A DNA stretch of 64,000 nucleotides, taken from Thermococcus sp. 21S7 (GTDB lineage Archaea; Methanobacteriota_B; Thermococci; Thermococcales; Thermococcaceae). Below the pieces are notes generated by a model that did not search any database, had not been told where the DNA came from, and was given only the letters and a program-made list of their open reading frames with translations. Both the position numbers and the translations under genes were made by a program. This document shows, piece by piece, positions 1 to 64,000 of the stretch. The stretch lies in NCBI RefSeq assembly GCF_012027615.1, contig NZ_SNUT01000001.1:124001-188000 (forward strand). The letters run 5' to 3'. The number at the start of each line of letters is the position of its first letter. Position 1 is the stretch's first letter.

Positions 1-1
1 G

Positions 2-280
2 GAGGACGTCAAGCTCGAAGAGCTGGCGAAGAAGACGGAGGGCTACACCGGTGCCGACATCGAGGCGGTGGTCAGGGAGGCGGCGATGCTGGCCATGCGC
101 AGGGGACTGCAGGAGGGCATCATCAGGCCCGGCATGAAGGCCGACGAGATAAGGGGGAAGGTCAAGGTGACGATGAAGGACTTCGAGAAGGCTATGAAGA
201 AGATAGGCCCGAGCGTGAGCGAAGAAACCATGGAGTACTACAGGAAGATTCAGGAGCAGTTCAAGCAGGCACGCGGATGA
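2..280 (+). CDS. CDC48/VCP-type AAA+ ATPase, C-terminal fragment
   Basis: Only the last 92 codons are in the window; the gene starts upstream of base 1. The visible part is the C-terminal helical lid of the second AAA module, with the motif TEGYTGADIEAVVREAAMLA. This motif is the hallmark sensor-2 region of archaeal CDC48/VAT proteins. A D2-type tail follows, containing MKDFEKAMKKIGPSVS. The family unfolds and segregates protein substrates in the cytosol, often for the proteasome. The identification rests on the lid only, so another AAA protein with the same lid cannot be fully excluded. The gene ends just before a GC-rich hairpin. Confidence 0.85.
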   Translation, partial: EDVKLEELAKKTEGYTGADIEAVVREAAMLAMRRGLQEGIIRPGMKADEIRGKVKVTMKDFEKAMKKIGPSVSEETMEYYRKIQEQFKQARG

Positions 281-300
281 TGTCCGCAGTCCACACGGCA

Positions 301-316
301 GGGGGTGAGCTCCCCC
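301..316 (+). terminator. Hairpin after the cdc48-like gene
   Basis: Five G, a six-base loop (TGAGCT) and five C form a perfect hairpin 20 bases after the stop codon. A pyrimidine-rich stretch with runs of T follows. This looks like the 3' end of the upstream transcript, but termination was not tested. Confidence 0.5.
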
Positions 317-329
317 AACCTTTCAACTT

Positions 330-553
330 TTGAGGCCAACTCTTCTGCGGTGGTTCCACGAATGTTGGGGGCTTGAGCTTCTTTTCGCGCTCACGCTGAT
401 TCTGGTGGTGTACATCCGCCCGCTGGCCGTCGTAGGCCTCTGGCTCATCATGGGAAGCTCATGGAGTACCGAAAGGCCATCAAGAGCCGCTGGTTGTTTT
501 CACCGCATCACTTCTCTCCTAATAGAGCTAAGATAATCCTCGGAATCTCCTGA
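330..553 (+). pseudogene. Possible remnant of a membrane protein gene
   Basis: From 330 a reading frame encodes a hydrophobic segment (LELLFALTLILVVYIRPLAV), which becomes nonsense after about 455. In a neighbouring frame, from an ATG at 461, the text continues as a basic, protein-like tail (MEYRKAIKSRWLFSPHHF) that stops at 553. Together they look like the C-terminal end of a membrane protein with one frameshift and no proper start. I do not recognise the family. The call is weak because the stretch is short and has no ribosome-binding site. Confidence 0.25.
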
Positions 554-865
554 TGGACCAAGACCATTGGAATAACCTCCGTGGAGGCAACCCGGTGGTG
601 AACACCGTCCACGCGACTTTCTGGCTCTGCAGTTCCTGAGCCCCCACATTTTTGAAGTCTCGTCTTTTGGAGCTGTGATCACCCACTACCAAAAAGTTAA
701 CCCACAACAACCCCCAAGACACGAAAAAATCAGTCCCCACCCCAAAAGGTCGGCTTTCGAGAAGAATGTAATTTAAAAACAACTAGAAAAAGTAAAGATG
801 AGGATTATTTCATTCTTCCTTTTCAAATTTGTGAGATTTTCTAATAGAATTCTTCTCACACTAAC
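554..865. other. Non-coding stretch
   Basis: I see no gene with a ribosome-binding site or recognisable family in these 312 bases. The right half is AT-rich and leads into the sstT promoter. It may be debris of the remnant that precedes it. Confidence 0.5.
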
Positions 866-870
866 AACAA

Positions 871-878
871 TTTAAATA
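871..878 (+). promoter_or_regulatory. TATA box of the sstT-like gene
   Basis: TTTAAATA is centred about 26 bases upstream of position 901, which gives a short leader. That leader contains GGTGG (900-904) five bases before the ATG at 910. Confidence 0.55.
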
Positions 879-909
879 ATCCCCCAAGTAGCCAAATCTG
901 GTGGTTTCC

Positions 910-2178
910 ATGGGGACTTCCAAAGGTGGAATAAAGAACGGGGTACACGTGCTGGCTGAAAAATGGAGCAGACTGAGCCTTGTCAAGCGGATACTCCTTG
1001 GCCTCGCCATGGGTATAATCCTAGCCATCACAATCCCTGATGCAGCACGACCACTCTCAATTCTCGGGTCTCTGTTTGTTGGAGCTCTGCGAGCGGTAGC
1101 GCCGATACTCGTGTTTTTCCTGGTAATGGCTGCAATCTCACAACACAAAGGAGTCCAAAAAACCACAGATGTTATGAAAACAATAATAATCTTGTACCTA
1201 TTAGGAACTCTAGGAGCGGCATTTGTCGCTGTTGCTGCCAGTTTTATACATCCCGTGACAATAGAGCTTGGACTTGAAACTCCTCCTGAACTTGCCCCTC
1301 CTGGGGGCGTTGGTGAAGTTCTCAAGACACTTCTTATGAACCTTGTTGATAATCCCGTAAATGCCCTCGCAACCGCCAATTACATTGGCATCCTCGCCTG
1401 GGCAATCCTCCTCGGGATTGCCATCAGGAAGGCTCCCGAACCTGCCAAAGTTGTTATCGGCAGTATGGCAGATGCAGTGTCCCAGGTTGTACGATGGGTG
1501 GTGAATTTCGCACCCTTCGGTGTGATGGGTATCGTCATAAACATAATAACAACCCACGGCTTAAAAGCGCTGACAAGCTATGGACAGTTAATTATACTGC
1601 TCGTTGGAACCATGCTCTTTGTTGCCCTTGTGATGAATCCCCTTATAGCATTCCTCCTGTTGCACAAAAACCCATACCCTCTAGTGTTCAAGTGTTTGAA
1701 GAACAGCGGGATCACTGCTTTCTTTACGCGTAGCTCCGCCGCAAACATTCCTGTGAACCTAGCGTTGTGCGAGGAGCTTGGATTGGATAAGGATGTTTAC
1801 TCAGTTTCAATTCCCCTGGGGGCGACCATAAACATGGAAGGTGCTGCAATCACGATATCTATACTTGCTCTTGCCACAGCCAATACCCTAGGAGTTAATG
1901 TCAGTATGGGCATGGCGCTCCTGTTGAGCTTTGTTGCCGCCATTAGTGCGTGTGGTACTTCGGGCGTTGCGGGAGGTTCACTGCTACTGGTTCCGCTCGC
2001 ATGCAGTTTGTTTGGTATTCCAAATGATGTGGCAATGCAGGTGGTCGCAATAGGGTTCATAATAGGGGTTGTCCAAGACTCATGCGAAACCGCACTCAAC
2101 TCTTCAACCGACGTTCTCTGGACTGCGGTGGCAGAGTTTGCATACTGGAAAAAAATGGGCAGAGAACTGCCCTTTTAA
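910..2178 (+). CDS. sstT: Sodium/serine-threonine symporter, SstT type (DAACS family)
   Basis: This polytopic protein of about 422 residues belongs to the dicarboxylate/amino acid:cation symporter family, which imports amino acids with Na+ across the cell membrane. Family signatures are visible: the serine-rich stretch [13 protein letters not shown], and the substrate- and ion-site motif NMEGAAITI, equivalent to NMDGTA in glutamate transporters. A late helix with [15 protein letters not shown] fits SstT, while EAAT-like members differ there. I chose the ATG at 910 because GGTGG lies five bases upstream; an in-frame GTG at 901 is the alternative. The gene stands alone, with its own TATA box and tandem hairpins behind it. 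Substrate specificity is inferred from the SstT motifs. Confidence 0.9.
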
Positions 2179-2198
2179 TCCTATCAAGCGAAAGCTCT

Positions 2199-2256
2199 CT
2201 CCCCCTTCGGGGGAGGAAAGCCCGAAATCCTGAATATCCATTTTTTCCTTTCGGGC
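2199..2256 (+). terminator. Tandem hairpins after the sstT-like gene
   Basis: The first hairpin has a seven-base stem (2199-2205 with 2209-2215) around a TTC loop. The second has the eight-base stem GCCCGAAA (2220-2227) pairing with 2249-2256, with a run of six T in its loop. They lie 21 bases after the stop codon and probably mark the end of the transcript. Confidence 0.5.
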
Positions 2257-2478
2257 ATTGTCCTCATGGGATGCCATAAAACAGTCCTCAAAGTGATTTC
2301 ACGTTCCCCTTAACTTCTGAGTGGTTGACACTATTAAGAACCTCCAAAAACCGAACCGCTCACGGTAGAAGGTTGAACCGCTAAAATCCCAGCAGAGTAA
2401 AGAGATGCCATTTATTGCAACGGGAATAGACTTGAGCAGACGAAGGGGACGTTTTGACAGTAGGGGAAGAAAAGGGAG

Positions 2479-2628
2479 TCATTCAAGCTTTTCAAGTTCG
2501 AAGACCCTTGCGTCCTTCCGCTTCATTTCCCTTACCGCCATCCTTCTGGCTTCATCGGCGCTGTCGGCGTGGAAGATTATTGTTTCGCCGTGCTTTTCCC
2601 CACCGTGGAGGGTAAGGGCCCATTTCAT
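2479..2628 (-). CDS. Small conserved-looking protein, 49 residues
   Basis: A short gene of unknown function encodes MKWALTLHGGEKHGETIIFH, followed by a helical, charged tail that ends in VFELEKLE. The predicted fold is a beta hairpin followed by a long helix containing ADSADEARRMAVREMKRKD, typical of small archaeal proteins. Support for it being real: GGTGAT sits four bases before the ATG, third-position base use is typical of the genome, and a TATA box lies at the right distance on the same strand. It diverges from the JAMM protease gene across a 64-base spacer. I cannot name a family. Confidence 0.7.
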   Translation of the reverse strand: MKWALTLHGGEKHGETIIFHADSADEARRMAVREMKRKDARVFELEKLE

Positions 2629-2663
2629 CGTATCACCGGCAGAGCTTCGTCACATCTCCAAGA

Positions 2664-2670
2664 TTTATAA
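2664..2670. promoter_or_regulatory. Palindromic TATA box shared by two divergent genes
   Basis: TTTATAA, with the palindrome TTATAA at 2665-2670, is the only TATA-like element in the 64-base spacer. Its centre is 25.5 bases from the plus-strand ATG at 2693, which predicts a leaderless message. It is 39.5 bases from the minus-strand ATG at 2628, which predicts a leader of about 14 bases carrying GGTGAT. Shared use in both directions is an inference. Confidence 0.55.
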
Positions 2671-2692
2671 GTCTAACGGGGGAGTTGTAACC

Positions 2693-3097
2693 ATGAGGCT
2701 GATAATCCGACAAGAGGATTTAAAAGAGATCATCAAAATGACAGAAAAGAGCGACGTCGAAATATGCGGATTCCTCTTCGGGAGGCGGGAAGGGAATGAC
2801 TTCCTAGTCGAAGAAATCCACTTCATTCCCAACAGGCTGAACTCGCCCACCGCCTTCGAGATGGAGCCGCTTGCGATGGTGGAGGCCATAGACAGGGCCG
2901 AGGAACGGGGCCTTGAGGTTGTCGGAATCTTCCACTCCCACCTGAAGTGCCCGCCGAGACCGAGCGGCAGGGACTTGAGAGGCATGAGGCTCTGGCCGGT
3001 CGTCTGGCTGATAGTCGACGAGAAGGGAAACTACGGGGCTTTTGTGCTGGAAGGGGACAAAATTCGGGAGGTAGGGGTTGAGATCACAGGGGAATAA
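2693..3097 (+). CDS. JAMM/MPN+ metalloprotease, PfJAMM1-like
   Basis: This 134-residue single-domain protein of the JAB1/MPN+ family is a zinc isopeptidase that removes ubiquitin-like SAMP modifiers in archaea. The zinc and catalytic residues are visible: Glu23 in DVEICGFLFG, the HxH pair in GIFHSH, and the SxxD motif in PSGRD. The length matches compact archaeal JAMM proteins such as Pyrococcus PfJAMM1. The open frame extends far upstream, but that part reads through the promoter and an opposite gene. The ATG at 2693 fits both domain start and TATA spacing. The message is probably leaderless. Desampylase activity is inferred from the family. Confidence 0.8.
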   Translation: MRLIIRQEDLKEIIKMTEKSDVEICGFLFGRREGNDFLVEEIHFIPNRLNSPTAFEMEPLAMVEAIDRAEERGLEVVGIFHSHLKCPPRPSGRDLRGMRLWPVVWLIVDEKGNYGAFVLEGDKIREVGVEITGE

Positions 3098-3223
3098 AAC
3101 TTTTAATTCTTTAATTCTCTGGGGACAACTTCTTTGAATTGAGATATTTTAAGGTGCTGATGATCTAAAGCCATGTAAATGTTTTAAGCATTGCAACCAA
3201 TTACTGACTAGGTGGATGGGAGT

Positions 3224-3412
3224 ATGGAAGACCTCACGATAAAAAAACTCATTGGAGAACTCGATGTTAGAACGGTTCGGGAGTTGCTTGAGGCTGAGGA
3301 GGTAAGGAGAGAGATAAGAGAGCTCGCCAAGACAGTGAGAAGGGGGATGTTCGGGGAGGGCGGAACAAACGAAGAGTTCAGAATGCTTCGGGCAGAGGTG
3401 AATGAGCAGTGA
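3224..3412 (+). CDS. Putative antitoxin of a VapBC-like pair
   Basis: This small, charged, helical protein of 62 residues has a centre rich in Glu, Arg and Leu (VRELLEAEEVRREIRELAKT). I cannot assign it to the AbrB, RHH or Phd antitoxin families. The function is inferred from context: its TGA overlaps the GTG start of a PIN-domain toxin gene (GTGA), the usual arrangement for vapB-vapC. The ATG at 3224 has GGTGG eight bases upstream. A TATA-like GTTTTAAGC at about 3179-3188 would give a start site near 3210. Confidence 0.6.
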   Translation: MEDLTIKKLIGELDVRTVRELLEAEEVRREIRELAKTVRRGMFGEGGTNEEFRMLRAEVNEQ

Positions 3413-3890
3413 TATGCATTGACACGAGTGTCTTCTACCACTACGTTACCAACGGAGAGTTTGCAGACCTCGCGGAGGAAATCCTGACCTCAAAGGAGCC
3501 TAAAATAACATCGGATACTGTGGTTGATGAGTTCCTTTTTATTATCATCAAGCGAGAGGTCAAAAGGAACTTTGGCATAAACTCCACCCTCAGCCTTAAA
3601 AAGAGGATTACAAAAGATGACGAGCTCCTTGAATTTGTTTACGAAACAGGAAAGCGGGCGCTTGCGGTTCTCGATAGGTTTGACGTCATGGCCGTTCCAG
3701 ATTCCCGTGACTGGGCAAAGATCTGGTTCTAATGAAGTTCTACAAGCTCCTGCCCCACGACGCGAGAATAATAGCCACAGCACTCGAATATGGGGCAAAG
3801 AAGGTTGCAACTTTTGACACAGACTTTAAAGTAGCGGGGGAAATAGTAGAACTCATACCACACTCATTTTGGGAACCTACTCATCTCTAA
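3409..3890 (+). pseudogene. PIN-domain VapC-like toxin, split by a frameshift
   Basis: PIN proteins are Mg2+-dependent ribonucleases. The first part (3409-3732) has the first acidic residue in MICIDTSVFYH and the second in VVDEFLF. It stops at 3730-3732. An overlapping ATG (TAATG) opens another frame at 3732-3890 with the rest of the PIN domain: LLPHDARIIATALEYG, then ATFDTDF with the last acidic residues. A normal VapC is one chain of about 135-160 residues, and the sum of these parts fits that. A one-base indel near 3720-3730 is the simplest reading. Translational coupling of two half-proteins is a less likely alternative. The 3' end overlaps mobB by 14 bases. Confidence 0.75.
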
Positions 3891-4611
3891 TCACGATCTC
3901 TATCCTCCTCCCCCCGCGGTAGCCCTTCATGGCCGAGAGCATGCCCTTGATGGTCTTCTCAACCAGCTCCTGCACCCAGTCCTTCATCGGGAGGACCTGG
4001 CCGTCTATTCTAACGGTCACCTTCGGCTTCTGACTGAGAACCACACAGTCCTTGGTCGTCTTCTCGCCCCTCACTATCATCCTCGCCATCTCGGCGCAGC
4101 GGAAGCCGCAGAGGCCACAGTCTATGTTGGGGAGCATGAAGGCTCTCTTTTCCACCAAATCGGCGAGCCTCTCGGGTTCCTTCGTCGCGTCAATAACTGG
4201 AAGGCCCTCAACATCATCCACGCCGGCTGAAGCTATGACCCCGCTCACCGCTATGGCGAGGCCGTCGTTGAGCTCCCTCACGTCCTCCTCGCTCCTCGCG
4301 CATATCACCTTGGGAACGTGCTGAATCGATTTGAAGCCCTCTAGCAGGAGGAAATCGGCGGAAACCATCGAGAACAGCGCGTTGATGTCCTTGGCGTTGA
4401 AGAGGAGGGCATCGGTATCGTTCGCCCTGACAAGGACGGCATCGGCGATCTTTGAGAGGCGCCACGTGTCGCTCCCCTCCCTGTCAAAATCGACGTGCAT
4501 GCTCTTGGCTACCGCAACGCGGTAGCCCCTCTCCTTGAGAACCCTTGCGACTGATTCAACCGTCGTCGTTTTTCCGCTCTTCTTGAAGCCAACGAAGGCA
4601 ATGCTCCTCAT
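3877..4611 (-). CDS. mobB: MobB-like GTPase with C-terminal cysteine cluster
   Basis: This protein is related to molybdopterin-guanine dinucleotide synthesis protein B. It starts with the P-loop GFKKSGKTTTVESVARVL, and the MobB core continues with KSMHVDFDREGSDTWRL and LLLEGFKS. After the core, at about residues 160-180, come DCGLCGFRCAEM and a later Cys. This looks like a 4Fe-4S or metal site and is known in archaeal MobB fusions. A protein of 244 residues is longer than bacterial MobB (about 170). The gene probably supports molybdenum or tungsten cofactor maturation, which is important in Thermococcales tungstoenzymes. It lies nine bases after the Sm-like gene and is probably co-transcribed with it. 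Confidence 0.8.
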   Translation of the reverse strand: MRSIAFVGFKKSGKTTTVESVARVLKERGYRVAVAKSMHVDFDREGSDTWRLSKIADAVLVRANDTDALLFNAKDINALFSMVSADFLLLEGFKSIQHVPKVICARSEEDVRELNDGLAIAVSGVIASAGVDDVEGLPVIDATKEPERLADLVEKRAFMLPNIDCGLCGFRCAEMARMIVRGEKTTKDCVVLSQKPKVTVRIDGQVLPMKDWVQELVEKTIKGMLSAMKGYRGGRRIEIVIRDE

Positions 4612-4620
4612 CCCAATCCC

Positions 4621-4836
4621 TCACAGGAGCATTATCCAGTTGAGGTCGTCTATCTTCACCACGAGGGCCTTGGCCCTGTTCCCGGCTATGTCCACCACGT
4701 CCCTCAGGAGTATGACCTCCTCATCGAAGTCATCCAGGATTCCGGTGAAGGAGTGCTCGTTGCTAACAGCCAGGACAATCCTCTTTCCCTTCCAGGCCTC
4801 CAGGGTTCTGTCGAGCAGGTACTGCCTCTCGCCCAT
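4621..4836 (-). CDS. Sm-like (LSm) domain protein
   Basis: A 71-residue protein with a single Sm fold. The Sm1 part is WKGKRIVLAVSNEHSFTGIL followed by DDFDEEVILLRD; the Sm2 part ends in ALVVKIDDLNWIML. Sm-like archaeal proteins form heptameric rings and bind RNA, but this divergent copy may have another partner. I chose the ATG at 4836 because GGAGGTGAG lies just upstream; an in-frame GTG would add seven residues. It precedes mobB by nine bases in the same direction, although no functional link between the two is known to me. Confidence 0.7.
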   Translation of the reverse strand: MGERQYLLDRTLEAWKGKRIVLAVSNEHSFTGILDDFDEEVILLRDVVDIAGNRAKALVVKIDDLNWIMLL

Positions 4837-4860
4837 GCGCTCACCTCCAGAAACCAAAAA

Positions 4861-4869
4861 CCTATAAGG
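4861..4869. promoter_or_regulatory. TATA box between divergent genes
   Basis: CCTATAAGG lies in the 62-base spacer between the Sm-like gene and the gene at 4899. On the plus strand it predicts a start near 4890, giving a leader of about eight bases with GGTGA. On the minus strand the neighbouring TTAAAAG (4870-4876) fits better. Confidence 0.45.
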
Positions 4870-4898
4870 CTTTTAACCGTTTCCGGTTCGGTGATAGA

Positions 4899-5726
4899 AT
4901 GAGGTTCGTTACGAAGAGTGAATCCGTAAAGAAATCGTTTTTGGAAGACCTGAGAAGGGAAGGCATCAAGTTCGAGCTTCATGAGAGACTCGGATACGAG
5001 GCGTTCGTGGGATACCTGCTTGAGGGGACTCTTGAGGAGATAAGCTCGCAGATAGACGTCATAGATGGGGCCGACAGGGAGGCCCTCAAGGAGGGCTTCG
5101 TTTCGTTCAAGGAGAGCCTCAACCACATACTGGAGCACATCAAGGTCGGCGAGAGGTTCGAGACCCTCCTCCAGGAGGGCCCATGGGTGGCTGAACTCCT
5201 CGACCAGCTCACGAGAAACGGCGCCATCGATTACAGCGACGGCGTCATCAAGCTGAGGGAGGGCGTTGACGTCACGAAACTCCGCTTCGAGTTTAAGTTC
5301 CCCTTCAACCTCGTTCACAGCCCAGAGAGCGCCGAGAGGATAGCCAAGCAGTTCGCCTTCGCAGACCTCACCATGGAGTACGAGTTCGAGATACTGGAGC
5401 TGGACATAGCCAAGATAAACACCCTCGGAAAGATAGCGTCGCGCTACTTCCCTGAGGACTACCTTCTGAGGGTCTACTTCGCGCTGATAGGCCGCTCGAT
5501 TCTCTCGGGGGAGATACTCAAGTCCCTCGGCAACGAGAAGATTCCGGAGGAAGACCTGATCAGAGGATTCGTGAGGGCCTCGCCCATCTCGATACCCACG
5601 GAGAAGGGAACCCTCGTCATCAACTACTCCCCAAAGGCCGTCGAGGAGGTCCTCCGCTTCCTCAAGAGGGCCGGCTACGTCGAGATAAAGGCCGGAAAGG
5701 TCAAGAAGCTCAAGGATTTGGTCTAA
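4899..5726 (+). CDS. Uncharacterised protein, 275 residues
   Basis: I do not recognise the family. The protein is soluble, charged and without signal peptide or membrane segment. It is mostly helical. The last third contains YSPKAVEEVLRFLKRAGYVE, which resembles a small winged-helix or helix-turn-helix module. The remainder (residues 1-110) has a repeated helical look. The start is firm: GGTGATAG lies directly before the ATG, and a TATA box lies about 34 bases upstream. It diverges from the LSm-mobB pair. A DNA- or RNA-binding role is only a guess from the C-terminus. Confidence 0.6.
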   Translation: MRFVTKSESVKKSFLEDLRREGIKFELHERLGYEAFVGYLLEGTLEEISSQIDVIDGADREALKEGFVSFKESLNHILEHIKVGERFETLLQEGPWVAELLDQLTRNGAIDYSDGVIKLREGVDVTKLRFEFKFPFNLVHSPESAERIAKQFAFADLTMEYEFEILELDIAKINTLGKIASRYFPEDYLLRVYFALIGRSILSGEILKSLGNEKIPEEDLIRGFVRASPISIPTEKGTLVINYSPKAVEEVLRFLKRAGYVEIKAGKVKKLKDLV

Positions 5727-5832
5727 TAAACTTCCTCTTTCTATGTTCTATTTTTGAATTCTCGATAATCGCCCACCTGTGGGAACAAACGTTTATAAGT
5801 TGGTTTAATATAATGACCAAATTGGTGGTGTT

Positions 5833-7140
5833 ATGGTTCAACCAGATGACCTAATCGTGGAGCACCTAACGAGCACCCCCACTCTGCTCACTCCATACAA
5901 CAAGCCCCATAAGAGACACCTCTACGACTGGCTGTCCTCAAAGGTTGGGACATACCTGAAGGGTGGAAACCCCGACACAATCCTTCTGCTCGGAATCAGG
6001 GGAGTTGGAAAAACTACCATTCTCGCCCAGCTGTACTTTGAAGCCCTGAAAGAGGTCGGCCCCAACGGGGTTCTCTACCTCTCCCTCGACCGGCTGAGGG
6101 TCCTCGGCCTAGAGATGCTGGAGGTGGTTGAGGCGTACAAGCGACTGGTAAGGCCTGAGAAGGCGGTGCTTCTCCTCGACGAGGTTCAGTACGAGAAGGA
6201 TTGGGATTTGAAGATCAAGCTCCTCCACGACGAACGTAGGTTCTTTATAATAGCAACGGGTTCTTCAGCGATAAAGCTCAGGGAAAGCCCGGATCTCGCG
6301 AGGAGGGCCCTTCACAGGGAGCTCTTCCCGATGACCTTCCGGGAGTACCACCACCTCAAAACGGGCCGGGAACTGCCGGAACTCATGGGGAGAATCATGA
6401 GAGGGGAAGAAATCTCGATGCCCCCTGTGATGGAGGACGTCGAGACCTACGTCAGAGCCGGCGCGATGCCGCTCGCCCTCGAAATGGAAGAATGGGAGGT
6501 TTACGAACGATTGACGGCGATGCTCGACCGCGTTGTCTACCGCGACCTGCGGGAGGTTCACGAGTTCGACGCCGAAACGCTCGACCGGGCCTTCGACCTG
6601 CTCCATCTTCTCGCGACCCCGAAGGGCGAGCGCTTCAGCTACGAGAGGCTTTCAAAAACCCTCGGGCTGGCCAAGGGGACCGTTATGAAGCTGGTCGATG
6701 CCCTGGAGAAGGCCGGCCTCGTGCAGAGGATTCCACCCTGCGGTTCTCCCGCAAAGGCCGTCCGGAAAAGCCCCAAAATCAAGTTCCTCGCGGTTCCGAT
6801 CAAGTCGGCCCTGCTCTTCAGCTCGGGCTCCAACCTCAACAGAAAGGATGTCTTCGCTTCTCTGCTCGAAGACGTTGTGGCGTTCTACCTGTTCCTCCTC
6901 TCAAAATCGGGAAACGGTAGGTTGTGCTACGAGCCCGGCAGGGGCGGAGCGGACTTCGTCCTTGAGCTGAACGGGGAAAGGGCTGTCGTCGAGGTCGGTC
7001 TCGGCAAGGTTCGGAAGGACCAGGTAGAGAGGAGCATGGAACGCCTGGGGGCAGAGAGGGGAATCGTGCTGGGTGAGAGATACGAGATAAGCGAGAGGGT
7101 GGCGTTTTACCCCTGGAAGGTCTTTGTGGCCGGGTTCTGA
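5833..7140 (+). CDS. Archaeal AAA-type ATPase, DUF4143-like architecture
   Basis: A 435-residue P-loop ATPase common in archaea. Walker A is GIRGVGKTT at about residue 55; Walker B is AVLLLDEVQ. The arginine-containing ATGSSAIKL follows, as in this family. The middle part has a winged helix (FSYERLSKTLGLAKGTVMKL). The C-terminal part ends in a nuclease-like core, GGADFVLELNGERAVVEVG, reminiscent of the DUF4143/PD-(D/E)xK module. The role of these proteins is unclear; links to mobile elements and DNA transactions have been proposed. GGTGGTG precedes the ATG, and GTTTATAAG near 5790 is the TATA box. The gene is a single transcription unit. Confidence 0.75.
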   Translation: MVQPDDLIVEHLTSTPTLLTPYNKPHKRHLYDWLSSKVGTYLKGGNPDTILLLGIRGVGKTTILAQLYFEALKEVGPNGVLYLSLDRLRVLGLEMLEVVEAYKRLVRPEKAVLLLDEVQYEKDWDLKIKLLHDERRFFIIATGSSAIKLRESPDLARRALHRELFPMTFREYHHLKTGRELPELMGRIMRGEEISMPPVMEDVETYVRAGAMPLALEMEEWEVYERLTAMLDRVVYRDLREVHEFDAETLDRAFDLLHLLATPKGERFSYERLSKTLGLAKGTVMKLVDALEKAGLVQRIPPCGSPAKAVRKSPKIKFLAVPIKSALLFSSGSNLNRKDVFASLLEDVVAFYLFLLSKSGNGRLCYEPGRGGADFVLELNGERAVVEVGLGKVRKDQVERSMERLGAERGIVLGERYEISERVAFYPWKVFVAGF

Positions 7141-7157
7141 CCGAGGATTACCCCAGT

Positions 7158-7859
7158 TCAAGGGGTCAGATAATCGATCCTCGCCTTTCCATTCTTCTCC
7201 AGCCATTCCAGCAGTTCCTTCGCGAACTCGAACTTCTTCCTCTTGCTCTCCCATATCGGGGCGTGCTTCCTCAAGCCGGGCTTGCTCCACCTTCCCACGG
7301 TCTCGCCGAAGTCGAAGCCGACCAGAACTATCTTCCTCGCGCCCAGCTCCTCGGCCAGAAAAGCGGCCCTGTCGCCGTCGGTAAAGCCGCCGAAGTTGTA
7401 GACGATGTCCAGCGGTTCCGTCTGGGTCGTTCCCATGACCCTTGAGAAGAGCGGCACGTAGGCGGTCAGTTTATCCACGTTGTCTCCGTGGGCGTGAACT
7501 GCTATGAACGCTCCCCGGTCGTTCGCCAGCTTCAGGTCGGGAATCCTGCCGTCAAGGTCGGAGACGATGATGTCCGGCACCATATCGTGTTCCAGGAGTG
7601 CGGAGGTTGCTCCATCGGCCGCTATAAGAGTTCCATCGGAGAAATCAAACTCCCGAAGGGCATTCTCCAGGCCAGGCCCGCAGCCGAAGACGTAGGCCTT
7701 TCTCCCGACGACGGCCGCCAGCTCGTCCCGCAGGATGTATTCGTCCCCCTCAAGAAGGAGCGCCCTCAACAGCTCGGCTGCCCTGCGGTCTTCCTCAATC
7801 GAGTACCCCATCTCCATAACGATGCGCAGGTAGAGGGGCTTCCAGTCCTCCCAATCCAT
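7158..7859 (-). CDS. mptE: 6-hydroxymethyl-7,8-dihydropterin diphosphokinase, MptE/DUF115 type
   Basis: A 233-residue protein with the DUF115 core: YVFGCGPGLENAL, LIAADGATSALLEHDMVPD, IIVSDLDGRIPDL, then AVHAHGDN and LVGFDFGE. Archaeal MptE transfers diphosphate from ATP to 6-hydroxymethyl-dihydropterin, a step in tetrahydropterin (folate-like C1 carrier) synthesis. Length and motifs match the family throughout. No Shine-Dalgarno sequence precedes the ATG. A TATA-like GATATATC about 25 bases upstream suggests a leaderless message. The ABC transporter operon diverges from it. Confidence 0.85.
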   Translation of the reverse strand: MDWEDWKPLYLRIVMEMGYSIEEDRRAAELLRALLLEGDEYILRDELAAVVGRKAYVFGCGPGLENALREFDFSDGTLIAADGATSALLEHDMVPDIIVSDLDGRIPDLKLANDRGAFIAVHAHGDNVDKLTAYVPLFSRVMGTTQTEPLDIVYNFGGFTDGDRAAFLAEELGARKIVLVGFDFGETVGRWSKPGLRKHAPIWESKRKKFEFAKELLEWLEKNGKARIDYLTP

Positions 7860-7988
7860 GGATGGAGGTGGGATGGAAGATATATCAACTTTATCCCGGA
7901 CTCAAGTCCGAACTTCGTCAGTTCGATTATGGCCACTACGAAAGATTTAAATGCATGGATGCCCGTAAACATTCACTGGTGACATCTT

Positions 7989-9545
7989 ATGCGACGGCAG
8001 TACGCAACATTGGCTCTGGTGTTTTTGGTACTTTTTTCGGTAGTGGCCAGCGGCTGTGTAAGCAGCGGCGGTGGCGGCGAAGAAAAGCCAACGACGATAG
8101 TGATAGGAGTCACTGACAAGGTAACGGACCTTGACCCGGCAAACGCCTACGACTTCTACACCTGGGAGGTTCTCAACAACGTCATGGAGGGCCTGGTGAA
8201 ATACAAGCCGGGAACGCTGGAAATCGAGCCGGCTTTAGCCGAGAGCTGGGAGGTCAACGAGGACTCGACCGTTTGGACCTTCCACCTTAGGAAGGACCTT
8301 AAATTCGCTGACGGAACACCTCTAACCGCGAAGGACGTCGTCAGGAGCATCGAGAGGGTAATGACCATCCAGGGCGACCCGTCCTGGCTCGTTACTGACT
8401 TCGTGGACAAGGTTGAAGCGAAAGACGACTACACGGTTGTCTTCTACCTCAAACAGCCAACCGCATACTTCCTGGCCCTCCTCACGACCCCGCCGTACTT
8501 CCCGGTTCACCCGGACTACGCGGCAGACCAGATACAGAGCGACCAGACCGCCGGCGGTGCCGGCCCATATAAGATAACCAAGTGGGTGCGCGATGAGGAG
8601 CTCGTTCTTGAGGCCAACCCGAACTACTACGGCGAGAAGCCCAAGACCGAGAAGATAATCATCAAGTTCTACCGCGATGCCTCGACAATGCGCCTCGCCC
8701 TCCAGAACGGCGAGATAGACATCGCCTGGAGGACTCTCAGGCCCAGCGACATAGACAGCCTGAAGAAGGACGAGAACTTCAACGTCATAGAGGTTCCGGG
8801 TGGATACATCCGCTACATCTGCCTCAACACCAAGAACGACCCGACGAGCAACGTCAAGGTCAGGCAGGCGCTCGCGGCGGCCGTTGACAGGCCGGAGATA
8901 GTGAAGAAGGTATTCATGGGGACAATGGAGCCGCTCTACAGCCTGGTTCCGAACGGAATGTGGAGCCACAAGGACGTCTTCGAGACCGCCTACGGCGACG
9001 GCAACATAGATAAAGCCAAGGCGCTCCTCAGCGAGGCCGGCTACTCCGAGAGCAACCCGCTGGAGATACAGCTCTGGTACACGCCGACCCACTACGGCGA
9101 CACCGAGGCCGACCTCGCCCAGATGCTCAAGGAGCAGTGGGAGAAGACCGGAATGATAAAGGTTACCATCAAGAGCGCCGAATGGGGAACCTACACCGAC
9201 TACGCCAGGAACGGCCAGATGCAGGTCTACCTGCTCGGCTGGTATCCCGACTACCTCGACCCCGATGACTACACCACGCCGTTCCTCAAGAGCGGCGCCA
9301 ACAAGTGGGCCGGAACCGGCTACTCCAACCCGACGATGGACGACCTCTTGAGCCAGGCCCAGAGGCTCAGCGACCAGAACGAGAGGGCGAAGCTCTACGA
9401 GCAGGTCCAGGACATACTCGCCCAGGACGTTCCCTACATACCGCTGATACAGGGCAAGCTCTTCGTGGTGACCCAGAAGAACGTCAAGGGAGTAACCATA
9501 GGACCGGACATGATATTCCGCTACTCGACCCTCTACAAGGAGTGA
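7989..9545 (+). CDS. ABC transporter substrate-binding lipoprotein, family 5 (Dpp/Opp type)
   Basis: The external solute-binding subunit of the operon. It has a lipoprotein signal (LFSVVASGC, modified Cys near residue 23) and a Gly/Ser-rich linker. The SBP_bac_5 fold follows, with LAESWEVNEDSTVWTFHLRK, the GPYKITKW motif, and RQALAAAVDRPEIVKKVFMG. The length of 518 residues is typical. Family members bind peptides, but in Thermococcales and Thermotogales relatives also bind beta-linked oligosaccharides, so the substrate is open. GGTGA precedes the ATG, and a TATA box (GATTTAAATG) lies near 7942-7951. A hairpin follows the stop codon and may raise the level of this subunit relative to the others. 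Confidence 0.9.
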   Translation: MRRQYATLALVFLVLFSVVASGCVSSGGGGEEKPTTIVIGVTDKVTDLDPANAYDFYTWEVLNNVMEGLVKYKPGTLEIEPALAESWEVNEDSTVWTFHLRKDLKFADGTPLTAKDVVRSIERVMTIQGDPSWLVTDFVDKVEAKDDYTVVFYLKQPTAYFLALLTTPPYFPVHPDYAADQIQSDQTAGGAGPYKITKWVRDEELVLEANPNYYGEKPKTEKIIIKFYRDASTMRLALQNGEIDIAWRTLRPSDIDSLKKDENFNVIEVPGGYIRYICLNTKNDPTSNVKVRQALAAAVDRPEIVKKVFMGTMEPLYSLVPNGMWSHKDVFETAYGDGNIDKAKALLSEAGYSESNPLEIQLWYTPTHYGDTEADLAQMLKEQWEKTGMIKVTIKSAEWGTYTDYARNGQMQVYLLGWYPDYLDPDDYTTPFLKSGANKWAGTGYSNPTMDDLLSQAQRLSDQNERAKLYEQVQDILAQDVPYIPLIQGKLFVVTQKNVKGVTIGPDMIFRYSTLYKE

Positions 9546-9566
9546 TTTCCTTCTTTCACTCCTTTT
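9539..9566 (+). terminator. Intra-operon hairpin with T-run
   Basis: GGAGTGA (9539-9545) pairs with TCACTCC (9556-9562) around a ten-base pyrimidine loop and is followed by TTTT. It spans the stop codon of the binding-protein gene. It could be a partial terminator or a 3' stabiliser that makes the binding protein more abundant than the permeases. Confidence 0.6.
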
Positions 9567-9592
9567 GTCTCAATTAAGGAAGGGGTGATAAC

Positions 9593-10612
9593 GTGGCCAG
9601 GGGACTCGGTCAGTATATAATAATCAGGGCGCTCATGATAATTCCGACGATCCTCATCCTCTACACCCTCGTGTTCTTCTTCCTGAGAATCCTCCCCGGA
9701 AACCCGGTTATGGCCGTCGTCGGAACGAAGAACATTCCCCCGGAGCAGCTGGAGCACCTCATGCAGATGGCTGGGCTCGACAAGCCCCTCTACGTCCAGT
9801 ACTTCGACTACCTCAAGGGCGTCCTCCACGGCGATTTCGGGGTTACGCTGGCGTTCCCGATGGGGAAACCCGTGTGGGACTACATAGCCCAGCGCTTCCC
9901 GGCAACGCTTGAGCTCGCCCTCTGGGCCTTCACCGTCAGCGTGCTCCTGGGCCTCCTGACCGGAGTGATAGGGGCCACCAGGAAGGGGACGAAGACCGAC
10001 AGTGCCATGAGGGTCTACAGCATAATCGCCTACACGCTCTTCATACCCTGGTTCGGCATGATGCTCCAGTACCTCTTCGGAATCCACCTGCACTGGCTGC
10101 CCACTTCGGGCAGGCTCGATCCGGGGGTCAACCTCCACACGGTAACTGGCCTCTACGTCCTGGACAGCATCATTACCGGGAACTGGGACGCGCTGGTGAG
10201 CTCGGTGAGGCACCTTATCCTGCCGGCGCTCACCCTCGGAATCGTCCTCAGCGGAGCGTACACGAGGCTCGTTAGGAACAACATGGTTGACGTCCTCAGC
10301 CAGGACTTCATAAGGGCCTACCACGCGAGGGGCGTCGCCGACAGGAAGGTCATGTGGTACGCGCTGAAGAACGCCTTCATACCGGTCGTTACCCTCATGG
10401 GACTCCAGTTCGCCATCCTCCTCGGCGGTGCGGTTCTTACCGAGACGACCTTCAGCTGGCCGGGAATGGGAACGTTCCTCGTGGACAGGATAGACTACCG
10501 CGACTACAACGCCATCCAGGGTGCGGTGATATTCTTCGCCTTCTTCGTCGGGGTCATCAGCCTCATAGTGGACATAGTCTACGCGCTGCTCGACCCGAGG
10601 GTGAAGTACTGA
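9593..10612 (+). CDS. ABC transporter permease, DppB type
   Basis: The first membrane subunit of the oligopeptide-type transporter has six predicted helices and 339 residues. The N-terminal segment (YIIIRALMIIPTILILYTLV) and FFLRILPGNP are typical of DppB/OppB. The cytoplasmic EAA loop is present in the region ARGVADRKVMWYALKNAFIPV, which docks to the ATPases. The end, LLDPRVKY, is the conserved C-terminus. The GTG start is supported by GGGGTGATAAC immediately upstream. It sits 47 bases after the binding-protein gene. Confidence 0.92.
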   Translation: MARGLGQYIIIRALMIIPTILILYTLVFFFLRILPGNPVMAVVGTKNIPPEQLEHLMQMAGLDKPLYVQYFDYLKGVLHGDFGVTLAFPMGKPVWDYIAQRFPATLELALWAFTVSVLLGLLTGVIGATRKGTKTDSAMRVYSIIAYTLFIPWFGMMLQYLFGIHLHWLPTSGRLDPGVNLHTVTGLYVLDSIITGNWDALVSSVRHLILPALTLGIVLSGAYTRLVRNNMVDVLSQDFIRAYHARGVADRKVMWYALKNAFIPVVTLMGLQFAILLGGAVLTETTFSWPGMGTFLVDRIDYRDYNAIQGAVIFFAFFVGVISLIVDIVYALLDPRVKY

Positions 10613-10622
10613 GGTGGTGGAG

Positions 10623-11471
10623 ATGGAGATAGCAGGAAAACTTACCGAGTTCGTCTTCGGGAAGAAGCCCGGCAGGGGCATGCTCATCTTCGGCATAATC
10701 ATCGTCCTCATAGTGGTCATAATGGCGGTCTTCGCCCCATGGATAGCCCCCTACGACCCGACTCAGAGCAGCGACGACGTCTTCGCCCCGCCCAGCCCGG
10801 ACCACCTCATGGGAACCAACAGGCTCGGCCAGGACATGTTCTCAAGGATAGTCTGGGGCTCAAGGGTCGTCCTCTACGTCGTATTCATAGCGACGCTGCT
10901 CTCGATGGCGATAGGAATTCCCCTCGGACTGCTCTCCGGCTACCACGGTGGAAAAATCGACAGAACGCTGAGCGTGATAATGGACAGCATCTACGCGTTC
11001 CCCGCTTTGATCCTCGCGATGGTCATCGCGGTGGTTCTGGGCCCGAGTCCGATAAACACGGCCATAGCGATAAGCTTCGTCTACGTGCCGACCTACTTCA
11101 GGATGGTTCGCGGGCAGACCCTCAGCTTCACCGGCCAGCTCTTCGTTGAGGCGGCCCACGCGATAGGCGCAAGGGACAAGGAGGTCATGTTCAAGTACAT
11201 CCTGCCCAACCTCGCACCGACCATACTCGTCGTCTTCACCCTCAGCGTCGCAGATGCCATACTGACGGAGGCCGGCCTGAGCTTCCTGGGACTGTCGGTA
11301 ACGCCGCCGACGCCCGACTGGGGATACGACCTGCGCGTCGGCCAGCCGTTCCTGCTCGACGGCTACTGGTGGCTGGTCTTCTTCCCGGGAATAATGATAA
11401 TGCTCCTGGCCATGGCCTTCGCGCTGATAGGAGAGGCCCTCAGCGAGAGGCTCTCCCTTGGAACGAGGTGA
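10623..11471 (+). CDS. ABC transporter permease, DppC type
   Basis: The second membrane subunit has 283 residues. An N-terminal helix (LIFGIIIVLIVVIMAVFAPW) is followed by IAPYDPTQ and the DppC hallmark HLMGTNRLGQDMFSRIVWG. The EAA loop appears as AHAIGARDKEVMFKYILPN. The C-terminal half carries AGLSFLGLSVTPPTPDWG, also typical. I chose the ATG at 10623 because GGTGGTGG precedes it; upstream GTG codons at 10614 and 10617 are part of that ribosome-binding site. It follows dppB after ten bases. Confidence 0.92.
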   Translation: MEIAGKLTEFVFGKKPGRGMLIFGIIIVLIVVIMAVFAPWIAPYDPTQSSDDVFAPPSPDHLMGTNRLGQDMFSRIVWGSRVVLYVVFIATLLSMAIGIPLGLLSGYHGGKIDRTLSVIMDSIYAFPALILAMVIAVVLGPSPINTAIAISFVYVPTYFRMVRGQTLSFTGQLFVEAAHAIGARDKEVMFKYILPNLAPTILVVFTLSVADAILTEAGLSFLGLSVTPPTPDWGYDLRVGQPFLLDGYWWLVFFPGIMIMLLAMAFALIGEALSERLSLGTR

Positions 11472-11476
11472 TGTGA

Positions 11477-12448
11477 ATGCTGCTGGAAGTCAAAAACCTT
11501 AGCATCTACTACTACACCCTCGCTGGGGTCGTCAAAGGGGCCGAGAACGTGACGTTCAGCATAGGCAGGGGAGAATGGGTCACCTTCGTCGGGGAGAGCG
11601 GAAGCGGGAAATCCACGGTCGCGCACGCGATAATGAACATCGTCCCGTCGCCGGGGAAGATAGTCTCTGGCGAAGTCATCTTCGAGGGAAAGGACCTGCT
11701 GAAGGTGGGCAAGGAGGAACTGAGGAAGATCCGCGGAAAGGATATCAGCATGATATTCCAGGACCCCATGACCAGCCTCGACCCCCTCAGAAAAGTCGGC
11801 GACCAGATGGTCGAGGTCATGACCGTCCACGGTGTCCCGGAGGATGAGGCGAGGGAGAGGGCGAAGGAGCTCCTTGAGAAGGTCAACCTTCCGCCCGACA
11901 GGCTCGACTACTACCCCCACCAGCTCAGCGGCGGCCAGAGGCAGAGGATAAGCATAGCGATGGCGATGGCCTTCAACCCGAAGCTCCTCATCGCGGACGA
12001 GCCGACGACCGCTCTGGACGTTATCGTGCAGGACTCCATAATGGACCTCATAGACGCCCTCAAGGCTGAGGGAACGAGCATCTACTTCGTTACCCACGAT
12101 ATCTCGCTTGCAGCCGAGAGGAGCGACAAGATAGCCGTCATGTACGCGGGGAAGCTCGTCGAGTTCGGAACCGTCGAGCAGATAGTCGAGAACCCGCTCC
12201 ATCCGTACACGAAGGCGCTCATCGAGGCGGTTCCAGACCTCTGGAAGGAGAGCGAGGTCAGGGCGATTCCGGGATACCCACCCGACCTGAGGAACCCGCC
12301 CAAAGGCTGCCGGTTCCACCCGAGGTGCCCGGTTTTCAAGGAGCGCTCGACGCTTAAGGGTCTCTGCGACGCGGTCGAGCCAGGGATGATAGAGTACGAG
12401 AAGGGTCACTTCGTGGCCTGCCATCTCTACGGGGGTGCGGGGGAATGA
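11477..12448 (+). CDS. ABC transporter ATPase, DppD type
   Basis: The first ATPase subunit has 323 residues. It carries Walker A (GESGSGKST), a Q-loop (MIFQDPMTSLDPL), the signature LSGGQRQRISIAMAM, Walker B (LLIADEPTTALDV) and the switch His in YFVTHDIS. The C-terminal oligopeptide-transporter extension contains GCRFHPRCP and further Cys residues, which form a 4Fe-4S site in relatives. GAGGTGATG precedes the ATG. Its stop overlaps the next start (ATGA). Confidence 0.93.
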   Translation: MLLEVKNLSIYYYTLAGVVKGAENVTFSIGRGEWVTFVGESGSGKSTVAHAIMNIVPSPGKIVSGEVIFEGKDLLKVGKEELRKIRGKDISMIFQDPMTSLDPLRKVGDQMVEVMTVHGVPEDEARERAKELLEKVNLPPDRLDYYPHQLSGGQRQRISIAMAMAFNPKLLIADEPTTALDVIVQDSIMDLIDALKAEGTSIYFVTHDISLAAERSDKIAVMYAGKLVEFGTVEQIVENPLHPYTKALIEAVPDLWKESEVRAIPGYPPDLRNPPKGCRFHPRCPVFKERSTLKGLCDAVEPGMIEYEKGHFVACHLYGGAGE

Positions 12449-13434
12449 GCGAGCCACTGCTTCGCGTCGAGAATCTGAAGAAGTACTTCCCTATCAGGAG
12501 GAACATCCTGGAGGTTCTCAGGAAGGAGCCGCCGCGCTACGTCAAGGCAGTCGACGGCATCAGTTTCGAGATAGACAGAGGAGAGGTTCTGGCGCTCATC
12601 GGCGAGAGCGGGTGCGGTAAAACGACCGCCGGGAGGACCGTTTTGAGGCTTATAGAGCCCACTGACGGCAAGATAATCTTCGACGGGACGGATATAACGG
12701 AGCTCTCCCGCGAGGAGATGAGGCCCTTCAGGCGGAGGATGCAGATAATCTTCCAGGACCCCTACGCCAGCCTGAGCCCCAGGATGAAGATTGGCGATGC
12801 GATAGCCCATCCGCTCCTCGTGCATGGGATAGCCGAGAAGGAGGAGGCGAAGGAGATAGCCCTCAGAATGCTGAAGCGCGTCGGCCTGACCCCGGAGGAC
12901 GAGTTCTACGACCGCTATCCCCACCATCTGAGCGGCGGCCAGAGGCAGCGCGTTGTGATAGCGAGGGCGATGGTCCTGAAGCCGGAGTTCGTGGTGGCGG
13001 ACGAAGCGGTCTCGATGATAGACGTCTCCATGCGCGCCTCAATCCTTGAGCTCCTTGAGTCCTTCAGGGAGGAGTACAACCTCAGCCAGCTCTTCATAAC
13101 CCACGACATAGCGGTCGGCAAGCTCATAGCGGACAGGATAGCGGTGATGTACCTCGGCAAGATAGTCGAAATCGGCCCGACCGATGAGGTCCTGAAGAAC
13201 CCGGCGCACCCGTACACGATGGCCCTCATCCATGCGGTTCCATCGATAGCGCGCAGGAAGAAGGAGAAGAAGCTCAAGATAACCGGGGAAGTCCCCAACG
13301 CCGCCAATCCGCCGAGCGGGTGCCGCTTCCACCCGAGGTGTCCGTTTTCGAGCGAGACCTGCACGGCCCACGAGCCGGAGCTGGTGGAGATAAGCCACAA
13401 CCACTTCGTTGCCTGCCACCATCCGCTTCACTAG
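12445..13434 (+). CDS. ABC transporter ATPase, DppF type
   Basis: The second ATPase, 329 residues, closes the operon. Walker A is GESGCGKTT, the Q-loop is IIFQDPYASLSP, the signature is LSGGQRQRVVIARAM, and Walker B is FVVADEAVSMIDV. The usual Pro-Thr after Walker B is AVSM here, as in other OppF proteins. The C-terminal GCRFHPRCPF Cys cluster is present. Translation is coupled to dppD by a four-base overlap. Its end overlaps the convergent Mut7-C gene by the palindrome CTAG, which gives both genes their stop codon. Confidence 0.93.
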   Translation: MSEPLLRVENLKKYFPIRRNILEVLRKEPPRYVKAVDGISFEIDRGEVLALIGESGCGKTTAGRTVLRLIEPTDGKIIFDGTDITELSREEMRPFRRRMQIIFQDPYASLSPRMKIGDAIAHPLLVHGIAEKEEAKEIALRMLKRVGLTPEDEFYDRYPHHLSGGQRQRVVIARAMVLKPEFVVADEAVSMIDVSMRASILELLESFREEYNLSQLFITHDIAVGKLIADRIAVMYLGKIVEIGPTDEVLKNPAHPYTMALIHAVPSIARRKKEKKLKITGEVPNAANPPSGCRFHPRCPFSSETCTAHEPELVEISHNHFVACHHPLH

Positions 13435-13895
13435 CTTTCTTTTCTTAATTTCCGGTCTATCTTCAGCATTTCCTGCCACTGCCTTCCCGGCCAGTAGATT
13501 TGACCGCAGTTCTCACAGACGTAGAACTCGTCATAGCGCTCGTAGACTGCTCTGGGAACCCGGTCCCTAACCTCTTCCTTCTGGACTGGCCTTATCAGCC
13601 CGTTGCATTTGGGACAGCGTGCGCTGGCCGGAAAAAGCTCCCTGAACTCTAGGCCAAAACGCCTGAGTTCCTCGACCTGCCCCTCAAGGGAGTTCGAGTT
13701 CAGCAGGATTGATTCAACCCCGAACTTCTCCGCCCTCTTTGCGAGGCCCGAGTCCCTGGTCAGGAGAACCCGGTTCTCGGCCAGGGCAACCCGGAGTATC
13801 TCGTCGTCGTCCTCAACGCCGTAGAGCGTATCGTAGCCGTACAGCCTGAGCCATCTCGCGAGCCGGCCGAGCATCATATCAGCTATGAACCTCAT
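13431..13895 (-). CDS. Mut7-C RNase domain protein (PIN-like plus zinc ribbon)
   Basis: A 154-residue protein of the Mut7-C (DUF82) family. Residues 1-80 are a PIN-like nuclease core: FIADMMLGRLARWLRLYGYD, then VLLTRDSGLAKRA. The second half is a zinc ribbon with CPKCN and CENCGQIYW. The family is predicted to cleave RNA. No Shine-Dalgarno sequence precedes the ATG. The palindromic TATA box at 13916-13925 is centred 25.5 bases upstream, so the message is probably leaderless. It diverges from the MBL-fold gene. Confidence 0.85.
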   Translation of the reverse strand: MRFIADMMLGRLARWLRLYGYDTLYGVEDDDEILRVALAENRVLLTRDSGLAKRAEKFGVESILLNSNSLEGQVEELRRFGLEFRELFPASARCPKCNGLIRPVQKEEVRDRVPRAVYERYDEFYVCENCGQIYWPGRQWQEMLKIDRKLRKES

Positions 13896-13915
13896 GTTCG
13901 GGAGTTGGCGGCAAT

Positions 13916-13925
13916 CCTTATAAGG
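13916..13925. promoter_or_regulatory. Perfectly palindromic TATA box, CCTTATAAGG
   Basis: This ten-base palindrome is the only TATA-like element in a 64-base divergent spacer. It is centred 25.5 bases from the minus-strand ATG and 39.5 bases from the plus-strand TTG. This is the mirror image of the arrangement at 2664-2670. Confidence 0.6.
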
Positions 13926-13959
13926 GAACTATTTCACAGCCATGAAATAGGTGGTGGGT

Positions 13960-14709
13960 TTGATAGTCTACTTCATCGGCACCGGCGGGAGCGAGGGAAT
14001 TCCGGCGCACCTCTGCACCTGCTCTACATGCAGCGAGGCGAGAAAGCTCGGCTTCGCCCAGAGGAGGCCTTCAACACTCGCAGTTGTCACAGACAACAAA
14101 AAGGCCGTCCTCTTCGACGTAGGCACCGACATAAGGGACTTCCTTAACGTTCCCCTGGAGGCTATTTTCCTGACCCACTGGCACCACGACCACATCTACG
14201 GCCTCTACAAGCTCAGATGGATGGCCAAGGAGACCGTCCTCTACGCGCCGGAGGGGCACGCCGATGCCCTAATCCTGCGCGAGCCCAAGAACCTCCAGCC
14301 GAGAGCGATAAAACCCGGAGATACCGTTGAACTTGATACCCTTAAAATCACCGCGTTCCGGCTCAACCATCAGGTTGAGACCCTCGGATACCTCATCGAG
14401 GAGGACGGAAAGAGCGTTGCCCTCCTCTACGATACTAAAGGCCTCCCCGGGGAGACGTGGGGGCTCCTCGGGGAGAAGGCCCCGCTCAGGCTGGCGATAG
14501 TTGACGCAACGTATCCCCCGGGAACCGACGACCCCTATCACAACAACGTTGATGAGGCGGCGGAGATAGGGCTTAAGCTTGCTGAAAGAACCGTCCTCAG
14601 CCACATCTCCCATAAGAACCTGCCCTTCCTTGAGCTGACCGAATACGTGAGGAAGAAGTGGGGGAACAGAGTCCTGGTAGCATACGACGGCATGGTGTTC
14701 TACGTCTAA
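13960..14709 (+). CDS. MBL-fold metal-dependent hydrolase, PhnP-like
   Basis: A 249-residue metallo-beta-lactamase fold protein. The N-terminus has GTGGSEGIPAHLCTCSTC, a Cys cluster seen in PhnP-like phosphodiesterases. The metal-binding motif is FLTHWHHDHIYG; later ligands are in FRLNHQ, LLYDTKG and LSHISHKN. PhnP relatives cleave cyclic phosphodiesters, but the true substrate is unknown. I chose the TTG at 13960 because GGTGG lies five bases upstream and the family begins with MIVYFIGTGG. In-frame GTG codons at 13951 and 13954 belong to the ribosome-binding site. Confidence 0.85.
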   Translation: MIVYFIGTGGSEGIPAHLCTCSTCSEARKLGFAQRRPSTLAVVTDNKKAVLFDVGTDIRDFLNVPLEAIFLTHWHHDHIYGLYKLRWMAKETVLYAPEGHADALILREPKNLQPRAIKPGDTVELDTLKITAFRLNHQVETLGYLIEEDGKSVALLYDTKGLPGETWGLLGEKAPLRLAIVDATYPPGTDDPYHNNVDEAAEIGLKLAERTVLSHISHKNLPFLELTEYVRKKWGNRVLVAYDGMVFYV

Positions 14710-14750
14710 ACGTTTTTATCCGTTTCCGCCCAAAAGAAACCGGTGATGCC

Positions 14751-15314
14751 ATGCGCGTTCTTGAGCTGGCGAAGAGGAGAAAGACCGTGAGGCAGTTCCT
14801 CACTGAGAAACCGCCAAAGGAAGATTTAATGAAGGCCATCAAAGCCGCCAAGGAAGCACCGAGCGGTATGAACGCCCAGCCCTGGAAGTTCGTGGTTGTG
14901 GACGACGACTGGCTCAAGGGCAAGATAAGGGAGCTCTGCGAGGAGGAAGAGGAGAAGTTCTACGCAAGGACGAAGGGCGACCTGATGGCATGGCTGAACG
15001 CCAAGGGCTTTAAGCCCGAGAAGCCCTTCCTCAGCGAAGCCCCGTATCTAGTCCTCGTGTTTGGACACACGAAGGCGCCGTACTGGCTTCAATCAACCTG
15101 GATAGCGGTCGGCTACCTTCTCCTTGCGCTCGAAGAGCTCGGCCTTGGAACCGTCACATACACGCCCCCGAACCCCAAACCCATCGAGGAGCTGTTGAAC
15201 GCACCAAAAGACTACAAGCTTCAGACGATTCTGCCCGTTGGCTATCCGGCAGACCCGAAGCCGAAGTACGAGAGGAGAAAGCTCGAAGAGGTGGTGAGCT
15301 TCAACGGCTTCTGA
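14751..15314 (+). CDS. Nitroreductase family flavoprotein
   Basis: A 187-residue FMN-binding oxidoreductase of the nitroreductase fold. Family motifs: the N-terminal RRKTVRQF for FMN phosphate contact, EAPSGMNAQPWKFVVV for flavin contact, and the late helix WIAVGYLLLALEELGLGTV. The end, LQTILPVGYPADPKPKYERR, is also typical. Family members reduce nitro compounds, quinones or flavins with NAD(P)H; the physiological substrate is unknown. GGTGATG precedes the ATG, and a TATA-like TTTTTATCC lies near 14712. The last 14 bases overlap the convergent phosphatase gene. Confidence 0.85.
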   Translation: MRVLELAKRRKTVRQFLTEKPPKEDLMKAIKAAKEAPSGMNAQPWKFVVVDDDWLKGKIRELCEEEEEKFYARTKGDLMAWLNAKGFKPEKPFLSEAPYLVLVFGHTKAPYWLQSTWIAVGYLLLALEELGLGTVTYTPPNPKPIEELLNAPKDYKLQTILPVGYPADPKPKYERRKLEEVVSFNGF

Positions 15315-15753
15315 AGAGCTTTTCCAGTTCTTTTAAAACCCCTATCTGCTCATCCACCTCAACCGCACCGGGTCGTACCCTGCGAACCCTTCTCAGGGCG
15401 TCCCGCAGCGGGATGCCTTCCGAGTACATCACCCATCCAACTGCCACCGTTCCGCTCCTCCCGAGGCCGCCCATGCAGTGAATCAGAACCCTTTTGCCCT
15501 CCTCAACCCTCGCTTCGATCCAGCGGAGGATTTCGAGAAGCTGTTCTAAAGCCGGGGCCGAGAAATCCCGGACCGGACTGTGGAAAACCTCAACGCCCCG
15601 TTTCTGCCATTCATCCAGGCTGTAGGGAAGCTCAAACTCCTCAACGAGCACCACCACCGCACCGAACGTTTCGGCGACTTCGTCTATTTCACTCCCCGTC
15701 GGCATCCTCGAAAAGGCAACGTTATCGTCGATGAACTTGGCCGAGCGCCACAT
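15301..15753 (-). CDS. Dual-specificity protein phosphatase family
   Basis: A 150-residue cysteine phosphatase. The P-loop is HCMGGLGRSG (Cys-x5-Arg). The general acid is probably Asp in SPVRDFSAP. The following helix with RDALRRVRRVRPGAVE is typical of archaeal small dual-specificity enzymes. These hydrolyse phospho-Tyr and phospho-Ser/Thr, and some act on RNA 5' ends. GGGGGTGGTAGC precedes the ATG, and a TATA-like GGTTTATTTG lies about 45 bases upstream. Confidence 0.85.
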   Translation of the reverse strand: MWRSAKFIDDNVAFSRMPTGSEIDEVAETFGAVVVLVEEFELPYSLDEWQKRGVEVFHSPVRDFSAPALEQLLEILRWIEARVEEGKRVLIHCMGGLGRSGTVAVGWVMYSEGIPLRDALRRVRRVRPGAVEVDEQIGVLKELEKLFRSR

Positions 15754-15895
15754 GCTACCACCCCCTTACACTCCGGAACTTTTCAAATAAACCTTTTGAC
15801 GAAGCACCCGTTTTGCATGGCCGGATGAACCAAAAGGTATTTATGAACTTTGGGTAAGATTATTCTGAGGACACCCCAAACGCGGAGGGATGTGG

Positions 15896-16636
15896 ATGAG
15901 AAGGCTTTATGCGGTCGCTGTGCTGGCCATTATTGTATCCGGAATTATAGCCGCGGGCTGCATCGGAACAAGCGAAACCTCAACGACCTCCACCGAAAGT
16001 CCGGCGCCAACCAACACCGTTCCAATCGTGGCGGACTCAAACGGCGATGTGAACACCAATGATCTCCAGTCATATATAGACTCCCTCCCCGCGGAACAGC
16101 TGACTGACGCAGAAAAAGAGGGACTTCTGTACATGGTGGAGGAGGAGAAGCTCGCCCACGACGTTTATACCAAGCTCTACGAGAAGTGGGGACTCCAGAT
16201 ATTCAGCAACATAGCCAAGAGCGAGACCACCCACGTGGAGTCAGTGAGGGCGTTGCTCAAAAAGTACAATCTAACCGACCCGACCGCCAGCGAGGGCATC
16301 GGCGAATTCCAGAACGAGGAGCTTCAGGCCCTCTACGACCAGCTCATGGAGATGGGCATGAAGAGCGAGGTCGATGCACTCAAGGTTGGCGCACTGATAG
16401 AGGAAACTGACATAAAGGACCTCCAGGAATGGATTTCCCGGACGAACAAGGTGGACATCATAACCGTCTACGAAAACCTCATGATGGGGAGCAGGAACCA
16501 CCTCAGGTCGTTTGTGAGCCAGCTGAAGAACAGGGGAGTAACCTACGAGCCGCAGGTTCTCCCCAAGGACGAGTACGAGGCGATAATCAGCAGTCCGATG
16601 GAGACAGGAGGACAGGGAAAAGGCAACGGCCCGTGA
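15896..16636 (+). CDS. DUF2202 lipoprotein, copy 1
   Basis: An exported lipoprotein with a ferritin-like DUF2202 domain. The signal ends at GIIAAGC (lipobox). A Ser/Thr/Pro-rich linker of about 40 residues leads to the domain, which begins with YMVEEEKLAHDVY. The acidic and His residues of the helical bundle follow (EEEKLAHD, ETTHVESV, DVDAL-like helices). Copy 2 at 19863 shares the core and the end GVTYEPQVLPKDEYEAI. The function is unknown; metal or peroxide handling at the cell surface is a guess from the fold. I chose the ATG at 15896 because GGAGGG lies six bases upstream. TATTTATG near 15838 may be the promoter. Confidence 0.8.
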   Translation: MRRLYAVAVLAIIVSGIIAAGCIGTSETSTTSTESPAPTNTVPIVADSNGDVNTNDLQSYIDSLPAEQLTDAEKEGLLYMVEEEKLAHDVYTKLYEKWGLQIFSNIAKSETTHVESVRALLKKYNLTDPTASEGIGEFQNEELQALYDQLMEMGMKSEVDALKVGALIEETDIKDLQEWISRTNKVDIITVYENLMMGSRNHLRSFVSQLKNRGVTYEPQVLPKDEYEAIISSPMETGGQGKGNGP

Positions 16637-16648
16637 AGCCATTAAACC

Positions 16649-16849
16649 TCATTTCTTTGCTTTTCCCAGCACCTCCCTTATTATTTTAGCCGCCGCAAAG
16701 GCGCTTATCCCACTGCAATCGTGTCGTGGGTTGAGCTCAACGACGTCGAATGCGACAACCCCAACGTCCAGGGATTCTATCACCCTGACCAGCTCCCTCG
16801 TGCTCAAACCGCCGGGCTCGGGATTGCCAACACCCGGGGCGAACGCGGG
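16649..16849 (-). pseudogene. Agmatinase/arginase-family gene, C-terminal remnant
   Basis: The minus strand encodes PAFAPGVGNPEPGGLSTREL, then DVVELNPRHDCSGISAFAAA and a helical tail that ends in GKAKK. This is the C-terminal 67 residues of the ureohydrolase (SpeB) family, which makes putrescine and urea from agmatine. The upstream part, including the manganese-binding His/Asp motifs, is missing. The reading frame runs straight into the right end of the tnpB element at about 16850. The gene is dead here. A second copy elsewhere in the genome cannot be judged from this window. Confidence 0.85.
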
Positions 16850-18305
16850 CTGACCTCCTCCCCGCCCTGAAGGGCGAGGGTTCCAGCGAGGAACCCCCTA
16901 CCCAACTGGCAGGGAGGTTTGAGGGGTTCTCATTAGAGCAACCCCCAACGAGGGTTCTTCGAACCCCTCGGGGAGGGCCTTCCCCCCGTTACCCCTACCT
17001 CCCGATAAAGCCGGAAGGCTCGGGGTTATGGTTTTTATGGCTTTTTTCAAAATGTTAAAAGCACCAACTAAATCCGCATTCATAACAACGCCCTCTCCGT
17101 GGCACTTGAACAAACCCCTAACAAAACGAGCATTCTCATGGCGTTGACCACAGAGAGGGCAAGTTTGAGAAGTGAAAGCCTCATTCACGACTTCGACAGT
17201 GATACCATACTCTTCTGCAACCTCTGTGAGGCGTTTAATCACATAATTAAACCGCCAGACGTGGGAAAGGATAAAATTCTGCCTTTTACCCTTGTTGGAG
17301 TTTCTGGCGATTCCCGTTGGGTAACCAACGACAATTTTAGAAACACCCAACTCGTAGAGTCTCTTAACAGTCCGCCTGACTGCCGTGTTAATGTAGTGCT
17401 TCGCCTGAAGTTTGGCCTTCCCATGCATTCTCCTGAGTTTTCTGCTCGTTTTAGCTCCTGATTTGTTGAGTTTTGACTGGTATTCCGCAATCTTCTTCCT
17501 CCAGTAAAAGTCAATGCTCTTGAGTGGTCTTCCATTCACGAGAAAGCTCTCTCCACTCTCCACGTAAACAGCCATCAAGTTGTTCACTCCCAAGTCTATC
17601 CCCGCTGAAAGGTTTCCTTTTGGCGTTCTTGGGAGTGCTACCCACTCCTCACCTTCAAGTTTTTCCTCGACGGTAAAGCTCAAGTGAGCATACCATTTTC
17701 GCCCTACCTCGTCGAAAGTGATTTCTAAGCGTCCCTGTTTTCCCTTAGGTGAATTCTACCCTTGAACTGGATTTCGAGTTTCCCAAACTTGCCGAGCCTT
17801 CTCAATTCGATAACGTTCTCCTTAATTTTGTACTGATCGTTTCTCAGGGGGATTATGAAGAGTTTTCTGCCGTTCTTTTCTCTAACGAATTTTCGTGGTT
17901 TCGGCTTGAACCATTCTGGTAGTTCTCCCTTCTTTTTCTTTCTGTTGAGGGTGAAGAATGAACGCCATGCTTCAGCGTTTTTTCTGGCCAATTGTTGGAC
18001 TGTTGAGCCACCAATCCAGTTTTTGAACTCGTGATAAGCTTCTTTTTCTGTTGTTGAGAAGTCTATTTTGCCGAATTCTTTGAACTGTTTAAGCCTCTGG
18101 TAGTTGAGTTTGTTCCAGATTATTGCTGTAGCGTAGGCTAACTCGAAGAGTGTTTTCCCCTGTTCTCTTGATGGTTGAAGTTTTACTGTTACTGCTCGCT
18201 TCATTTCAAAGTATGGTACGGTTTTTGGGCTTTAAAAAAGATTGCTTTCCTCTTTAACGGCTAATTTGCAGAATACTCTACCCCGCCGTGAACGGCGAGG
18301 CTTGG
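16850..18305 (-). mobile_element. IS200/IS605-type tnpB-only element, copy 1
   Basis: An element of about 1.45 kb reading on the minus strand, without a tnpA gene. In its own orientation the left end has the hairpin AAGCCTCGCC...GGCGGGG (18282-18305), and the right end has CCTCGCCCTTCAGGGCGGGG followed by AGGAGGTCAG (to 16850). The same two ends flank copy 2 at 33615-35064. The exact outer bases are uncertain by about ten. The element interrupts an agmatinase-like gene. A guide (omega/re) RNA would be expected to overlap the 3' end of tnpB and the right end. Confidence 0.8.
16898..18204 (-). pseudogene. tnpB: tnpB, copy 1, one frameshift
   Basis: RNA-guided nuclease TnpB in two frames: the N-terminal half at 17725-18204 and the C-terminal half within 16898-17724. 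Compared with copy 2, a single base is missing in an A-run near 17748 (CACCTAAGGG where CACCTAAAGGG would keep frame). The RuvC residues are all present: Asp in GIDLGVNNL, Glu in VEVVNEAFTS, and Asp in MNADLVGAFNIL. The zinc finger has CPLCG but only one Cys in the second half (FKCHGEG). The single lesion points to recent inactivation, or to a base-calling error in a homopolymer. Confidence 0.8.
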
Positions 18306-18340
18306 AGAAGAGAAAAGTCATTCACATCGTAGAGTTCCAT
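18306..18340 (-). pseudogene. Truncated 5' end of a gene beside the tnpB element
   Basis: GGTGGTCCC followed by ATG (18340) opens a frame, MELYDVNDF, that runs into the left end of the tnpB element. It has a good ribosome-binding site and the same direction as the agmatinase remnant on the far side. It may be the start of the same gene, in which case most of the gene was lost when the element moved in. The link is an inference. Confidence 0.45.
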
Positions 18341-18389
18341 GGGACCACCGAATAATCTTTGGCGGGGCTGGGCTTAAGGTTTTTGGAGT

Positions 18390-19067
18390 TCAGACCTCCA
18401 CAACTAGGATTTCCTCTCCCTCCGATGACGCCAGAAGCTTCCCATCGGAGTCAAAGAACCACGCACCGCCGAAGCTGTCCCAGTGGCCGAAGCTGTTTAC
18501 GATGAACGTTCTGACTCCAAGTAGGGCCACTCGCCTGCCCATATCCGCCACTTCCTCCGCGAGGTTGAAGTCACCCCACGGGGAGCGATCCATCGGCATG
18601 AAGATGAAATCCGGCCTTTTTCTCCGTATCCACTTGGCTATCCTCTTGTTGTAGAGGTCGCCGCAGATGATTATCGCGACCTTTCCGAGATCAGTCCTTG
18701 CGGTCTTTACCGTGTTGCCCGTGCAGAACTTCATCGGCTCCTGGAACTTGCGGTGCTTCAGCAGGATTTCCCCGTTCCGACCGATCAGCAGGGCGGAGTT
18801 GTAGGTACAGTTTTTGTAGGGTTCGAGGAGTCCAAAGACGACGTAAACGCCCGCCTCCCCGGCAAGTCGGCTCACCCTTTCCACGATTTCTCCGTAAAGT
18901 TCCGCCCCGCTGAAGTCCCACTCGTCAAAGCCCGTCAGGCAGTATTCGGGGAAGACGACGAAGTCAGGGCCATGCTGCATGGCCTCGCTGAACCTCCGTT
19001 CGAACTCCCTCCAGTTGACCTCGAAATCGTTAACCCTAACCTTCATTGGAATCAAAGCGACCTTCAT
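18390..19067 (-). CDS. Carbon-nitrogen hydrolase (nitrilase superfamily)
   Basis: A 225-residue amidase-type enzyme. The catalytic triad is visible: Glu in FPEYCLTGFD, Lys in LKHRKFQEP, and Cys in VAIIICGDLYN. A further motif is IVNSFGHWDSFGG. The protein is somewhat short for the superfamily (about 260-280), mostly at the C-terminus. Substrates may be amides or omega-amides; none can be named. GAGGAGGTGG precedes the ATG. The start lies 32 bases inside the upstream CruF-like gene, so translation is probably coupled. Confidence 0.85.
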   Translation of the reverse strand: MKVALIPMKVRVNDFEVNWREFERRFSEAMQHGPDFVVFPEYCLTGFDEWDFSGAELYGEIVERVSRLAGEAGVYVVFGLLEPYKNCTYNSALLIGRNGEILLKHRKFQEPMKFCTGNTVKTARTDLGKVAIIICGDLYNKRIAKWIRRKRPDFIFMPMDRSPWGDFNLAEEVADMGRRVALLGVRTFIVNSFGHWDSFGGAWFFDSDGKLLASSEGEEILVVEV

Positions 19068-19752
19068 GGTTCCACCTCCTCATCGTTAAAGGGATGAGCA
19101 GAGCCAGTGAGAGGACAAACGCAATCACAGGGGGCATTTTTACGCTCGATGGAGCGTACAGGACAAAGGTGAAGGCTTCGAGAAGATATACCGCAGGCCC
19201 AACCATTTTGAGGCACGAGCATATTGAAGGGCTCGAAAGCCGCTCGTAAAGGTAGAATACTAACAGCGAGACGAGAAACCAGCCGAGGTAGTTAGTCCAG
19301 GGAATCCCGAACCAGTTTATGGCCGTTGACGTCTTCCACACCCAGGCATTCCAAGACGTCATCAGCGGGTCTATGGCGAGGTCAAGGAGTACCATGAGCA
19401 GGGAGGCGAATAGAAGCCGGTCGACTTTCCTCGGGAATATGGAACTCGCCGTTAGGTAAGCAACGGAACCAAATATCGCCCAGGCTAGGGGCACGAAAAG
19501 GGCAACACCGAGGAGCTGTGGTTGGAGGTTCACGTACTCGTAGCAGCCGAAGGGAAGGCAGAGCCGCGTTCCAATGAGTTCGGCAAAGAATCCAACGGAA
19601 ATTGCAAGTCCCGCGAGCACGGGCAGGCTTTTCCACTCTTTCAGAGAGAAAAGGACAAACGCCAGAAGGTACAGCAGAAGATACACCGGTGATTTCTTTA
19701 GAATATTTGCCAGCAGGATTAATAGGAGTGCGGCCTTTAGACGACTGTTCAT
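19036..19752 (-). CDS. CruF-like (DUF422) membrane protein
   Basis: A 238-residue protein with about seven membrane helices. DUF422 motifs are visible: the acidic/aromatic TRLCLPFGCYEYV, LDLAIDPLMTSWNAWVW, and WFGIPWTNYLGWF. Relatives are carotenoid hydratases (CruF, bisanhydrobacterioruberin hydratase). No other carotenoid gene is in the window, so the role here is open. The ATG at 19752 has no Shine-Dalgarno sequence. A TATA-like GCTTATATCC about 26-30 bases upstream suggests a leaderless message. The longer open frame upstream of it reads through the promoter region. Confidence 0.75.
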   Translation of the reverse strand: MNSRLKAALLLILLANILKKSPVYLLLYLLAFVLFSLKEWKSLPVLAGLAISVGFFAELIGTRLCLPFGCYEYVNLQPQLLGVALFVPLAWAIFGSVAYLTASSIFPRKVDRLLFASLLMVLLDLAIDPLMTSWNAWVWKTSTAINWFGIPWTNYLGWFLVSLLVFYLYERLSSPSICSCLKMVGPAVYLLEAFTFVLYAPSSVKMPPVIAFVLSLALLIPLTMRRWNHEGRFDSNEG

Positions 19753-19809
19753 GGGGAGCGTTTCTCTTTCGGAGGATATAAGCCTGTTGCCCGCATGAAA
19801 CCCGAAAGA

Positions 19810-19818
19810 CTTATAAAG
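19810..19818 (+). promoter_or_regulatory. TATA box of DUF2202 gene copy 2
   Basis: CTTATAAAG lies 24-28 bases upstream of the middle of the inverted repeat at 19827-19852. It predicts a start site near 19840. Confidence 0.55.
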
Positions 19819-19826
19819 CTTTAGCA

Positions 19827-19852
19827 CATATGTAATGTTAGAATTACATATG
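19827..19852 (+). promoter_or_regulatory. 26-bp inverted-repeat operator candidate
   Basis: CATATGTAAT (19827-19836) and ATTACATATG (19843-19852) are perfect inverted repeats separated by GTTAGA. The element sits just downstream of the TATA box and over the predicted transcription start, where archaeal repressors usually bind. No such repeat precedes DUF2202 copy 1. The regulator is unknown. Confidence 0.65.
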
Positions 19853-19862
19853 GGAGAAGGTG

Positions 19863-20609
19863 ATGAAAATGCTGGGAAAGAAAACATTCGGACTGCTCCT
19901 CATGGGGGTCGTCCTGCTGGGGGTGTTCAGTGCAGGGTGCATAACGGGTGACTCCTCCACTGCCACAACGTCCACCGGTGGTGCCGAAGCGGCCCCACAT
20001 GGTCCACCCTCAAACGCGACCGCCGGCGGCGCCGTTGATGCATACAGCACGGATTACGTCGCATCGCTTCCTCCGGAAGACCTCAGCGCGGATGAGATAC
20101 AGGCCATCCTCTACATGCGCGAGGAGGAGAAGCTCGCCAGGGACGTCTACCTCACCCTGTACGACCAGTGGGGAATTTCGATATTCAGCAACATAGCGAG
20201 AAGCGAACAGACCCACATGGACATGGTGCTGACGCTCATAGAGAAGTACAACCTGACCGATCCAGCGGCGGACAAGGACATCGGTGAGTTCGAGAACCCC
20301 GAGCTTCAGGCCCTCTACGACCAGCTCATAGAGGAGGGCATGAAGAGCGAGGAGGCGGCACTTGCAGTCGGTGCACTTATAGAGGAGGTCGACATCAAAG
20401 ACCTGCATGACTGGCTGGACAAAACCGACAACCGGGACATCGAGTACGTCTTCGAGAACCTTGTGATGGGTAGCGGTAACCATCTGAGGGCATTCACCGG
20501 CGTGCTGGCGAGGCAGTACGGCGTGACCTACGAGCCGCAGGTTCTCCCCAAGGACGAGTACGAGGCGATAACCAGCAACCCTATGGAGACCGGAACGTCC
20601 TCCTGGTGA
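19863..20609 (+). CDS. DUF2202 lipoprotein, copy 2
   Basis: A paralogue of the gene at 15896, about 248 residues. The signal ends at GVFSAGC (lipobox), then a Thr/Ser/Ala-rich linker leads to the ferritin-like DUF2202 domain: YMREEEKLARDVYLTLYDQW, SEQTHMDMVLTL and the acidic helices that follow. It keeps the putative metal-ligand Glu and His residues of copy 1. The start may be the ATG at 19863 or the one at 19869; GGTGA at 19859-19863 favours the latter. The promoter carries a strong inverted repeat that copy 1 lacks, so the two copies are probably regulated differently. Confidence 0.8.
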   Translation: MKMLGKKTFGLLLMGVVLLGVFSAGCITGDSSTATTSTGGAEAAPHGPPSNATAGGAVDAYSTDYVASLPPEDLSADEIQAILYMREEEKLARDVYLTLYDQWGISIFSNIARSEQTHMDMVLTLIEKYNLTDPAADKDIGEFENPELQALYDQLIEEGMKSEEAALAVGALIEEVDIKDLHDWLDKTDNRDIEYVFENLVMGSGNHLRAFTGVLARQYGVTYEPQVLPKDEYEAITSNPMETGTSSW

Positions 20610-20660
20610 GTAGCTTTTCCTTTTGATTTTGCTAAAAACTTCCCAGGCATTGTATCCGTG

Positions 20661-21266
20661 TCATCCCCCAGTTTCTATGACGATTAAAAACGCCTCACAG
20701 GGGCTTCCGTGAGTTTTTGCCCGTCCGAGGGTTACATCCTCAACGATTCTCAGGCAGTTTTCATCGGCAAATGCCCTCACCTTGCTCCTGAGCATATTCA
20801 AGTCAAAGTCGCCGAGGATAATCCTGCCATCCCGGGCTAGGACTTCAATGGCCCTTCTGAGAAACGGTTCCGGTTCGAGGTCGTGGAGGATGTAGGAGAA
20901 AACGACAACGTCAAAGTCCCGACCAACATCGTCCCTGAGGAAGTCGCCCTGAATGAACTTCAGCCGCTCGTTCTCAAGCGTCCTGAGGAACGGAAAGAAG
21001 TCCGGAGCCTTTTCAACTCCCGTAACGATCCCCTTCTCGGAGAGCGCTAGGGCGAGCAGCCCTGAACCGGAGCCAACGTCGAGGATTTTTCCCTCCGCCC
21101 GCCGTACGATTTCCTCCATGGCTCTGAGCCTCAGCATTATCTCCTCCCGGTGTGACGGAAACAGGGCCAGTCTCGAACCGACCAGCCACATCAGCTCTTC
21201 CTCGGTTCCGCCAAATTCCCTGAAGGTATCAATGGCCTTGGAATAGAAGGTCTTTACGGCTTTCAT
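20661..21266 (-). CDS. Class I SAM-dependent methyltransferase
   Basis: A 201-residue methyltransferase with motif I ILDVGSGSGLLALAL, an acidic loop in VTGVEKAPD, and motif IV in DVVVFSYILHDLEP. The N-terminal helical region has LMWLVGSRLALFPSHREEIM. The substrate cannot be inferred. The second of two adjacent ATG codons (21266) has better spacing from GGGGTGA. It follows the small membrane-protein gene by four bases in the same direction, at the end of the tldD-tldE unit. Confidence 0.75.
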   Translation of the reverse strand: MKAVKTFYSKAIDTFREFGGTEEELMWLVGSRLALFPSHREEIMLRLRAMEEIVRRAEGKILDVGSGSGLLALALSEKGIVTGVEKAPDFFPFLRTLENERLKFIQGDFLRDDVGRDFDVVVFSYILHDLEPEPFLRRAIEVLARDGRIILGDFDLNMLRSKVRAFADENCLRIVEDVTLGRAKTHGSPCEAFLIVIETGG

Positions 21267-21270
21267 CATC

Positions 21271-21594
21271 TCACCCCGCCCCCGGTTCGCCCAGGTTTTC
21301 ATCTCGGGAGCGACGTCCTTTGATGAGCTCAAGCGCGAGGATAAGTCCTCCGAGCGCGAGCGCCTGCCAGAGGGGTTCCTCCATCTTTTTCATGATTAGA
21401 GACATAACTACGATGAAGAAGACAACACCAACGGCTCTCTCCGCGGTTTTCCCAAGGCCGCGCTTTTCGACCGCGTAGAGCGTAAGGAGGTAAACGGCCA
21501 CGAGTAGAACGTAAGGCGGCCCGATGTAGTACGCCGGCAGGAAAAAGAGGGCGATGAGGAAGAGAACAGCGAGAAGGGCCAGAGTTTCCTTCAT
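21271..21594 (-). CDS. Small membrane protein, about 107 residues
   Basis: The protein is of unknown function. It has three to four hydrophobic segments: LALLAVLFLIALFFLPAYYI, VLLVAVYLLTLYAV, and VGVVFFIVVMSLIM, then a further one. The tail is charged (KGRRSRDENLGEPGAG). GGTGGTGGT directly precedes the ATG, which overlaps the tldE stop (ATGA). It is therefore probably translated with the TldD/TldE pair, but no family link is known to me. Confidence 0.6.
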   Translation of the reverse strand: MKETLALLAVLFLIALFFLPAYYIGPPYVLLVAVYLLTLYAVEKRGLGKTAERAVGVVFFIVVMSLIMKKMEEPLWQALALGGLILALELIKGRRSRDENLGEPGAG

Positions 21595-22793
21595 ACCACC
21601 ACCCCGGTTCTGAGGAACGGGAGCGAGAGCGAGAACCCCTCGTCGAACCACACCCCCGTTAGCTCCTTCCCGATGCCTGTGGCGTTTTTGAGGAGCTCCC
21701 AGACGTTTCCCCTGAGCTCGAAGCGTGAGAAGCCCTTAACCTCGCCCCGCTCGATTACGAGGGCCGGTGTGACGACCACCGAGAAGTCGCCGGTGGCCCT
21801 GTCGAGGGCGTTCGCACCCCTGAGGCCGAGGGCAATAAAACCTTTATCAATTTCCGAAATCAGCTCTTCCAGCGTCCTGTTCCCCGGTGCGAGCGTTAGG
21901 TTGTGCGGGCCGTCGATGATTCTCTCCTCGATTCTTATCCCGTTCCCAGTGCTCTCCCTTCCGGCCATCCATGCGCTATGGCTGTCCCAGAGCAGGCCTT
22001 TGGCGGTGCCCTTCTCAATCAGGATGTTCTTCCTTGTTCTAACCCCCTCGTCGTCGGCCCTCACATAGCGGAGAGATCCTTCGTCGAGCGGGTCGTCGAG
22101 CAACGTCACGAGCGGCGAAGCGATTGCTTTCCCTGGCTTTGCTGCCGTGCCTCCCTTCACCTCGACGCTCCCGCGGAACTTCCAGAGGGCTGCGGGAAGT
22201 AGGAGGTCGGAAAACGGGGTTGGTGCTATGATAGCTTCCATTCTCCCCTCCGGAGGTTTGACGGCCCCGAGACCTTCAACGAGGTTGATGTACGGGTTGA
22301 GGATTTCCTCAACTTCAACCCGCTTGGAAAATCCCAAGAAGACCTGAAACGGGACCGCCCCTCCAACTTCAAGGTCAGTCCTCATGAGGGAATGGGAACC
22401 TTCAACGTCCGCCCCTGCGGTGCTCTCGACCGAGAAGCGCCTCGTTATGACCTCAACCGTTCCCGAAAGCGAGAGACCCCGCCTTTCCAGCTCCTCACCC
22501 AGTGAGGAGAGCTCGCCGGCGAGGTCTTCCACCTCGACCTCAAACGTCCTATCCCAGCGGGCCCTGCATCCAGATGGAAGCCCGTAATCCTCTTCTCTGG
22601 GAAAGCGGAGTGTTTCGCGGGCGAGCCTTAGGGCTTCTCCCTCGTCCCGGCCCTCGGCGAGCGCCGAACCCACCTTCCCGTTCTCGATGAGCCTGACCGC
22701 GGTGAACTCTCTAACGCGGGCAAATGGCCTAACGCTCCCCTCCAGAGAGACCCCGGCGCGCTCCTCCCTCAGACGGTAAACCTCCCGCTCCAT
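21591..22793 (-). CDS. tldE: TldE/PmbA family protein
   Basis: A 400-residue protein, the partner of TldD. It lacks the HExxxH motif, as expected for TldE/PmbA. Recognisable parts are STAGADVEGSHSLMRTDLEV in the N-terminal half, and GNRTLEELISEIDKGFIALG plus the conserved GDFSVVVTPALVIE in the C-terminal half. TldD and TldE form a heterodimeric zinc protease that degrades small unfolded peptides. GGTGATGTGA precedes the ATG at 22793, directly after the tldD stop. Confidence 0.85.
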   Translation of the reverse strand: MEREVYRLREERAGVSLEGSVRPFARVREFTAVRLIENGKVGSALAEGRDEGEALRLARETLRFPREEDYGLPSGCRARWDRTFEVEVEDLAGELSSLGEELERRGLSLSGTVEVITRRFSVESTAGADVEGSHSLMRTDLEVGGAVPFQVFLGFSKRVEVEEILNPYINLVEGLGAVKPPEGRMEAIIAPTPFSDLLLPAALWKFRGSVEVKGGTAAKPGKAIASPLVTLLDDPLDEGSLRYVRADDEGVRTRKNILIEKGTAKGLLWDSHSAWMAGRESTGNGIRIEERIIDGPHNLTLAPGNRTLEELISEIDKGFIALGLRGANALDRATGDFSVVVTPALVIERGEVKGFSRFELRGNVWELLKNATGIGKELTGVWFDEGFSLSLPFLRTGVVV

Positions 22794-24122
22794 TCACATC
22801 ACCCGGATTCCCCTCTCAAAGAGAATATGCGGCCCTCCCATGCTCACCCTCACCACCTGCCCCTTTCCGCAGTAGGAGTTCTCGAAGTCGAGCTCCCTTC
22901 CAAGTCCCCTGATTCCGGGGAGTGCATCGAGGGCCCTTCCGCTGGCGGTTGCACCGAATATCGGTTCGGCAATCTCGCCGTTCCTGATGACGTAGCCCTC
23001 CATGACCCCAACCGTAAACGAGGAGTCGAGGCCTGTCTGACCCGGCCCCGCACTCACGAGGTAGTAGCCCAGCTCGACCTCTTCAAGCAGTTCCTCGAAC
23101 GTCCAGTCGCCTGGCTCGAAGTACGTGTTCCTCATTCTCACCATCGGCTCGAAGGCGTAGCTCTCCGCCCTCGCGCGCCCGTTCGGCTCGACGCCGAGCA
23201 GAAAAGCCCGCTCCCTGTCCACGAGGGGCTCGTTGAAAACCCCGTTCTTCAGGATTTCAGCTTTCCTAACAGGAACCCCTTCATCGTCGTAGCGGTCGTT
23301 TCCGTGGCCGTCTTCAACGTTCCCGTCGCTCAAGCTGACGAACTCCGGCGCAATACTCTCTCCGAGCTTTTCCGCCAAGGGCGTGTTCGGCAGTTCGTCG
23401 GCCTCCGCGAGGTGGCCCAATGCCTCGTGAGCAATCATGCCAGCGAAATGGGGCGAGAGGAGAACCGGAACGTCCCTGAGCTTGGGCCTCTCGCCGTGAA
23501 GGAAGCACTCCAGCTGTCCCCGGATTTCGGTGAGAACCCGTTCCCTCATCACCTCAACGGCCTCAAAGCCCCTCTCAACCGAGCCCGTGAGACTGAAGAG
23601 CCACGCACTCCTGCCGTCGGAGGAGACCGCCAAATCGGCCTCAAAGGAAATCGCCCCCAGCTCCCACTCGATTTCAGTCCCCTCGCTCGTGACGAGCCGC
23701 TTGAAGCCGGAGAAGTCGGAGTACTTGACGACCCTCCGTGAAGCATCCGGGAGGTCATCCACGAGAGCTCTAACTGCCTCTACCTTTTCCTCAAGGGGCA
23801 CATCTGAGGGTTTTACCCGCATTCCGCTCCCCACGCGGTCTCGAACGGGCTTGATCTCGGCGAGCTTAACGCTTCCTTCCCCAACCCGCGCCAGCTTCAG
23901 GGCTTTTCTAACGGCCCATTCAAGGTCGTCCTCTGAGGTCACGGAGGCAAAGCCCCATGAACCTTTAGCGAGAACTCTGACCCCGAATCCACCCGTGGAG
24001 CGGGCGGAAACGTTTATCTCATCCGAGCCGGAGATTTCAGTCTTGATCAGCCTCTCCAATCGAACCTCCGCGTACTCCGCGCCGAGCGAGAGCGCGAGCT
24101 CAGCGGCCCTCTCAGCGTCCAT
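22794..24122 (-). CDS. tldD: TldD metalloprotease
   Basis: The catalytic subunit, 442 residues. The active-site motif HEALGH (HExxxH type) is in MIAHEALGHLAEADELP, and the downstream Cys/Gly-rich GPGQTGLDSSFTVGVMEGY and GGPHILF parts fit the family. The real start is the ATG at 24122 (MDAERAAELALSLGAEYAEV), preceded by GGGGTG; the longer open frame upstream crosses the divergent promoter. The gene leads the tldD-tldE-membrane protein-methyltransferase unit. Confidence 0.88.
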   Translation of the reverse strand: MDAERAAELALSLGAEYAEVRLERLIKTEISGSDEINVSARSTGGFGVRVLAKGSWGFASVTSEDDLEWAVRKALKLARVGEGSVKLAEIKPVRDRVGSGMRVKPSDVPLEEKVEAVRALVDDLPDASRRVVKYSDFSGFKRLVTSEGTEIEWELGAISFEADLAVSSDGRSAWLFSLTGSVERGFEAVEVMRERVLTEIRGQLECFLHGERPKLRDVPVLLSPHFAGMIAHEALGHLAEADELPNTPLAEKLGESIAPEFVSLSDGNVEDGHGNDRYDDEGVPVRKAEILKNGVFNEPLVDRERAFLLGVEPNGRARAESYAFEPMVRMRNTYFEPGDWTFEELLEEVELGYYLVSAGPGQTGLDSSFTVGVMEGYVIRNGEIAEPIFGATASGRALDALPGIRGLGRELDFENSYCGKGQVVRVSMGGPHILFERGIRVM

Positions 24123-24193
24123 CCTAAACACCCCAAATTCTAAATCAAAGTAAACCTTAAAAACCATTCGGGGTTGTAAGGTTGGGGAATGCA

Positions 24194-24760
24194 ATGAAAG
24201 TCATGGGAGTTGCGTTCAGTGCCAGGAAGGACGGCAACTGTGCCCGAATCCTCAGGTTCTGCCTCCGGAAGTTCGAGGAAAAAGGCCACGAGACGGAGAT
24301 GGTGGAGGCCTATGACCTGGAGATAAGGCCCTGCAGCCGCTGTGAATACGAGTGCTTCACAGGGAACTGCCCCATAAGCGACGACGTGCCTGCACTCTAC
24401 GGGAAGGCTATGAATGCTGACGTTCTGATATTCGCCGTTCCAACCTACGGCGGCCATGCCTCAGGTCTCTACAGAGCCTTCTCCGAGAGGGGCCAGGCTG
24501 TTTTCAAGAGCTACGAGGAATGGGAGGCCTTTAAAGGGAAGCTGAACTTCGTAATCATCGGAAACACCAGCTCCGGCGGGGACATGACGCTCCACGAGGT
24601 GCTGTACGGACTGACCGGCGGCGAGAGCTGGCCGGAGGCGGTTCTGCTATCCTCGAACGAGTACGGCGGAGGCTCCCTCCGGGGGGGCCTCGTAGAGCAC
24701 CCGGAAGTTCGGGCGAGGCTTGAAAGGTTCGTCGGGAGGATTTTAGAAAAGATGGGGTGA
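24194..24760 (+). CDS. NADPH-dependent FMN reductase / iron-sulfur flavoprotein-like
   Basis: A 188-residue flavodoxin-like fold. The FMN-phosphate loop is VAFSARKDGNCARIL, and the aromatic FMN contact is FAVPTYGGHASGLYRAF. Between them is PCSRCEYECFTGNCPISDD, a four-Cys segment like that in iron-sulfur flavoproteins. It probably reduces small electron acceptors. I chose the ATG at 24194 because GGGGA lies five bases upstream. A TTAAAAACC element in the 71-base divergent spacer may be the promoter. The methyltransferase gene follows after four bases. Confidence 0.75.
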   Translation: MKVMGVAFSARKDGNCARILRFCLRKFEEKGHETEMVEAYDLEIRPCSRCEYECFTGNCPISDDVPALYGKAMNADVLIFAVPTYGGHASGLYRAFSERGQAVFKSYEEWEAFKGKLNFVIIGNTSSGGDMTLHEVLYGLTGGESWPEAVLLSSNEYGGGSLRGGLVEHPEVRARLERFVGRILEKMG

Positions 24761-24764
24761 TGGT

Positions 24765-25487
24765 ATGTTCCGGAACCTTGGGCTGACCTTCGAGCCGACC
24801 TACGAGGAGAAGCCTTGGCTTTACGACCCGAGGGGCGAAACCGGGCGCAAGCGGCTCGAACGGATGAAGGAACTCCTCAGAGACGTTCTTCCACGGTTTG
24901 AAGGAAGGGCCCTTGACGTCGGGTGCGGCATGGGCGTTTCCACCCTCGCCCTTGAGGAGCTCGGCTTCGAGGTCACCGGAATAGACACCCAGGAAGGACT
25001 CGTGGAAAAGGCCAGGGAAATAGCGGGGGAGCTCGGTTACAGGGCGGAGTTCCGGGTCATGGACGCCAGGAACCTCGATTTTCCGGACGAAAGCTTCGAC
25101 CTCGCAGCGTTCCTCGGCAACCCCCTGCCCCACATGAGTGCTTACGACTTTGACTCGGCCGTTGGGGAGGCCTTCCGCGTCCTGAAGCCGGGAGGAGTTC
25201 TGGCAGTAGAGTACGCCGACTGGGTTAGACTGCTCCACGAGAACTACCGCGAGGTGCTCGTCGAGGAACCCTTCACCTCGTTCCACGTCCGCTTCGACAC
25301 CATCACCGGGACGGCGGAGAGGCTCTTCGTAAACTTCGAGAAGGGATACTTCTTCAGGACTAAAATCAACGTCTGGGCCCCTTGGATCGTTGAGTTCATC
25401 ATGAGAAAGGCAGGTTTCGACGTAAAAACGCACTACCGGGGCATGTTCAGCGTCGTGACCGTCGGGATTAAGAGGAACCGGGGGTAA
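24765..25487 (+). CDS. Class I SAM-dependent methyltransferase
   Basis: A 240-residue methyltransferase. Motif I is ALDVGCGMGVSTLALEELGF, the acidic residue after strand 2 is in VTGIDTQEG, motif II is VMDARNLDFPDESFDLAAFL, and motif III is VLKPGGVLAVEYAD. The C-terminal part resembles the cap of Methyltransf_25/11 enzymes with unknown substrate. GGGGTGATGG precedes the ATG. It is probably co-transcribed with the preceding flavoprotein gene. Confidence 0.78.
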   Translation: MFRNLGLTFEPTYEEKPWLYDPRGETGRKRLERMKELLRDVLPRFEGRALDVGCGMGVSTLALEELGFEVTGIDTQEGLVEKAREIAGELGYRAEFRVMDARNLDFPDESFDLAAFLGNPLPHMSAYDFDSAVGEAFRVLKPGGVLAVEYADWVRLLHENYREVLVEEPFTSFHVRFDTITGTAERLFVNFEKGYFFRTKINVWAPWIVEFIMRKAGFDVKTHYRGMFSVVTVGIKRNRG

Positions 25488-25524
25488 ATACTCCACGAAG
25501 TAAGATTAGATTCGGGGGGTGAAC

Positions 25525-25620
25525 ATGGTTCGGGGTCGAAATCCGTTCAAGTTCGAAGCATTGGGGGTAGAAACTCTTTGTAGTCCCCTCGTGGGATTCA
25601 TCAGGGGGTTGAGGTTATGA
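25525..25620 (+). CDS. Possible 31-residue leader or remnant peptide
   Basis: ATG at 25525 follows GGGGGGTGA closely. The frame encodes MVRGRNPFKFEALGVETL, then a hydrophobic/basic end GFIRGLRL, and its TGA overlaps the next ATG (ATGA at 25617-25620). Good initiation signal and coupling support translation, but the protein is short and of unknown type. It may be the N-terminal stub of a deleted gene. Confidence 0.35.
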   Translation: MVRGRNPFKFEALGVETLCSPLVGFIRGLRL

Positions 25621-26570
25621 GAACCTACTCCTTCGGGTCTGAGACGGTTCCGGTGGCGATGGCCGGGGAGTTGCTCGTTGGTATTGTTCACGACGGGAGG
25701 AGCTACAAAATCATGCTCGCAAGGCTCGACGGCGAGGAGATAGCTGAGACCCGCTTTTTGTCGGGGCAGAACGACTGGGAGGGCCACAGTGCACTCAAGC
25801 TCGACGACGGCTACCTCATCGGCGGGTCGGTCGAGGGAACCGCGACGCCCGACGGCGGCGAGGGCTGGAAGGCCTACCTCGCAAGGCTCGACGAAAACCT
25901 CGGCCTCCTCTGGGAGCTGAAGCTCGACGTTAGAAGCAACGGAGCGGTTCACTCAATCCTCCCGGGCAGGGATGGGATGTTTATAGCGGACGAAACCGGA
26001 AGACCGGGCGACAAGGGCTTCTTCATCGGGAAGGTCTCCCCGGAAGGCGAGCCCCTCTGGCTGAGGGATTTCGGGAGCTGGGACGACGTCCTCTTCACCG
26101 CCCTGCTTCCATCGGAGAACAGGTTAAGGCTCATCGGGAGCGTCAAGACCGGGGATGGACGCTGGGAAGTGAAGTCCTTCGATTTCAGCGAGAACGGCGA
26201 ACCGGTGGATGAGGAAGCTCTCGCGGAAGGGATAGCGCTGACGGCCTGCCTCTGGAACGGAGAACTCGTCCTGGCCGGCTACCGCGGGGAAAACTTCTGG
26301 GTCCAGATCGGTGAGCGGGAGATTCAGCTCGGCGAGGGAAGCGCCACCTCGCTGCTGCCAATCGGCGATAAGCTCCTCGTCGGGGGCGAGCTCGAAGGAA
26401 ACGCCGTCATCGTTGAAATCGCCGACGGAAAAGACCCAAAAGTTCGGGAGCTCTGGGGGAACGGCTGGGTCGAGGTTCTTGGAAAGAACGTGGTCGCGGG
26501 CGTCACAAGGGATTGGGAGATGGTACTGTTATCTACTGCGGAAGCGATGCGTAGAACCGCACGCCCCTGA
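25617..26570 (+). CDS. Uncharacterised beta-propeller-like protein
   Basis: The 317-residue protein has no signal peptide. It consists of repeated short beta-strand segments of about 45-50 residues with a Trp/Gly-rich pattern, such as DGYLIGGSVEGTATPDGGEG, NRLRLIGSVKTGDGRWEVKS and GELVLAGYRGENFWVQI. This suggests a six- or seven-bladed propeller similar to PQQ/WD-like domains. I do not know a family or function. GGGGGTTGAGG precedes the ATG. The end overlaps a convergent gene by 38 bases. Confidence 0.6.
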   Translation: MRTYSFGSETVPVAMAGELLVGIVHDGRSYKIMLARLDGEEIAETRFLSGQNDWEGHSALKLDDGYLIGGSVEGTATPDGGEGWKAYLARLDENLGLLWELKLDVRSNGAVHSILPGRDGMFIADETGRPGDKGFFIGKVSPEGEPLWLRDFGSWDDVLFTALLPSENRLRLIGSVKTGDGRWEVKSFDFSENGEPVDEEALAEGIALTACLWNGELVLAGYRGENFWVQIGEREIQLGEGSATSLLPIGDKLLVGGELEGNAVIVEIADGKDPKVRELWGNGWVEVLGKNVVAGVTRDWEMVLLSTAEAMRRTARP

Positions 26571-26982
26571 TTTCGAGCCAGCCCTCGCGCTCGAAGCAGG
26601 CCTCGAACCTCAGGTTCCCGCACTCGAAGACCCCCCACATCGGCGTGTACACCCGGAAGATGCCGGTTAAACGGTAGAACGGAGCCGGGACGTCGGGGGC
26701 TTCCTCCCTGACTATTTGGAAGCGCTTAGCGCTCCCCAGCGCGGAGACCCTGAGGGAGGGCGGCAGAACCTCGACTTCCACCGTGGAGCCGACCATCTCA
26801 CCAAGCTTCTCGGCGTGCTCTCCAACCGGAAAGAAGACGCTCACGGTGGTTTTCAGCGGCTCAACGAGGAACTCAGCCTCCCCCGAATGAACCGTTCCGT
26901 GGTGGTCTCTAATTGGAGCTACTGACACGAGACGGAGCCTGCTGACGACGGCGGGGACGGTGTAAGCGAGGCTGCTCTTCAT
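26533..26982 (-). CDS. Uncharacterised protein, 149 residues
   Basis: I do not recognise the family. The protein is soluble, beta-rich and without a signal sequence. Two parts look structured: an N-terminal half with TVSVFFPVGEHAEKLGEM, and a C-terminal half with FRVYTPMWGVFECGNLRFEA. GGAGGGGCGCTC precedes the ATG, and codon use is normal for the genome, which supports a real gene. It overlaps the beta-propeller gene at the 3' end. Confidence 0.55.
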   Translation of the reverse strand: MKSSLAYTVPAVVSRLRLVSVAPIRDHHGTVHSGEAEFLVEPLKTTVSVFFPVGEHAEKLGEMVGSTVEVEVLPPSLRVSALGSAKRFQIVREEAPDVPAPFYRLTGIFRVYTPMWGVFECGNLRFEACFEREGWLEIRGVRFYASLPQ

Positions 26983-27102
26983 GAGCGCCCCTCCGATGAC
27001 ACGGGTGCGGGCATCTTATGACGGCATCGAAGAAAACCTTAAAACTCTTTCGCGGAGTAAAGGTTTATAAGGAACCTTTTCGTTGCAGCCACGGTGAGGA
27101 GA

Positions 27103-27762
27103 ATGCGAAAGCTCGCCCTCTTCGCGCTCCTCTGGTTCCTCTTCATCAACTGGGGGCTTGAAATTGCAGTTAGCATGGTTTTTAAAGAGGTAACCGGCTC
27201 GTGGATTTCGAAGACTGCTTATATGTACCTCGCCAAGGTGTGGACGATAAACATTCTAAAGCTTTCGGCTGGAATTCTAACTCTCAAATGGCTGAACTTA
27301 AATTTCGGGGACTTAACAAATGGGAAATTCGGAAGGAGAGAGCTCGCCTATTCGACCGCCGTTGTCCTGCTGTTCCTCGCCGTCGAAGTTGCATATTTCA
27401 AAGGAAGTTACACTCTCCAAATTGTCCGCGGACTTCATCACCATCTTCGCATCTCCCCAAACGAATTATTCGCTGGTCTGTCGCTGGCCTCTGAATACAT
27501 CTACTACGTCATCGAAATTCTTATGGTGAACCTCCTCTACGTCGGAGCATTAAAGCTGGGCAGTGAAAAACTGGCAGTCTTACTGCCAACGTTTCTCTGG
27601 GGCTTTGCTCACGCCCTTAACGTTATCGTCATGCCACCTGTTCAGGCATTCCTCCTTGGAGTGTACATGATGCTCTTTGCCATGCTGACCTATGGGCTTG
27701 CCCTAAAGACGAGAAGCCTCAAGGTTCCGATTTTTATTTGGTTGGCCACCGTAACCCTTTAG
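27103..27762 (+). CDS. CPBP-like multi-pass membrane protein, copy A
   Basis: A 219-residue protein with about six membrane helices. It resembles the CPBP (Abi/Rce1-like) intramembrane protease fold: LLPTFLWGFAHALNVIV carries the FxxxH motif, but the EExxxR motif expected in the first catalytic helix is replaced by SEYIYYVIEILMV. Catalytic activity is therefore doubtful. It is a clear paralogue of the gene at 28686, sharing SYTLQ, SEYIYYVIE/SQYAYYFVE and LWGFAH. I chose the ATG at 27103 because GGTGAGG lies just upstream. The 3' end overlaps the convergent CPBP protease by 60 bases. Confidence 0.6.
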   Translation: MRKLALFALLWFLFINWGLEIAVSMVFKEVTGSWISKTAYMYLAKVWTINILKLSAGILTLKWLNLNFGDLTNGKFGRRELAYSTAVVLLFLAVEVAYFKGSYTLQIVRGLHHHLRISPNELFAGLSLASEYIYYVIEILMVNLLYVGALKLGSEKLAVLLPTFLWGFAHALNVIVMPPVQAFLLGVYMMLFAMLTYGLALKTRSLKVPIFIWLATVTL

Positions 27763-28476
27763 GCTCCCCGCGAGCTTTAGGTAGATAAAAATCGATGCCA
27801 GCTGGGTAACTGTATAAGCGAGTACCATGTATACATGCCCCGTGGCTGTTCCCAAGAGCCATTCAACTTTTTTAACCGTCATCATCCTGTCAATCGCATC
27901 TCCCAGACCGTGGGCAAGTATCAACCCCTCTATCCTCCGGAACTTCCATCTATAGACACTAAACACGAATCCACTCAGCAGAGGATTGTAGATTCTCCAG
28001 AAGTTGGCAAAAGTTGGCTCAAAAGTAAATCTGGCAGTAATGTGACTGAGCCCGAATATTATAGCGGTTAGAATTACAGCCACTCTTTCCCCTTTCCAGA
28101 GTTCAAAGCCCCTCTGCATTAGACCTCTAAAGACTAGCTCCTCGTAAAGGGCCACAAAAATCAAGTACTTTATCAGCAAGGCAACATAAATCAGGGGATG
28201 CAGGGTCTTAATACCGACCCCAAGTGGCAGAACCCACAGAATGTTCATGAGCATTACAGCAACGGGAAGAACCAAGTGGAGTTTCCAGTTAAAATAACCA
28301 GCCAAGCCAAGGTCTTCTCTCGTATATCCGGCCATTCTAACGGCAAGGTAGAGCAACAGGAACGATAAAAGGCCAATTATGACAAATCCTATTTCCCTCC
28401 TAAGGGCTAGATACACCAAGCTTACTATAGCGATTACACCAAAGCTTGAAAGAACTCCCCTAACACCCTTGTTCAT
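27703..28476 (-). CDS. CPBP family intramembrane metalloprotease
   Basis: A 257-residue protein with about seven helices and the full CPBP motif set: EELVFRG near residue 112, FGLSH about 30 residues later, and a distal His in LILAHGLGD. The family includes Rce1-like CAAX proteases and bacteriocin-immunity proteins, which cut substrates within the membrane. The substrate is unknown. GC is lower than in the neighbouring housekeeping genes. It lies convergent to copy A of the CPBP-like pair and next to copy B. Confidence 0.75.
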   Translation of the reverse strand: MNKGVRGVLSSFGVIAIVSLVYLALRREIGFVIIGLLSFLLLYLAVRMAGYTREDLGLAGYFNWKLHLVLPVAVMLMNILWVLPLGVGIKTLHPLIYVALLIKYLIFVALYEELVFRGLMQRGFELWKGERVAVILTAIIFGLSHITARFTFEPTFANFWRIYNPLLSGFVFSVYRWKFRRIEGLILAHGLGDAIDRMMTVKKVEWLLGTATGHVYMVLAYTVTQLASIFIYLKLAGSLKGYGGQPNKNRNLEASRL

Positions 28477-28685
28477 CTCATCACCAATACCGAAGTTGAA
28501 TATGAACCTAATAAGATTTACGAAAAAATTTACGTATACTTGACTTGAATTAAAGTTAAATTTTTAAATTCTAAATCAACAGAAAACGTGGTAGCGAAAT
28601 TATAAAATCCCAAACCAGAGGAGCAGTATGATTAGGAAAAGTTGCTATCTAGGTACTTAATAGGCATGTCTAGGAGGGTATTAAA
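28477..28685. other. AT-rich intergenic spacer
   Basis: This spacer between the CPBP protease and the next CPBP-like gene contains A/T-rich runs but no gene that I can support. CTTAATAGG near 28658-28666 and GGAGGGT at 28673-28679 are candidate signals for the plus-strand gene. Confidence 0.4.
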
Positions 28686-29345
28686 TTGAAGAAACTCCTT
28701 GCCTTTGCCCTGGCGTGGTTCCTCTTCGTCACATGGGGGATTGAGCTCGGGACAGCGTGGGCATTCATAAAAGCAACGGGAACATGGCCAACAGACTCAC
28801 CTGTCCTCCGCTTTGCCCTCATCTGGACGATAACACTCCTCCGTCTGACGGCGGTGTTTTTGCTGCTCCGCTGGCTTGGCCTTCGTTTTGGGGAGCTCTT
28901 TACTGGTAGATTTGGTATGAGGGAGTTCATAATTTCGGTCCTCATTGTCCTCGCTTTCATTGGGCTGGAGGTGGCCTATTCGGGAAGCTACACCCTCCAG
29001 TCCCTGCAGGAGTTCAGGTATTTTCTCGAAATCTCCCACAGTAGCTTCCCCCTAGCACTCCTGCTTTTTGCGTCCCAGTACGCGTATTACTTCGTCGAGA
29101 TAGCGGCCGTAAACCTCCTCTACCTCGGCGGGCTGAGGCTCTCCGGGAAGAAGGCAGGAATAGCTCTGCCAGTGTTCCTGTGGGGCTTTGCGCACTCGAT
29201 AAACGCCCTGCTACTACACAGCGTGCAGGGGCTTTTGCTCGGGCTCTACGCGGGCCTTCTGGCTTTTGCGATGTACTACGCGGCTTTGAGGAGGGATAGC
29301 CTGAAGCTTCCCGTCTTCACGTGGTTCTTGAACCTGATTTTGTGA
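28686..29345 (+). CDS. CPBP-like multi-pass membrane protein, copy B
   Basis: A 219-residue paralogue of the gene at 27103, with the same six-helix layout. The counterpart of the catalytic Glu pair is changed (FASQYAYYFVEIAAV), and FLWGFAHSIN keeps the FxxxH-like segment. It starts with TTG, supported by GGAGGGT about eight bases upstream. Together with copy A it flanks a canonical CPBP protease, which suggests a local family expansion with two probably inactive copies. Confidence 0.6.
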   Translation: MKKLLAFALAWFLFVTWGIELGTAWAFIKATGTWPTDSPVLRFALIWTITLLRLTAVFLLLRWLGLRFGELFTGRFGMREFIISVLIVLAFIGLEVAYSGSYTLQSLQEFRYFLEISHSSFPLALLLFASQYAYYFVEIAAVNLLYLGGLRLSGKKAGIALPVFLWGFAHSINALLLHSVQGLLLGLYAGLLAFAMYYAALRRDSLKLPVFTWFLNLIL

Positions 29346-29355
29346 GGTGGTTTAG

Positions 29356-29890
29356 ATGAGGCCGCTAATTCTCAGGGGAGAAAAAGTCTCCCTGGGCGTA
29401 ATTCTAAGGGAAGACATTCAGAAAATCTGGGAGTGGAACAATGACAGGGAGGTTACCAAAACTCTCGCCGACCCTTCGGACGTTTCGACGCTTGAAGAGT
29501 GGATGAAGTGGTACGAGAGCCTGACGGCTAAAAAGCTGGCCAAGAGGGCCTTTGCAATACTCAATGAAGAAGGTGAAATCGTTGGGACGGTCATCGTGAG
29601 CGGGATAGACTTCAGGAACGGAACGGCGGAAATAGGGTATTTCCTTGGGAGGGAGTACTGGAATCGGGGCTATGCAAGTGAGGCAGTGAAACTAACCTTA
29701 GAGTACTGCTTTCGCTACATGAACCTGCGCAAGGTCTACGCGAGGACGTACGAAAACAACATTGCCTCAATTCGAATTCGAAAAGAACGGCTTTAAGCTC
29801 GTTGGCAGGCTGAGGAAGCACGCACATACACCCGACGGATATGTTGATGTGCTCTTCTATGACCTGTTCAGGGAGGAATGGGAGAAATGA
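29356..29890 (+). pseudogene. GNAT acetyltransferase, frameshifted
   Basis: A RimJ/RimL-like acetyltransferase gene. The intact part has EWNNDREVTKTLADPSDV, the acetyl-CoA loop region GYFLGREYWNRGYASEAVKL and YENNIASIRI. At about 29775 the frame breaks: the expected end (EKNGFKLVGRLRKHAHTPDG, then DLFREEWEK) continues in another frame to 29890. The loss of two bases in ATTCTTGAA would explain it. GAGGTGG precedes the ATG. It overlaps the next broken acetyltransferase gene by four bases. Confidence 0.75.
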
Positions 29891-30413
29891 AGCCCGTAAT
29901 ACTAAAGGGTGGAAAGGTCTCCCTAGCAACTCTCCTAAAAAAGACCTCGGCAAAAGCTGGGTGGTTCAACGACAGGAGCACCGTTAGGGCTCTCTTTAAC
30001 TCTGCCCAATTCACCTGCCCGAAGAAGAGGAGAAGTTCTACGAGGAGCTGAAGAAGAACAGGGCGAAAAGTTCCACTTTCGCGGTGATAAAAAACGAGGG
30101 CGGAAAGCTCGTAGGCATAGCCGGATTCAACTGGATTAACTGGCAAGCAAGGTGGGGGAAGATACTCTACTACCTCTCACCGGAAGAGCGGGGAAAGGGC
30201 TACGGGACGGAGACGGTGAAGCTCCTCTGTGATTACGCCTTTGCTCATCTCAACCCCCACAAGGTCTGGGCAAAAGTTCATGAGGACAATCTGCCATCCA
30301 TACGCGTCCTTGAAAAGAACGGGTTCTCTTTGAGTGGACGGTTCAGAGAGCACGTCTGGAGTAATGGGCGATATCTCGACGAGCTTATCTACGAGAGGTT
30401 TAGAGAGCAATGA
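29887..30413 (+). pseudogene. GNAT acetyltransferase, second copy, several frameshifts
   Basis: A paralogue of the preceding gene. It starts MKPVILKGGKVSLATLL; the frame breaks near 29940 (an A6 run) and again near 30010. From there the text IHLPEEEEKFYEELKKNRAK leads into the intact C-terminal half (30084-30413) with LSPEERGKGYGTETVKLLCD and the VLEKNGFSLSGR end. At least two indels separate the N-terminal part from the rest. The C-terminal half keeps the acetyl-CoA motif, but the gene as a whole is probably dead. Confidence 0.7.
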
Positions 30414-30484
30414 ACGACCCATCAAAACAACTTGGAAGGGAAAAGTATTTATAATTTGAAATCCAAAAATCTCCGGGGTTTCCC

Positions 30485-32374
30485 ATGAGACGCGTCGAAA
30501 TTATTGTTTCATGTATCATCATAATTCTGATCACAATGTCCTGCGGATGCATCAACAGCCCGGAGGGAGAGAAAACCAACAGTCCGGCGATTGAAACGGC
30601 CCACGAGGGTGTGGATGAGGGGGTCCCCGAAAACACGTCCGCACCGGAGGAAGCAAAAGCCACGTTCCCCTCGGGAACCTTCAAGCCGAAACGGGTGGAC
30701 TGGTTCTCGTATTCTCCAAAGTACGCAGTTCTCGACGTGGTCTCCAGAATTTCCGAGAAATACAACGTCACTGAAAGCCCCGTGAACATACCCCTACCCC
30801 AGAGGAGCCTCTCAGCCTTTACTGGAACTGCGGACGGCATTGAGTTCGGCCTCTTTGCCTACCCAAATTCAACCGCGGTCGAGGAGGCCATGAATGACGT
30901 GGTGGAACTCCTGACCGAGAACGGCTTCCAGCGGGGAGATGGAAACTTCTGGGAGAGGGGAAACGAGAGCTACACGGCGTTCTACACCTACGAGCGCTAC
31001 TTCTATGTCCTGTTCGTGGCAAGAATCACCGGAGGGAGCGCGGAAGAGAGGGCAAAACGCCTCTCAGAATTTACGTGGAGTATCATCACGATGGGACCCA
31101 GCCCCAGCAAGGTTCTCGGCCTCTTCCTGCCGGTCAAAGTGGTTGAGGGCAACTGGAGCAGGGGGAGGGGGTTAATATTCTCCGGCTACCTCGACGACCT
31201 AGAGGGAACGGTCGATGGAACCAACATCAGCACGGTTTTCCTCGTTTACCGGCCACGTGAGGGGAGGGAGGTTTATCTCCAGCTTAAGGAGGCCTTCCTG
31301 GATAACGGATGGACTGAGAAGGAGTACGCCAACACCTATACCCAGAATCCCGCGGGCAGCATGGTGGCCGGCGACTACTTCGAAGCCGATGGTACAGGGG
31401 TCTACATCGAGCTGGCGAGGATTGCCAGCATGGAACGGGTATCACTGCTGTTTGGGAACCCCAGAGAGGTCAAAGCCCTCGTGGGCCTGCTCTGGCGGTG
31501 GGGAGACCCAACGGAAGGGCTCTCCTTTGAACAGGGAAAAGACCTACCAAAGGGCGTTTTTAAGCCGGTCAGTGAGAGGGGCGTGGGGCCGGGAACGGTG
31601 ATATCGATGGTCCTCGGTGACCTGCGGAAGGATTTCAACATCACCACGGACTTCGTCGATATCCCTGAGGTTCCAGCGGCGGACTGGTACACCGGCAGAA
31701 CTGGCGACGTTGAGTTCATGCTCCTCGTTTATCCGAACGCCACAGCATGCCTAACCGCGCTCGATGAACTGACCGAGAAACTCCTGGGAGAAGGCTGGAA
31801 GAGAACCGACAAAGGAAGGGAACCCTACGCGAGAACCTTCTCCCGAGATTCAGACACCCTAACGGTTTTCGCCCAGTACCGCTACAACCACTACCTCGCG
31901 GTCGTCGTCAAGAAGCCCCGATACTCGACCAGCGACTTCTTCTGGCACGTGGTCGGCACGGGCGGGGCCAGTCCCGGCGAACTACTCTCCTTCGGCAAAC
32001 TGAGGAACGACGTGAGGCCCTGGAACTGGACAGCCGATACCGGGCTGGGGTTCGACGGATACATCTACAAGCTGGAGGGCAACGTCTCTTCCGGGGGAGC
32101 AAGGGCGGTAGTGTTGTTCTATCCCCACGCTCTGGGCAGTGAGGTCTACCTCCAGCTGAAAAAAGCGCTCCTCGAAACCGGGTGGGTCGAGAGGGACTAC
32201 GTCGAGCTCTCGTCTCACGATGAGAGGAGACGTCTGGCGGCCAATGACCTCTTCGAGAAAAGCGGGAAAGCGGCTTACATTGAGGTTTCCACTTACGGGG
32301 ACATGGACGTCCTGATACTGCTCTACGGGGACAAGCCGAGTGTTAAACTCTCCGCCAGGGCAATGTGGGAGTGA
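30485..32374 (+). CDS. Large lipoprotein with an internal duplication
   Basis: A 629-residue exported protein of unknown family. The signal segment (CIIIILITMSCGC) ends in a lipobox-like Cys at residue 22, followed by a Glu/Thr-rich linker. Two homologous halves of about 280 residues follow, residues about 60-330 and 345-629. Shared parts include GTFKPKR/GVFKPVS, EFGLFAYPN/EFMLLVYPN, GLIFSGYLDDLEG/GLGFDGYIYKLEG and EVYLQLKEAFLDNGW/EVYLQLKKALLETGW. Many Asn-x-Ser/Thr sites fit an exterior location. A TATA box (GTATTTATAA) lies near 30443. The role is unknown; surface binding is a guess. Confidence 0.7.
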   Translation: MRRVEIIVSCIIIILITMSCGCINSPEGEKTNSPAIETAHEGVDEGVPENTSAPEEAKATFPSGTFKPKRVDWFSYSPKYAVLDVVSRISEKYNVTESPVNIPLPQRSLSAFTGTADGIEFGLFAYPNSTAVEEAMNDVVELLTENGFQRGDGNFWERGNESYTAFYTYERYFYVLFVARITGGSAEERAKRLSEFTWSIITMGPSPSKVLGLFLPVKVVEGNWSRGRGLIFSGYLDDLEGTVDGTNISTVFLVYRPREGREVYLQLKEAFLDNGWTEKEYANTYTQNPAGSMVAGDYFEADGTGVYIELARIASMERVSLLFGNPREVKALVGLLWRWGDPTEGLSFEQGKDLPKGVFKPVSERGVGPGTVISMVLGDLRKDFNITTDFVDIPEVPAADWYTGRTGDVEFMLLVYPNATACLTALDELTEKLLGEGWKRTDKGREPYARTFSRDSDTLTVFAQYRYNHYLAVVVKKPRYSTSDFFWHVVGTGGASPGELLSFGKLRNDVRPWNWTADTGLGFDGYIYKLEGNVSSGGARAVVLFYPHALGSEVYLQLKKALLETGWVERDYVELSSHDERRRLAANDLFEKSGKAAYIEVSTYGDMDVLILLYGDKPSVKLSARAMWE

Positions 32375-32387
32375 GCGGGGGAAGCGG

Positions 32388-32597
32388 CTATTTCCCGGAA
32401 GACCTGAAAAGCGTCTCCCTGAGCGGCGAGGCGGGGTCAAAGTCCCTAACCAGCTCATCGACAACCTCTGCTGGAAGGCCTCCATCCAGAAGCGCCCGTT
32501 TAAAGCCCCGCTTCGCCCGGTTCGTTATCCTGACCATGCCCGCCATCCTGAACGCTAGCACTGGCAGTCGAAGAAAAAAGTGAAGGAGGCCTCTCAA
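32388..32597 (-). CDS. Small protein, about 69 residues
   Basis: This small protein is of unknown function. It is basic, with a hydrophobic N-terminal stretch (LLHFFLRLPVLAF) and the helical part NRAKRGFKRALLDGGLPAEV. The end is LRETLFRSSGK. Start choice is unclear: TTG at 32597 has GGAGG seven bases upstream, and GTG at 32603 overlaps the preceding stop (GTGA). It reads in the same direction as, and immediately after, the gene at 32600-33088, so coupling is likely. Confidence 0.55.
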   Translation of the reverse strand: MRGLLHFFLRLPVLAFRMAGMVRITNRAKRGFKRALLDGGLPAEVVDELVRDFDPASPLRETLFRSSGK

Positions 32598-32599
32598 GC

Positions 32600-33088
32600 T
32601 CACTCCTCCTTTCGCTCATCCCCTCCAAAACCCATTGGGGGGCTGGGGATATTTATGTTGCCGAAACCGCCTTTTCCAAAGCTAGCGATCATCTCCATGA
32701 GCTTCTTTCCGGGGTTTATCGCTTCCATGTACTCCTTCGTCAGCTCAAGGGCCGCATCCCTGTCCATCCCGGCCTCGGCCAGGTTCTTGTAGAACTCGGC
32801 CACGCTCCTGCCCATAGCCTGAACCCTCTCCGGGCTGTAGAGCTCATTGAGGAGCTCCTTGAGCGGCCCGAGGATGTCCTCGATCATGTCGCCGACCTTC
32901 TCCATAAGGGCGGGTATCTTGTCGAGGTCCCTGTCGCCCTCGTAGGCCTCGATGAGGTCTTCCACAACCTCTGCCTTCTTCTTGAGAACCTCTACCTCCT
33001 CGACACTCTGGGCGTTCCTAATCCCCTCGACCAGCTCATCGAGGAGCTCCTCCAGTTTCTTCGGAGTTCCAACCTTCTCGTTCACCAT
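32600..33088 (-). CDS. Uncharacterised helical protein
   Basis: The protein has 162 residues and is almost entirely helical, with a coiled-coil-like middle (VEEVEVLKKKAEVVEDLIEA). A Gly/Pro-rich C-terminus follows: GKGGFGNINIPSPPMGFGGD. No family is recognised. The ATG at 33088 has GGTGGTTGAT directly upstream. It follows the winged-helix regulator gene by ten bases and precedes a small gene, forming a three-gene unit. The regulator may control the unit, since GTGGTCA-like words recur upstream. Confidence 0.55.
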   Translation of the reverse strand: MVNEKVGTPKKLEELLDELVEGIRNAQSVEEVEVLKKKAEVVEDLIEAYEGDRDLDKIPALMEKVGDMIEDILGPLKELLNELYSPERVQAMGRSVAEFYKNLAEAGMDRDAALELTKEYMEAINPGKKLMEMIASFGKGGFGNINIPSPPMGFGGDERKEE

Positions 33089-33098
33089 ATCAACCACC

Positions 33099-33539
33099 TC
33101 AATAATCATTAGTGTGGTCAAGCCTAATCGGCATTCCGATCATTTCGAGCCACTTTTTGACCACTTCGCGGGAGAGGGCGTAGAGCTTCCCCCTCTCGCC
33201 GGGAACCTCGACAACGATGCCGAGGTTTTTTAACTCGACCAGCTTCGCCCTAACGGTGTTCCGCGAGGCCTTTCCGCGCCTCCCCTTCAGCTCCCGCGCT
33301 ATCTGACTCACGTTGGCCCTCTTCAAGTCGAAGAGGATCCGAACGATTTCACGCGCTATAGGGTCGCTCCTGACTTCCGGAACGACTAGGTCTATGCTGA
33401 GCCCACCGTACTGGGCGTATATGTTGATGAGCCTCAGATATGCCTGCGCCATCTGAGAAACGACGGCGAAGCTCTCCCTGAGTTCCTCAAGGGCTTTTCT
33501 GAGCTCCTGAACCTCCCTGGCAAGGTCTTCGTCTGGCAT
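33099..33539 (-). CDS. Winged-helix transcriptional regulator
   Basis: A 146-residue protein with a helical N-terminal part (EVQELRKALEELRESF) and a winged-helix domain at about residues 60-135: IVRILFDLKRANVSQIAREL, then a recognition-helix-like KASRNTVRAKLVELKNLGIV and a wing with GERGKLYAL. The target is unknown. The words GTGGTCA and its complement occur upstream of the ATG (33551-33557) and at the end of the gene, and could be operator parts. It is the first gene of a three-gene minus-strand unit. Confidence 0.7.
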   Translation of the reverse strand: MPDEDLAREVQELRKALEELRESFAVVSQMAQAYLRLINIYAQYGGLSIDLVVPEVRSDPIAREIVRILFDLKRANVSQIARELKGRRGKASRNTVRAKLVELKNLGIVVEVPGERGKLYALSREVVKKWLEMIGMPIRLDHTNDY

Positions 33540-33614
33540 GGTTGTTCATAGGGTGGTCAATCATTTAGTCTTTCCGGTCAGATGTGATCAGGAAACTTTA
33601 CATTTTTCTTTTGA
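33540..33614. other. Spacer between regulator and tnpB element
   Basis: The spacer contains GGGTGGTCAATCA on the plus strand, an AT-rich stretch, and the left end of the tnpB element. It has no gene. A TATA-like ACTAAATG on the minus strand at about 33563-33570 is a possible promoter of the regulator gene. Confidence 0.35.
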
Positions 33615-35064
33615 AAGCCTCGCCCTTTAGGGCGGGGATGCAGTAAACCACCCGACAAGCCCTAAAGCAGGAAAGCGACACTCTTTTAAAGCCTAAAATT
33701 CGTACCATGCTTTGAAATGAAGCGTTCGATAACAGTAAAACTCCAACCCTCGAAAGAGCAAGAAAAAACACTCTTCCAGTTAGCCGACCTTGGGGCTAAA
33801 GTCTGGAACAGAGTAAACTACCTGAGAAGACAACAATTCTTCAAAAAGCAAATCGTGGACTTCAACAGCACAGAAAAAACGTTTATGAAGAGTTTAAACG
33901 GGAAATCGGCTCCGCCACAGTCCAACAAATAGCGAGAAAAAACTCTGAAGCATGGCGTTCATTCTTCTCACTCCTTCGGAAAAAGCGGAATGGTGAACTT
34001 CCCTCTTGGCTTAAGCCCAAACCACCAAACTATCTCAAAGAAGACGGAAAGAGAAAACCCTTAATCGTCCTGAGAAACGACCAATACCAGATTGAAGGGA
34101 ATAAGCTTATTCTAAAAGGTCTCGGCAAGTTCAAACGCCTCGAAATCCAGTTCAAGGGTAGAATTCACCTGAAGGGCAAGCAGGGGCGATTAGAGGTAAC
34201 CTACAACCCCGTTAGGTGGAAATGGTACGCTCACATCAGCTTTACTGTCGAGGAAAAACTTGAAGGTGAGAATTGGATTAAACTTCCAAGAACTCCAAGG
34301 GGAAGCCTTTCGGCAGGAATTGATTTGGGAGTAAACAATCTCATGACCGTTTATGTGGAAAATGGGGAAAGCTTCCTCGTGAACGGGAGGCCACTCAAGA
34401 GTATTGACTTCTACTGGCGGAGAAAAATCGCCGAGTATCAGTCAAAACTCAACAAGTCTGGAGCTAAGAGGAGTAGGAAGCTTAGGAGAATGCATGAGAA
34501 GGCTAAACTTCAGGCAAAGCACTACATTAACACTGCCGTAAGGCAAACGGTTAGAAGGCTTTACGATTTGGGCGTTTCCAAGATTGTCGTTGACTATCCA
34601 AAGGGACTAGCTCGGAACTCTGATAAAGGCAAAAAGCAGAAACTTCCTCCTCTCCCACGTGTGGCGGTTCAATTACGTTATCAAACGCCTCACAGAGGTT
34701 GCCGAGGAGTATGGTATTGCCGTTGAAGTCGTTAGTGAGGCTTTCACTTCCAAAACTTGCCCCGTTTGCAGGAAGCCCCACGAAGGGACGAGGTTTGTCA
34801 GGGGATTATTTAAGTGTCCTGCAACGGGGCTTATCTTTAACGCGGATTTAGTTGGTGCTTTTAACATTTTGAGAAAAGCTGTAAAAACCATAACCCCGAA
34901 TCTGAGCGGTCTTTACGCTCAGAGGAGGGGTAACGGGGGGAAGGCCCTCCCCGAGGGGCTGAAAAGCCCATTTTTATTGGGTTTTGGTGAAACCCCTCAA
35001 ACCTCCCCGTCAATGGCAAGGGGTTAAGCCGAACCCTTGCCCCTCATGGCGGGAAGGAGGTCAG
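33615..35064 (+). mobile_element. IS200/IS605-type tnpB-only element, copy 2
   Basis: The second element of the same type, on the plus strand. The left end has AAGCCTCGCCCTTTAGGGCGGGG (hairpin 33619-33637), and the right end has CCCTTGCCCCTCATGGCGGG followed by AAGGAGGTCAG (to about 35064). The ends and internal promoter region closely match copy 1 in the opposite orientation. There is no tnpA. It lies in a spacer between the regulator gene and a surface-protein gene and interrupts no recognisable coding sequence. Confidence 0.8.
33717..35027 (+). pseudogene. tnpB: tnpB, copy 2, two frameshifts
   Basis: TnpB in three pieces. The N-terminal frame runs from 33717 and breaks near 33880 (A-run in GAAAAAACGTTT). 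The middle runs in another frame to about 34645, with Asp in GIDLGVNNL. An extra A (CAGAAACTTC where CAGAACTTC keeps frame) shifts it back. The C-terminal piece (34659-35027) has Glu in VEVVSEAFTS, CPVCRKPHEG, and Asp in FNADLVGAFNIL. All three RuvC acids survive but no continuous protein is made. Two lesions against one in copy 1 suggest older decay. Confidence 0.8.
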
Positions 35065-35159
35065 TGCAGTTGGCAGGAAATGTCGTAGAACACGGCAACT
35101 GGAAAACTTTAAGCCACGAACACCACTAATTGGAACTGGACTAATGGGGTGCCCCAGCA

Positions 35160-35693
35160 ATGAGAGGATTCATGTCCGTAATGCTGGTACTCATAGTCAT
35201 CGGCATAGCAGTTGCCGGATGGTTCTACTCGCCGGAAGGGTCCGTGATATCGGGGAATTCCCGGGAGCACAACAGCGGTGGCGACTGCGTTCATCCCGGC
35301 TACGGCGAGCTGAACGCCCACGTCCTGAATCTGACGGAGGAGAACGTGAGCCTGCACGTTGGAGAGAGCGCGGAAATCACCGGCGCCGTTGAGGGGAAGG
35401 CTTTTTTCGTTGGGAACGAAACCTGCCAATACTCAGGGAACGCGACTCTGAGGGCCTACCTCGGTCCAGAATACACAAAAGACTCATGGAGCTACGTGAG
35501 CGGTAAGCTGAGAAGCGTCGAAGGACTGAAAGTCAGGATAGACCCATCGGGAATAGCCCTCGAACCGGGAAAAACCGTGCCTTTCACCCTCAAAGTGACG
35601 CCCGAAAGAACCGGGACATACTACCTCTACGCTGTTGCCTTCTCCGATGCAGGCTGGAGGAGCTGGGCGGTCGTCAGGATTAACGTGAGCTGA
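35160..35693 (+). CDS. Membrane-anchored exterior protein, unknown
   Basis: The protein has 177 residues. An N-terminal membrane segment (SVMLVLIVIGIAVAGWFY) is followed by a beta-rich exterior part with several Asn-x-Ser/Thr sites and two Cys. The C-terminal half looks like an Ig-like domain: PSGIALEPGKTVPFTLKV and ERTGTYYLYAVAFSD. I cannot name a family. GGGGTG precedes the ATG, nine bases away. The 3' end overlaps the convergent methyltransferase gene by 14 bases. Confidence 0.6.
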   Translation: MRGFMSVMLVLIVIGIAVAGWFYSPEGSVISGNSREHNSGGDCVHPGYGELNAHVLNLTEENVSLHVGESAEITGAVEGKAFFVGNETCQYSGNATLRAYLGPEYTKDSWSYVSGKLRSVEGLKVRIDPSGIALEPGKTVPFTLKVTPERTGTYYLYAVAFSDAGWRSWAVVRINVS

Positions 35694-36273
35694 CCATTTC
35701 AACAATCCAGACGTAGCGGTTCACCCTCTCGAACCGGCACTTCAGCCCCAGCTTCGTGCAGATTTTTCTCAGCACATCAACGGTGGCGAAGTACTCGTCC
35801 TCTATCTCCTCCCTTAGACCGTCCTCCTCCCCGATGCTCATCTTTTCCTCCTCCGACTCAAACATCACATCGGCGATGACGATTCTCCCGCCAGGTTTGA
35901 GAATGCGGAGCATCTCCTTAATCGCGTCCTCCTTCTCCCCATCCGGCACGTGGTGGAAGGCGTAAGTCGTTATTACGGTGTCGGCTACTCCATCCTGCAG
36001 GGGAAGCGCCAAAAAGTGACCGTTGAGCGGTTCGAAGCCGTGCTTCTCCCGGAACCTCTTTCTCATCCCATCTGAGGGCTCAACGCCGACGTAGTTTTCC
36101 GAGCCGAGAAAGCGCAGTATGTTGCCCGTACCGCACCCGATGTCGACAACGGCTCCCCCAGTCCGTCCAGCAACAAGTCTGAGAACCTTCCAGTAGTCCC
36201 TGTGTATCCAGTCCTCCGTTGTTACGTCCTCGTCGTAGCTTTCGGCCCAGTCATCAAAGTCCCACTTTTCCAT
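35680..36273 (-). CDS. Class I SAM-dependent methyltransferase
   Basis: A 197-residue enzyme with motif I VVDIGCGTGNILRFLGS, the acidic VGVEPSDGM after strand 2, TVITTYAFHHVPDGEKEDAI (motif IV region) and LRILKPGGRIVIADVMF. The pattern resembles UbiE/Methyltransf_11 enzymes; the substrate is unknown. I chose the ATG at 36273 because GGTG lies a few bases upstream; an in-frame GTG at 36282 would add three residues. It diverges from the MFS gene at 36335. Confidence 0.78.
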   Translation of the reverse strand: MEKWDFDDWAESYDEDVTTEDWIHRDYWKVLRLVAGRTGGAVVDIGCGTGNILRFLGSENYVGVEPSDGMRKRFREKHGFEPLNGHFLALPLQDGVADTVITTYAFHHVPDGEKEDAIKEMLRILKPGGRIVIADVMFESEEEKMSIGEEDGLREEIEDEYFATVDVLRKICTKLGLKCRFERVNRYVWIVEMVSSR

Positions 36274-36334
36274 TTTGAACACCGCATGAAGTTTGATTCA
36301 TAATTTTTTTAAATCCTTCTCCCAATCCCGTTCC

Positions 36335-37498
36335 ATGAAACGAACCCTCTACCGCCTGCATATGCTCACATCATCCTTTAGAATCATCGGGGATGCAGTA
36401 GAGAGTGTCGCCCTACCCTGGAGTCTGCTGGGCACAACAGGCTCGCTGGTGAGCATCGGCGGTTTTGCGCTCTTTACCCACTTACCGTGGGTTATTCTCC
36501 CCCCAATCCTCGGGAGAACCCTCGACAGGACGGCTAAAAAAGTCAGACTCGCTTTCCTAGCGCTCATTCTCCAGTCCCTGCTTGCAGTCCTCATAATCCC
36601 ACTATCCTCGAACGTCTGGGCATTCTACCTTATAGTCTCCGGAATCTCCGCGCTGGACATCCTACACCGCTACTACGGGTTTTCGCTGATAGCCTCGATG
36701 ACCTTTGACGAGAGTGAGCTTCAGGGACTGAACGCGGCGCTGGCAACCCTGGGGAACGGAGTCTCCCTGGCGGCATTTCCGCTGGCGGGGTTCTTGGCGT
36801 ATCGCTTCGGGATAAGGGCAATGTTCCTCGACGCGATTCTTCTTCTAATCGGTGCGCTCACGCTCCTCCCATACCTGGACGTCGAGGTGAGGCGCGATGG
36901 AACTGGTGAGACGAGAGAGGGGGAGCGGTTGCAAATCAGCCATCGCCTCGTGGTTGGAATACTCGCCTCGGTGCTGCTCTTCAATTTCGCATTAGGTTCC
37001 TTCAGGATATTCGTCTTCGCCTCCCTGAGGGAACTCACAAAAGGTGAGGTCCTCTACGGCCTCCTCCAGGGGCTCACGACGGTCGGGGGCCTCGTGGCGG
37101 TTGCGGGGCTGACATATCTATCCAGCAGGAGACTGGCCGGGCTAAAGCGGCCGCTGATCCTCGGAATGCTTCTCCAGAGCATCGCGCTCCTCATCGTCGG
37201 TGTTCCCGCGGTGGTAGCGCTGTTTCCGGCAGTTTTTATCCTCGGCTTCGGCAGGGAGCTCCTCAACGTCTCCTTCAACAGCCTGATGCAGAAGTTCATT
37301 CCTCTGGAGAGCCTTGGAACTGTCAGGGGCGTTTTTGACGCCCTCGCGACGCTGGTGATTCCGCTGTCGCAGCTGACCTTCGCGTGGCTGATTGAGAATG
37401 GAATAGCGATTTTAATGGCCTCACTCCTCGCGGCCGGAGTGGCATGTGTGGGGATAGCTCTGTTTTATGTAGTTGTCTACATGATCCGAATGGGATAA
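36335..37498 (+). CDS. MFS transporter
   Basis: A 387-residue membrane protein with about twelve helices. The loop after helix 2 carries LGRTLDRTAKKVRLAF, similar to the MFS motif A. A central cytoplasmic loop (VEVRRDGTGETREGERL) separates the halves. It resembles drug-efflux-type MFS proteins; the substrate is unknown. The ATG at 36335 has no Shine-Dalgarno sequence. The AT-rich TTTTTTAAAT at about 36305-36314 lies 26 bases upstream, suggesting a leaderless message. Confidence 0.75.
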   Translation: MKRTLYRLHMLTSSFRIIGDAVESVALPWSLLGTTGSLVSIGGFALFTHLPWVILPPILGRTLDRTAKKVRLAFLALILQSLLAVLIIPLSSNVWAFYLIVSGISALDILHRYYGFSLIASMTFDESELQGLNAALATLGNGVSLAAFPLAGFLAYRFGIRAMFLDAILLLIGALTLLPYLDVEVRRDGTGETREGERLQISHRLVVGILASVLLFNFALGSFRIFVFASLRELTKGEVLYGLLQGLTTVGGLVAVAGLTYLSSRRLAGLKRPLILGMLLQSIALLIVGVPAVVALFPAVFILGFGRELLNVSFNSLMQKFIPLESLGTVRGVFDALATLVIPLSQLTFAWLIENGIAILMASLLAAGVACVGIALFYVVVYMIRMG

Positions 37499-37689
37499 CT
37501 CCGAATTGTTGAATAATCACCAGTCTTTAGCTTACTCTTCAAAGTTACACTACTTTAATCCCAGCTATTTTTAGAAACGCGGGGTATTGCTAGTTACTCT
37601 TTTTTTTGAGTGATTTTACGTATATAAAGTAGAGATATTTAAATAGTTTGAAGTACACAATATTATGAAAAACCTATGTGGTGATGCCA
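37499..37689. other. AT-rich spacer with promoter of the protease gene
   Basis: This spacer has no gene. It contains a small hairpin (TTACTC, eight T, GAGTGA near 37594-37613) and the TATA-like GATATTTAAATAG near 37633-37645, which would start transcription about 25 bases before the protease ribosome-binding site. Confidence 0.45.
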
Positions 37690-39078
37690 ATGCGATGGAA
37701 GCTGTTAAGTGTTTTGTTACTTAATTTGCTGATTTTGAGTTCTTTTAGCAGTGCAAATATTGTTAAGAACAGCAGCGACAAAGCTTGCCAGCCTGTGAAC
37801 TACTGGGTCTTTAAGAATGGAGGGTGGATTGAGAAAAGCGAGCCCAGAGTCTGGTGGTACTGCCAAGAACCTGAGAAAGCCGAGGGTTTTGAAGGGTTTG
37901 CCTTCAAGGAAATGCCCTATGGTTTGTTCAAGAAGCCGGATCCAATGACATTGCATCAAGCTGCGAGGGATTTAACTGGTTTGGTGGGAATTAATGAACT
38001 TCAGGGGAAATTCTCAACAGACTTGCCTTCCTATGGGGGAATGTTTATTAACGAGGGGAAGGGATTAATCTTCGTATATGTGAAGGATGAGGAAGGTAAG
38101 GATAAAATCAAGCAAGCCTTAGAAAAATACAGAGGAAAAGTGAACGTGGTATTCCTGAGGGGAAAATACAGTTTTAAACAGTTAGTAAAATGGAAACATT
38201 TAATAGAAAAACTTAATAGCAAGACTATCAAACAGCTTGGAATCACAATGATTGACGCGGACGAGGCCCATAACTCTCTAACCATTGGTTTGGAGGAGGT
38301 AACGCCAGAGATATTAAGATCACTTGAAAGTGAATTGAAAAAGCTTGGGATACCAAAAGAGGCAGTAAGAGTTGAAAAAAGAAAATACATGAGACCAAAT
38401 ATCAATACAGATTTAATTAGACCTCTTATTGGAGGTATCCAAATAGTAAACAAAGAGTTGGGAGGTATTGGCACATTAGGTTATGTTGGTTATTACAATA
38501 ATGAAAAATATGCTATAACAGCTGGTCATTTTGGGGTCTATGGTACTAATGGACAACATGTTTATCAACCCGATACAAGTAGTGAAGAGTATTATATTGG
38601 CCAGATTGAGTATAATCCTTTTTTCAGAGATAGTGGATCCGTTCCTTACAGGTACAGTGACTCGCTATTGATTCACGTAACAAATGCGGATATCTCCCCA
38701 GAAATTTATACTAATGGCAACGTGATTGGTAAGAAATATTCTACTGAGCAATATGTTGGTGAGATAGTATACAAAGTTGGCAGAACAACTGGAAAAACAT
38801 CTGGCTCAATAATAAACAAATGTGTAACATCAGTGATGCAATATACAGAAGAAGAACAGCTTAAGTATGGATACCCATCTACTGCATACTTTTATTGCCA
38901 AATGGAGACTACCTTTTATGCTGCAGGAGGAGATAGCGGGGCCCCAGTCTATCACAACTACAGAAATGAAGCTGCAGTGATTTATGGTGTATACTGGGGG
39001 GGTACGGATACAGTTTCTGCATATAGTCCAATAGATGGAATTGAAAAAGACTTGGGGATTGTTCTTGATGTTACGTGA
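37690..39078 (+). CDS. Secreted chymotrypsin-fold serine protease with propeptide
   Basis: A 462-residue exported protease. A signal peptide (KLLSVLLLNLLILSSFSSA) is followed by a propeptide of about 210 residues. Part of the latter (MIDADEAHNSLTIGLEEVT) resembles the pro-region of streptogrisin/alpha-lytic proteases. The mature part has the S1 triad: His280 in AITAGHFG, Asp324 in YSDSLLIHV and Ser416 in GGDSGAPV. Such bacterial-type secreted proteases are unusual in archaea. AT content is clearly higher than in the flanking genes, which suggests transfer. I chose the ATG at 37690 because GGTGATG lies just upstream. The next gene follows after ten bases. Confidence 0.8.
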   Translation: MRWKLLSVLLLNLLILSSFSSANIVKNSSDKACQPVNYWVFKNGGWIEKSEPRVWWYCQEPEKAEGFEGFAFKEMPYGLFKKPDPMTLHQAARDLTGLVGINELQGKFSTDLPSYGGMFINEGKGLIFVYVKDEEGKDKIKQALEKYRGKVNVVFLRGKYSFKQLVKWKHLIEKLNSKTIKQLGITMIDADEAHNSLTIGLEEVTPEILRSLESELKKLGIPKEAVRVEKRKYMRPNINTDLIRPLIGGIQIVNKELGGIGTLGYVGYYNNEKYAITAGHFGVYGTNGQHVYQPDTSSEEYYIGQIEYNPFFRDSGSVPYRYSDSLLIHVTNADISPEIYTNGNVIGKKYSTEQYVGEIVYKVGRTTGKTSGSIINKCVTSVMQYTEEEQLKYGYPSTAYFYCQMETTFYAAGGDSGAPVYHNYRNEAAVIYGVYWGGTDTVSAYSPIDGIEKDLGIVLDVT

Positions 39079-39088
39079 GGGATAGAGT

Positions 39089-39571
39089 ATGAACAAAAGA
39101 AATATTTTTGCCTCATTACTTATTTCTCTTTTTATTTTAATGATTCTGTTAGGTTATACTCCCAGCAGACACAGAATCCCCACAGAGGAGCAGATACCCT
39201 GGACACAAAACTGCTCTAACCTTGTTGAATATCCCATCCCCGAGGATTTGCCGCACGTGGGATGGGAGAAAACTAGATGGGGCGAGGTTCATCCCGGAGA
39301 GAACATAACCATAGTCAACATTCTCAAGCTTAAGGGAAAGTGGGACTTTAATCTCACTGGATGCGCTTATGAAAATGATACCCTTTTCTTGAAATTCACC
39401 TCCAAGAGGTTGTACGAGCAAGCAACTTCAACTTTTGAGACCACAACAGCACCCCTTCTATATATCTCAATCATTCGAGTCGTCACGAAGGTGGATGCAG
39501 AAAAGGTTGTAGTTTATATAACGGGAGACCTAAAAAGACGACTAACAATACAACTAAAACCCCACAACTGA
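39089..39571 (+). CDS. Exported protein linked to the serine protease
   Basis: The protein has 160 residues and is of unknown family. An N-terminal hydrophobic segment (FASLLISLFILMILLGY) indicates export or anchoring. The exterior part has two Cys and several Asn-x-Ser/Thr sites, and a beta-rich end. It lies ten bases after the protease gene, with the same AT-rich base use, so the two form one unit. It could be an inhibitor, chaperone or anchor of the protease; the sequence does not tell. Confidence 0.6.
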   Translation: MNKRNIFASLLISLFILMILLGYTPSRHRIPTEEQIPWTQNCSNLVEYPIPEDLPHVGWEKTRWGEVHPGENITIVNILKLKGKWDFNLTGCAYENDTLFLKFTSKRLYEQATSTFETTTAPLLYISIIRVVTKVDAEKVVVYITGDLKRRLTIQLKPHN

Positions 39572-39657
39572 CGTATCTTTTCCCTAGGCGAGCTCCACAC
39601 AAAAATAAGGAGGAAAAATAAATGAGAGATAAGCGATGTAAATCTCAAAGTGATACC

Positions 39658-40470
39658 ATGGAACCGCTCATCCGCGAGGCAAAGCCAGAGGATAAACCCT
39701 TCATCGAGGAGATAGCGAGGCTAACGTGGGAGGGAGAAGACTACCTCGCGCGGGTCTTCGACGAGTGGTTCGAGGACGGCGGTTTTTACGTGCTCGAAGT
39801 GGACGGAAAGGTCATCGGAACGGCAAAACTAACCATTCTACCCGGAAAGGTCGGCTGGCTTGAGGGGCTGAGGGTTCACCCAGAATACAGGGGTAGGGGC
39901 TACGGACGGAAGCTCCACGACTTCCTGCTCGGGCTCGGCGAAAGGCTTGCCAGAGAGGGAAAAATCGAGGCCCTTGAGTTCGCGACCTACTTCCTCAACC
40001 GCGAGAGCATCTCAATGGCCGAAAAGACGGGCTTTAGGGTTAAGGCGAAGTTCTTCGTCTTTGGGGCGAATACTGGGGATTTTCAGCCAGAGGAGCCCGA
40101 GCGAATCGAGCCGGAACTGAGTGATTTAACGCTCGGCCTGATTCCAGTCGGCTGGCGCTTCGTGAGAAGGAGCGAGAAGGCTTTAGAGTGGATTAGGGAA
40201 AACGCGGAGCTCTACGACTTTAACGGCTTCCGCTTCCTCGTCTCAACGAAGGGGACAACGTTCACGCCCCTCGACGTCGGCCTGGCAACTCTCAAGGCGA
40301 TGCTTCCGGCGATGGCGTGGGTGGCTCGCGAGAGGGGGAGGGAGGGCTTTGACGTGATGCTCCCGAGCGGGGTTAAACCGCTCCTGCCCGGACTCAAGAG
40401 GCTCGGCCTTCACCTCTGGGACGAGACTGAGGAGCCAGACGTTCTGGTATTCAGGAAAAAGCTGGTGTAG
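39658..40470 (+). CDS. GNAT acetyltransferase with C-terminal extension
   Basis: A 270-residue protein. Residues 1-150 are a GNAT domain with the acetyl-CoA loop in LRVHPEYRGRGYGRKLHDFL and the end AEKTGFRVKAKFF. About 120 further residues form a second domain of unknown kind (GWRFVRRSEKALEWIRENAE). I chose the ATG at 39658 with GTGAT five bases upstream. It leads a three-gene unit with an M29-type aminopeptidase and another GNAT protein. The acceptor substrate is unknown. Confidence 0.75.
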   Translation: MEPLIREAKPEDKPFIEEIARLTWEGEDYLARVFDEWFEDGGFYVLEVDGKVIGTAKLTILPGKVGWLEGLRVHPEYRGRGYGRKLHDFLLGLGERLAREGKIEALEFATYFLNRESISMAEKTGFRVKAKFFVFGANTGDFQPEEPERIEPELSDLTLGLIPVGWRFVRRSEKALEWIRENAELYDFNGFRFLVSTKGTTFTPLDVGLATLKAMLPAMAWVARERGREGFDVMLPSGVKPLLPGLKRLGLHLWDETEEPDVLVFRKKLV

Positions 40471-40479
40471 GTGTCTGAG

Positions 40480-41505
40480 ATGAACGGAGAACTCAGAAGC
40501 GCCGCGAGGCGCATAATCCAGGACTCGGCGCTCGTCGGGAAAAACGAAACGGTGCTGATAATCCACGGGGCGCACAACGGGGACTTTGCCGGCCTGTTGG
40601 CAGAGGAAGCCATGCGCACCGGCGCGTTCCCTCTCGTATGGAGCTTCGACGACTCCATGATAAGCGACTTTCCTGAAAGGCCCCCGGATGGCCTCGGGGC
40701 AATAATCAGGAGGGCCGACGTCGTGGTGTGGCTCTCCCAATACACGGTCGTTGATAATCTCCCCTGGAAGGTCCGGAGGAGGGTGTTTTCCTTCTGGGAC
40801 GCCGTCTACAGCCTCCTGCAGGAGGAGAAGGTTCCCACACTCCTCGTGAACCTCCCATCGCCGGCGTGGCTTGAGGAGGACGGGATAGACCCGGACGGGT
40901 ACCTCCGCGAGTTCGCCTCCGCGGTAAGCGTGGACTACGCCCGGATGCGCCGGCTCGGGGTTAAGCTCATGGAGCGGCTCAGCGGGGCGAAGGAGGTCCT
41001 CATAACGGACGGGAACGGCACACGGCTTAGGTTCAGCGTCGAGGGGAGGGAGCCGGGCCTTGAGGACGGGACGCTCCGCGACTGCCGGCTGGAGCGGAGG
41101 GAGTGTGAGGTCGAGGTTCCTGCGGGGGAGGTCTACATCGCGCCGGTGGAGAGCTCCGCCTTCGGAAGGCTCGTGCTTCCGCACGACGGCCTTGAGCTGG
41201 AGTTTCGCGCCGGCCGGGTCGTCTCGGTGAGCGGTGAAAGAGCAGGAGAGCTCAGGGATAGGCTTGAAACCCCGGGGGGCGACGTGATAGCGGAGTTCGG
41301 AATCGGGCTGAACCCCGGGGTCAGGCCCCTCGGCCTCAGGATTTTCGACGAGAAGGCCCTCGGGACCGTCCACGTGGCGGTGGGTCACAACCTCCACCTC
41401 GGGGGAGCGAACGAGTCGGGAATACACATAGACTTCGTCCTGCCGGAGCCTACGGTGCTCGTGGATGGGGAGATGTTGATGGAGGAGGGCACATTTAGGC
41501 TGTAG
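40480..41505 (+). CDS. M29-type aminopeptidase (thermophilic leucyl aminopeptidase family)
   Basis: A 341-residue protein similar to the AmpS/M29 metallopeptidases. The C-terminal metal-binding signature is present: GTVHVAVGHNLHLGGANESG, then HIDFVL. A further part, FGIGLNPGVRP, fits as well. The N-terminal domain is somewhat divergent. Members remove N-terminal residues from peptides with Co/Zn/Mg. I chose the ATG at 40480 because GGTGTC lies upstream; GTG at 40471 directly follows the preceding stop. It sits between two acetyltransferase genes in one unit. Confidence 0.75.
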   Translation: MNGELRSAARRIIQDSALVGKNETVLIIHGAHNGDFAGLLAEEAMRTGAFPLVWSFDDSMISDFPERPPDGLGAIIRRADVVVWLSQYTVVDNLPWKVRRRVFSFWDAVYSLLQEEKVPTLLVNLPSPAWLEEDGIDPDGYLREFASAVSVDYARMRRLGVKLMERLSGAKEVLITDGNGTRLRFSVEGREPGLEDGTLRDCRLERRECEVEVPAGEVYIAPVESSAFGRLVLPHDGLELEFRAGRVVSVSGERAGELRDRLETPGGDVIAEFGIGLNPGVRPLGLRIFDEKALGTVHVAVGHNLHLGGANESGIHIDFVLPEPTVLVDGEMLMEEGTFRL

Positions 41506-41517
41506 GGGGACATGAAG

Positions 41518-42546
41518 ATGGAAATAATCCACCTCACCGGGGAAAACCTCCCCGACTTTCAAAGCCTCTACGTCGAGTTCTTCCGCGAGCTCAGGGGAAA
41601 GCAGGGGTGGAAGCCAGACGAGGAGGAAAGCTATAGAAGGGAGGCCGAGACCTACTTCAAGCGGGGCGACGTAATCTTCCTCGCCTATGAGGGAGAACCC
41701 GCGGGCTTCATACGGCTCTCCTCGCGCGAGGGTTGTTTCTGGGTGGAGGAGCTCTTCGTCAGGCCCGAGTTCAGAGGAAGGGGCATCGGAAGGGCGCTCG
41801 TCGAGCGGGCCGAGGAGGAGGTCAGGAAGCACGACGATTCCCTCTACCTCTTCGTCCTGCCGCAGGACAAGGACGCCATAGCTTTCTGGAAGAGGCTCGG
41901 CTACGACACGATAAACACCGTCGAGCTCGTGAAGGATTTGAAACCCTCGGAGAGAACAACCTTCCACACGGTCGAGCTTCTCGGTGAGCGCTTCAAGATC
42001 TTCCGCTGGAGGGGTGAGAAGTTCACGGAGGAGGAAAAGCGCTTCATGGAACTGCTGAAGGAGTTTTATCAGAAGGGCGGGACGGGGGAGGCGTTTCTCC
42101 GGGCGGTGAACGCGGTCCTTGAAAAATGGCTGGCGGGCGTTGAGGAGTGCAGAGAAGCCCTGGAAAGGGTGGGAATAGAAACCGGGGTAACTCCAGCTGA
42201 GCTGTGGACTTACCTCAACGCGAGAACCTATGAGAACGATGTTTACGGGCCCGCGGATGTGATATCCAGTGAGTACCTCCTGCTCCACGAGGTCAGGGAG
42301 ATAGAGTGCCTCAAAGCTAGAGGGTTTGAGATAACGCCGAACGTGATAACCGAGAACCCGGATGTGGCCTACGAGTGCCACCTCAAAGCGCTGGAGGATG
42401 AGCTGGAGCTCGCCCTGGAGAGGGGAGACAGAGAATGGCTTGAGAAAAGACTGGGGGACCTGAAGGGCCATCTGGAAGATGAAAACCTGCCCGAGGGACT
42501 TAAGGAGAGGGTTTTGGAGCTGACGGCGCGGTTTGAGAAGTGCTAA
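41518..42546 (+). CDS. GNAT acetyltransferase with C-terminal helical domain
   Basis: A 342-residue protein. Residues 1-150 carry the GNAT fold, with LFVRPEFRGRGIGRALVERA as the acetyl-CoA loop and AIAFWKRLGYDTIN after it. A helical domain of about 190 residues follows with no recognisable family (EEKRFMELLKEFYQKGGTGE and a charged end). I chose the ATG at 41518 with GGGGGA seven bases upstream; ATG at 41512 is too close to it. The stop overlaps that of the convergent glycosidase gene by four bases. Confidence 0.72.
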   Translation: MEIIHLTGENLPDFQSLYVEFFRELRGKQGWKPDEEESYRREAETYFKRGDVIFLAYEGEPAGFIRLSSREGCFWVEELFVRPEFRGRGIGRALVERAEEEVRKHDDSLYLFVLPQDKDAIAFWKRLGYDTINTVELVKDLKPSERTTFHTVELLGERFKIFRWRGEKFTEEEKRFMELLKEFYQKGGTGEAFLRAVNAVLEKWLAGVEECREALERVGIETGVTPAELWTYLNARTYENDVYGPADVISSEYLLLHEVREIECLKARGFEITPNVITENPDVAYECHLKALEDELELALERGDREWLEKRLGDLKGHLEDENLPEGLKERVLELTARFEKC

Positions 42547-43682
42547 CCGCCCAGCTCCTCGCTCAGTTCTTTAAACACCTCCACGGCCCTCTTGGGCTTC
42601 AGGTCGTAGGTGTAGAGCCCGGAGTGCTTGTAGGGGTCGCTCTCCGGCCTGTCGGGCCCGTAGTCATGGAGGGCCGCCCAGAAGACGACCTCGGCGCCTT
42701 CGTTCAGCTCGACCACGAGTGCATCGTGAACGTAGCGGTCAAAGCCCTCCTCCCCCAGATAGCACGGCAGAATCTGGAACCTTCTGACTGGAGTGTAGCT
42801 CGTCTCCGTTATCCAGAGGGGCTTTTCGAGGCTGAACTCCCGCAGAATCGCCCGGGTCTCCCAGATTTCCTCGATAATCTCCTCGGGGCTCCGGAAGTTC
42901 GTGTGGATGTTCATCACATCGAAGTTCTCCCCCGCCGGAAAATCCGGGTCGCTCAGGAGCTTCCTGAGATAGTCCTTCTCGCAGGAGGGTTCGACCTTGG
43001 AGTTAGCAAGCCCGCCGAGGACGACCTTCGCATTCGGGTCTCCGGCCTTTATGCCGCTGTAGAAGTGGGCAAGCATCTCCGCGTAATCGTCGGCGGTCGA
43101 GCCGTCTCCATCTGGGTCTTTGAGGAAGCCCCCCATGTCCGGCTCGTTCCAGAGCTCCCAGTGGGTTATCCTCCCGCGGTAGTGCGCGGCGAGGGCCTCC
43201 CCGAAATCGCGGACGTATTCGCCCTCGGCCGGCGGGTAGAGGTAGTAGTCCTTCGCGTCCGGCTTTTTCGAGGCCCACCTGGGAGTGAACATCACGACGG
43301 GAAGAACTGAGAGGTTTCTCCGGAGCGCGGCGTTGATTATCCAGTCGAACTCGGTGAAGTTGTACTCCCTGGGCGAGGGCTCGGCCAGCGCCCATATGAA
43401 GCCTATCCTCACCCACTTCGCACCCGCTTTCTTTGCCGCGTCAAAAACGGCCTCCGCCCGCTCGTGGCTTATGCCTGGATCCATGTAGACGACCAGGACA
43501 CCGAGGGAGCCGTTTATGTCCGAAGCGAGGGTGTAGGTGGCGTTGCCTTCGCAGGGCGGAAGGTTCGGGGTTCGGTTAAAGGACATGAGGCCAAAGATAA
43601 CCAGAATGATGATGAGAAGTGCCGTTAGGGGAATCAACTTTCTCAGCACGTTGACCGCCGTTTGAATTTGGGGGAACCCCAT
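42543..43682 (-). CDS. Membrane-anchored clan GH-A glycoside hydrolase-like protein
   Basis: A 379-residue protein with one N-terminal membrane segment (LIPLTALLIIILVIFGLM) and an exterior TIM-barrel domain. The acid/base motif is HWELWNEPDMGG, the nucleophile is probably Glu in KPLWITETSY, and GAKWVRIGFIWALAEP is the usual first strands. It resembles GH39/GH5-type enzymes. The sugar substrate is unknown. Exterior location fits a role in polysaccharide or surface glycan cleavage. It is monocistronic and convergent to the acetyltransferase/peptidase unit. Confidence 0.78.
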   Translation of the reverse strand: MGFPQIQTAVNVLRKLIPLTALLIIILVIFGLMSFNRTPNLPPCEGNATYTLASDINGSLGVLVVYMDPGISHERAEAVFDAAKKAGAKWVRIGFIWALAEPSPREYNFTEFDWIINAALRRNLSVLPVVMFTPRWASKKPDAKDYYLYPPAEGEYVRDFGEALAAHYRGRITHWELWNEPDMGGFLKDPDGDGSTADDYAEMLAHFYSGIKAGDPNAKVVLGGLANSKVEPSCEKDYLRKLLSDPDFPAGENFDVMNIHTNFRSPEEIIEEIWETRAILREFSLEKPLWITETSYTPVRRFQILPCYLGEEGFDRYVHDALVVELNEGAEVVFWAALHDYGPDRPESDPYKHSGLYTYDLKPKRAVEVFKELSEELGG

Positions 43683-43794
43683 TTAAAGCTTCGTGAGTAG
43701 ACCCGTATCCGGAGTGGGGCGAGCCAGCGCTGATTTACGCCAAATGCCTGAGAAATGTTTAAAAACTTCAGTCGTAATATGAACGGGGCTTCAG

Positions 43795-44988
43795 ATGCGC
43801 TGGAGTGAGATTCCGAGGGAAGCCAAAGCCTACATGCTCTACCACACGCTCATTGCTCCCGGCCTGATAGTCTGGATACTGTTCCCCCTCTACATGATGA
43901 AGGTTGGCTACTCGGTTCTAGAGGTCGGGGCGTTCTTCACGGCCATCAACATCATCGCGATTCCCTTAACGTACCTCTTCGGCAGGCTGTTCAACCGCTG
44001 GGACATCAAAAAGGGGCTCATCGCGATAGACATACTCGACGGCATCGCCTACGTCCTCTACGGCCTCGCGAAGGGAGTGGCAGCACCGCTCATGCTCTTC
44101 GCCGGAAGAACAATTGAAAAGCTCTCAACGGTTCTCTACCCCCTTTACCGGGCATACGAGCAGGTAATCTACCCCGAGGACAGGTACGAAGAGATATTCG
44201 CCTGGCATCTCCGTCTTCCCGAGATAGCGAGGCTGGTCACCTTCCCGATTATGGGCTACCTCCTCGGCTACGTTTATCCGGGCTCCGAGAGCTACCGCTG
44301 GGCCTTCATATTCTTCGGCCTCTTCTCGGCAGTTACGGTAGCATACCTCTGGCGATTTCTCCCTTCCGTCGGCAGAGAGGAGAGAATAACACCCAAGGGA
44401 TTCACGTTTAAGGTTGGGGAGTTCAAGGTTCTCCTTACCTTCGAGGCCTTACTAACGCTCGCCTGGGCACTCGCCCCTGAGCTGGTGCTCATCAACTACG
44501 TCGTCTTCGTGCTCCACAAGACGGTCTTCGAGGTGACGCTGATAGCCTGCGCAAGCAGTCTGGCATCGATAATAGGAACCTACGCCAGCGAGAGGGTCCC
44601 TAAGGGAAGGGGCTTTCAGGTCATCGGCCTTGGGATGTTCATCAACGCCTTCTATGCCCTGGTCATGACCCTCTCGCCGCCTTTCTGGCTGGCGCTGGCT
44701 GTTTATGCCCTCGGCGACTTCGGAAACACCCTCTGGTTCCCCTTCTACCGTTCCTGGCAGTTCTCGCTGATTCCAAAGGAGCGCGCCAGCGAGTTCCACT
44801 CGGCGATATCCAGCTACCGGAAGCTCCTCGGCCTATTCACTCCCTTCGTTGCTGGAGCGCTGGCGAGCCTTCATCCGACGTTGCCCTACGCGGTCAGCTT
44901 CGGGCTGTTTTTGGTAACAGGGGGCCTGTTTATGTGGCTCTACAGATCCAGGGCAGCAGAAGCGCCGGCGTCTAAACCTCAACCCTAG
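43795..44988 (+). CDS. MFS transporter
   Basis: A 397-residue protein with about twelve membrane helices in two halves. The loop FGRLFNRWDIKKGLIAIDIL resembles the motif after helix 2. The region VPKGRGFQVIGLGMF lies at the equivalent place in the second half. The substrate is unknown. GTTTAAAAAC near 43757-43766 is the likely TATA box, and GGGG lies seven bases before the ATG. The last 17 bases overlap the convergent nucleotidyltransferase gene. Confidence 0.75.
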   Translation: MRWSEIPREAKAYMLYHTLIAPGLIVWILFPLYMMKVGYSVLEVGAFFTAINIIAIPLTYLFGRLFNRWDIKKGLIAIDILDGIAYVLYGLAKGVAAPLMLFAGRTIEKLSTVLYPLYRAYEQVIYPEDRYEEIFAWHLRLPEIARLVTFPIMGYLLGYVYPGSESYRWAFIFFGLFSAVTVAYLWRFLPSVGREERITPKGFTFKVGEFKVLLTFEALLTLAWALAPELVLINYVVFVLHKTVFEVTLIACASSLASIIGTYASERVPKGRGFQVIGLGMFINAFYALVMTLSPPFWLALAVYALGDFGNTLWFPFYRSWQFSLIPKERASEFHSAISSYRKLLGLFTPFVAGALASLHPTLPYAVSFGLFLVTGGLFMWLYRSRAAEAPASKPQP

Positions 44989-45728
44989 TCTTCAGCCTCC
45001 AGCCGTCGATGTCGAAGCCGCCCATTCTATCGAACACATGATTCACAACGGCTTCAAGGTTTTCAGTTTCAACATCCTCCAAGGCCAGGAGGAAAAGTTC
45101 GACAAACCTCCCGTCAGGGAAATCCGGGAAGAGATAGGCTTTTCTGAACGTCTCGTCGCTGAAGAGCCGGTAAACTTTGCTCGCGGGAGGAGCCTCCAAA
45201 CCCAAAAACTTGGAGTAGACCTCAAGGGCCCCGCGGAGTGTCAGGTGGTAAACGTGGGCATAGCTGGGATCGCCCCTCTCCTCGGCGTCTTTCAAACTGT
45301 CAAGAGCGTCCCAGAGGAAGTATTTGGCCAGCTCGACTTTCACCGGGTCGGGCTTTGGAAACGGCTTCCTCATGTAGTCCCCGGCCTCGGATCGGAGGGT
45401 CTCAGTTATTCCCGTTTTGTCGAAGAGGACTTTCCCAGTCAAGATTATCCTCGCCGTGCTCCTGCTGTTCTGGGCGAGCTCCTCCTCAAAGTACCTCCTC
45501 ACCGCCCGTACGGGGTTCGCGAAGTACTCAATCAAAACACCGTCCACGAGGACGTTCCCCCTTTTCCCTCCAGTCCACGTCGTCGGAGAGGATTATGTAA
45601 ACGTCCACATCGGAACGCTGGGTTTGAAGACCGAGGGCGTAGCTTCCCGTGAGGATAGCGGCCTCGACGAAGTCCTTCTCCTTCCAGGGGTCTAGGAACT
45701 TCTCAAGTGCCTGCTTCCAGTCCCCCAT
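44972..45728 (-). pseudogene. MNT-type nucleotidyltransferase, frameshifted
   Basis: The N-terminal part (45728 down to about 45560) is a polymerase-beta-type nucleotidyltransferase: LTGSYALGLQTQRSDVDVYI has the GS and DxD motifs. In the five-base C-run 45557-45561 (G-run on the coding strand) the frame shifts. With one G fewer, DWREKG continues as NVLVDGVLIEYF and runs in frame to 44972. The downstream part is a helical HEPN/KNTase-like domain. This is a real gene with one indel, either a young pseudogene or a homopolymer error. It lies nine bases after nadM in the same direction. Confidence 0.75.
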
Positions 45729-45737
45729 AACGTCACC

Positions 45738-46304
45738 TCAGAACTCCGGAATCCTTATCGGAGCCTGCAATTCCTTCTCATTCTTTTCAAGGTTCGTCGC
45801 GAGCATTTTTATCCTTTCACAGCCCTTTATCTCCCTGATGAACTTGGCCACGCTCTCCGGCACTAGTTCCTCCCAGGGTTGCCCCTCGACCATGCGCTTC
45901 CTTATCTCGGTCGCCGAGAGGATGTCCTTCCTGAACATCGGCTGGACGATGACCTCGTAGCCCTTCTCGCGGAAGAGCTGGGCGACGAGGGAGTTCCCGG
46001 TAAAGACGATGTCGAAGCGCGGAACCATGCTCACCACGTAGGTCGCCCAGATGGCGTTGAAGTTGATATCCGGAAGCGGAATCAGGTAGTAGCGCTTGTC
46101 ATTGAGATTCGCCTCGTTTAGGGCCCTGATCAACATCTCCATCCTCTCGCTCGTCGTGAAGGGGTTCTTCAGCGTATGGCTCGCCTGTGCGCTCCCGATT
46201 CCTATGATCACCTCATCAACCTGCGAAAAAACGAATTCGAGCGCCTTAATATGTCCGTTGTGAACCGGCTGAAACCGGCCGACAAAGAGGCCGCGCTTGA
46301 CCAT
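45738..46304 (-). CDS. nadM: Nicotinamide-nucleotide adenylyltransferase, archaeal NadM
   Basis: A 188-residue enzyme that makes NAD+ from NMN and ATP. The nucleotidyl-transfer motif is GLFVGRFQPVHNGHIKALEF, the second signature is LSATEIRKRMVEGQPW, and the substrate-binding part has PFTTSERMEM. Length and motifs are typical. The ribosome-binding site GGAGGTGATTGA is encoded by the last codons of the upstream HEPN-like gene, whose stop directly precedes the ATG. It was probably followed by the intact nucleotidyltransferase gene in the ancestor. Confidence 0.93.
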   Translation of the reverse strand: MVKRGLFVGRFQPVHNGHIKALEFVFSQVDEVIIGIGSAQASHTLKNPFTTSERMEMLIRALNEANLNDKRYYLIPLPDINFNAIWATYVVSMVPRFDIVFTGNSLVAQLFREKGYEVIVQPMFRKDILSATEIRKRMVEGQPWEELVPESVAKFIREIKGCERIKMLATNLEKNEKELQAPIRIPEF

Positions 46305-48067
<1,763 letters not shown>

Positions 48068-48114
48068 CTAAAGCTTATTAACGGTTGTGGCTTTAAAGGG
48101 TTTGGAAGATGGTC

Positions 48115-49716
48115 ATGAGGAGGTTAATTCCCGTCCTGCTGCTGATTCTCATCGTGGTGGTTTCAGGCTGCCTCTTCAAGCCTCCGGCAGAGGTTAAATT
48201 CTCGGTTGACAAGACCCTCGTCCGACCGCGCGGGACGATTCACGTCATGATACTCGTCAACAACACCGGAAAGGTCGGACTCACCGGTGCGACCCTCGTT
48301 CTAGGAGACGACAGCTTCGAGATACTCCAGGAGCCGAAGTTTCCGGAGATACTTCCCGTAGGCGATGCGGTGCAGCTTGTCTGGATTCTAAGGGCGCCCC
48401 CAAAACCGGGTGTCTACAACCTTAAACTGTCCCTTGAGCTTACCGACGAGCTCAAACGCTCGTGGACGGGCTTCTATGGGCAGTTCAGGGTAACGGTGTC
48501 GAGTGAAGCCGGCCCCTCAGACGAAGTCGAGGTGAACGTGGAGGCGCCGAATGTTATTAGGGGCGGGGAAACCGCAGATATAACCGTGATAATTAAGAAC
48601 CCGCTGGACGTCCCGATAGAACTCCGCGATCTCAGCTTCAACCTCTTCAACGGCATGAAGGTTGTGAGTGCGGGAACGCTTCCGGCGGTAGTCGATGGAA
48701 AGGATGAGGTGAGGGTTAGGTACACCGTAAAGGCACCGTACGCGTACCGCGAGGGCTACATCTCGGCCATCATCAAGTACGCGATAAGCGGCGCCGAGGG
48801 CAGCACCGTCAAAAGCTTCCCGCTGAAGGTGGTGTGGGAACCCTGGAACCAGAGCACGGCGGTTCTAAAGGAGGCCTACGGCCTGAAGTACCACTGGATA
48901 ACCGATGAGTACATAGTTGATGGATACTGGATGGAGCGCTACAATTCGACATCTAAGTTCAACCGAACCGAGTTCAGGAACATGACGCTCAGGATAATTC
49001 AGAGTGCCAAATCCGAGCCACAGGCCGCGGAGGCAATATACAGCTGGATGATGAGAACCTACTCCCTGGGAGACACCACATCAACCCTTGAGCCGGATAG
49101 GATACTTCCCCAGGACAGGATAAGCTACGCCGAGGCCCAGATACTTATCACAGCGATGCTGCGCTCGGTTGACATTCCCGCCAGAATCATAACTCTCTCC
49201 AACGGCACGGACTGTACGGTGAGACCCATGACCGAATTCTACACCGCCGATGGATGGTACATCGTGGACGTAAGGCACGGCTTCGTTGGTTCCGTTGACG
49301 ACTACCTCGCCAGTCCGTACTTCCCCAAGGTGTACCAGCTCGTAACGCGCGACGGCTTCAGGATAGTCGCCCAGGCACCGGCGACCCTCAGGGGACACGA
49401 ACACGTTGACGTCACCGGTGATTTCCTCGCGAACCTTGAGGACAGGCTCCTGAAGAAGGTAACCGAGAGGCTGAAGCCCGAGCTGAGGTCAAAGCTCATG
49501 CTCGTCATGAACAACCTTGACGAGAATGAAAGGCTGTACGCACTGTTCCTCTTCGCCTCGGCACCCAATGAAGAGAATCTGAACGGGGTGCTGAGAAAGT
49601 ACAGCACTGCCAGGATAGAGCAAGACGTAAAAACCATGTACGAGTTCTATAAGAGCATGACATGGAGAGAGGATTTCACGCGCTACTGGAGAATATTCGC
49701 GGGGGATGTGGGATGA
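48115..49716 (+). CDS. Lipoprotein with degenerate transglutaminase-like domain
   Basis: A 533-residue exported protein. The signal ends at LIVVVSGC (lipobox). Two Ig/CARDB-like beta domains follow (about residues 25-130 and 135-245), with [19 protein letters not shown] and [21 protein letters not shown] transglutaminase-like fold comes at about 280-420, but the catalytic Cys and His are lost: [20 protein letters not shown] and [16 protein letters not shown] keep only the framework and the Asp. The end is helical. The role may be in the cell surface. Its end overlaps aTrm56 by four bases. Confidence 0.7.
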
Positions 49717-50249
49717 TAGCGGTTCTAAGGCTCGGACACAGACCAGAGAGGGATAAGAGGATAACCACCCACGTGGCCCTGACGGCGAGGGCCTTCGGGG
49801 CGGACAGAATCATCATCGCCGCTGAGGAGGATGAGCACGTGAGGGACAGCGTCGAGGACGTTGTCAGGAGATGGGGAGGGCCCTTTGAGATAGAATTTAA
49901 CCCCAGCTGGAAGAGAATCCTGAGGGAATGGAAGGAGAACGGAGGGGCGATAGTCCACCTCACGATGTACGGAATCCACATCGACGATGCGATGCCCCAA
50001 ATCCAGGAAGAGCTGAAGGAAGGCAGGGATGTGCTCGTCGTCGTCGGCGCCGAGAAGGTGCCCAGGGAGGTCTACGAGATGGCAGACTACAACGTCGGCG
50101 TTGGAAACCAGCCGCACAGCGAGGTCGCCGCTCTCGCGGTCTTCCTGGACAGGCTCCTGGAGGGAAAGGGACTGAGGAAAAGCTTTGAGAACGCAAAGCT
50201 GAGGATAATCCCGCAGGAGAGGGGAAAGAGGGTAATCGAGCTTGAGTGA
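49713..50249 (+). CDS. tRNA (cytidine(56)-2'-O)-methyltransferase, aTrm56
   Basis: A 178-residue SPOUT methyltransferase of the DUF127 family. It methylates C56 in the T-arm of archaeal tRNA with SAM, replacing the C/D-guided modification in some species. Motifs are [20 protein letters not shown] at the N-terminus and the knot-forming [20 protein letters not shown] with [19 protein letters not shown]. Translation is coupled to the upstream lipoprotein by ATGA overlap. Sequence and length match throughout. Confidence 0.9.
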
Positions 50250-50258
50250 GGGTTGCGG

Positions 50259-50825
50259 ATGGTGCTCAACAGGTACCGCGAAAACGTCAGGGGTTACCTC
50301 GAAGCCATAGTTAGACCCCTCGCGAGGGTCGGCGTTACACCGAACCAGATAACCGTCCTCGGCCTGCTGATAAGCCTCGCCGGCGCGTACTTCTTCTACC
50401 GCGGCGAGCAGGTTATAGCGGCACTCGTTCTGCTCTTCGGCTCTCTGATAGACGCCCTCGACGGAACGCTCGCAAGATTAACCGGAAAGACGAGCCGCTT
50501 TGGGGCCTTTCTTGACTCCACCTTCGACAGGATAAGCGATGGAGCGGTTCTTTTCGGGATAGCCCTCGGGAATCTCGTGGACTGGCGTGTGGCTTTTATC
50601 GCCTTCATGGGGAGCTACCTTGTGAGCTACGAGCGGTGCAGGGCCGAACTGGCAGGCTCCGGAAGGCTGGCAGTTGGGGTAGCCGAGAGGGCGGAGCGGC
50701 TGCTGATAATAATCATCACCGCGCTCTTCGGCTACGTTGAGTACGGCCTCTACGCGGTTGCGGTTCTGGCGTGGATAACCGTCCTCCAGAGGCTCTATGC
50801 CGCCTACCAGAGGCTCAAGGGGTGA
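50259..50825 (+). CDS. CDP-alcohol phosphatidyltransferase family enzyme
   Basis: A 188-residue membrane enzyme. The signature D-G-x2-A-R-x8-G-x3-D-x3-D appears in LDGTLARLTGKTSRFGAFLD followed by STFDR. An N-terminal part has VGVTPNQITVLGLLISL, and about four to five helices follow. In archaea the family makes archaetidyl lipids, for example archaetidylinositol phosphate. The exact head group cannot be told. I chose the ATG at 50259; a TTG two codons earlier is less likely. It follows aTrm56 after nine bases. Confidence 0.85.
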   Translation: MVLNRYRENVRGYLEAIVRPLARVGVTPNQITVLGLLISLAGAYFFYRGEQVIAALVLLFGSLIDALDGTLARLTGKTSRFGAFLDSTFDRISDGAVLFGIALGNLVDWRVAFIAFMGSYLVSYERCRAELAGSGRLAVGVAERAERLLIIIITALFGYVEYGLYAVAVLAWITVLQRLYAAYQRLKG

Positions 50826-50845
50826 AAAGAGTGAAAAAAGAGGGG

Positions 50846-50906
50846 ATGACGAGAATTTCGCTAGGCGAGCCGCAGGGGCAATGAAGAACCCTGCCGTTGC
50901 CGACCC
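50846..50906 (+). ncRNA. Candidate C/D box sRNA, degenerate boxes
   Basis: The 3' spacer of the CDP-transferase gene has a C/D-like layout. ATGACGA (50846-50852) is a C box, then a 12-base guide and GCGA as a degenerate D' box. C' is ATGAAGA (50881-50887), then a 12-base guide and CCGA (50900-50903). GGG before C and CCC after D could form the terminal stem. Both guides have the canonical length, but both D boxes differ from CTGA. A CTGA occurs further on (50906-50909). Support is moderate. Confidence 0.4.
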
Positions 50907-50918
50907 TGACATCCTTCT

Positions 50919-51629
50919 TTATTTTTCCGTCAGGCCCCTCACGATTTCAACGACCTCGCTCAGCTTTGAAACCACGAAGTCGCAGTCCCCCCACAGTTCC
51001 CTCTTCGCGCCATTCGGGTCGAGGAGGACGCTCATCATGCCGACCTTCTTGGCCCCAACGCAGTCTTTGGCCGGGTTGTCGCCGATGTAGATGGCCTCGC
51101 CCGCTTCAACGCCGGCCCTTTCAAGCGCGAGCCTGAAGGGCCCCTCGTGGGGCTTGTAGAAGCCGGCATCCTCGCTGGTTGTTATAGAATCGAACAGGTC
51201 GTAGATTCCGAGTGCCTTAAGGTGGGCCTCGATGTAGTCGTTGTCCGAGTCGGTTATGATTCCGACGTGGAGGCCGAGGTCTTTGAGGGCCTCAATCGTC
51301 TCAACGGCATCGGGGAAGAGCTGGCCATGGCGCTCGTGCATGGCGATGCTTATCTCCCAGAAGTCGTCGGGGACGGTGAAGCCGTGGCGCTCGGCCACCT
51401 TCATCATGGCATCGGTGTCAACGTCCCGGATTTTGACGTAGGGCTTGCCGGCGAGCTCCTTGAACATCGCGGAGCTTTCGGCCTCGTACTCCTCCCAAAG
51501 CTTCACGTAGTCGAGGTCTTCCCTCCCGGCCTTTCTGAGGACCTCCCGTACGATGTTCTGATGGGTAACGTTTTCGCCCTCCTTCGTTATGAGCGTGCCC
51601 ACGAAATCGAAGAAGACCGCTCTGAGCAT
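50919..51629 (-). CDS. HAD-family hydrolase
   Basis: A 236-residue haloacid-dehalogenase phosphatase. Motif I is VFFDFVGTLITKEGE, motif II is VGIITDSDND, and motif IV is AIYIGDNPAKDCVGAKK, with a Lys in GFYKPHEG as motif III. The cap between motifs I and II is helical (C1 type). It resembles archaeal Mg-dependent phosphatases of unknown substrate. I chose the ATG at 51629 with GGTGGTTGTG upstream. It converges with the CDP-alcohol transferase gene across the candidate sRNA. Confidence 0.85.
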   Translation of the reverse strand: MLRAVFFDFVGTLITKEGENVTHQNIVREVLRKAGREDLDYVKLWEEYEAESSAMFKELAGKPYVKIRDVDTDAMMKVAERHGFTVPDDFWEISIAMHERHGQLFPDAVETIEALKDLGLHVGIITDSDNDYIEAHLKALGIYDLFDSITTSEDAGFYKPHEGPFRLALERAGVEAGEAIYIGDNPAKDCVGAKKVGMMSVLLDPNGAKRELWGDCDFVVSKLSEVVEIVRGLTEK

Positions 51630-51784
51630 CACAACCACCGGAGGGAGTTGGAGGCCAACGTTAAAACACTTGCCCGGCAGAACGACAAGTTGGGACCTAA
51701 AATCTTTCAGAAAGTTGCATCTATGACGGAAAAACGTTAGAAAAACTTTTATCCGCTCCCGGGGACGAACCGCCGACGGAGGTG

Positions 51785-52051
51785 ATGAAAATCGAAGCGA
51801 TACTCCTCGTCTGGGGCGTCCGGGACGAGGTTCTGGAAAAGCTCCCCGTTGATGGTTACTGGCTCTACGGGGAGTACGACTTCATAGCCAAGCTGGAGTT
51901 CCGGGACGAGTTCGAGATGGAGACGTTCATGAGAGACCTCAAGCGTGTAATCCACGGCGGAACATTTAAGCTCATTCCAGTTGTGATTTCTGCAGTTAAA
52001 AACGGCGGAGAAACGAACGTCCTTGAGGGGCTCAAACCTTCGGCCCCATGA
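51785..52051 (+). CDS. Small Lrp/AsnC-type effector (RAM)-like protein
   Basis: The protein has 88 residues. The pattern EAILLVWGVRDEVLEKLP, DGYWLYGEYDFIAKLEFRD and MRDLKRVIHGGTFKLIPVV fits the alpha/beta RAM fold of Lrp/AsnC regulators without the DNA-binding part. Such stand-alone domains bind amino acids and may modulate regulators. The ATG is two bases after GGAGGTG, and an AACTTTTAT TATA-like element lies near 51743. The end overlaps the convergent ASCH gene by 20 bases. Confidence 0.6.
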   Translation: MKIEAILLVWGVRDEVLEKLPVDGYWLYGEYDFIAKLEFRDEFEMETFMRDLKRVIHGGTFKLIPVVISAVKNGGETNVLEGLKPSAP

Positions 52052-52601
52052 TGCCCTTCTTTTTCAGCTCCGCGTAGGCCCTTCTGAGGGCGTCCCTAAT
52101 CAGGTACCTCTTATTCATGCCCCCGAGCCTGTGGGCGGCCTTTCTCAGGCTTCCCTCCCGGAGGAAAAGTTCGAGGAGCTTTCTGTCCTCCTCGGAGAGG
52201 TCGAGGTATTTCAAGGCTTTCTCCGCTATCTCCACCGGAAGGTTGCCCTCGTAGGCGTAGTCCGAGCTCATAACCGGCTTCTCAAAGCGCTCCGCGAGAC
52301 TGAAGACTATAACGTGGGCGGTGGAGTCGTCGTTGACCCACTTGTAGTGCTCCTTCAAAGCCCTAATAAGCTCCTCCCTGCTCGAAAAACCGTCCAGAAG
52401 GGCATCCTCGTCGGTGAGCTCGCCAACCGTTTTGCTCTCAACCCTCTCGATAACGGCCTTCCCTATCGCGTAGCCGCCCGAGTGCAGAAGGACTTCATCC
52501 CCCGGCTCCAGATTCGGCCTCCTGCCGAGCCTCACCGTTGCCCTCTTCCTTCCGCTCAGTATCGCCTCGGCGTAGCGTCCGTCGAACTCCAGGTGCCTCA
52601 T
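52032..52601 (-). CDS. ASCH domain protein with C-terminal helix-turn-helix
   Basis: A 189-residue protein. The N-terminal half is an ASCH domain: [39 protein letters not shown] and [18 protein letters not shown]. The C-terminal part (about 130-189), with [20 protein letters not shown] and [20 protein letters not shown], looks like a helix-turn-helix. ASCH is related to PUA and is predicted to bind RNA. Its ATG overlaps the stop of the second ASCH gene (ATGA). Confidence 0.75.
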
Positions 52602-52936
52602 CTCCCCTCACCGATGAGCTTGAACTTTATGGCGATGACACCGTAGCGGTTCTCCTTCCACTTCGGGTACATGCCGTGGAACCTCCTCACCGCCCTCTCA
52701 AAGCTCGGCTCGTCTGGAAAGATTTTCTTTATCGGTTCCTCCCTCAGAACCTGCCGGAAGGTCTCGTAACGCTTGATCCCGGTGACCACGGCAGGAACCG
52801 AATCGTTGAATATGAGCTTGTCCCCGGGTTGTATTCCCCTCAGCCCCGGATAGGCAACCCTGACCTCTATTCGCTTTTCCCCGGACTTTATGTAGTCCAG
52901 ATACTCCTCTCGAACCCGCAGGTGATATACCCTCAT
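52598..52936 (-). CDS. ASCH domain protein
   Basis: A 112-residue single ASCH domain: [40 protein letters not shown], then [20 protein letters not shown] and a strand at the end with YGVIAIKF. It has the layout of PUA-like RNA-binding proteins. I chose the ATG at 52936 with GGTGAAA directly before it. Its stop overlaps the start of the next ASCH gene, so the two tandem ASCH proteins are probably made together. Confidence 0.75.
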
Positions 52937-53030
52937 TTTCACCACGTTTCGCCTTAACATTCTCCTTAAAAGCTTTAACCGATGGAAACTTTTAAATCCT
53001 TTAGCACCGAAGAGGGTTTAGGTGTGGGGA

Positions 53031-53195
53031 ATGCGACGAGCCCAGGGAGCCCTTGAGTACCTGTTCATGCTGGCGGCGGTCCTTATTCTCGTTACGATGG
53101 CCATACGGGTTGTCATGGATAGCGTTCACAACCTCAACACCGCCATAGCCAACTACACCGAGGAGGTCAGGAAGCAGCTCCTTGAAAACCTGTGA
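53031..53195 (+). CDS. Class III signal peptide pilin-like protein, 54 residues
   Basis: This gene is easily missed. MRRAQGALEYLFMLAAVLIL is an archaeal class III (DUF361) signal: two Arg, then the cleavage region with Gln, Gly, Ala, Leu, Glu and a hydrophobic helix. The mature tail is short and charged (TEEVRKQLLENL). Such proteins are processed by EppA-type peptidases and assemble into pili. The prepilin peptidase gene begins nine bases downstream, which supports the call. GTGTGGGG precedes the ATG. Confidence 0.85.
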   Translation: MRRAQGALEYLFMLAAVLILVTMAIRVVMDSVHNLNTAIANYTEEVRKQLLENL

Positions 53196-53204
53196 GGTGA
53201 AATC

Positions 53205-54419
53205 ATGGAAATCATCCCGCTCGTTCTTGGCGTGTTAGCCGGGATAATGACTTCCTACACCGACATCAAAACTGGATTCATTTACGATGTCCACGCCTTC
53301 CCCACCCTAACGGTTTTGGGCAAGTTGCTGGGCTGGGAAGAGGATGAGGCTGAGGAGGTTGATCTGCCCGGCTGGATTGACAAGGTTATAATACCTGCCG
53401 CGGAGGTTGGAATCGTCTACTACCTGTACAGAGGCCTCACCGAACATAATGCGATGATAGCAACCGCGGGCTTCATTGGCCTCATCATCGGCTTCCTTCT
53501 GGGGTTCCTTCTCTATTACCTTGGAGCATGGGCAAGTGGAGATATCGTGGTTCTCGCCGCGTTCTCCGCCCTCCTACCATTCGCACCCGATACCGCCCGG
53601 ATCGTCCCCCCCTACGGCGTTGGATATCCCTTGTACCCCATATCCCTCCTGTTCAACAGCATTCTGGCGGTTTTTCCGTTCATACTGCTCTACTCGTTCG
53701 GCGTTCTGATCGCCAAAGGAAAGACCAACCGTCTGGCAGAGGTATTCGCCGGGGGGATTAAAACCGCCGTGGAGTTTGCCCTGTGGTTGATGGCGATCGT
53801 TGTCGTCGGATTTGCCCTCGCCGGCAAAGGTCTTGGCGGACCGGCCGCGGGGGTGGTCTCCTTCGTTATCCTGCTGCCCCTCTTTGCGAGGTTCAGGATT
53901 GTAGGAGACGTGGCCGGAATCGCCGCTTTAGCGTATCTGCTCTACCTAGACCCAACCGCCGCATACCTTGTCCTCCTGAAGACCCTGGCAGTTTCGTACA
54001 TTCTCAAGGTTCTCCTGTCCACGATAAGCCTTATGCGCACCGAGGTTCTCGTTGAGGAGGTCACCGTCCAGGAACTCCGCGAGTGGGACATTCTCGGGGA
54101 GGTCATCCACGAGATGGACGGCAGGGTGCTGAGGGACCGGGGGAGTGGCCTTGAGCGCTTTAAGAAAGCCCTCCTCTCATGGGATTTCAAGGCGTTGAGA
54201 CCGGTCAGGGGGCGGGTCATAGCCTCCCCCACAGCGGAAGGCCTGAGCAGAGAGCAGATTGAGGAACTGAAACGGCTCGTCGAGGAGGGAAAGATTGAAA
54301 ACAGCTTTTTAAGGAAGAAATCGATGCCCTTCGCCCCGGCGCTCTTCCTCGGCTTCTTGATAAGCTACTTCTGGGGCGACGTCTTCTGGTGGCTCGTTCT
54401 CAGGGTTGCCGGGCTCTGA
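53205..54419 (+). CDS. Type IV prepilin peptidase (A24, EppA/PibD-like)
   Basis: A 404-residue membrane aspartic protease that cuts class III signal peptides. The two catalytic Asp are visible: Asp20 in MTSYTDIKTGFIYD and Asp113 in WASGDIVV (GxGD-like). There are about eight membrane helices. The cytoplasmic domain at about 280-380 (VLVEEVTVQELREWDILGEV onwards) makes it longer than archaeal FlaK/PibD (about 230), as in EppA. GAGGTGAAATC precedes the ATG. The pilin gene is directly upstream. Whether it also processes archaellins is open. Confidence 0.85.
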   Translation: MEIIPLVLGVLAGIMTSYTDIKTGFIYDVHAFPTLTVLGKLLGWEEDEAEEVDLPGWIDKVIIPAAEVGIVYYLYRGLTEHNAMIATAGFIGLIIGFLLGFLLYYLGAWASGDIVVLAAFSALLPFAPDTARIVPPYGVGYPLYPISLLFNSILAVFPFILLYSFGVLIAKGKTNRLAEVFAGGIKTAVEFALWLMAIVVVGFALAGKGLGGPAAGVVSFVILLPLFARFRIVGDVAGIAALAYLLYLDPTAAYLVLLKTLAVSYILKVLLSTISLMRTEVLVEEVTVQELREWDILGEVIHEMDGRVLRDRGSGLERFKKALLSWDFKALRPVRGRVIASPTAEGLSREQIEELKRLVEEGKIENSFLRKKSMPFAPALFLGFLISYFWGDVFWWLVLRVAGL

Positions 54420-54425
54420 CGGGTT

Positions 54426-54436
54426 AAATTTTTAAG
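54426..54436 (+). promoter_or_regulatory. TATA box of the guide-RNA locus
   Basis: The AT-rich AAATTTTTAAG is centred about 26 bases upstream of 54457, where the H/ACA sRNA would begin. Confidence 0.6.
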
Positions 54437-54456
54437 CTCCAGCACGGAGAAACCAC

Positions 54457-54518
54457 CGCCGGCCCGGCGTCCGCCCACCCCGCGGAGGGGTGAAGCGGGG
54501 ATTCCGGCCGGGCCGACA
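54457..54518 (+). ncRNA. H/ACA guide sRNA
   Basis: A GC-rich RNA with the complete archaeal H/ACA layout. Nine-bp lower stem: 54460-54468 with 54507-54515. Pseudouridylation pocket: GTCCGCCCA (54469-54477) on the 5' side and ATTCCG (54501-54506) on the 3' side. Upper stem: CCCCGC (54478-54483) with GCGGGG (54495-54500). Apical loop GGAGGGGTGAA contains GA and TGA, suitable for an L7Ae-binding K-loop. ACA box: 54516-54518. The pocket base is 15 nt from the ACA, the canonical distance. A TATA box is placed correctly. Target: RNA complementary to both pocket arms (CGGAAT, two bases, TGGGCGGAC), not identified here. Confidence 0.8.
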
Positions 54519-54576
54519 GGGGAATGAGGAGCTTTTGCTTTGCTGAGGAGTGATGAACACGCCCTTCACTGACCCC
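54519..54576 (+). ncRNA. C/D box sRNA next to the H/ACA sRNA
   Basis: Terminal stem GGGG (54519-54522) with CCCC (54573-54576). C box ATGAGGA (54524-54530, one change from ATGATGA), 12-base guide GCTTTTGCTTTG, D' box CTGA (54543-54546). Four-base spacer, C' box TGATGA (54551-54556), 12-base guide ACACGCCCTTCA, and D box CTGA (54569-54572). All spacings are those of archaeal 2'-O-methylation guides. It begins directly after the ACA of the H/ACA RNA and its 3' end overlaps the 3' end of the convergent HAD gene by 11 bases. Confidence 0.8.
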
Positions 54577-55201
54577 GCTCTTCTATGAGTCCCTTGATGA
54601 TTTCCATGACCTCGCGGAGGCTCTCAACGTTGTGGTCGCCCTCAACGCCCTCGTGGGGGTTTATCGCTATGCTGACGTCGGCTTCCTTAAACATGCTCAG
54701 GTCGTTGAAGCCGTCGCCAACGGCCACCGTAAGCTCTGGCTTCAGCTCCTCCTTCAGCTCCCGGAGTATGGTTCCCTTGCTCCTGAAGTCGACGATTGGG
54801 TTGACCTTCCCGGTAACAACACCGTTCCCGTCGAATATCAGTTCGTTGGCGAAGACGTAGTCAACTTCGAGTTCCCTCGCTATCCTTCGGGCGAGGCACA
54901 TAAGACCGCTGCTGAGTATCGCTATCTTGAAGTCGTTCTTCCTGAGAAACTCGATAAGCTCCTTTGCTCCGTCCATGTACTCAACCGAGTTCGCCCATTC
55001 CATAATCTCATCCTTTCTGTGCCCCCGCCAGAGGGAGGCGTCTAGCTCCGCCCACTTCACGTAGTCTATTTTTCCCGCAAAGAAGAGTTCGGCGTATTCC
55101 TTTCCCTTCTCCCAGGTTCCAAACATCTTGTGGAGTTCCACCCAGCTGGAGACTGACTTGACCAGCGTCCCTTCGAGATCAAAGGCTATCAGCCTAACCA
55201 T
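54566..55201 (-). CDS. HAD phosphatase, phosphoserine phosphatase-like
   Basis: A 211-residue SerB-type HAD hydrolase. Motif I is LIAFDLEGTLVKSVSSW, motif II is KIAILSSGLMCLARRIA, and motif IV is TVAVGDGFNDLSMFKEADV. Lys for motif III is in the region DFRSKGTILREL. Phosphoserine phosphatase is a fair guess but other small phosphoesters are possible. GGTGGTACG precedes the ATG, and a TTTTAAG element lies about 40 bases upstream. Its stop codon lies inside the convergent C/D sRNA. Confidence 0.83.
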   Translation of the reverse strand: MVRLIAFDLEGTLVKSVSSWVELHKMFGTWEKGKEYAELFFAGKIDYVKWAELDASLWRGHRKDEIMEWANSVEYMDGAKELIEFLRKNDFKIAILSSGLMCLARRIARELEVDYVFANELIFDGNGVVTGKVNPIVDFRSKGTILRELKEELKPELTVAVGDGFNDLSMFKEADVSIAINPHEGVEGDHNVESLREVMEIIKGLIEERGQ

Positions 55202-55240
55202 CGTACCACCTGAAAAGAGAGCGGGAGGGAACTTAAAAGC

Positions 55241-55939
<699 letters not shown>

Positions 55940-57865
55940 TCATGACCTCCTGGCCTGGTACCAGGCAAGGGTTATTATCGCCAGGGCCCCTATCAGGACA
56001 CCCACCGCAGTCCAGAGTGCCTTGGACTTCAGCGGGGTGTACGGAACACTCTGCGTTTCAGTCACGGTGCTCTCCTTTGTCTCAGTGCGTGTTTCCGTCA
56101 CGGTTACGGTTCCGTTGGACGGAACAGTCTCGGTTACAGTAACAGTCACGGTTTCGGTGCCGTTTTCCTGGGGCTTGGGCACATCTATCACAACCACCGT
56201 TCCGTTCACCCTGCCGGGTATCGTCTCGATGGACACACTCACCTTTCGCTTTCCAACTGAGTACGGAACGAGCAGGAGTGACATGGTAACGCTGTCCCCG
56301 GGCTTCAGATTGAGCGGAGCCACCAGTCCGGCACTCGATGGCTCAAAGACTCCGTTAGGTTCGACAGCGATGCCATTGGGGATGCCAACTGTAAGGTTCG
56401 CGGGAAGGGCAACGTCACCCGTGTTGGTTACACTCACGTTAATGACGAGGGGGTGATAAAGCCGGACGTTTTCATTCCCCGAAACCTTTAGGGAGTACGA
56501 AACCTTTGAGGGACTCACTTGAATCTTCGGGGAGTTGGATTCAAAGGTCAAAATCGTGTAGCCGCCGCACGCGAGTTCGAAGGGTGCCACAGCCTTCGCG
56601 ATGACCTTACCGAGGCTCACGTTTCCGGAACGAAGCGGCATCACGGTCACTTCAAAGGCTCTCCGTACCCCCGGCTTGAGAGAGGGAACGGAGATTTCCC
56701 CTCCGGAGAGCAGTTTGAACCCCCGATCAGGAACGAAGCGGAGGATCACGTTAGAAAGCGCAACTGTGCCCGTATTTTCCACATCTATCCTGACCTTCTG
56801 GGGAACGTACTTCTTGCCGGGCGATGAGTCAACCGTGATCAGGAGGTTGGCAACCTTTTTTATATCGGGAACCTTTGAAGGATCAATGAAGACATTGAAA
56901 GTCGCCTTTCCGTTGCCATCAACGCTTTCAAGGGCAACCGTAACACCACCGTGATAGAGGGCCTGCGCCACCGGCACGGCGGAGATTCTAGAGGACGCCA
57001 GAACCTGGCCGCAGGAGTTCCTGAGGGACACCCCCACCGAGCCGTCGAAGTTGTAGTCGTAGTGCAGAACGTAGGGGCCAACGTTCCTGGTTTGACCCGG
57101 CGAGAGGGAGAAAGTTGCATCCGGCACAGATTGAATCTCCATGGACGCGCCCCTGAAGAAGACCTCGACTTTGGCGTACTCAACTCCAACCAGTTCAAGT
57201 GCCTTCACGTGGAAGGGCCCCACATCGATCTCCTTGCCGACCGTTACGGAGTACGTCCTGCCTTCATATCTAAAGAAAAGTGTCTCAACAAAGCCCGTTG
57301 AGGTTTTTTCGATAGTGGCATTGGTGAAAGTCAACGTTCGGCCTGCGGCCGTGACGTCCTGTCCAGGTTTCAGGTAGCCGGCAAAAATCTTGGGATATGC
57401 CTTGACCTTGACCCTGAGGTTTCCGAACTTTATCGTCCCCGAGCTGAACGTCTTTGACTCATCGCCCCTGGACACGGTAACCTTGGCCCCCTTCGCCCCC
57501 ACCGAGACGAGCTTGATTGAATACTCTCCAAAGACCAGTGTTTCACCCTGCAAAACGTAGGGAAAGCTTGCGTTCAGGAGGAGAATCGGTTTTTCACCGA
57601 CAATCGCCCTGAGGAAACCAAGCGAAACGTTGTTCTCGGAGACACTCTCGCCGGGATGGAGGCTGAAATCCCTCTGTGAATCGCCCGAGTACACGGTTCC
57701 CACGAGGGTTCCGTCAAAGGAAACATCCCTGAACTCAAATGTCACATCCCCAGCCGTAACTTTGCCGGGCAGGGGCACCCATCCCCTGAACGATGATGCA
57801 GAGGCAAATCCCACGAGCGGCGATAGAATCATGAAGGCCAAGAGGATCGCAGTGAGCCTCCTCAC
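55940..57865 (-). CDS. Large exterior S-layer/CARDB-like protein at the archaellum operon end
   Basis: A 641-residue exported protein. The signal peptide is LTAILLAFMILSPLVGFASA. Many beta-strand repeats follow, among them CARDB/NEW3-like segments (RIDVENTGTVALSNVILRF, VINVSVTNTGDVALPANLTV). A Thr/Val/Glu-rich stalk (about residues 570-620) leads to a C-terminal membrane helix (LWTAVGVLIGALAIITLAWY) with a short basic tail. The GTG at 57865 overlaps the arlJ stop (GTGA), so it is translated with the archaellum genes. It may anchor or guide the archaellum in the cell envelope; this is an inference from position and layout. Confidence 0.75.
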   Translation of the reverse strand: MRRLTAILLAFMILSPLVGFASASSFRGWVPLPGKVTAGDVTFEFRDVSFDGTLVGTVYSGDSQRDFSLHPGESVSENNVSLGFLRAIVGEKPILLLNASFPYVLQGETLVFGEYSIKLVSVGAKGAKVTVSRGDESKTFSSGTIKFGNLRVKVKAYPKIFAGYLKPGQDVTAAGRTLTFTNATIEKTSTGFVETLFFRYEGRTYSVTVGKEIDVGPFHVKALELVGVEYAKVEVFFRGASMEIQSVPDATFSLSPGQTRNVGPYVLHYDYNFDGSVGVSLRNSCGQVLASSRISAVPVAQALYHGGVTVALESVDGNGKATFNVFIDPSKVPDIKKVANLLITVDSSPGKKYVPQKVRIDVENTGTVALSNVILRFVPDRGFKLLSGGEISVPSLKPGVRRAFEVTVMPLRSGNVSLGKVIAKAVAPFELACGGYTILTFESNSPKIQVSPSKVSYSLKVSGNENVRLYHPLVINVSVTNTGDVALPANLTVGIPNGIAVEPNGVFEPSSAGLVAPLNLKPGDSVTMSLLLVPYSVGKRKVSVSIETIPGRVNGTVVVIDVPKPQENGTETVTVTVTETVPSNGTVTVTETRTETKESTVTETQSVPYTPLKSKALWTAVGVLIGALAIITLAWYQARRS

Positions 57866-59592
57866 GGTATCACCCCCAGCAGATGGAGGGCGATCTGAGC
57901 GGTTCCGCCCCCCATACCCATCATCTTCTCCATCAGCGTCTGTCCAAGGTACATTCCAACCGCAAACACCCACAGCATTATGACGAAGTACCTCGCGGTG
58001 CCCAGGAGGTGGCCGCCGTCGGCCAGTTTTATGACGAGAGACGAGAGGAGGGAGTGCATGACCATCATAACCAGCATTATGTAAAGGAGGAACCTCATGC
58101 CCGAGGGGGGAATGACGTGGATTATGTCGCCTATGTACTCGCTAGGAATCTCCATCTGGGAGAACATGGCGCTTATCGAAACTGCCACCTGGAAAGACGC
58201 GGCCAGGGAGAACGCGAAGGCACCGGTGAGACCGTAGATTATGCCGACGAAGCTCGCTATGCTCTGCTGCCTCTTCCTCCTCAGACGGACGAGTCTCTCA
58301 AAGTTCCTGCTGATGACCAGCCCGACGTAATCGGGTTCCGCACCCATGCGGAGGCTCTCCCTGAATATCTCGGAGAATATTCCAATGAGCCAGCTGCCGG
58401 TTCCGGCTATGAAGAAGTCCCACGCCCTGTCTTTGTCGACCCTGATGGCGAGCCTTCTGTAGAGCGCCCTGATGTCCTCAGTAAGGGAACCAAAGTCGTG
58501 GGCGCTGAGGTACTTCAGAACCAGGACGAGAGAGGCGCCGCTGGCGGCGAGGGAGGAACCCATGCTCCTTATGAACGCCGGGAAGTTCTCATCCTTCCTG
58601 AATATCGACCTCTCCTCCTTGTTCACGACGTGTCCGAGGTAGTACACCGGGGTGAGCGCGAGGGCCACCACGAAGGGCTCCGGAATCTCGTACCTGGACC
58701 TCACGACGGTGAAGTAGAGAAGCGTGACGATGACGACGCCGAAGGCGGAGTAGATGGCGGCGTTCTTTATCTTCTTCCTGCGCGGGTCATCCAGGCCCCT
58801 GCTGTCCGCCCAGAGGGGATCTTCCGGCATGCGGAACTTCACAACCATCAGAATGCCGACCTCGGCCGCAAGGGTCATGAGCACGGCGTATAGACCCATC
58901 TTTCCGATGTCCATTCCGGTGATTATCGGCCCGATTATGACGAACGCGGCTATGAAGACGACCGAGATGATTATCGATTCGTAAATCTCCTTGAAGATGT
59001 CGAGGTCGTAGAGGGCACCCTCGTAGAATGTCTGGTAGTCGTCCATGACCGTCTGCTGCTCCTGGAAGAGGTACTCCTTCAAATCAACACCGCTGTCGAG
59101 GGAGTAGGCGAGCCTGTCGAGGAAGTCGGCGAACATAACGCTCGGCGTTCTCCTCGCGAGGAATCGGAAGGCCTCGGGGAGGGAGAGGTGGAGCTTGTCG
59201 ACTATCGTGTAAACCTTCTTCAGCTCACTCGCAATGGCGCCGAGCTTGGGATCCTTCGCGAGGATCCTTACGAGGTCGCTTCGTCCCATCTCACTCGTGG
59301 ACAGAACGGCGAAGTACGTTATGAAATAGGGCATCTTCGAGTTGATGGAAATCTTTTTTGTGTCCGCCGTTATGTAAGGATAGGCGGCGGCGTAAACCAC
59401 GAGAACTATGGGAATGGAAAAGAGGAGGATTCTGATACCCAGTGACAACGCCAGAAGATTACCTATAATGCCAGCTATGATAAACAGAACCGCGGAGAGT
59501 CCAAGGTAAGGGATGAGCACCTTTCGTAGGTATGTCTTGATGTCTAAATCAGCCTTGGTGAAGATGCTGATTTTCTCGTCCACCAGTCCCAT
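57862..59592 (-). CDS. arlJ: Archaellum membrane platform protein ArlJ (FlaJ)
   Basis: A 576-residue polytopic protein with two T2SSF-like cytoplasmic domains between membrane helices: RILAKDPKLGAIASELKKVY and LAYSLDSGVDLKEYLFQEQQ in the first, and SLRMGAEPDYVGLVISRNFE in the second. It forms the membrane base on which ArlI works. Start choice is uncertain: ATG at 59592 lies directly on GGGGGTG, and GTG at 59583 has better spacing. It follows arlI after eight bases. Confidence 0.9.
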   Translation of the reverse strand: MGLVDEKISIFTKADLDIKTYLRKVLIPYLGLSAVLFIIAGIIGNLLALSLGIRILLFSIPIVLVVYAAAYPYITADTKKISINSKMPYFITYFAVLSTSEMGRSDLVRILAKDPKLGAIASELKKVYTIVDKLHLSLPEAFRFLARRTPSVMFADFLDRLAYSLDSGVDLKEYLFQEQQTVMDDYQTFYEGALYDLDIFKEIYESIIISVVFIAAFVIIGPIITGMDIGKMGLYAVLMTLAAEVGILMVVKFRMPEDPLWADSRGLDDPRRKKIKNAAIYSAFGVVIVTLLYFTVVRSRYEIPEPFVVALALTPVYYLGHVVNKEERSIFRKDENFPAFIRSMGSSLAASGASLVLVLKYLSAHDFGSLTEDIRALYRRLAIRVDKDRAWDFFIAGTGSWLIGIFSEIFRESLRMGAEPDYVGLVISRNFERLVRLRRKRQQSIASFVGIIYGLTGAFAFSLAASFQVAVSISAMFSQMEIPSEYIGDIIHVIPPSGMRFLLYIMLVMMVMHSLLSSLVIKLADGGHLLGTARYFVIMLWVFAVGMYLGQTLMEKMMGMGGGTAQIALHLLGVIP

Positions 59593-59600
59593 CACCCCCG

Positions 59601-61235
59601 TTATATCCTGAAGCTCAGCCCCTCAATGCCCCTCTGGTAGAAGGCCTTGATCTCCTTGTAGACGTCCCAGTAGTTGGTTATGCCTAGCTCAACCATCCTC
59701 TGAAGTATCCTCGCGCGGAGGAACAGCTCGTTGTAAATCTCCTTGGGATCCTCGTAGCCCGCTATCTCGGCTATCTTCCTCTCCAGGATGTAAGAGTTGT
59801 TGAAACCGCGGAATATGTGCTTGTCCGCAACGGGGTCCCACTCAAAGACGTTCCTCGTCGCGACGCCGCCGAGCTCCTCGTAGTAACCCTCAATCTCAAC
59901 GACGCTGACGGTTCTCCTCAGGAACTTGCCCTTGACGTAGACCGCCTGCTGGAAAACCGCTATGTTGAGGTTGTCTATGAAGGTTATCGGAACGTTTATC
60001 GGGTGACCGGTGAAACGCTGTATCATCTTCTTGATGTCGCCCGCGTGGAAGGTGCTCATGACGGGGTGACCCGTCTGCATCGCCTGGAAGGCTATTGATC
60101 CCTCGGCACCACGGATCTCACCGACTATGATGTAGTTGGGTCTCGAACGTAGCGCAGCTTTCAGGAGGTCAAAGAGCGTGACCCTGCTCTCCTCAGGGCC
60201 CCTCTCACGGGTTATAAGCCTCTGCCAGGTTGGATGCGGTACCTGAACCTCAGGCGTGTCCTCTGCGGTGTAAATCTTCGATCCGGGCTTGATGAATGGG
60301 ATTATCGAGTTGAGGAGGGTTGTCTTACCAGAAGCCGTCTCACCGCAGACAAAAACACTCATACCGTACTCAAGGGCTACCCACAGGTAAGCGGCCACTT
60401 CGGCGCTGAGCGTTCCCCAGGCTATAAGCTGGGTTATGCTTATGGGCGTGGCCGAGAACTTACGAATGGTCGCGCTCGGACCGCGGATAGAAATGTCCGG
60501 GGAGTATATTATGTTTATACGGGAGCCGTCGGGTAAAGCCCCATCAACTATTGGGGTCCTGTCGCTGACCGGTCTTCCGATGCGTTCGGCGATGTTCTTA
60601 AAGTAGTCAGCCAGCGTGACGTCGTCGCCGAAGGAGATATTGGTCTGCATCATCTCGAATATCTTGTGGACGAGGGATACGTGGTTCGCGCCGATTATGT
60701 GGATATCCTCAATGTACGGGTCCCTGGCTATCGGTTCAAGCGGGCCGATGCCTATGATATCACGCTTGATGAGGTAGCGGAACTTCTCCATCTCCTCCTT
60801 GGTTATGATGAAGGTCTTCCCCTTACCGAGAACCCCTTTCCTAGATTTTATGAGGGCGAGCACGGCTTCGTCAAAGAGCGCATCGAGGAACCTCTCAAAT
60901 TCTTCCTGATCCTCAGGAATATCCCTCGCCGGTGCCAGCTCAAGTATCTTATCCCTAATCATGGCGTACTTCTGTTCCTCTTCCCTGGTCTCTATCCTCG
61001 GCTCTATGACAATGTACTTTTTCTCCGTTGTTGCGTCACCGTAGATGTGGATGAATATGGGGTCTCCGACGGGGTATAGAATGTTGGGGTACAGTATGTC
61101 CTTCATATCCCTGCTCAGCTGTGCGTAAAACTCAGGCATCTTTCCATACTTCTTTCTGAATCTGTCAACGTATTTCCTGAGGTGTGGGTTCCTCGCCATT
61201 GCCTCTTCAAGGGTGTCGCTGACCACCTGCGCCAT
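59601..61235 (-). CDS. arlI: Archaellum motor ATPase ArlI (FlaI)
   Basis: A 544-residue secretion-type ATPase that drives assembly and rotation of the archaellum. Walker A is VCGETASGKTTLLNSIIPF, the Asp box is IYTAEDTPEVQ, Walker B is NYIIVGEIRGAEGSIAFQAM, and the His box is GHPVMSTFHAGD. The N-terminal domain (residues 1-210) and length match ArlI. GGTGGTGTGAT precedes the ATG. The start is one base after the arlH stop. Confidence 0.95.
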   Translation of the reverse strand: MAQVVSDTLEEAMARNPHLRKYVDRFRKKYGKMPEFYAQLSRDMKDILYPNILYPVGDPIFIHIYGDATTEKKYIVIEPRIETREEEQKYAMIRDKILELAPARDIPEDQEEFERFLDALFDEAVLALIKSRKGVLGKGKTFIITKEEMEKFRYLIKRDIIGIGPLEPIARDPYIEDIHIIGANHVSLVHKIFEMMQTNISFGDDVTLADYFKNIAERIGRPVSDRTPIVDGALPDGSRINIIYSPDISIRGPSATIRKFSATPISITQLIAWGTLSAEVAAYLWVALEYGMSVFVCGETASGKTTLLNSIIPFIKPGSKIYTAEDTPEVQVPHPTWQRLITRERGPEESRVTLFDLLKAALRSRPNYIIVGEIRGAEGSIAFQAMQTGHPVMSTFHAGDIKKMIQRFTGHPINVPITFIDNLNIAVFQQAVYVKGKFLRRTVSVVEIEGYYEELGGVATRNVFEWDPVADKHIFRGFNNSYILERKIAEIAGYEDPKEIYNELFLRARILQRMVELGITNYWDVYKEIKAFYQRGIEGLSFRI

Positions 61236-61236
61236 A

Positions 61237-61935
61237 TCACACCACCGCCGCTATCTCCACTATCAGGCCTACCTTCGGCTCAACGCGGAAGGGGATAATC
61301 TTCTGGAAAATGCCTTTGGCATTGTTGTACTTGACTATAGTGGCCGAATTCTTCAAATCCCCGCCGAAGACCTTCACATTCAGCCTTATTAACATCGTAG
61401 CAGCTTCTTCAAGGACGAAGAGTGAGTCCCTGTCAATCTCTTCCGTGTTGGCGGTGAGGATAACCACCTTATCGAGGGAGGCAACCTTCTTGACGTAAAG
61501 GAGGAAATCCCTTATTGCGTTGGGGTCCTGCTCACGGGAGAGGAGGGATGAGAATGAATCGATTATCATGACATCCGGTTCCCACAATCGCGGCTCGCCA
61601 AAGAGTCTACCAAGAAATTTCCTCTTCTCGCTGATTCCAGTCAGGAGGGGGTAGAGCGACACGAAAACCAGCTTCTTCCTTATCAGAAAGGGAATTATGT
61701 TATAGCCAATCGAACTCATCTGCTTTATGTATTCAACCGTCGTGTACTGGCTTGAAATATAACTGGCGGTGTAACCGTTCATGAGAAATCCGTAGAGGAG
61801 CCTCTGGACGAAGATAGACTTTCCAGTACCCCTGTCCCCTTCAACAAGCATTATGGTGCCCGCTGGGATACCCCCGCCAAGACGCCTGTGGAGCTCGTCG
61901 CCCTTCAGCTCTATTTTTAGGAGCTCCTCGACCAA
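61237..61935 (-). CDS. arlH: Archaellum protein ArlH (FlaH), KaiC-like
   Basis: A 232-residue RecA/KaiC-like ATP-binding protein that regulates ArlI in the motor. Walker A is LVEGDRGTGKSIFVQRLLYG, and the Walker B region is PDVMIIDSFSSLLSREQ. I chose the TTG at 61935 because GGTGGTGATC lies upstream and the protein then begins MVEELLKIEL as in relatives; the open frame upstream has no such signal. It follows arlG after a 36-base gap, the longest in the unit. Confidence 0.9.
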   Translation of the reverse strand: MVEELLKIELKGDELHRRLGGGIPAGTIMLVEGDRGTGKSIFVQRLLYGFLMNGYTASYISSQYTTVEYIKQMSSIGYNIIPFLIRKKLVFVSLYPLLTGISEKRKFLGRLFGEPRLWEPDVMIIDSFSSLLSREQDPNAIRDFLLYVKKVASLDKVVILTANTEEIDRDSLFVLEEAATMLIRLNVKVFGGDLKNSATIVKYNNAKGIFQKIIPFRVEPKVGLIVEIAAVV

Positions 61936-61971
61936 GATGATCACCACCTGTATCGTTATTTTAGCAGGCAC

Positions 61972-62448
61972 TCAGGGCGCCCTAAAGACGAGGCTCCTCC
62001 GTCTTCCGTTCTCCAGTACTATCGTTATCCTGTAGTACTCACCGGTGTTTAGGGTGGTCATGACCTTTATCACACCCACCTCGTAGGGATTGAGATACGT
62101 TATAGGGTTGCCGCTAACGTCTTGAAAGGTCAGATTGGCGGCGGGGATTAGGTTACCATCGATGAAAACCTGGACGGCATCGGAGCTGAAAGGAATAACC
62201 TTCTTCCCGACGTTTTTGATGTAAAACGTGTATGTGTACGGGGTCGTTGTGTTGTCCACTGGTATCGAATTGGGGTCGTTTATTATTGCAAAATCCGTCC
62301 TCAGCTGATCAGCGAGCATCTCACCCCTGTCATTTATACCATGGGCTATATCGGTGGTAACGTATGCAAGGGCCCCGGCAACGGTGCCGGCAATTATAAC
62401 CGCAACGATGAACATTATGAGCTCACTCGCTGGTCCCCCCGCCGCCAT
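61972..62448 (-). CDS. arlG: Archaellum stator protein ArlG (FlaG)
   Basis: A 158-residue protein with an N-terminal membrane helix (ASELIMFIVAVIIAGTVAGA) and an exterior beta-sandwich (YTFYIKNVGKKVIPFSSDAV). ArlG and ArlF form the exterior stator filaments that bind the S-layer. GGAGGTGAGTTG precedes the ATG at 62448, whose first base is the last base of the arlF stop (TGATG). The longer open frame upstream lies within arlF and has no signal. Confidence 0.9.
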   Translation of the reverse strand: MAAGGPASELIMFIVAVIIAGTVAGALAYVTTDIAHGINDRGEMLADQLRTDFAIINDPNSIPVDNTTTPYTYTFYIKNVGKKVIPFSSDAVQVFIDGNLIPAANLTFQDVSGNPITYLNPYEVGVIKVMTTLNTGEYYRITIVLENGRRRSLVFRAP

Positions 62449-62966
62449 CAACTCACCTCCGTTGGACAGCCCCTGCTCTGACCATCCAGCAAGACTGCGG
62501 TTCCGTTGTAGTGCCAGCTCAGCCTGAGCCAGCATCCATTGGCAAAGATGATCGTGAGATTGTGGAGTTTTCCATCCTCCCCAACGTTAGTCACATTTAG
62601 GTTTGCAGTTTCCCCAGGGAGGAGATACGTGTAATTCTCAGCCCACCCGACGTTATCGTCGCTGATGTTGTACAGCGTTACGTAATCACCGTCGTATACT
62701 CCGCTCCAGTGCGGCAGGTACTGGGTCTCCCCAGAGTTCTGAACGTAAAGGGTCAGATTGTAGTAACCGCTACCCCATGAAACGGAGCCTAAACTGGCGT
62801 TCAGACCGAGCAGGGTGTTGAGTCTTGAAACCTTCAGTTCGTACCAATCATCCTGGGCGGCCCGAACGTTGGAGTAGCTGTTGTCCCATGCGGCATAGAG
62901 TGTACTGGCGGCTAGTAAAAATGAAATGAAGATTATCGCTGCACTCGCTGAGACGCTGAAGCCCAT
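62448..62966 (-). CDS. arlF: Archaellum stator protein ArlF (FlaF)
   Basis: A 172-residue protein with an N-terminal archaellin-like helix (SASAAIIFISFLLAASTLYA) and an exterior beta-sandwich (YNLTLYVQNSGETQYLPHWS) rich in Asn-x-Ser/Thr sites. It binds the S-layer protein in relatives. GGGGGGCGG precedes the ATG. The end overlaps arlG, giving translational coupling. The sequence fits the family over its full length. Confidence 0.9.
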   Translation of the reverse strand: MGFSVSASAAIIFISFLLAASTLYAAWDNSYSNVRAAQDDWYELKVSRLNTLLGLNASLGSVSWGSGYYNLTLYVQNSGETQYLPHWSGVYDGDYVTLYNISDDNVGWAENYTYLLPGETANLNVTNVGEDGKLHNLTIIFANGCWLRLSWHYNGTAVLLDGQSRGCPTEVS

Positions 62967-62989
62967 AGGCCGCCCCCCTGTGTGGTTCC

Positions 62990-64000
62990 TCAGATGCCGT
63001 AGAACTCATCGAGAGTCTTCTCCAGTATTTTGATTTCCCTTTCCAGCTTGTCAAGGACGTTCCTGTTGATTTTGAGACCCCTAAGCCTCTCGATGAAGAG
63101 CAGGCTTATGAGGTGGTCCTGAACGGTAAGCTTTTCGGCCGGCTTCCACTCGGGGTCTCTGTGGTGAGGCCTTGTGCCCTTGGCGTAGCGCAGGAGCTGG
63201 TTGAGCACCTCCTCGCTTATCCAGCCAATTTCATAGTAGAACTCAAGGACGCGCTCAAGGTTCTGGATGCCGACCCTGTCGATAAGGAATCCAAGCCACT
63301 TAAGCGCTATCATGGTCGATACTATGTCCTCAGGCAGTTTCTCAAGCCTGGCCTTCCTGGGCTCTTCCTCGAAGAGGAGGGTCGCTATATCCTCGGGAAT
63401 CTGGATTTTCTCGGCCATCTCAACACCACCTTCCTCAACTTTTTCCTCCTCAACAACCTCGTGAGCGGGAACCTCTTCAACCGCCGCCGTGGGGGCGGCC
63501 TCGACTTCTTCAATTTCTTCGGGAACCTCCGGAGCTTCAACTTCCTCAGTTACGGTGACCTCTTCCTCCGGAATAACCTCGGTGACCTCCTCCCCGGCCA
63601 CCTCCGGGAGTTCTTCCGCTTCTTCCACTTCGGGCTTTTCTTCGACCTCTTCAATCTCCACGACCTCTACTGGTGCTTCGACTATTTCCTCCGGCACCTC
63701 TGTGATGGTGACCTCCTCGGGGGCGGCCTCAAGCTCCGCCTGTGCCTTTGCCACCGCCTCTTCGGCCGCGGCCAGTTCCTCTTCACTGACCTCTTCACCC
63801 GCCTCTACCTTCTCCTGGAGTTCCTCAAGCTTCTCCTGAGCCTCTTCTAGTTTCTCAACGGCGGTCTGGGTCTCTACCTTTTCGGCTATCTCCTCCACCT
63901 TCCTGTGGAGTTCATCCAGCTTTTCAGTGATTTCGCTAGGAACTTCCTCCTCTTCGCCTTCGAGCATCTCCTCAAGCTTCTCTATCTTCTCGTGAACCTC
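62990..64000 (-). CDS. Archaellum protein ArlD/ArlE, 5' end outside the window
   Basis: The visible 336 residues comprise a coiled coil (about residues 1-60), a long Glu/Val/Pro-rich low-complexity linker of about 120 residues, and the conserved C-terminal ArlD/E domain: IPEDIATLLFEEEPRKARLE, TMIALKWLGFLIDRVGIQNL, and FYYEIGWISEEVLNQLLRYA. ArlC/D/E form the ring around the motor and link it to chemotaxis through CheF. An in-frame ATG at 63418, with GGTGGTG upstream, could start a short ArlE-like form of 142 residues. The start of the long form lies beyond base 64000. Confidence 0.88.
   Translation of the reverse strand, partial: EVHEKIEKLEEMLEGEEEEVPSEITEKLDELHRKVEEIAEKVETQTAVEKLEEAQEKLEELQEKVEAGEEVSEEELAAAEEAVAKAQAELEAAPEEVTITEVPEEIVEAPVEVVEIEEVEEKPEVEEAEELPEVAGEEVTEVIPEEEVTVTEEVEAPEVPEEIEEVEAAPTAAVEEVPAHEVVEEEKVEEGGVEMAEKIQIPEDIATLLFEEEPRKARLEKLPEDIVSTMIALKWLGFLIDRVGIQNLERVLEFYYEIGWISEEVLNQLLRYAKGTRPHHRDPEWKPAEKLTVQDHLISLLFIERLRGLKINRNVLDKLEREIKILEKTLDEFYGI

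Follow-up and report, generated by a model that had tools for sequence, protein, structure and literature searches.

The window, a stretch of 64,000 nt of Thermococcus DNA, carries the Thermococcus orthologue of the already catalogued snoR9/Pab21 gene, in which an H/ACA guide RNA is directly followed by a C/D guide RNA. We consider it very probable that this orthologue gives rise to one short transcript, that its H/ACA half is directed to U867 of the 16S rRNA and that its C/D half is directed to G207 and G55 of the 23S rRNA. Expression in the window organism, exact targets and processing are what we infer here; the anatomy of the unit, its covariation and the conservation of guides and sites can be read directly from the sequences.

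Identity and anatomy of the unit

The Rfam covariance-model search proposed with the initial annotation returned a full-length match to RF00065 (snoR9), which spans the whole tandem unit at positions 54460-54586 of the plus strand (model positions 1-128, 117.1 bits, E 1e-26 for the whole window; the gathering score is 90 bits). In P. abyssi, Pab21 corresponds to RF00065, and a transcript listed as one RNA (230,449-575) carries H/ACA Pab21 (230,517-575) at its 5' end and C/D snoR9 behind it (PMC4652768). In our RF00065 search one genome had its best hit at 230449-230575 (-), which are the published coordinates of the snoR9 transcript. The two units have the same domain order and boxes, nearly the same guides, and their homologues align. 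They differ in the H/ACA 5' guide, which is GUCCGCCC in the window and UCCCGCCC in P. abyssi, and in their genome neighbours, since the A24-like and HAD-like genes that flank the window unit were not found beside the Pyrococcus unit. Because the orthologous transcript has been published and its coordinates matched, the mixed H/ACA-C/D unit is already known, and its novelty is not supported.

Every part named in the initial annotation (TATA-like element, H/ACA RNA with 9-bp stem, pocket, K-loop-like apex and ACA at 15 nt, C/D RNA with its boxes and stem) was found by reading the sequence. The features are given below as positions in the window; all RNA parts lie on the plus strand.

53205-54419 (+): upstream neighbour, ORF for a membrane protein likened by judgement to A24 prepilin peptidases; conserved neighbour, stop codon just 5' of the promoter
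54426-54436 (+): TATA-like promoter element AAATTTTTAAG; sequence, AT peak in 50 aligned homologues, centre about 28 nt 5' of the RNA
54460-54518 (+): H/ACA guide RNA, Pab21 orthologue; RF00065 positions 1-59, covariation, 81.6 bits with H/ACA model R1, whose training alignment included this sequence
54460-54468 (+): H/ACA lower stem, 5' arm, 9 bp with 54507-54515; two-sided changes
54469-54476 (+): pocket 5' guide GUCCGCCC; pairing with 16S GGCGGG after U867-U868
54478-54483/54495-54500 (+): H/ACA upper stem CCCCGC/GCGGGG, 6 bp; C-G/G-C swap at the top pair
54484-54494 (+): K-loop GGA...UGA, putative L7Ae site; conserved in alignments
54502-54506 (+): pocket 3' guide UUCCG; pairing with 16S GGAA immediately 5' of U867
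54507-54515 (+): H/ACA lower stem, 3' arm; folding and covariation
54516-54518 (+): ACA box, 15 nt past the upper stem; conserved in the alignment
54519-54576 (+): C/D guide RNA, snoR9 proper; RF00065 match, alignment of 34 homologues
54519-54522/54573-54576 (+): C/D terminal stem GGGG/CCCC; sequence
54524-54530 (+): C box AUGAGGA; sequence and C/D alignment
54531-54542 (+): D' guide GCUUUUGCUUUG; pairing with 23S around G207
54543-54546 (+): D' box CUGA; sequence and C/D alignment
54550-54556 (+): C' box GUGAUGA; sequence and C/D alignment
54557-54568 (+): D guide ACACGCCCUUCA; pairing with 23S around G55
54569-54572 (+): D box CUGA; sequence and C/D alignment
54566-55201 (-): convergent downstream neighbour, ORF for a likely HAD-type phosphatase (by judgement); conserved neighbour, last codons overlap the C/D RNA 3' end

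From this list it can be seen that the first RNA has the lower stem, pocket, upper stem with K-loop and ACA spacing (15 nt, expected 14-15) of archaeal H/ACA sRNAs, and that the second has the C, D', C' and D boxes and the guides of about 12 nt of archaeal C/D sRNAs. The calculated folding energy of the H/ACA half (-39.5 kcal/mol) was lower than that of all 200 shuffled sequences (z -3.1). That of the C/D half was unexceptional, as is expected for this class. Other archaeal H/ACA RNAs (HgcF/Pab35, HgcG/Pab40, Pab91) share the hairpin plan with K-loop or K-turn, pocket and ACA, but they carry other guides and reached only 20-33 bits with the H/ACA model built here. When the HgcF, HgcG and Pab91 loci were scanned, no C/D family scored above its cut-off.

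The initial annotation had held that stems and boxes without conservation in related genomes would speak against the unit. RF00065 matched 83 of the 94 Thermococcales genomes searched. In a set of 35 distinct H/ACA sequences, eight of the nine lower-stem pairs had changed on both sides, 94% of the pair cells were standard, and the covariation score was reached by none of 500 shuffles; in slid controls of the pairing, the paired share fell to 30-58%. No variation was seen in the ACA box or in the GA and UGA elements of the K-loop, and the guide cores of the C/D half were nearly invariant among 34 homologues. Six Thermococcus genomes carry extra hairpin-capable sequence between D' and C' of the C/D RNA (loci L033, 961-1037; L069, 1051-1128; L034, L035, L070 and L071), whereas elsewhere this spacer measures 2-5 nt.

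Predicted targets of the two halves

We compared the guide arms with the rRNA of the window genome itself, a search that had been suggested at the outset, and obtained 23S G207 and G55 as candidates for the C/D half and 16S U867 or 23S U1583 for the H/ACA half. The D' guide forms 11 Watson-Crick pairs and places G207 opposite the fifth base from D'; the D guide forms 10 such pairs, with G55 as predicted target. Both guides pair with at least 9 nt of rRNA and have the fifth base from D or D' in the duplex, as in archaeal C/D guides. Dinucleotide-shuffled guides equalled the match score in 34 of 300 cases for D' and in 6 of 300 for D, and each match taken singly is beyond chance only moderately. 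The two sites are 152 nt apart and close to the 5' end of the 23S rRNA, and nearby target pairs are common for double guides. Every one of the 25 genomes read carries both.

The H/ACA pocket fits the 16S sequence GGAA[U]U GGCGGG, with the bracketed U867 (E. coli U920) as predicted target. This site ranked first for the H/ACA guide in 13 of 16 genomes when scored by a simple pair count with no energy model, and it was present in 24 of 25 genomes; in the remaining genome, the sequence examined stops short of it. The P. abyssi targets are reportedly listed in Muller 2008. In the Pab21 case studied in vitro, a U directly follows the target U on its 3' side (PMC3726423), as it does in GGAA[U]U. These pairings suggest that the two guide RNAs most likely have their targets in separate rRNAs, and they do not support the earlier proposal that both may modify the same target. 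A shared target site was rejected, since even the alternative H/ACA candidate, 23S U1583, is distant from the C/D sites.

That alternative candidate (E. coli about U1468) concerns the clade of the window. Here, a C in the 5' guide (54469-54476) has become a U, which makes the 16S duplex weaker and extends the match at 23S U1583 to a full 7 bp; U1583 therefore ranks first in this clade. In G000, G027 and G034 the guide GUCCGCC is perfectly paired with GGCGGAC beside U1583, and the 23S site outscores 16S U867 by 30 to 25.5, a preference derived from the same pair count. However, pairing of the 3' guide at U1583 uses two G-U pairs that adjoin the target U, and at the 16S site the pairing remains G-U compatible and the 3' duplex is unaltered. 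We consider it unlikely that the H/ACA half of this clade has shifted to U1583 or has added it, and 16S U867 remains our favored candidate.

Promoter, transcript and processing

When we aligned 50 full-length homologues, an AT-rich block recurred at -22 to -33, and in the H/ACA-bearing homologues this TATA-like block precedes the H/ACA half. A gap of 5 nt separates ACA box and box C in the window; in intact homologues it measures 3-7 nt. The covarying stem, the single TATA-like block, the lack of room for a second promoter and the single P. abyssi transcript (PMC4652768) support the original reading of a tandem H/ACA and C/D unit behind one promoter. Most likely, one transcript from this promoter feeds two particles. 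Transcription would start about 25 nt downstream of the TATA box and run through the H/ACA sRNA directly into the C/D sRNA. Together with Cbf5, Nop10, Gar1 and L7Ae, the H/ACA half would then form a particle that directs pseudouridylation to 16S U867; the C/D half would form one with L7Ae, Nop5 and fibrillarin that directs 2'-O-methylation to 23S G207 (through the D' guide) and G55 (through the D guide).

The unit might also be read as two abutting genes, each with its own promoter, and other genera do show a TATA-like block directly 5' of the C/D RNA. At the H/ACA-bearing loci, however, this block is found upstream of the H/ACA half, and with only 3-7 nt between the RNAs a second promoter would need to lie within the GC-rich H/ACA hairpin, which makes separate genes very improbable. 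Archaeal dicistronic units of a tRNA and a C/D sRNA are known (PMC7994747, PMC4247193), and they resemble the window unit in that a C/D sRNA follows a different stable RNA and shares its promoter. In the window, however, the partner is an H/ACA RNA, and therefore tRNA 3' processing cannot release the C/D RNA.

The fate of the joint transcript is less settled. H/ACA RNAs usually end in a 3-nt tail and C/D RNAs usually begin with a leader of 4-5 nt. Since both hardly fit a gap of 3-7 nt and would overlap nearly or fully, a cut beside the ACA box, alternative fates of the precursor and an uncut composite RNA come into consideration. The composite RNA, which would carry both particles as the eukaryotic scaRNA U85 does, has an appreciable chance of being correct, although we would not favor it; besides the narrow gap, the listing of the P. 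abyssi transcript as a single RNA (PMC4652768) is in line with it. Against it stands the observation that the Pab21 H/ACA sRNP alone is catalytically active in vitro (PMC3726423). Moreover, several genera have the C/D half by itself, and thus it does not require the H/ACA half. The comparison with U85 holds for the presence of both domains in one RNA. In U85, however, one domain is nested in the other and both are directed to a single snRNA, whereas in the window unit they stand in tandem and their predicted targets are in 16S and 23S rRNA. A wider proposal, in which a composite RNA links 16S and 23S modification and the H/ACA module was repeatedly gained or lost while the promoter and the C/D RNA on either side of it stayed fixed, appears rather doubtful to us. 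The unit is of interest as a clean and conserved example of a mixed guide transcript.

Absence or decay of the H/ACA half and gene neighborhood

In genera g4, g2 and g6 the C/D RNA stands alone, mostly behind a TATA-like block. The H/ACA half is partly decayed in G091, G092 and G066 and unrecognisable in G042 and G067. Absence or decay of this half, with the C/D half and the 16S site kept, was seen at loci L037-L054 (genera g2, g4 and g6, some of g1 and g5). A search with the H/ACA model found no strong H/ACA copy elsewhere in the genomes that lack this half. The weak matches that we examined in these genomes were HgcF, HgcG, Pab91 or a decayed copy, and no relocated H/ACA half was found among them. 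In a midpoint-rooted 23S tree, the genera with the C/D RNA only group together, and G042/G067 and G092 represent separate later events; this placement suggests that the H/ACA half was likely lost at least twice. Lineages that lack the H/ACA half but retain the 16S site offer a natural test of whether the predicted 16S pseudouridine depends on this guide and whether it is dispensable.

As for the surroundings of the unit, the C/D RNA overlaps, with its 3' end (54566-54576) and in antisense orientation, the final codons of the convergent HAD-like gene. The same layout has been reported for 16 T. kodakarensis snoRNAs (PMC4247193). In ten genomes the RNA unit has the opposite orientation with respect to the two convergent genes beside it, as if it had been flipped in place (loci L049, L050, L052, L053, L059, L060, L061, L064, L066 and L068; at L059 we found the HAD-like neighbour alone). 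Elsewhere in the window, at 16837-16946 on the minus strand, we detected an HgcC RNA (RF00062) with 52.5 bits at a cut-off of 50.
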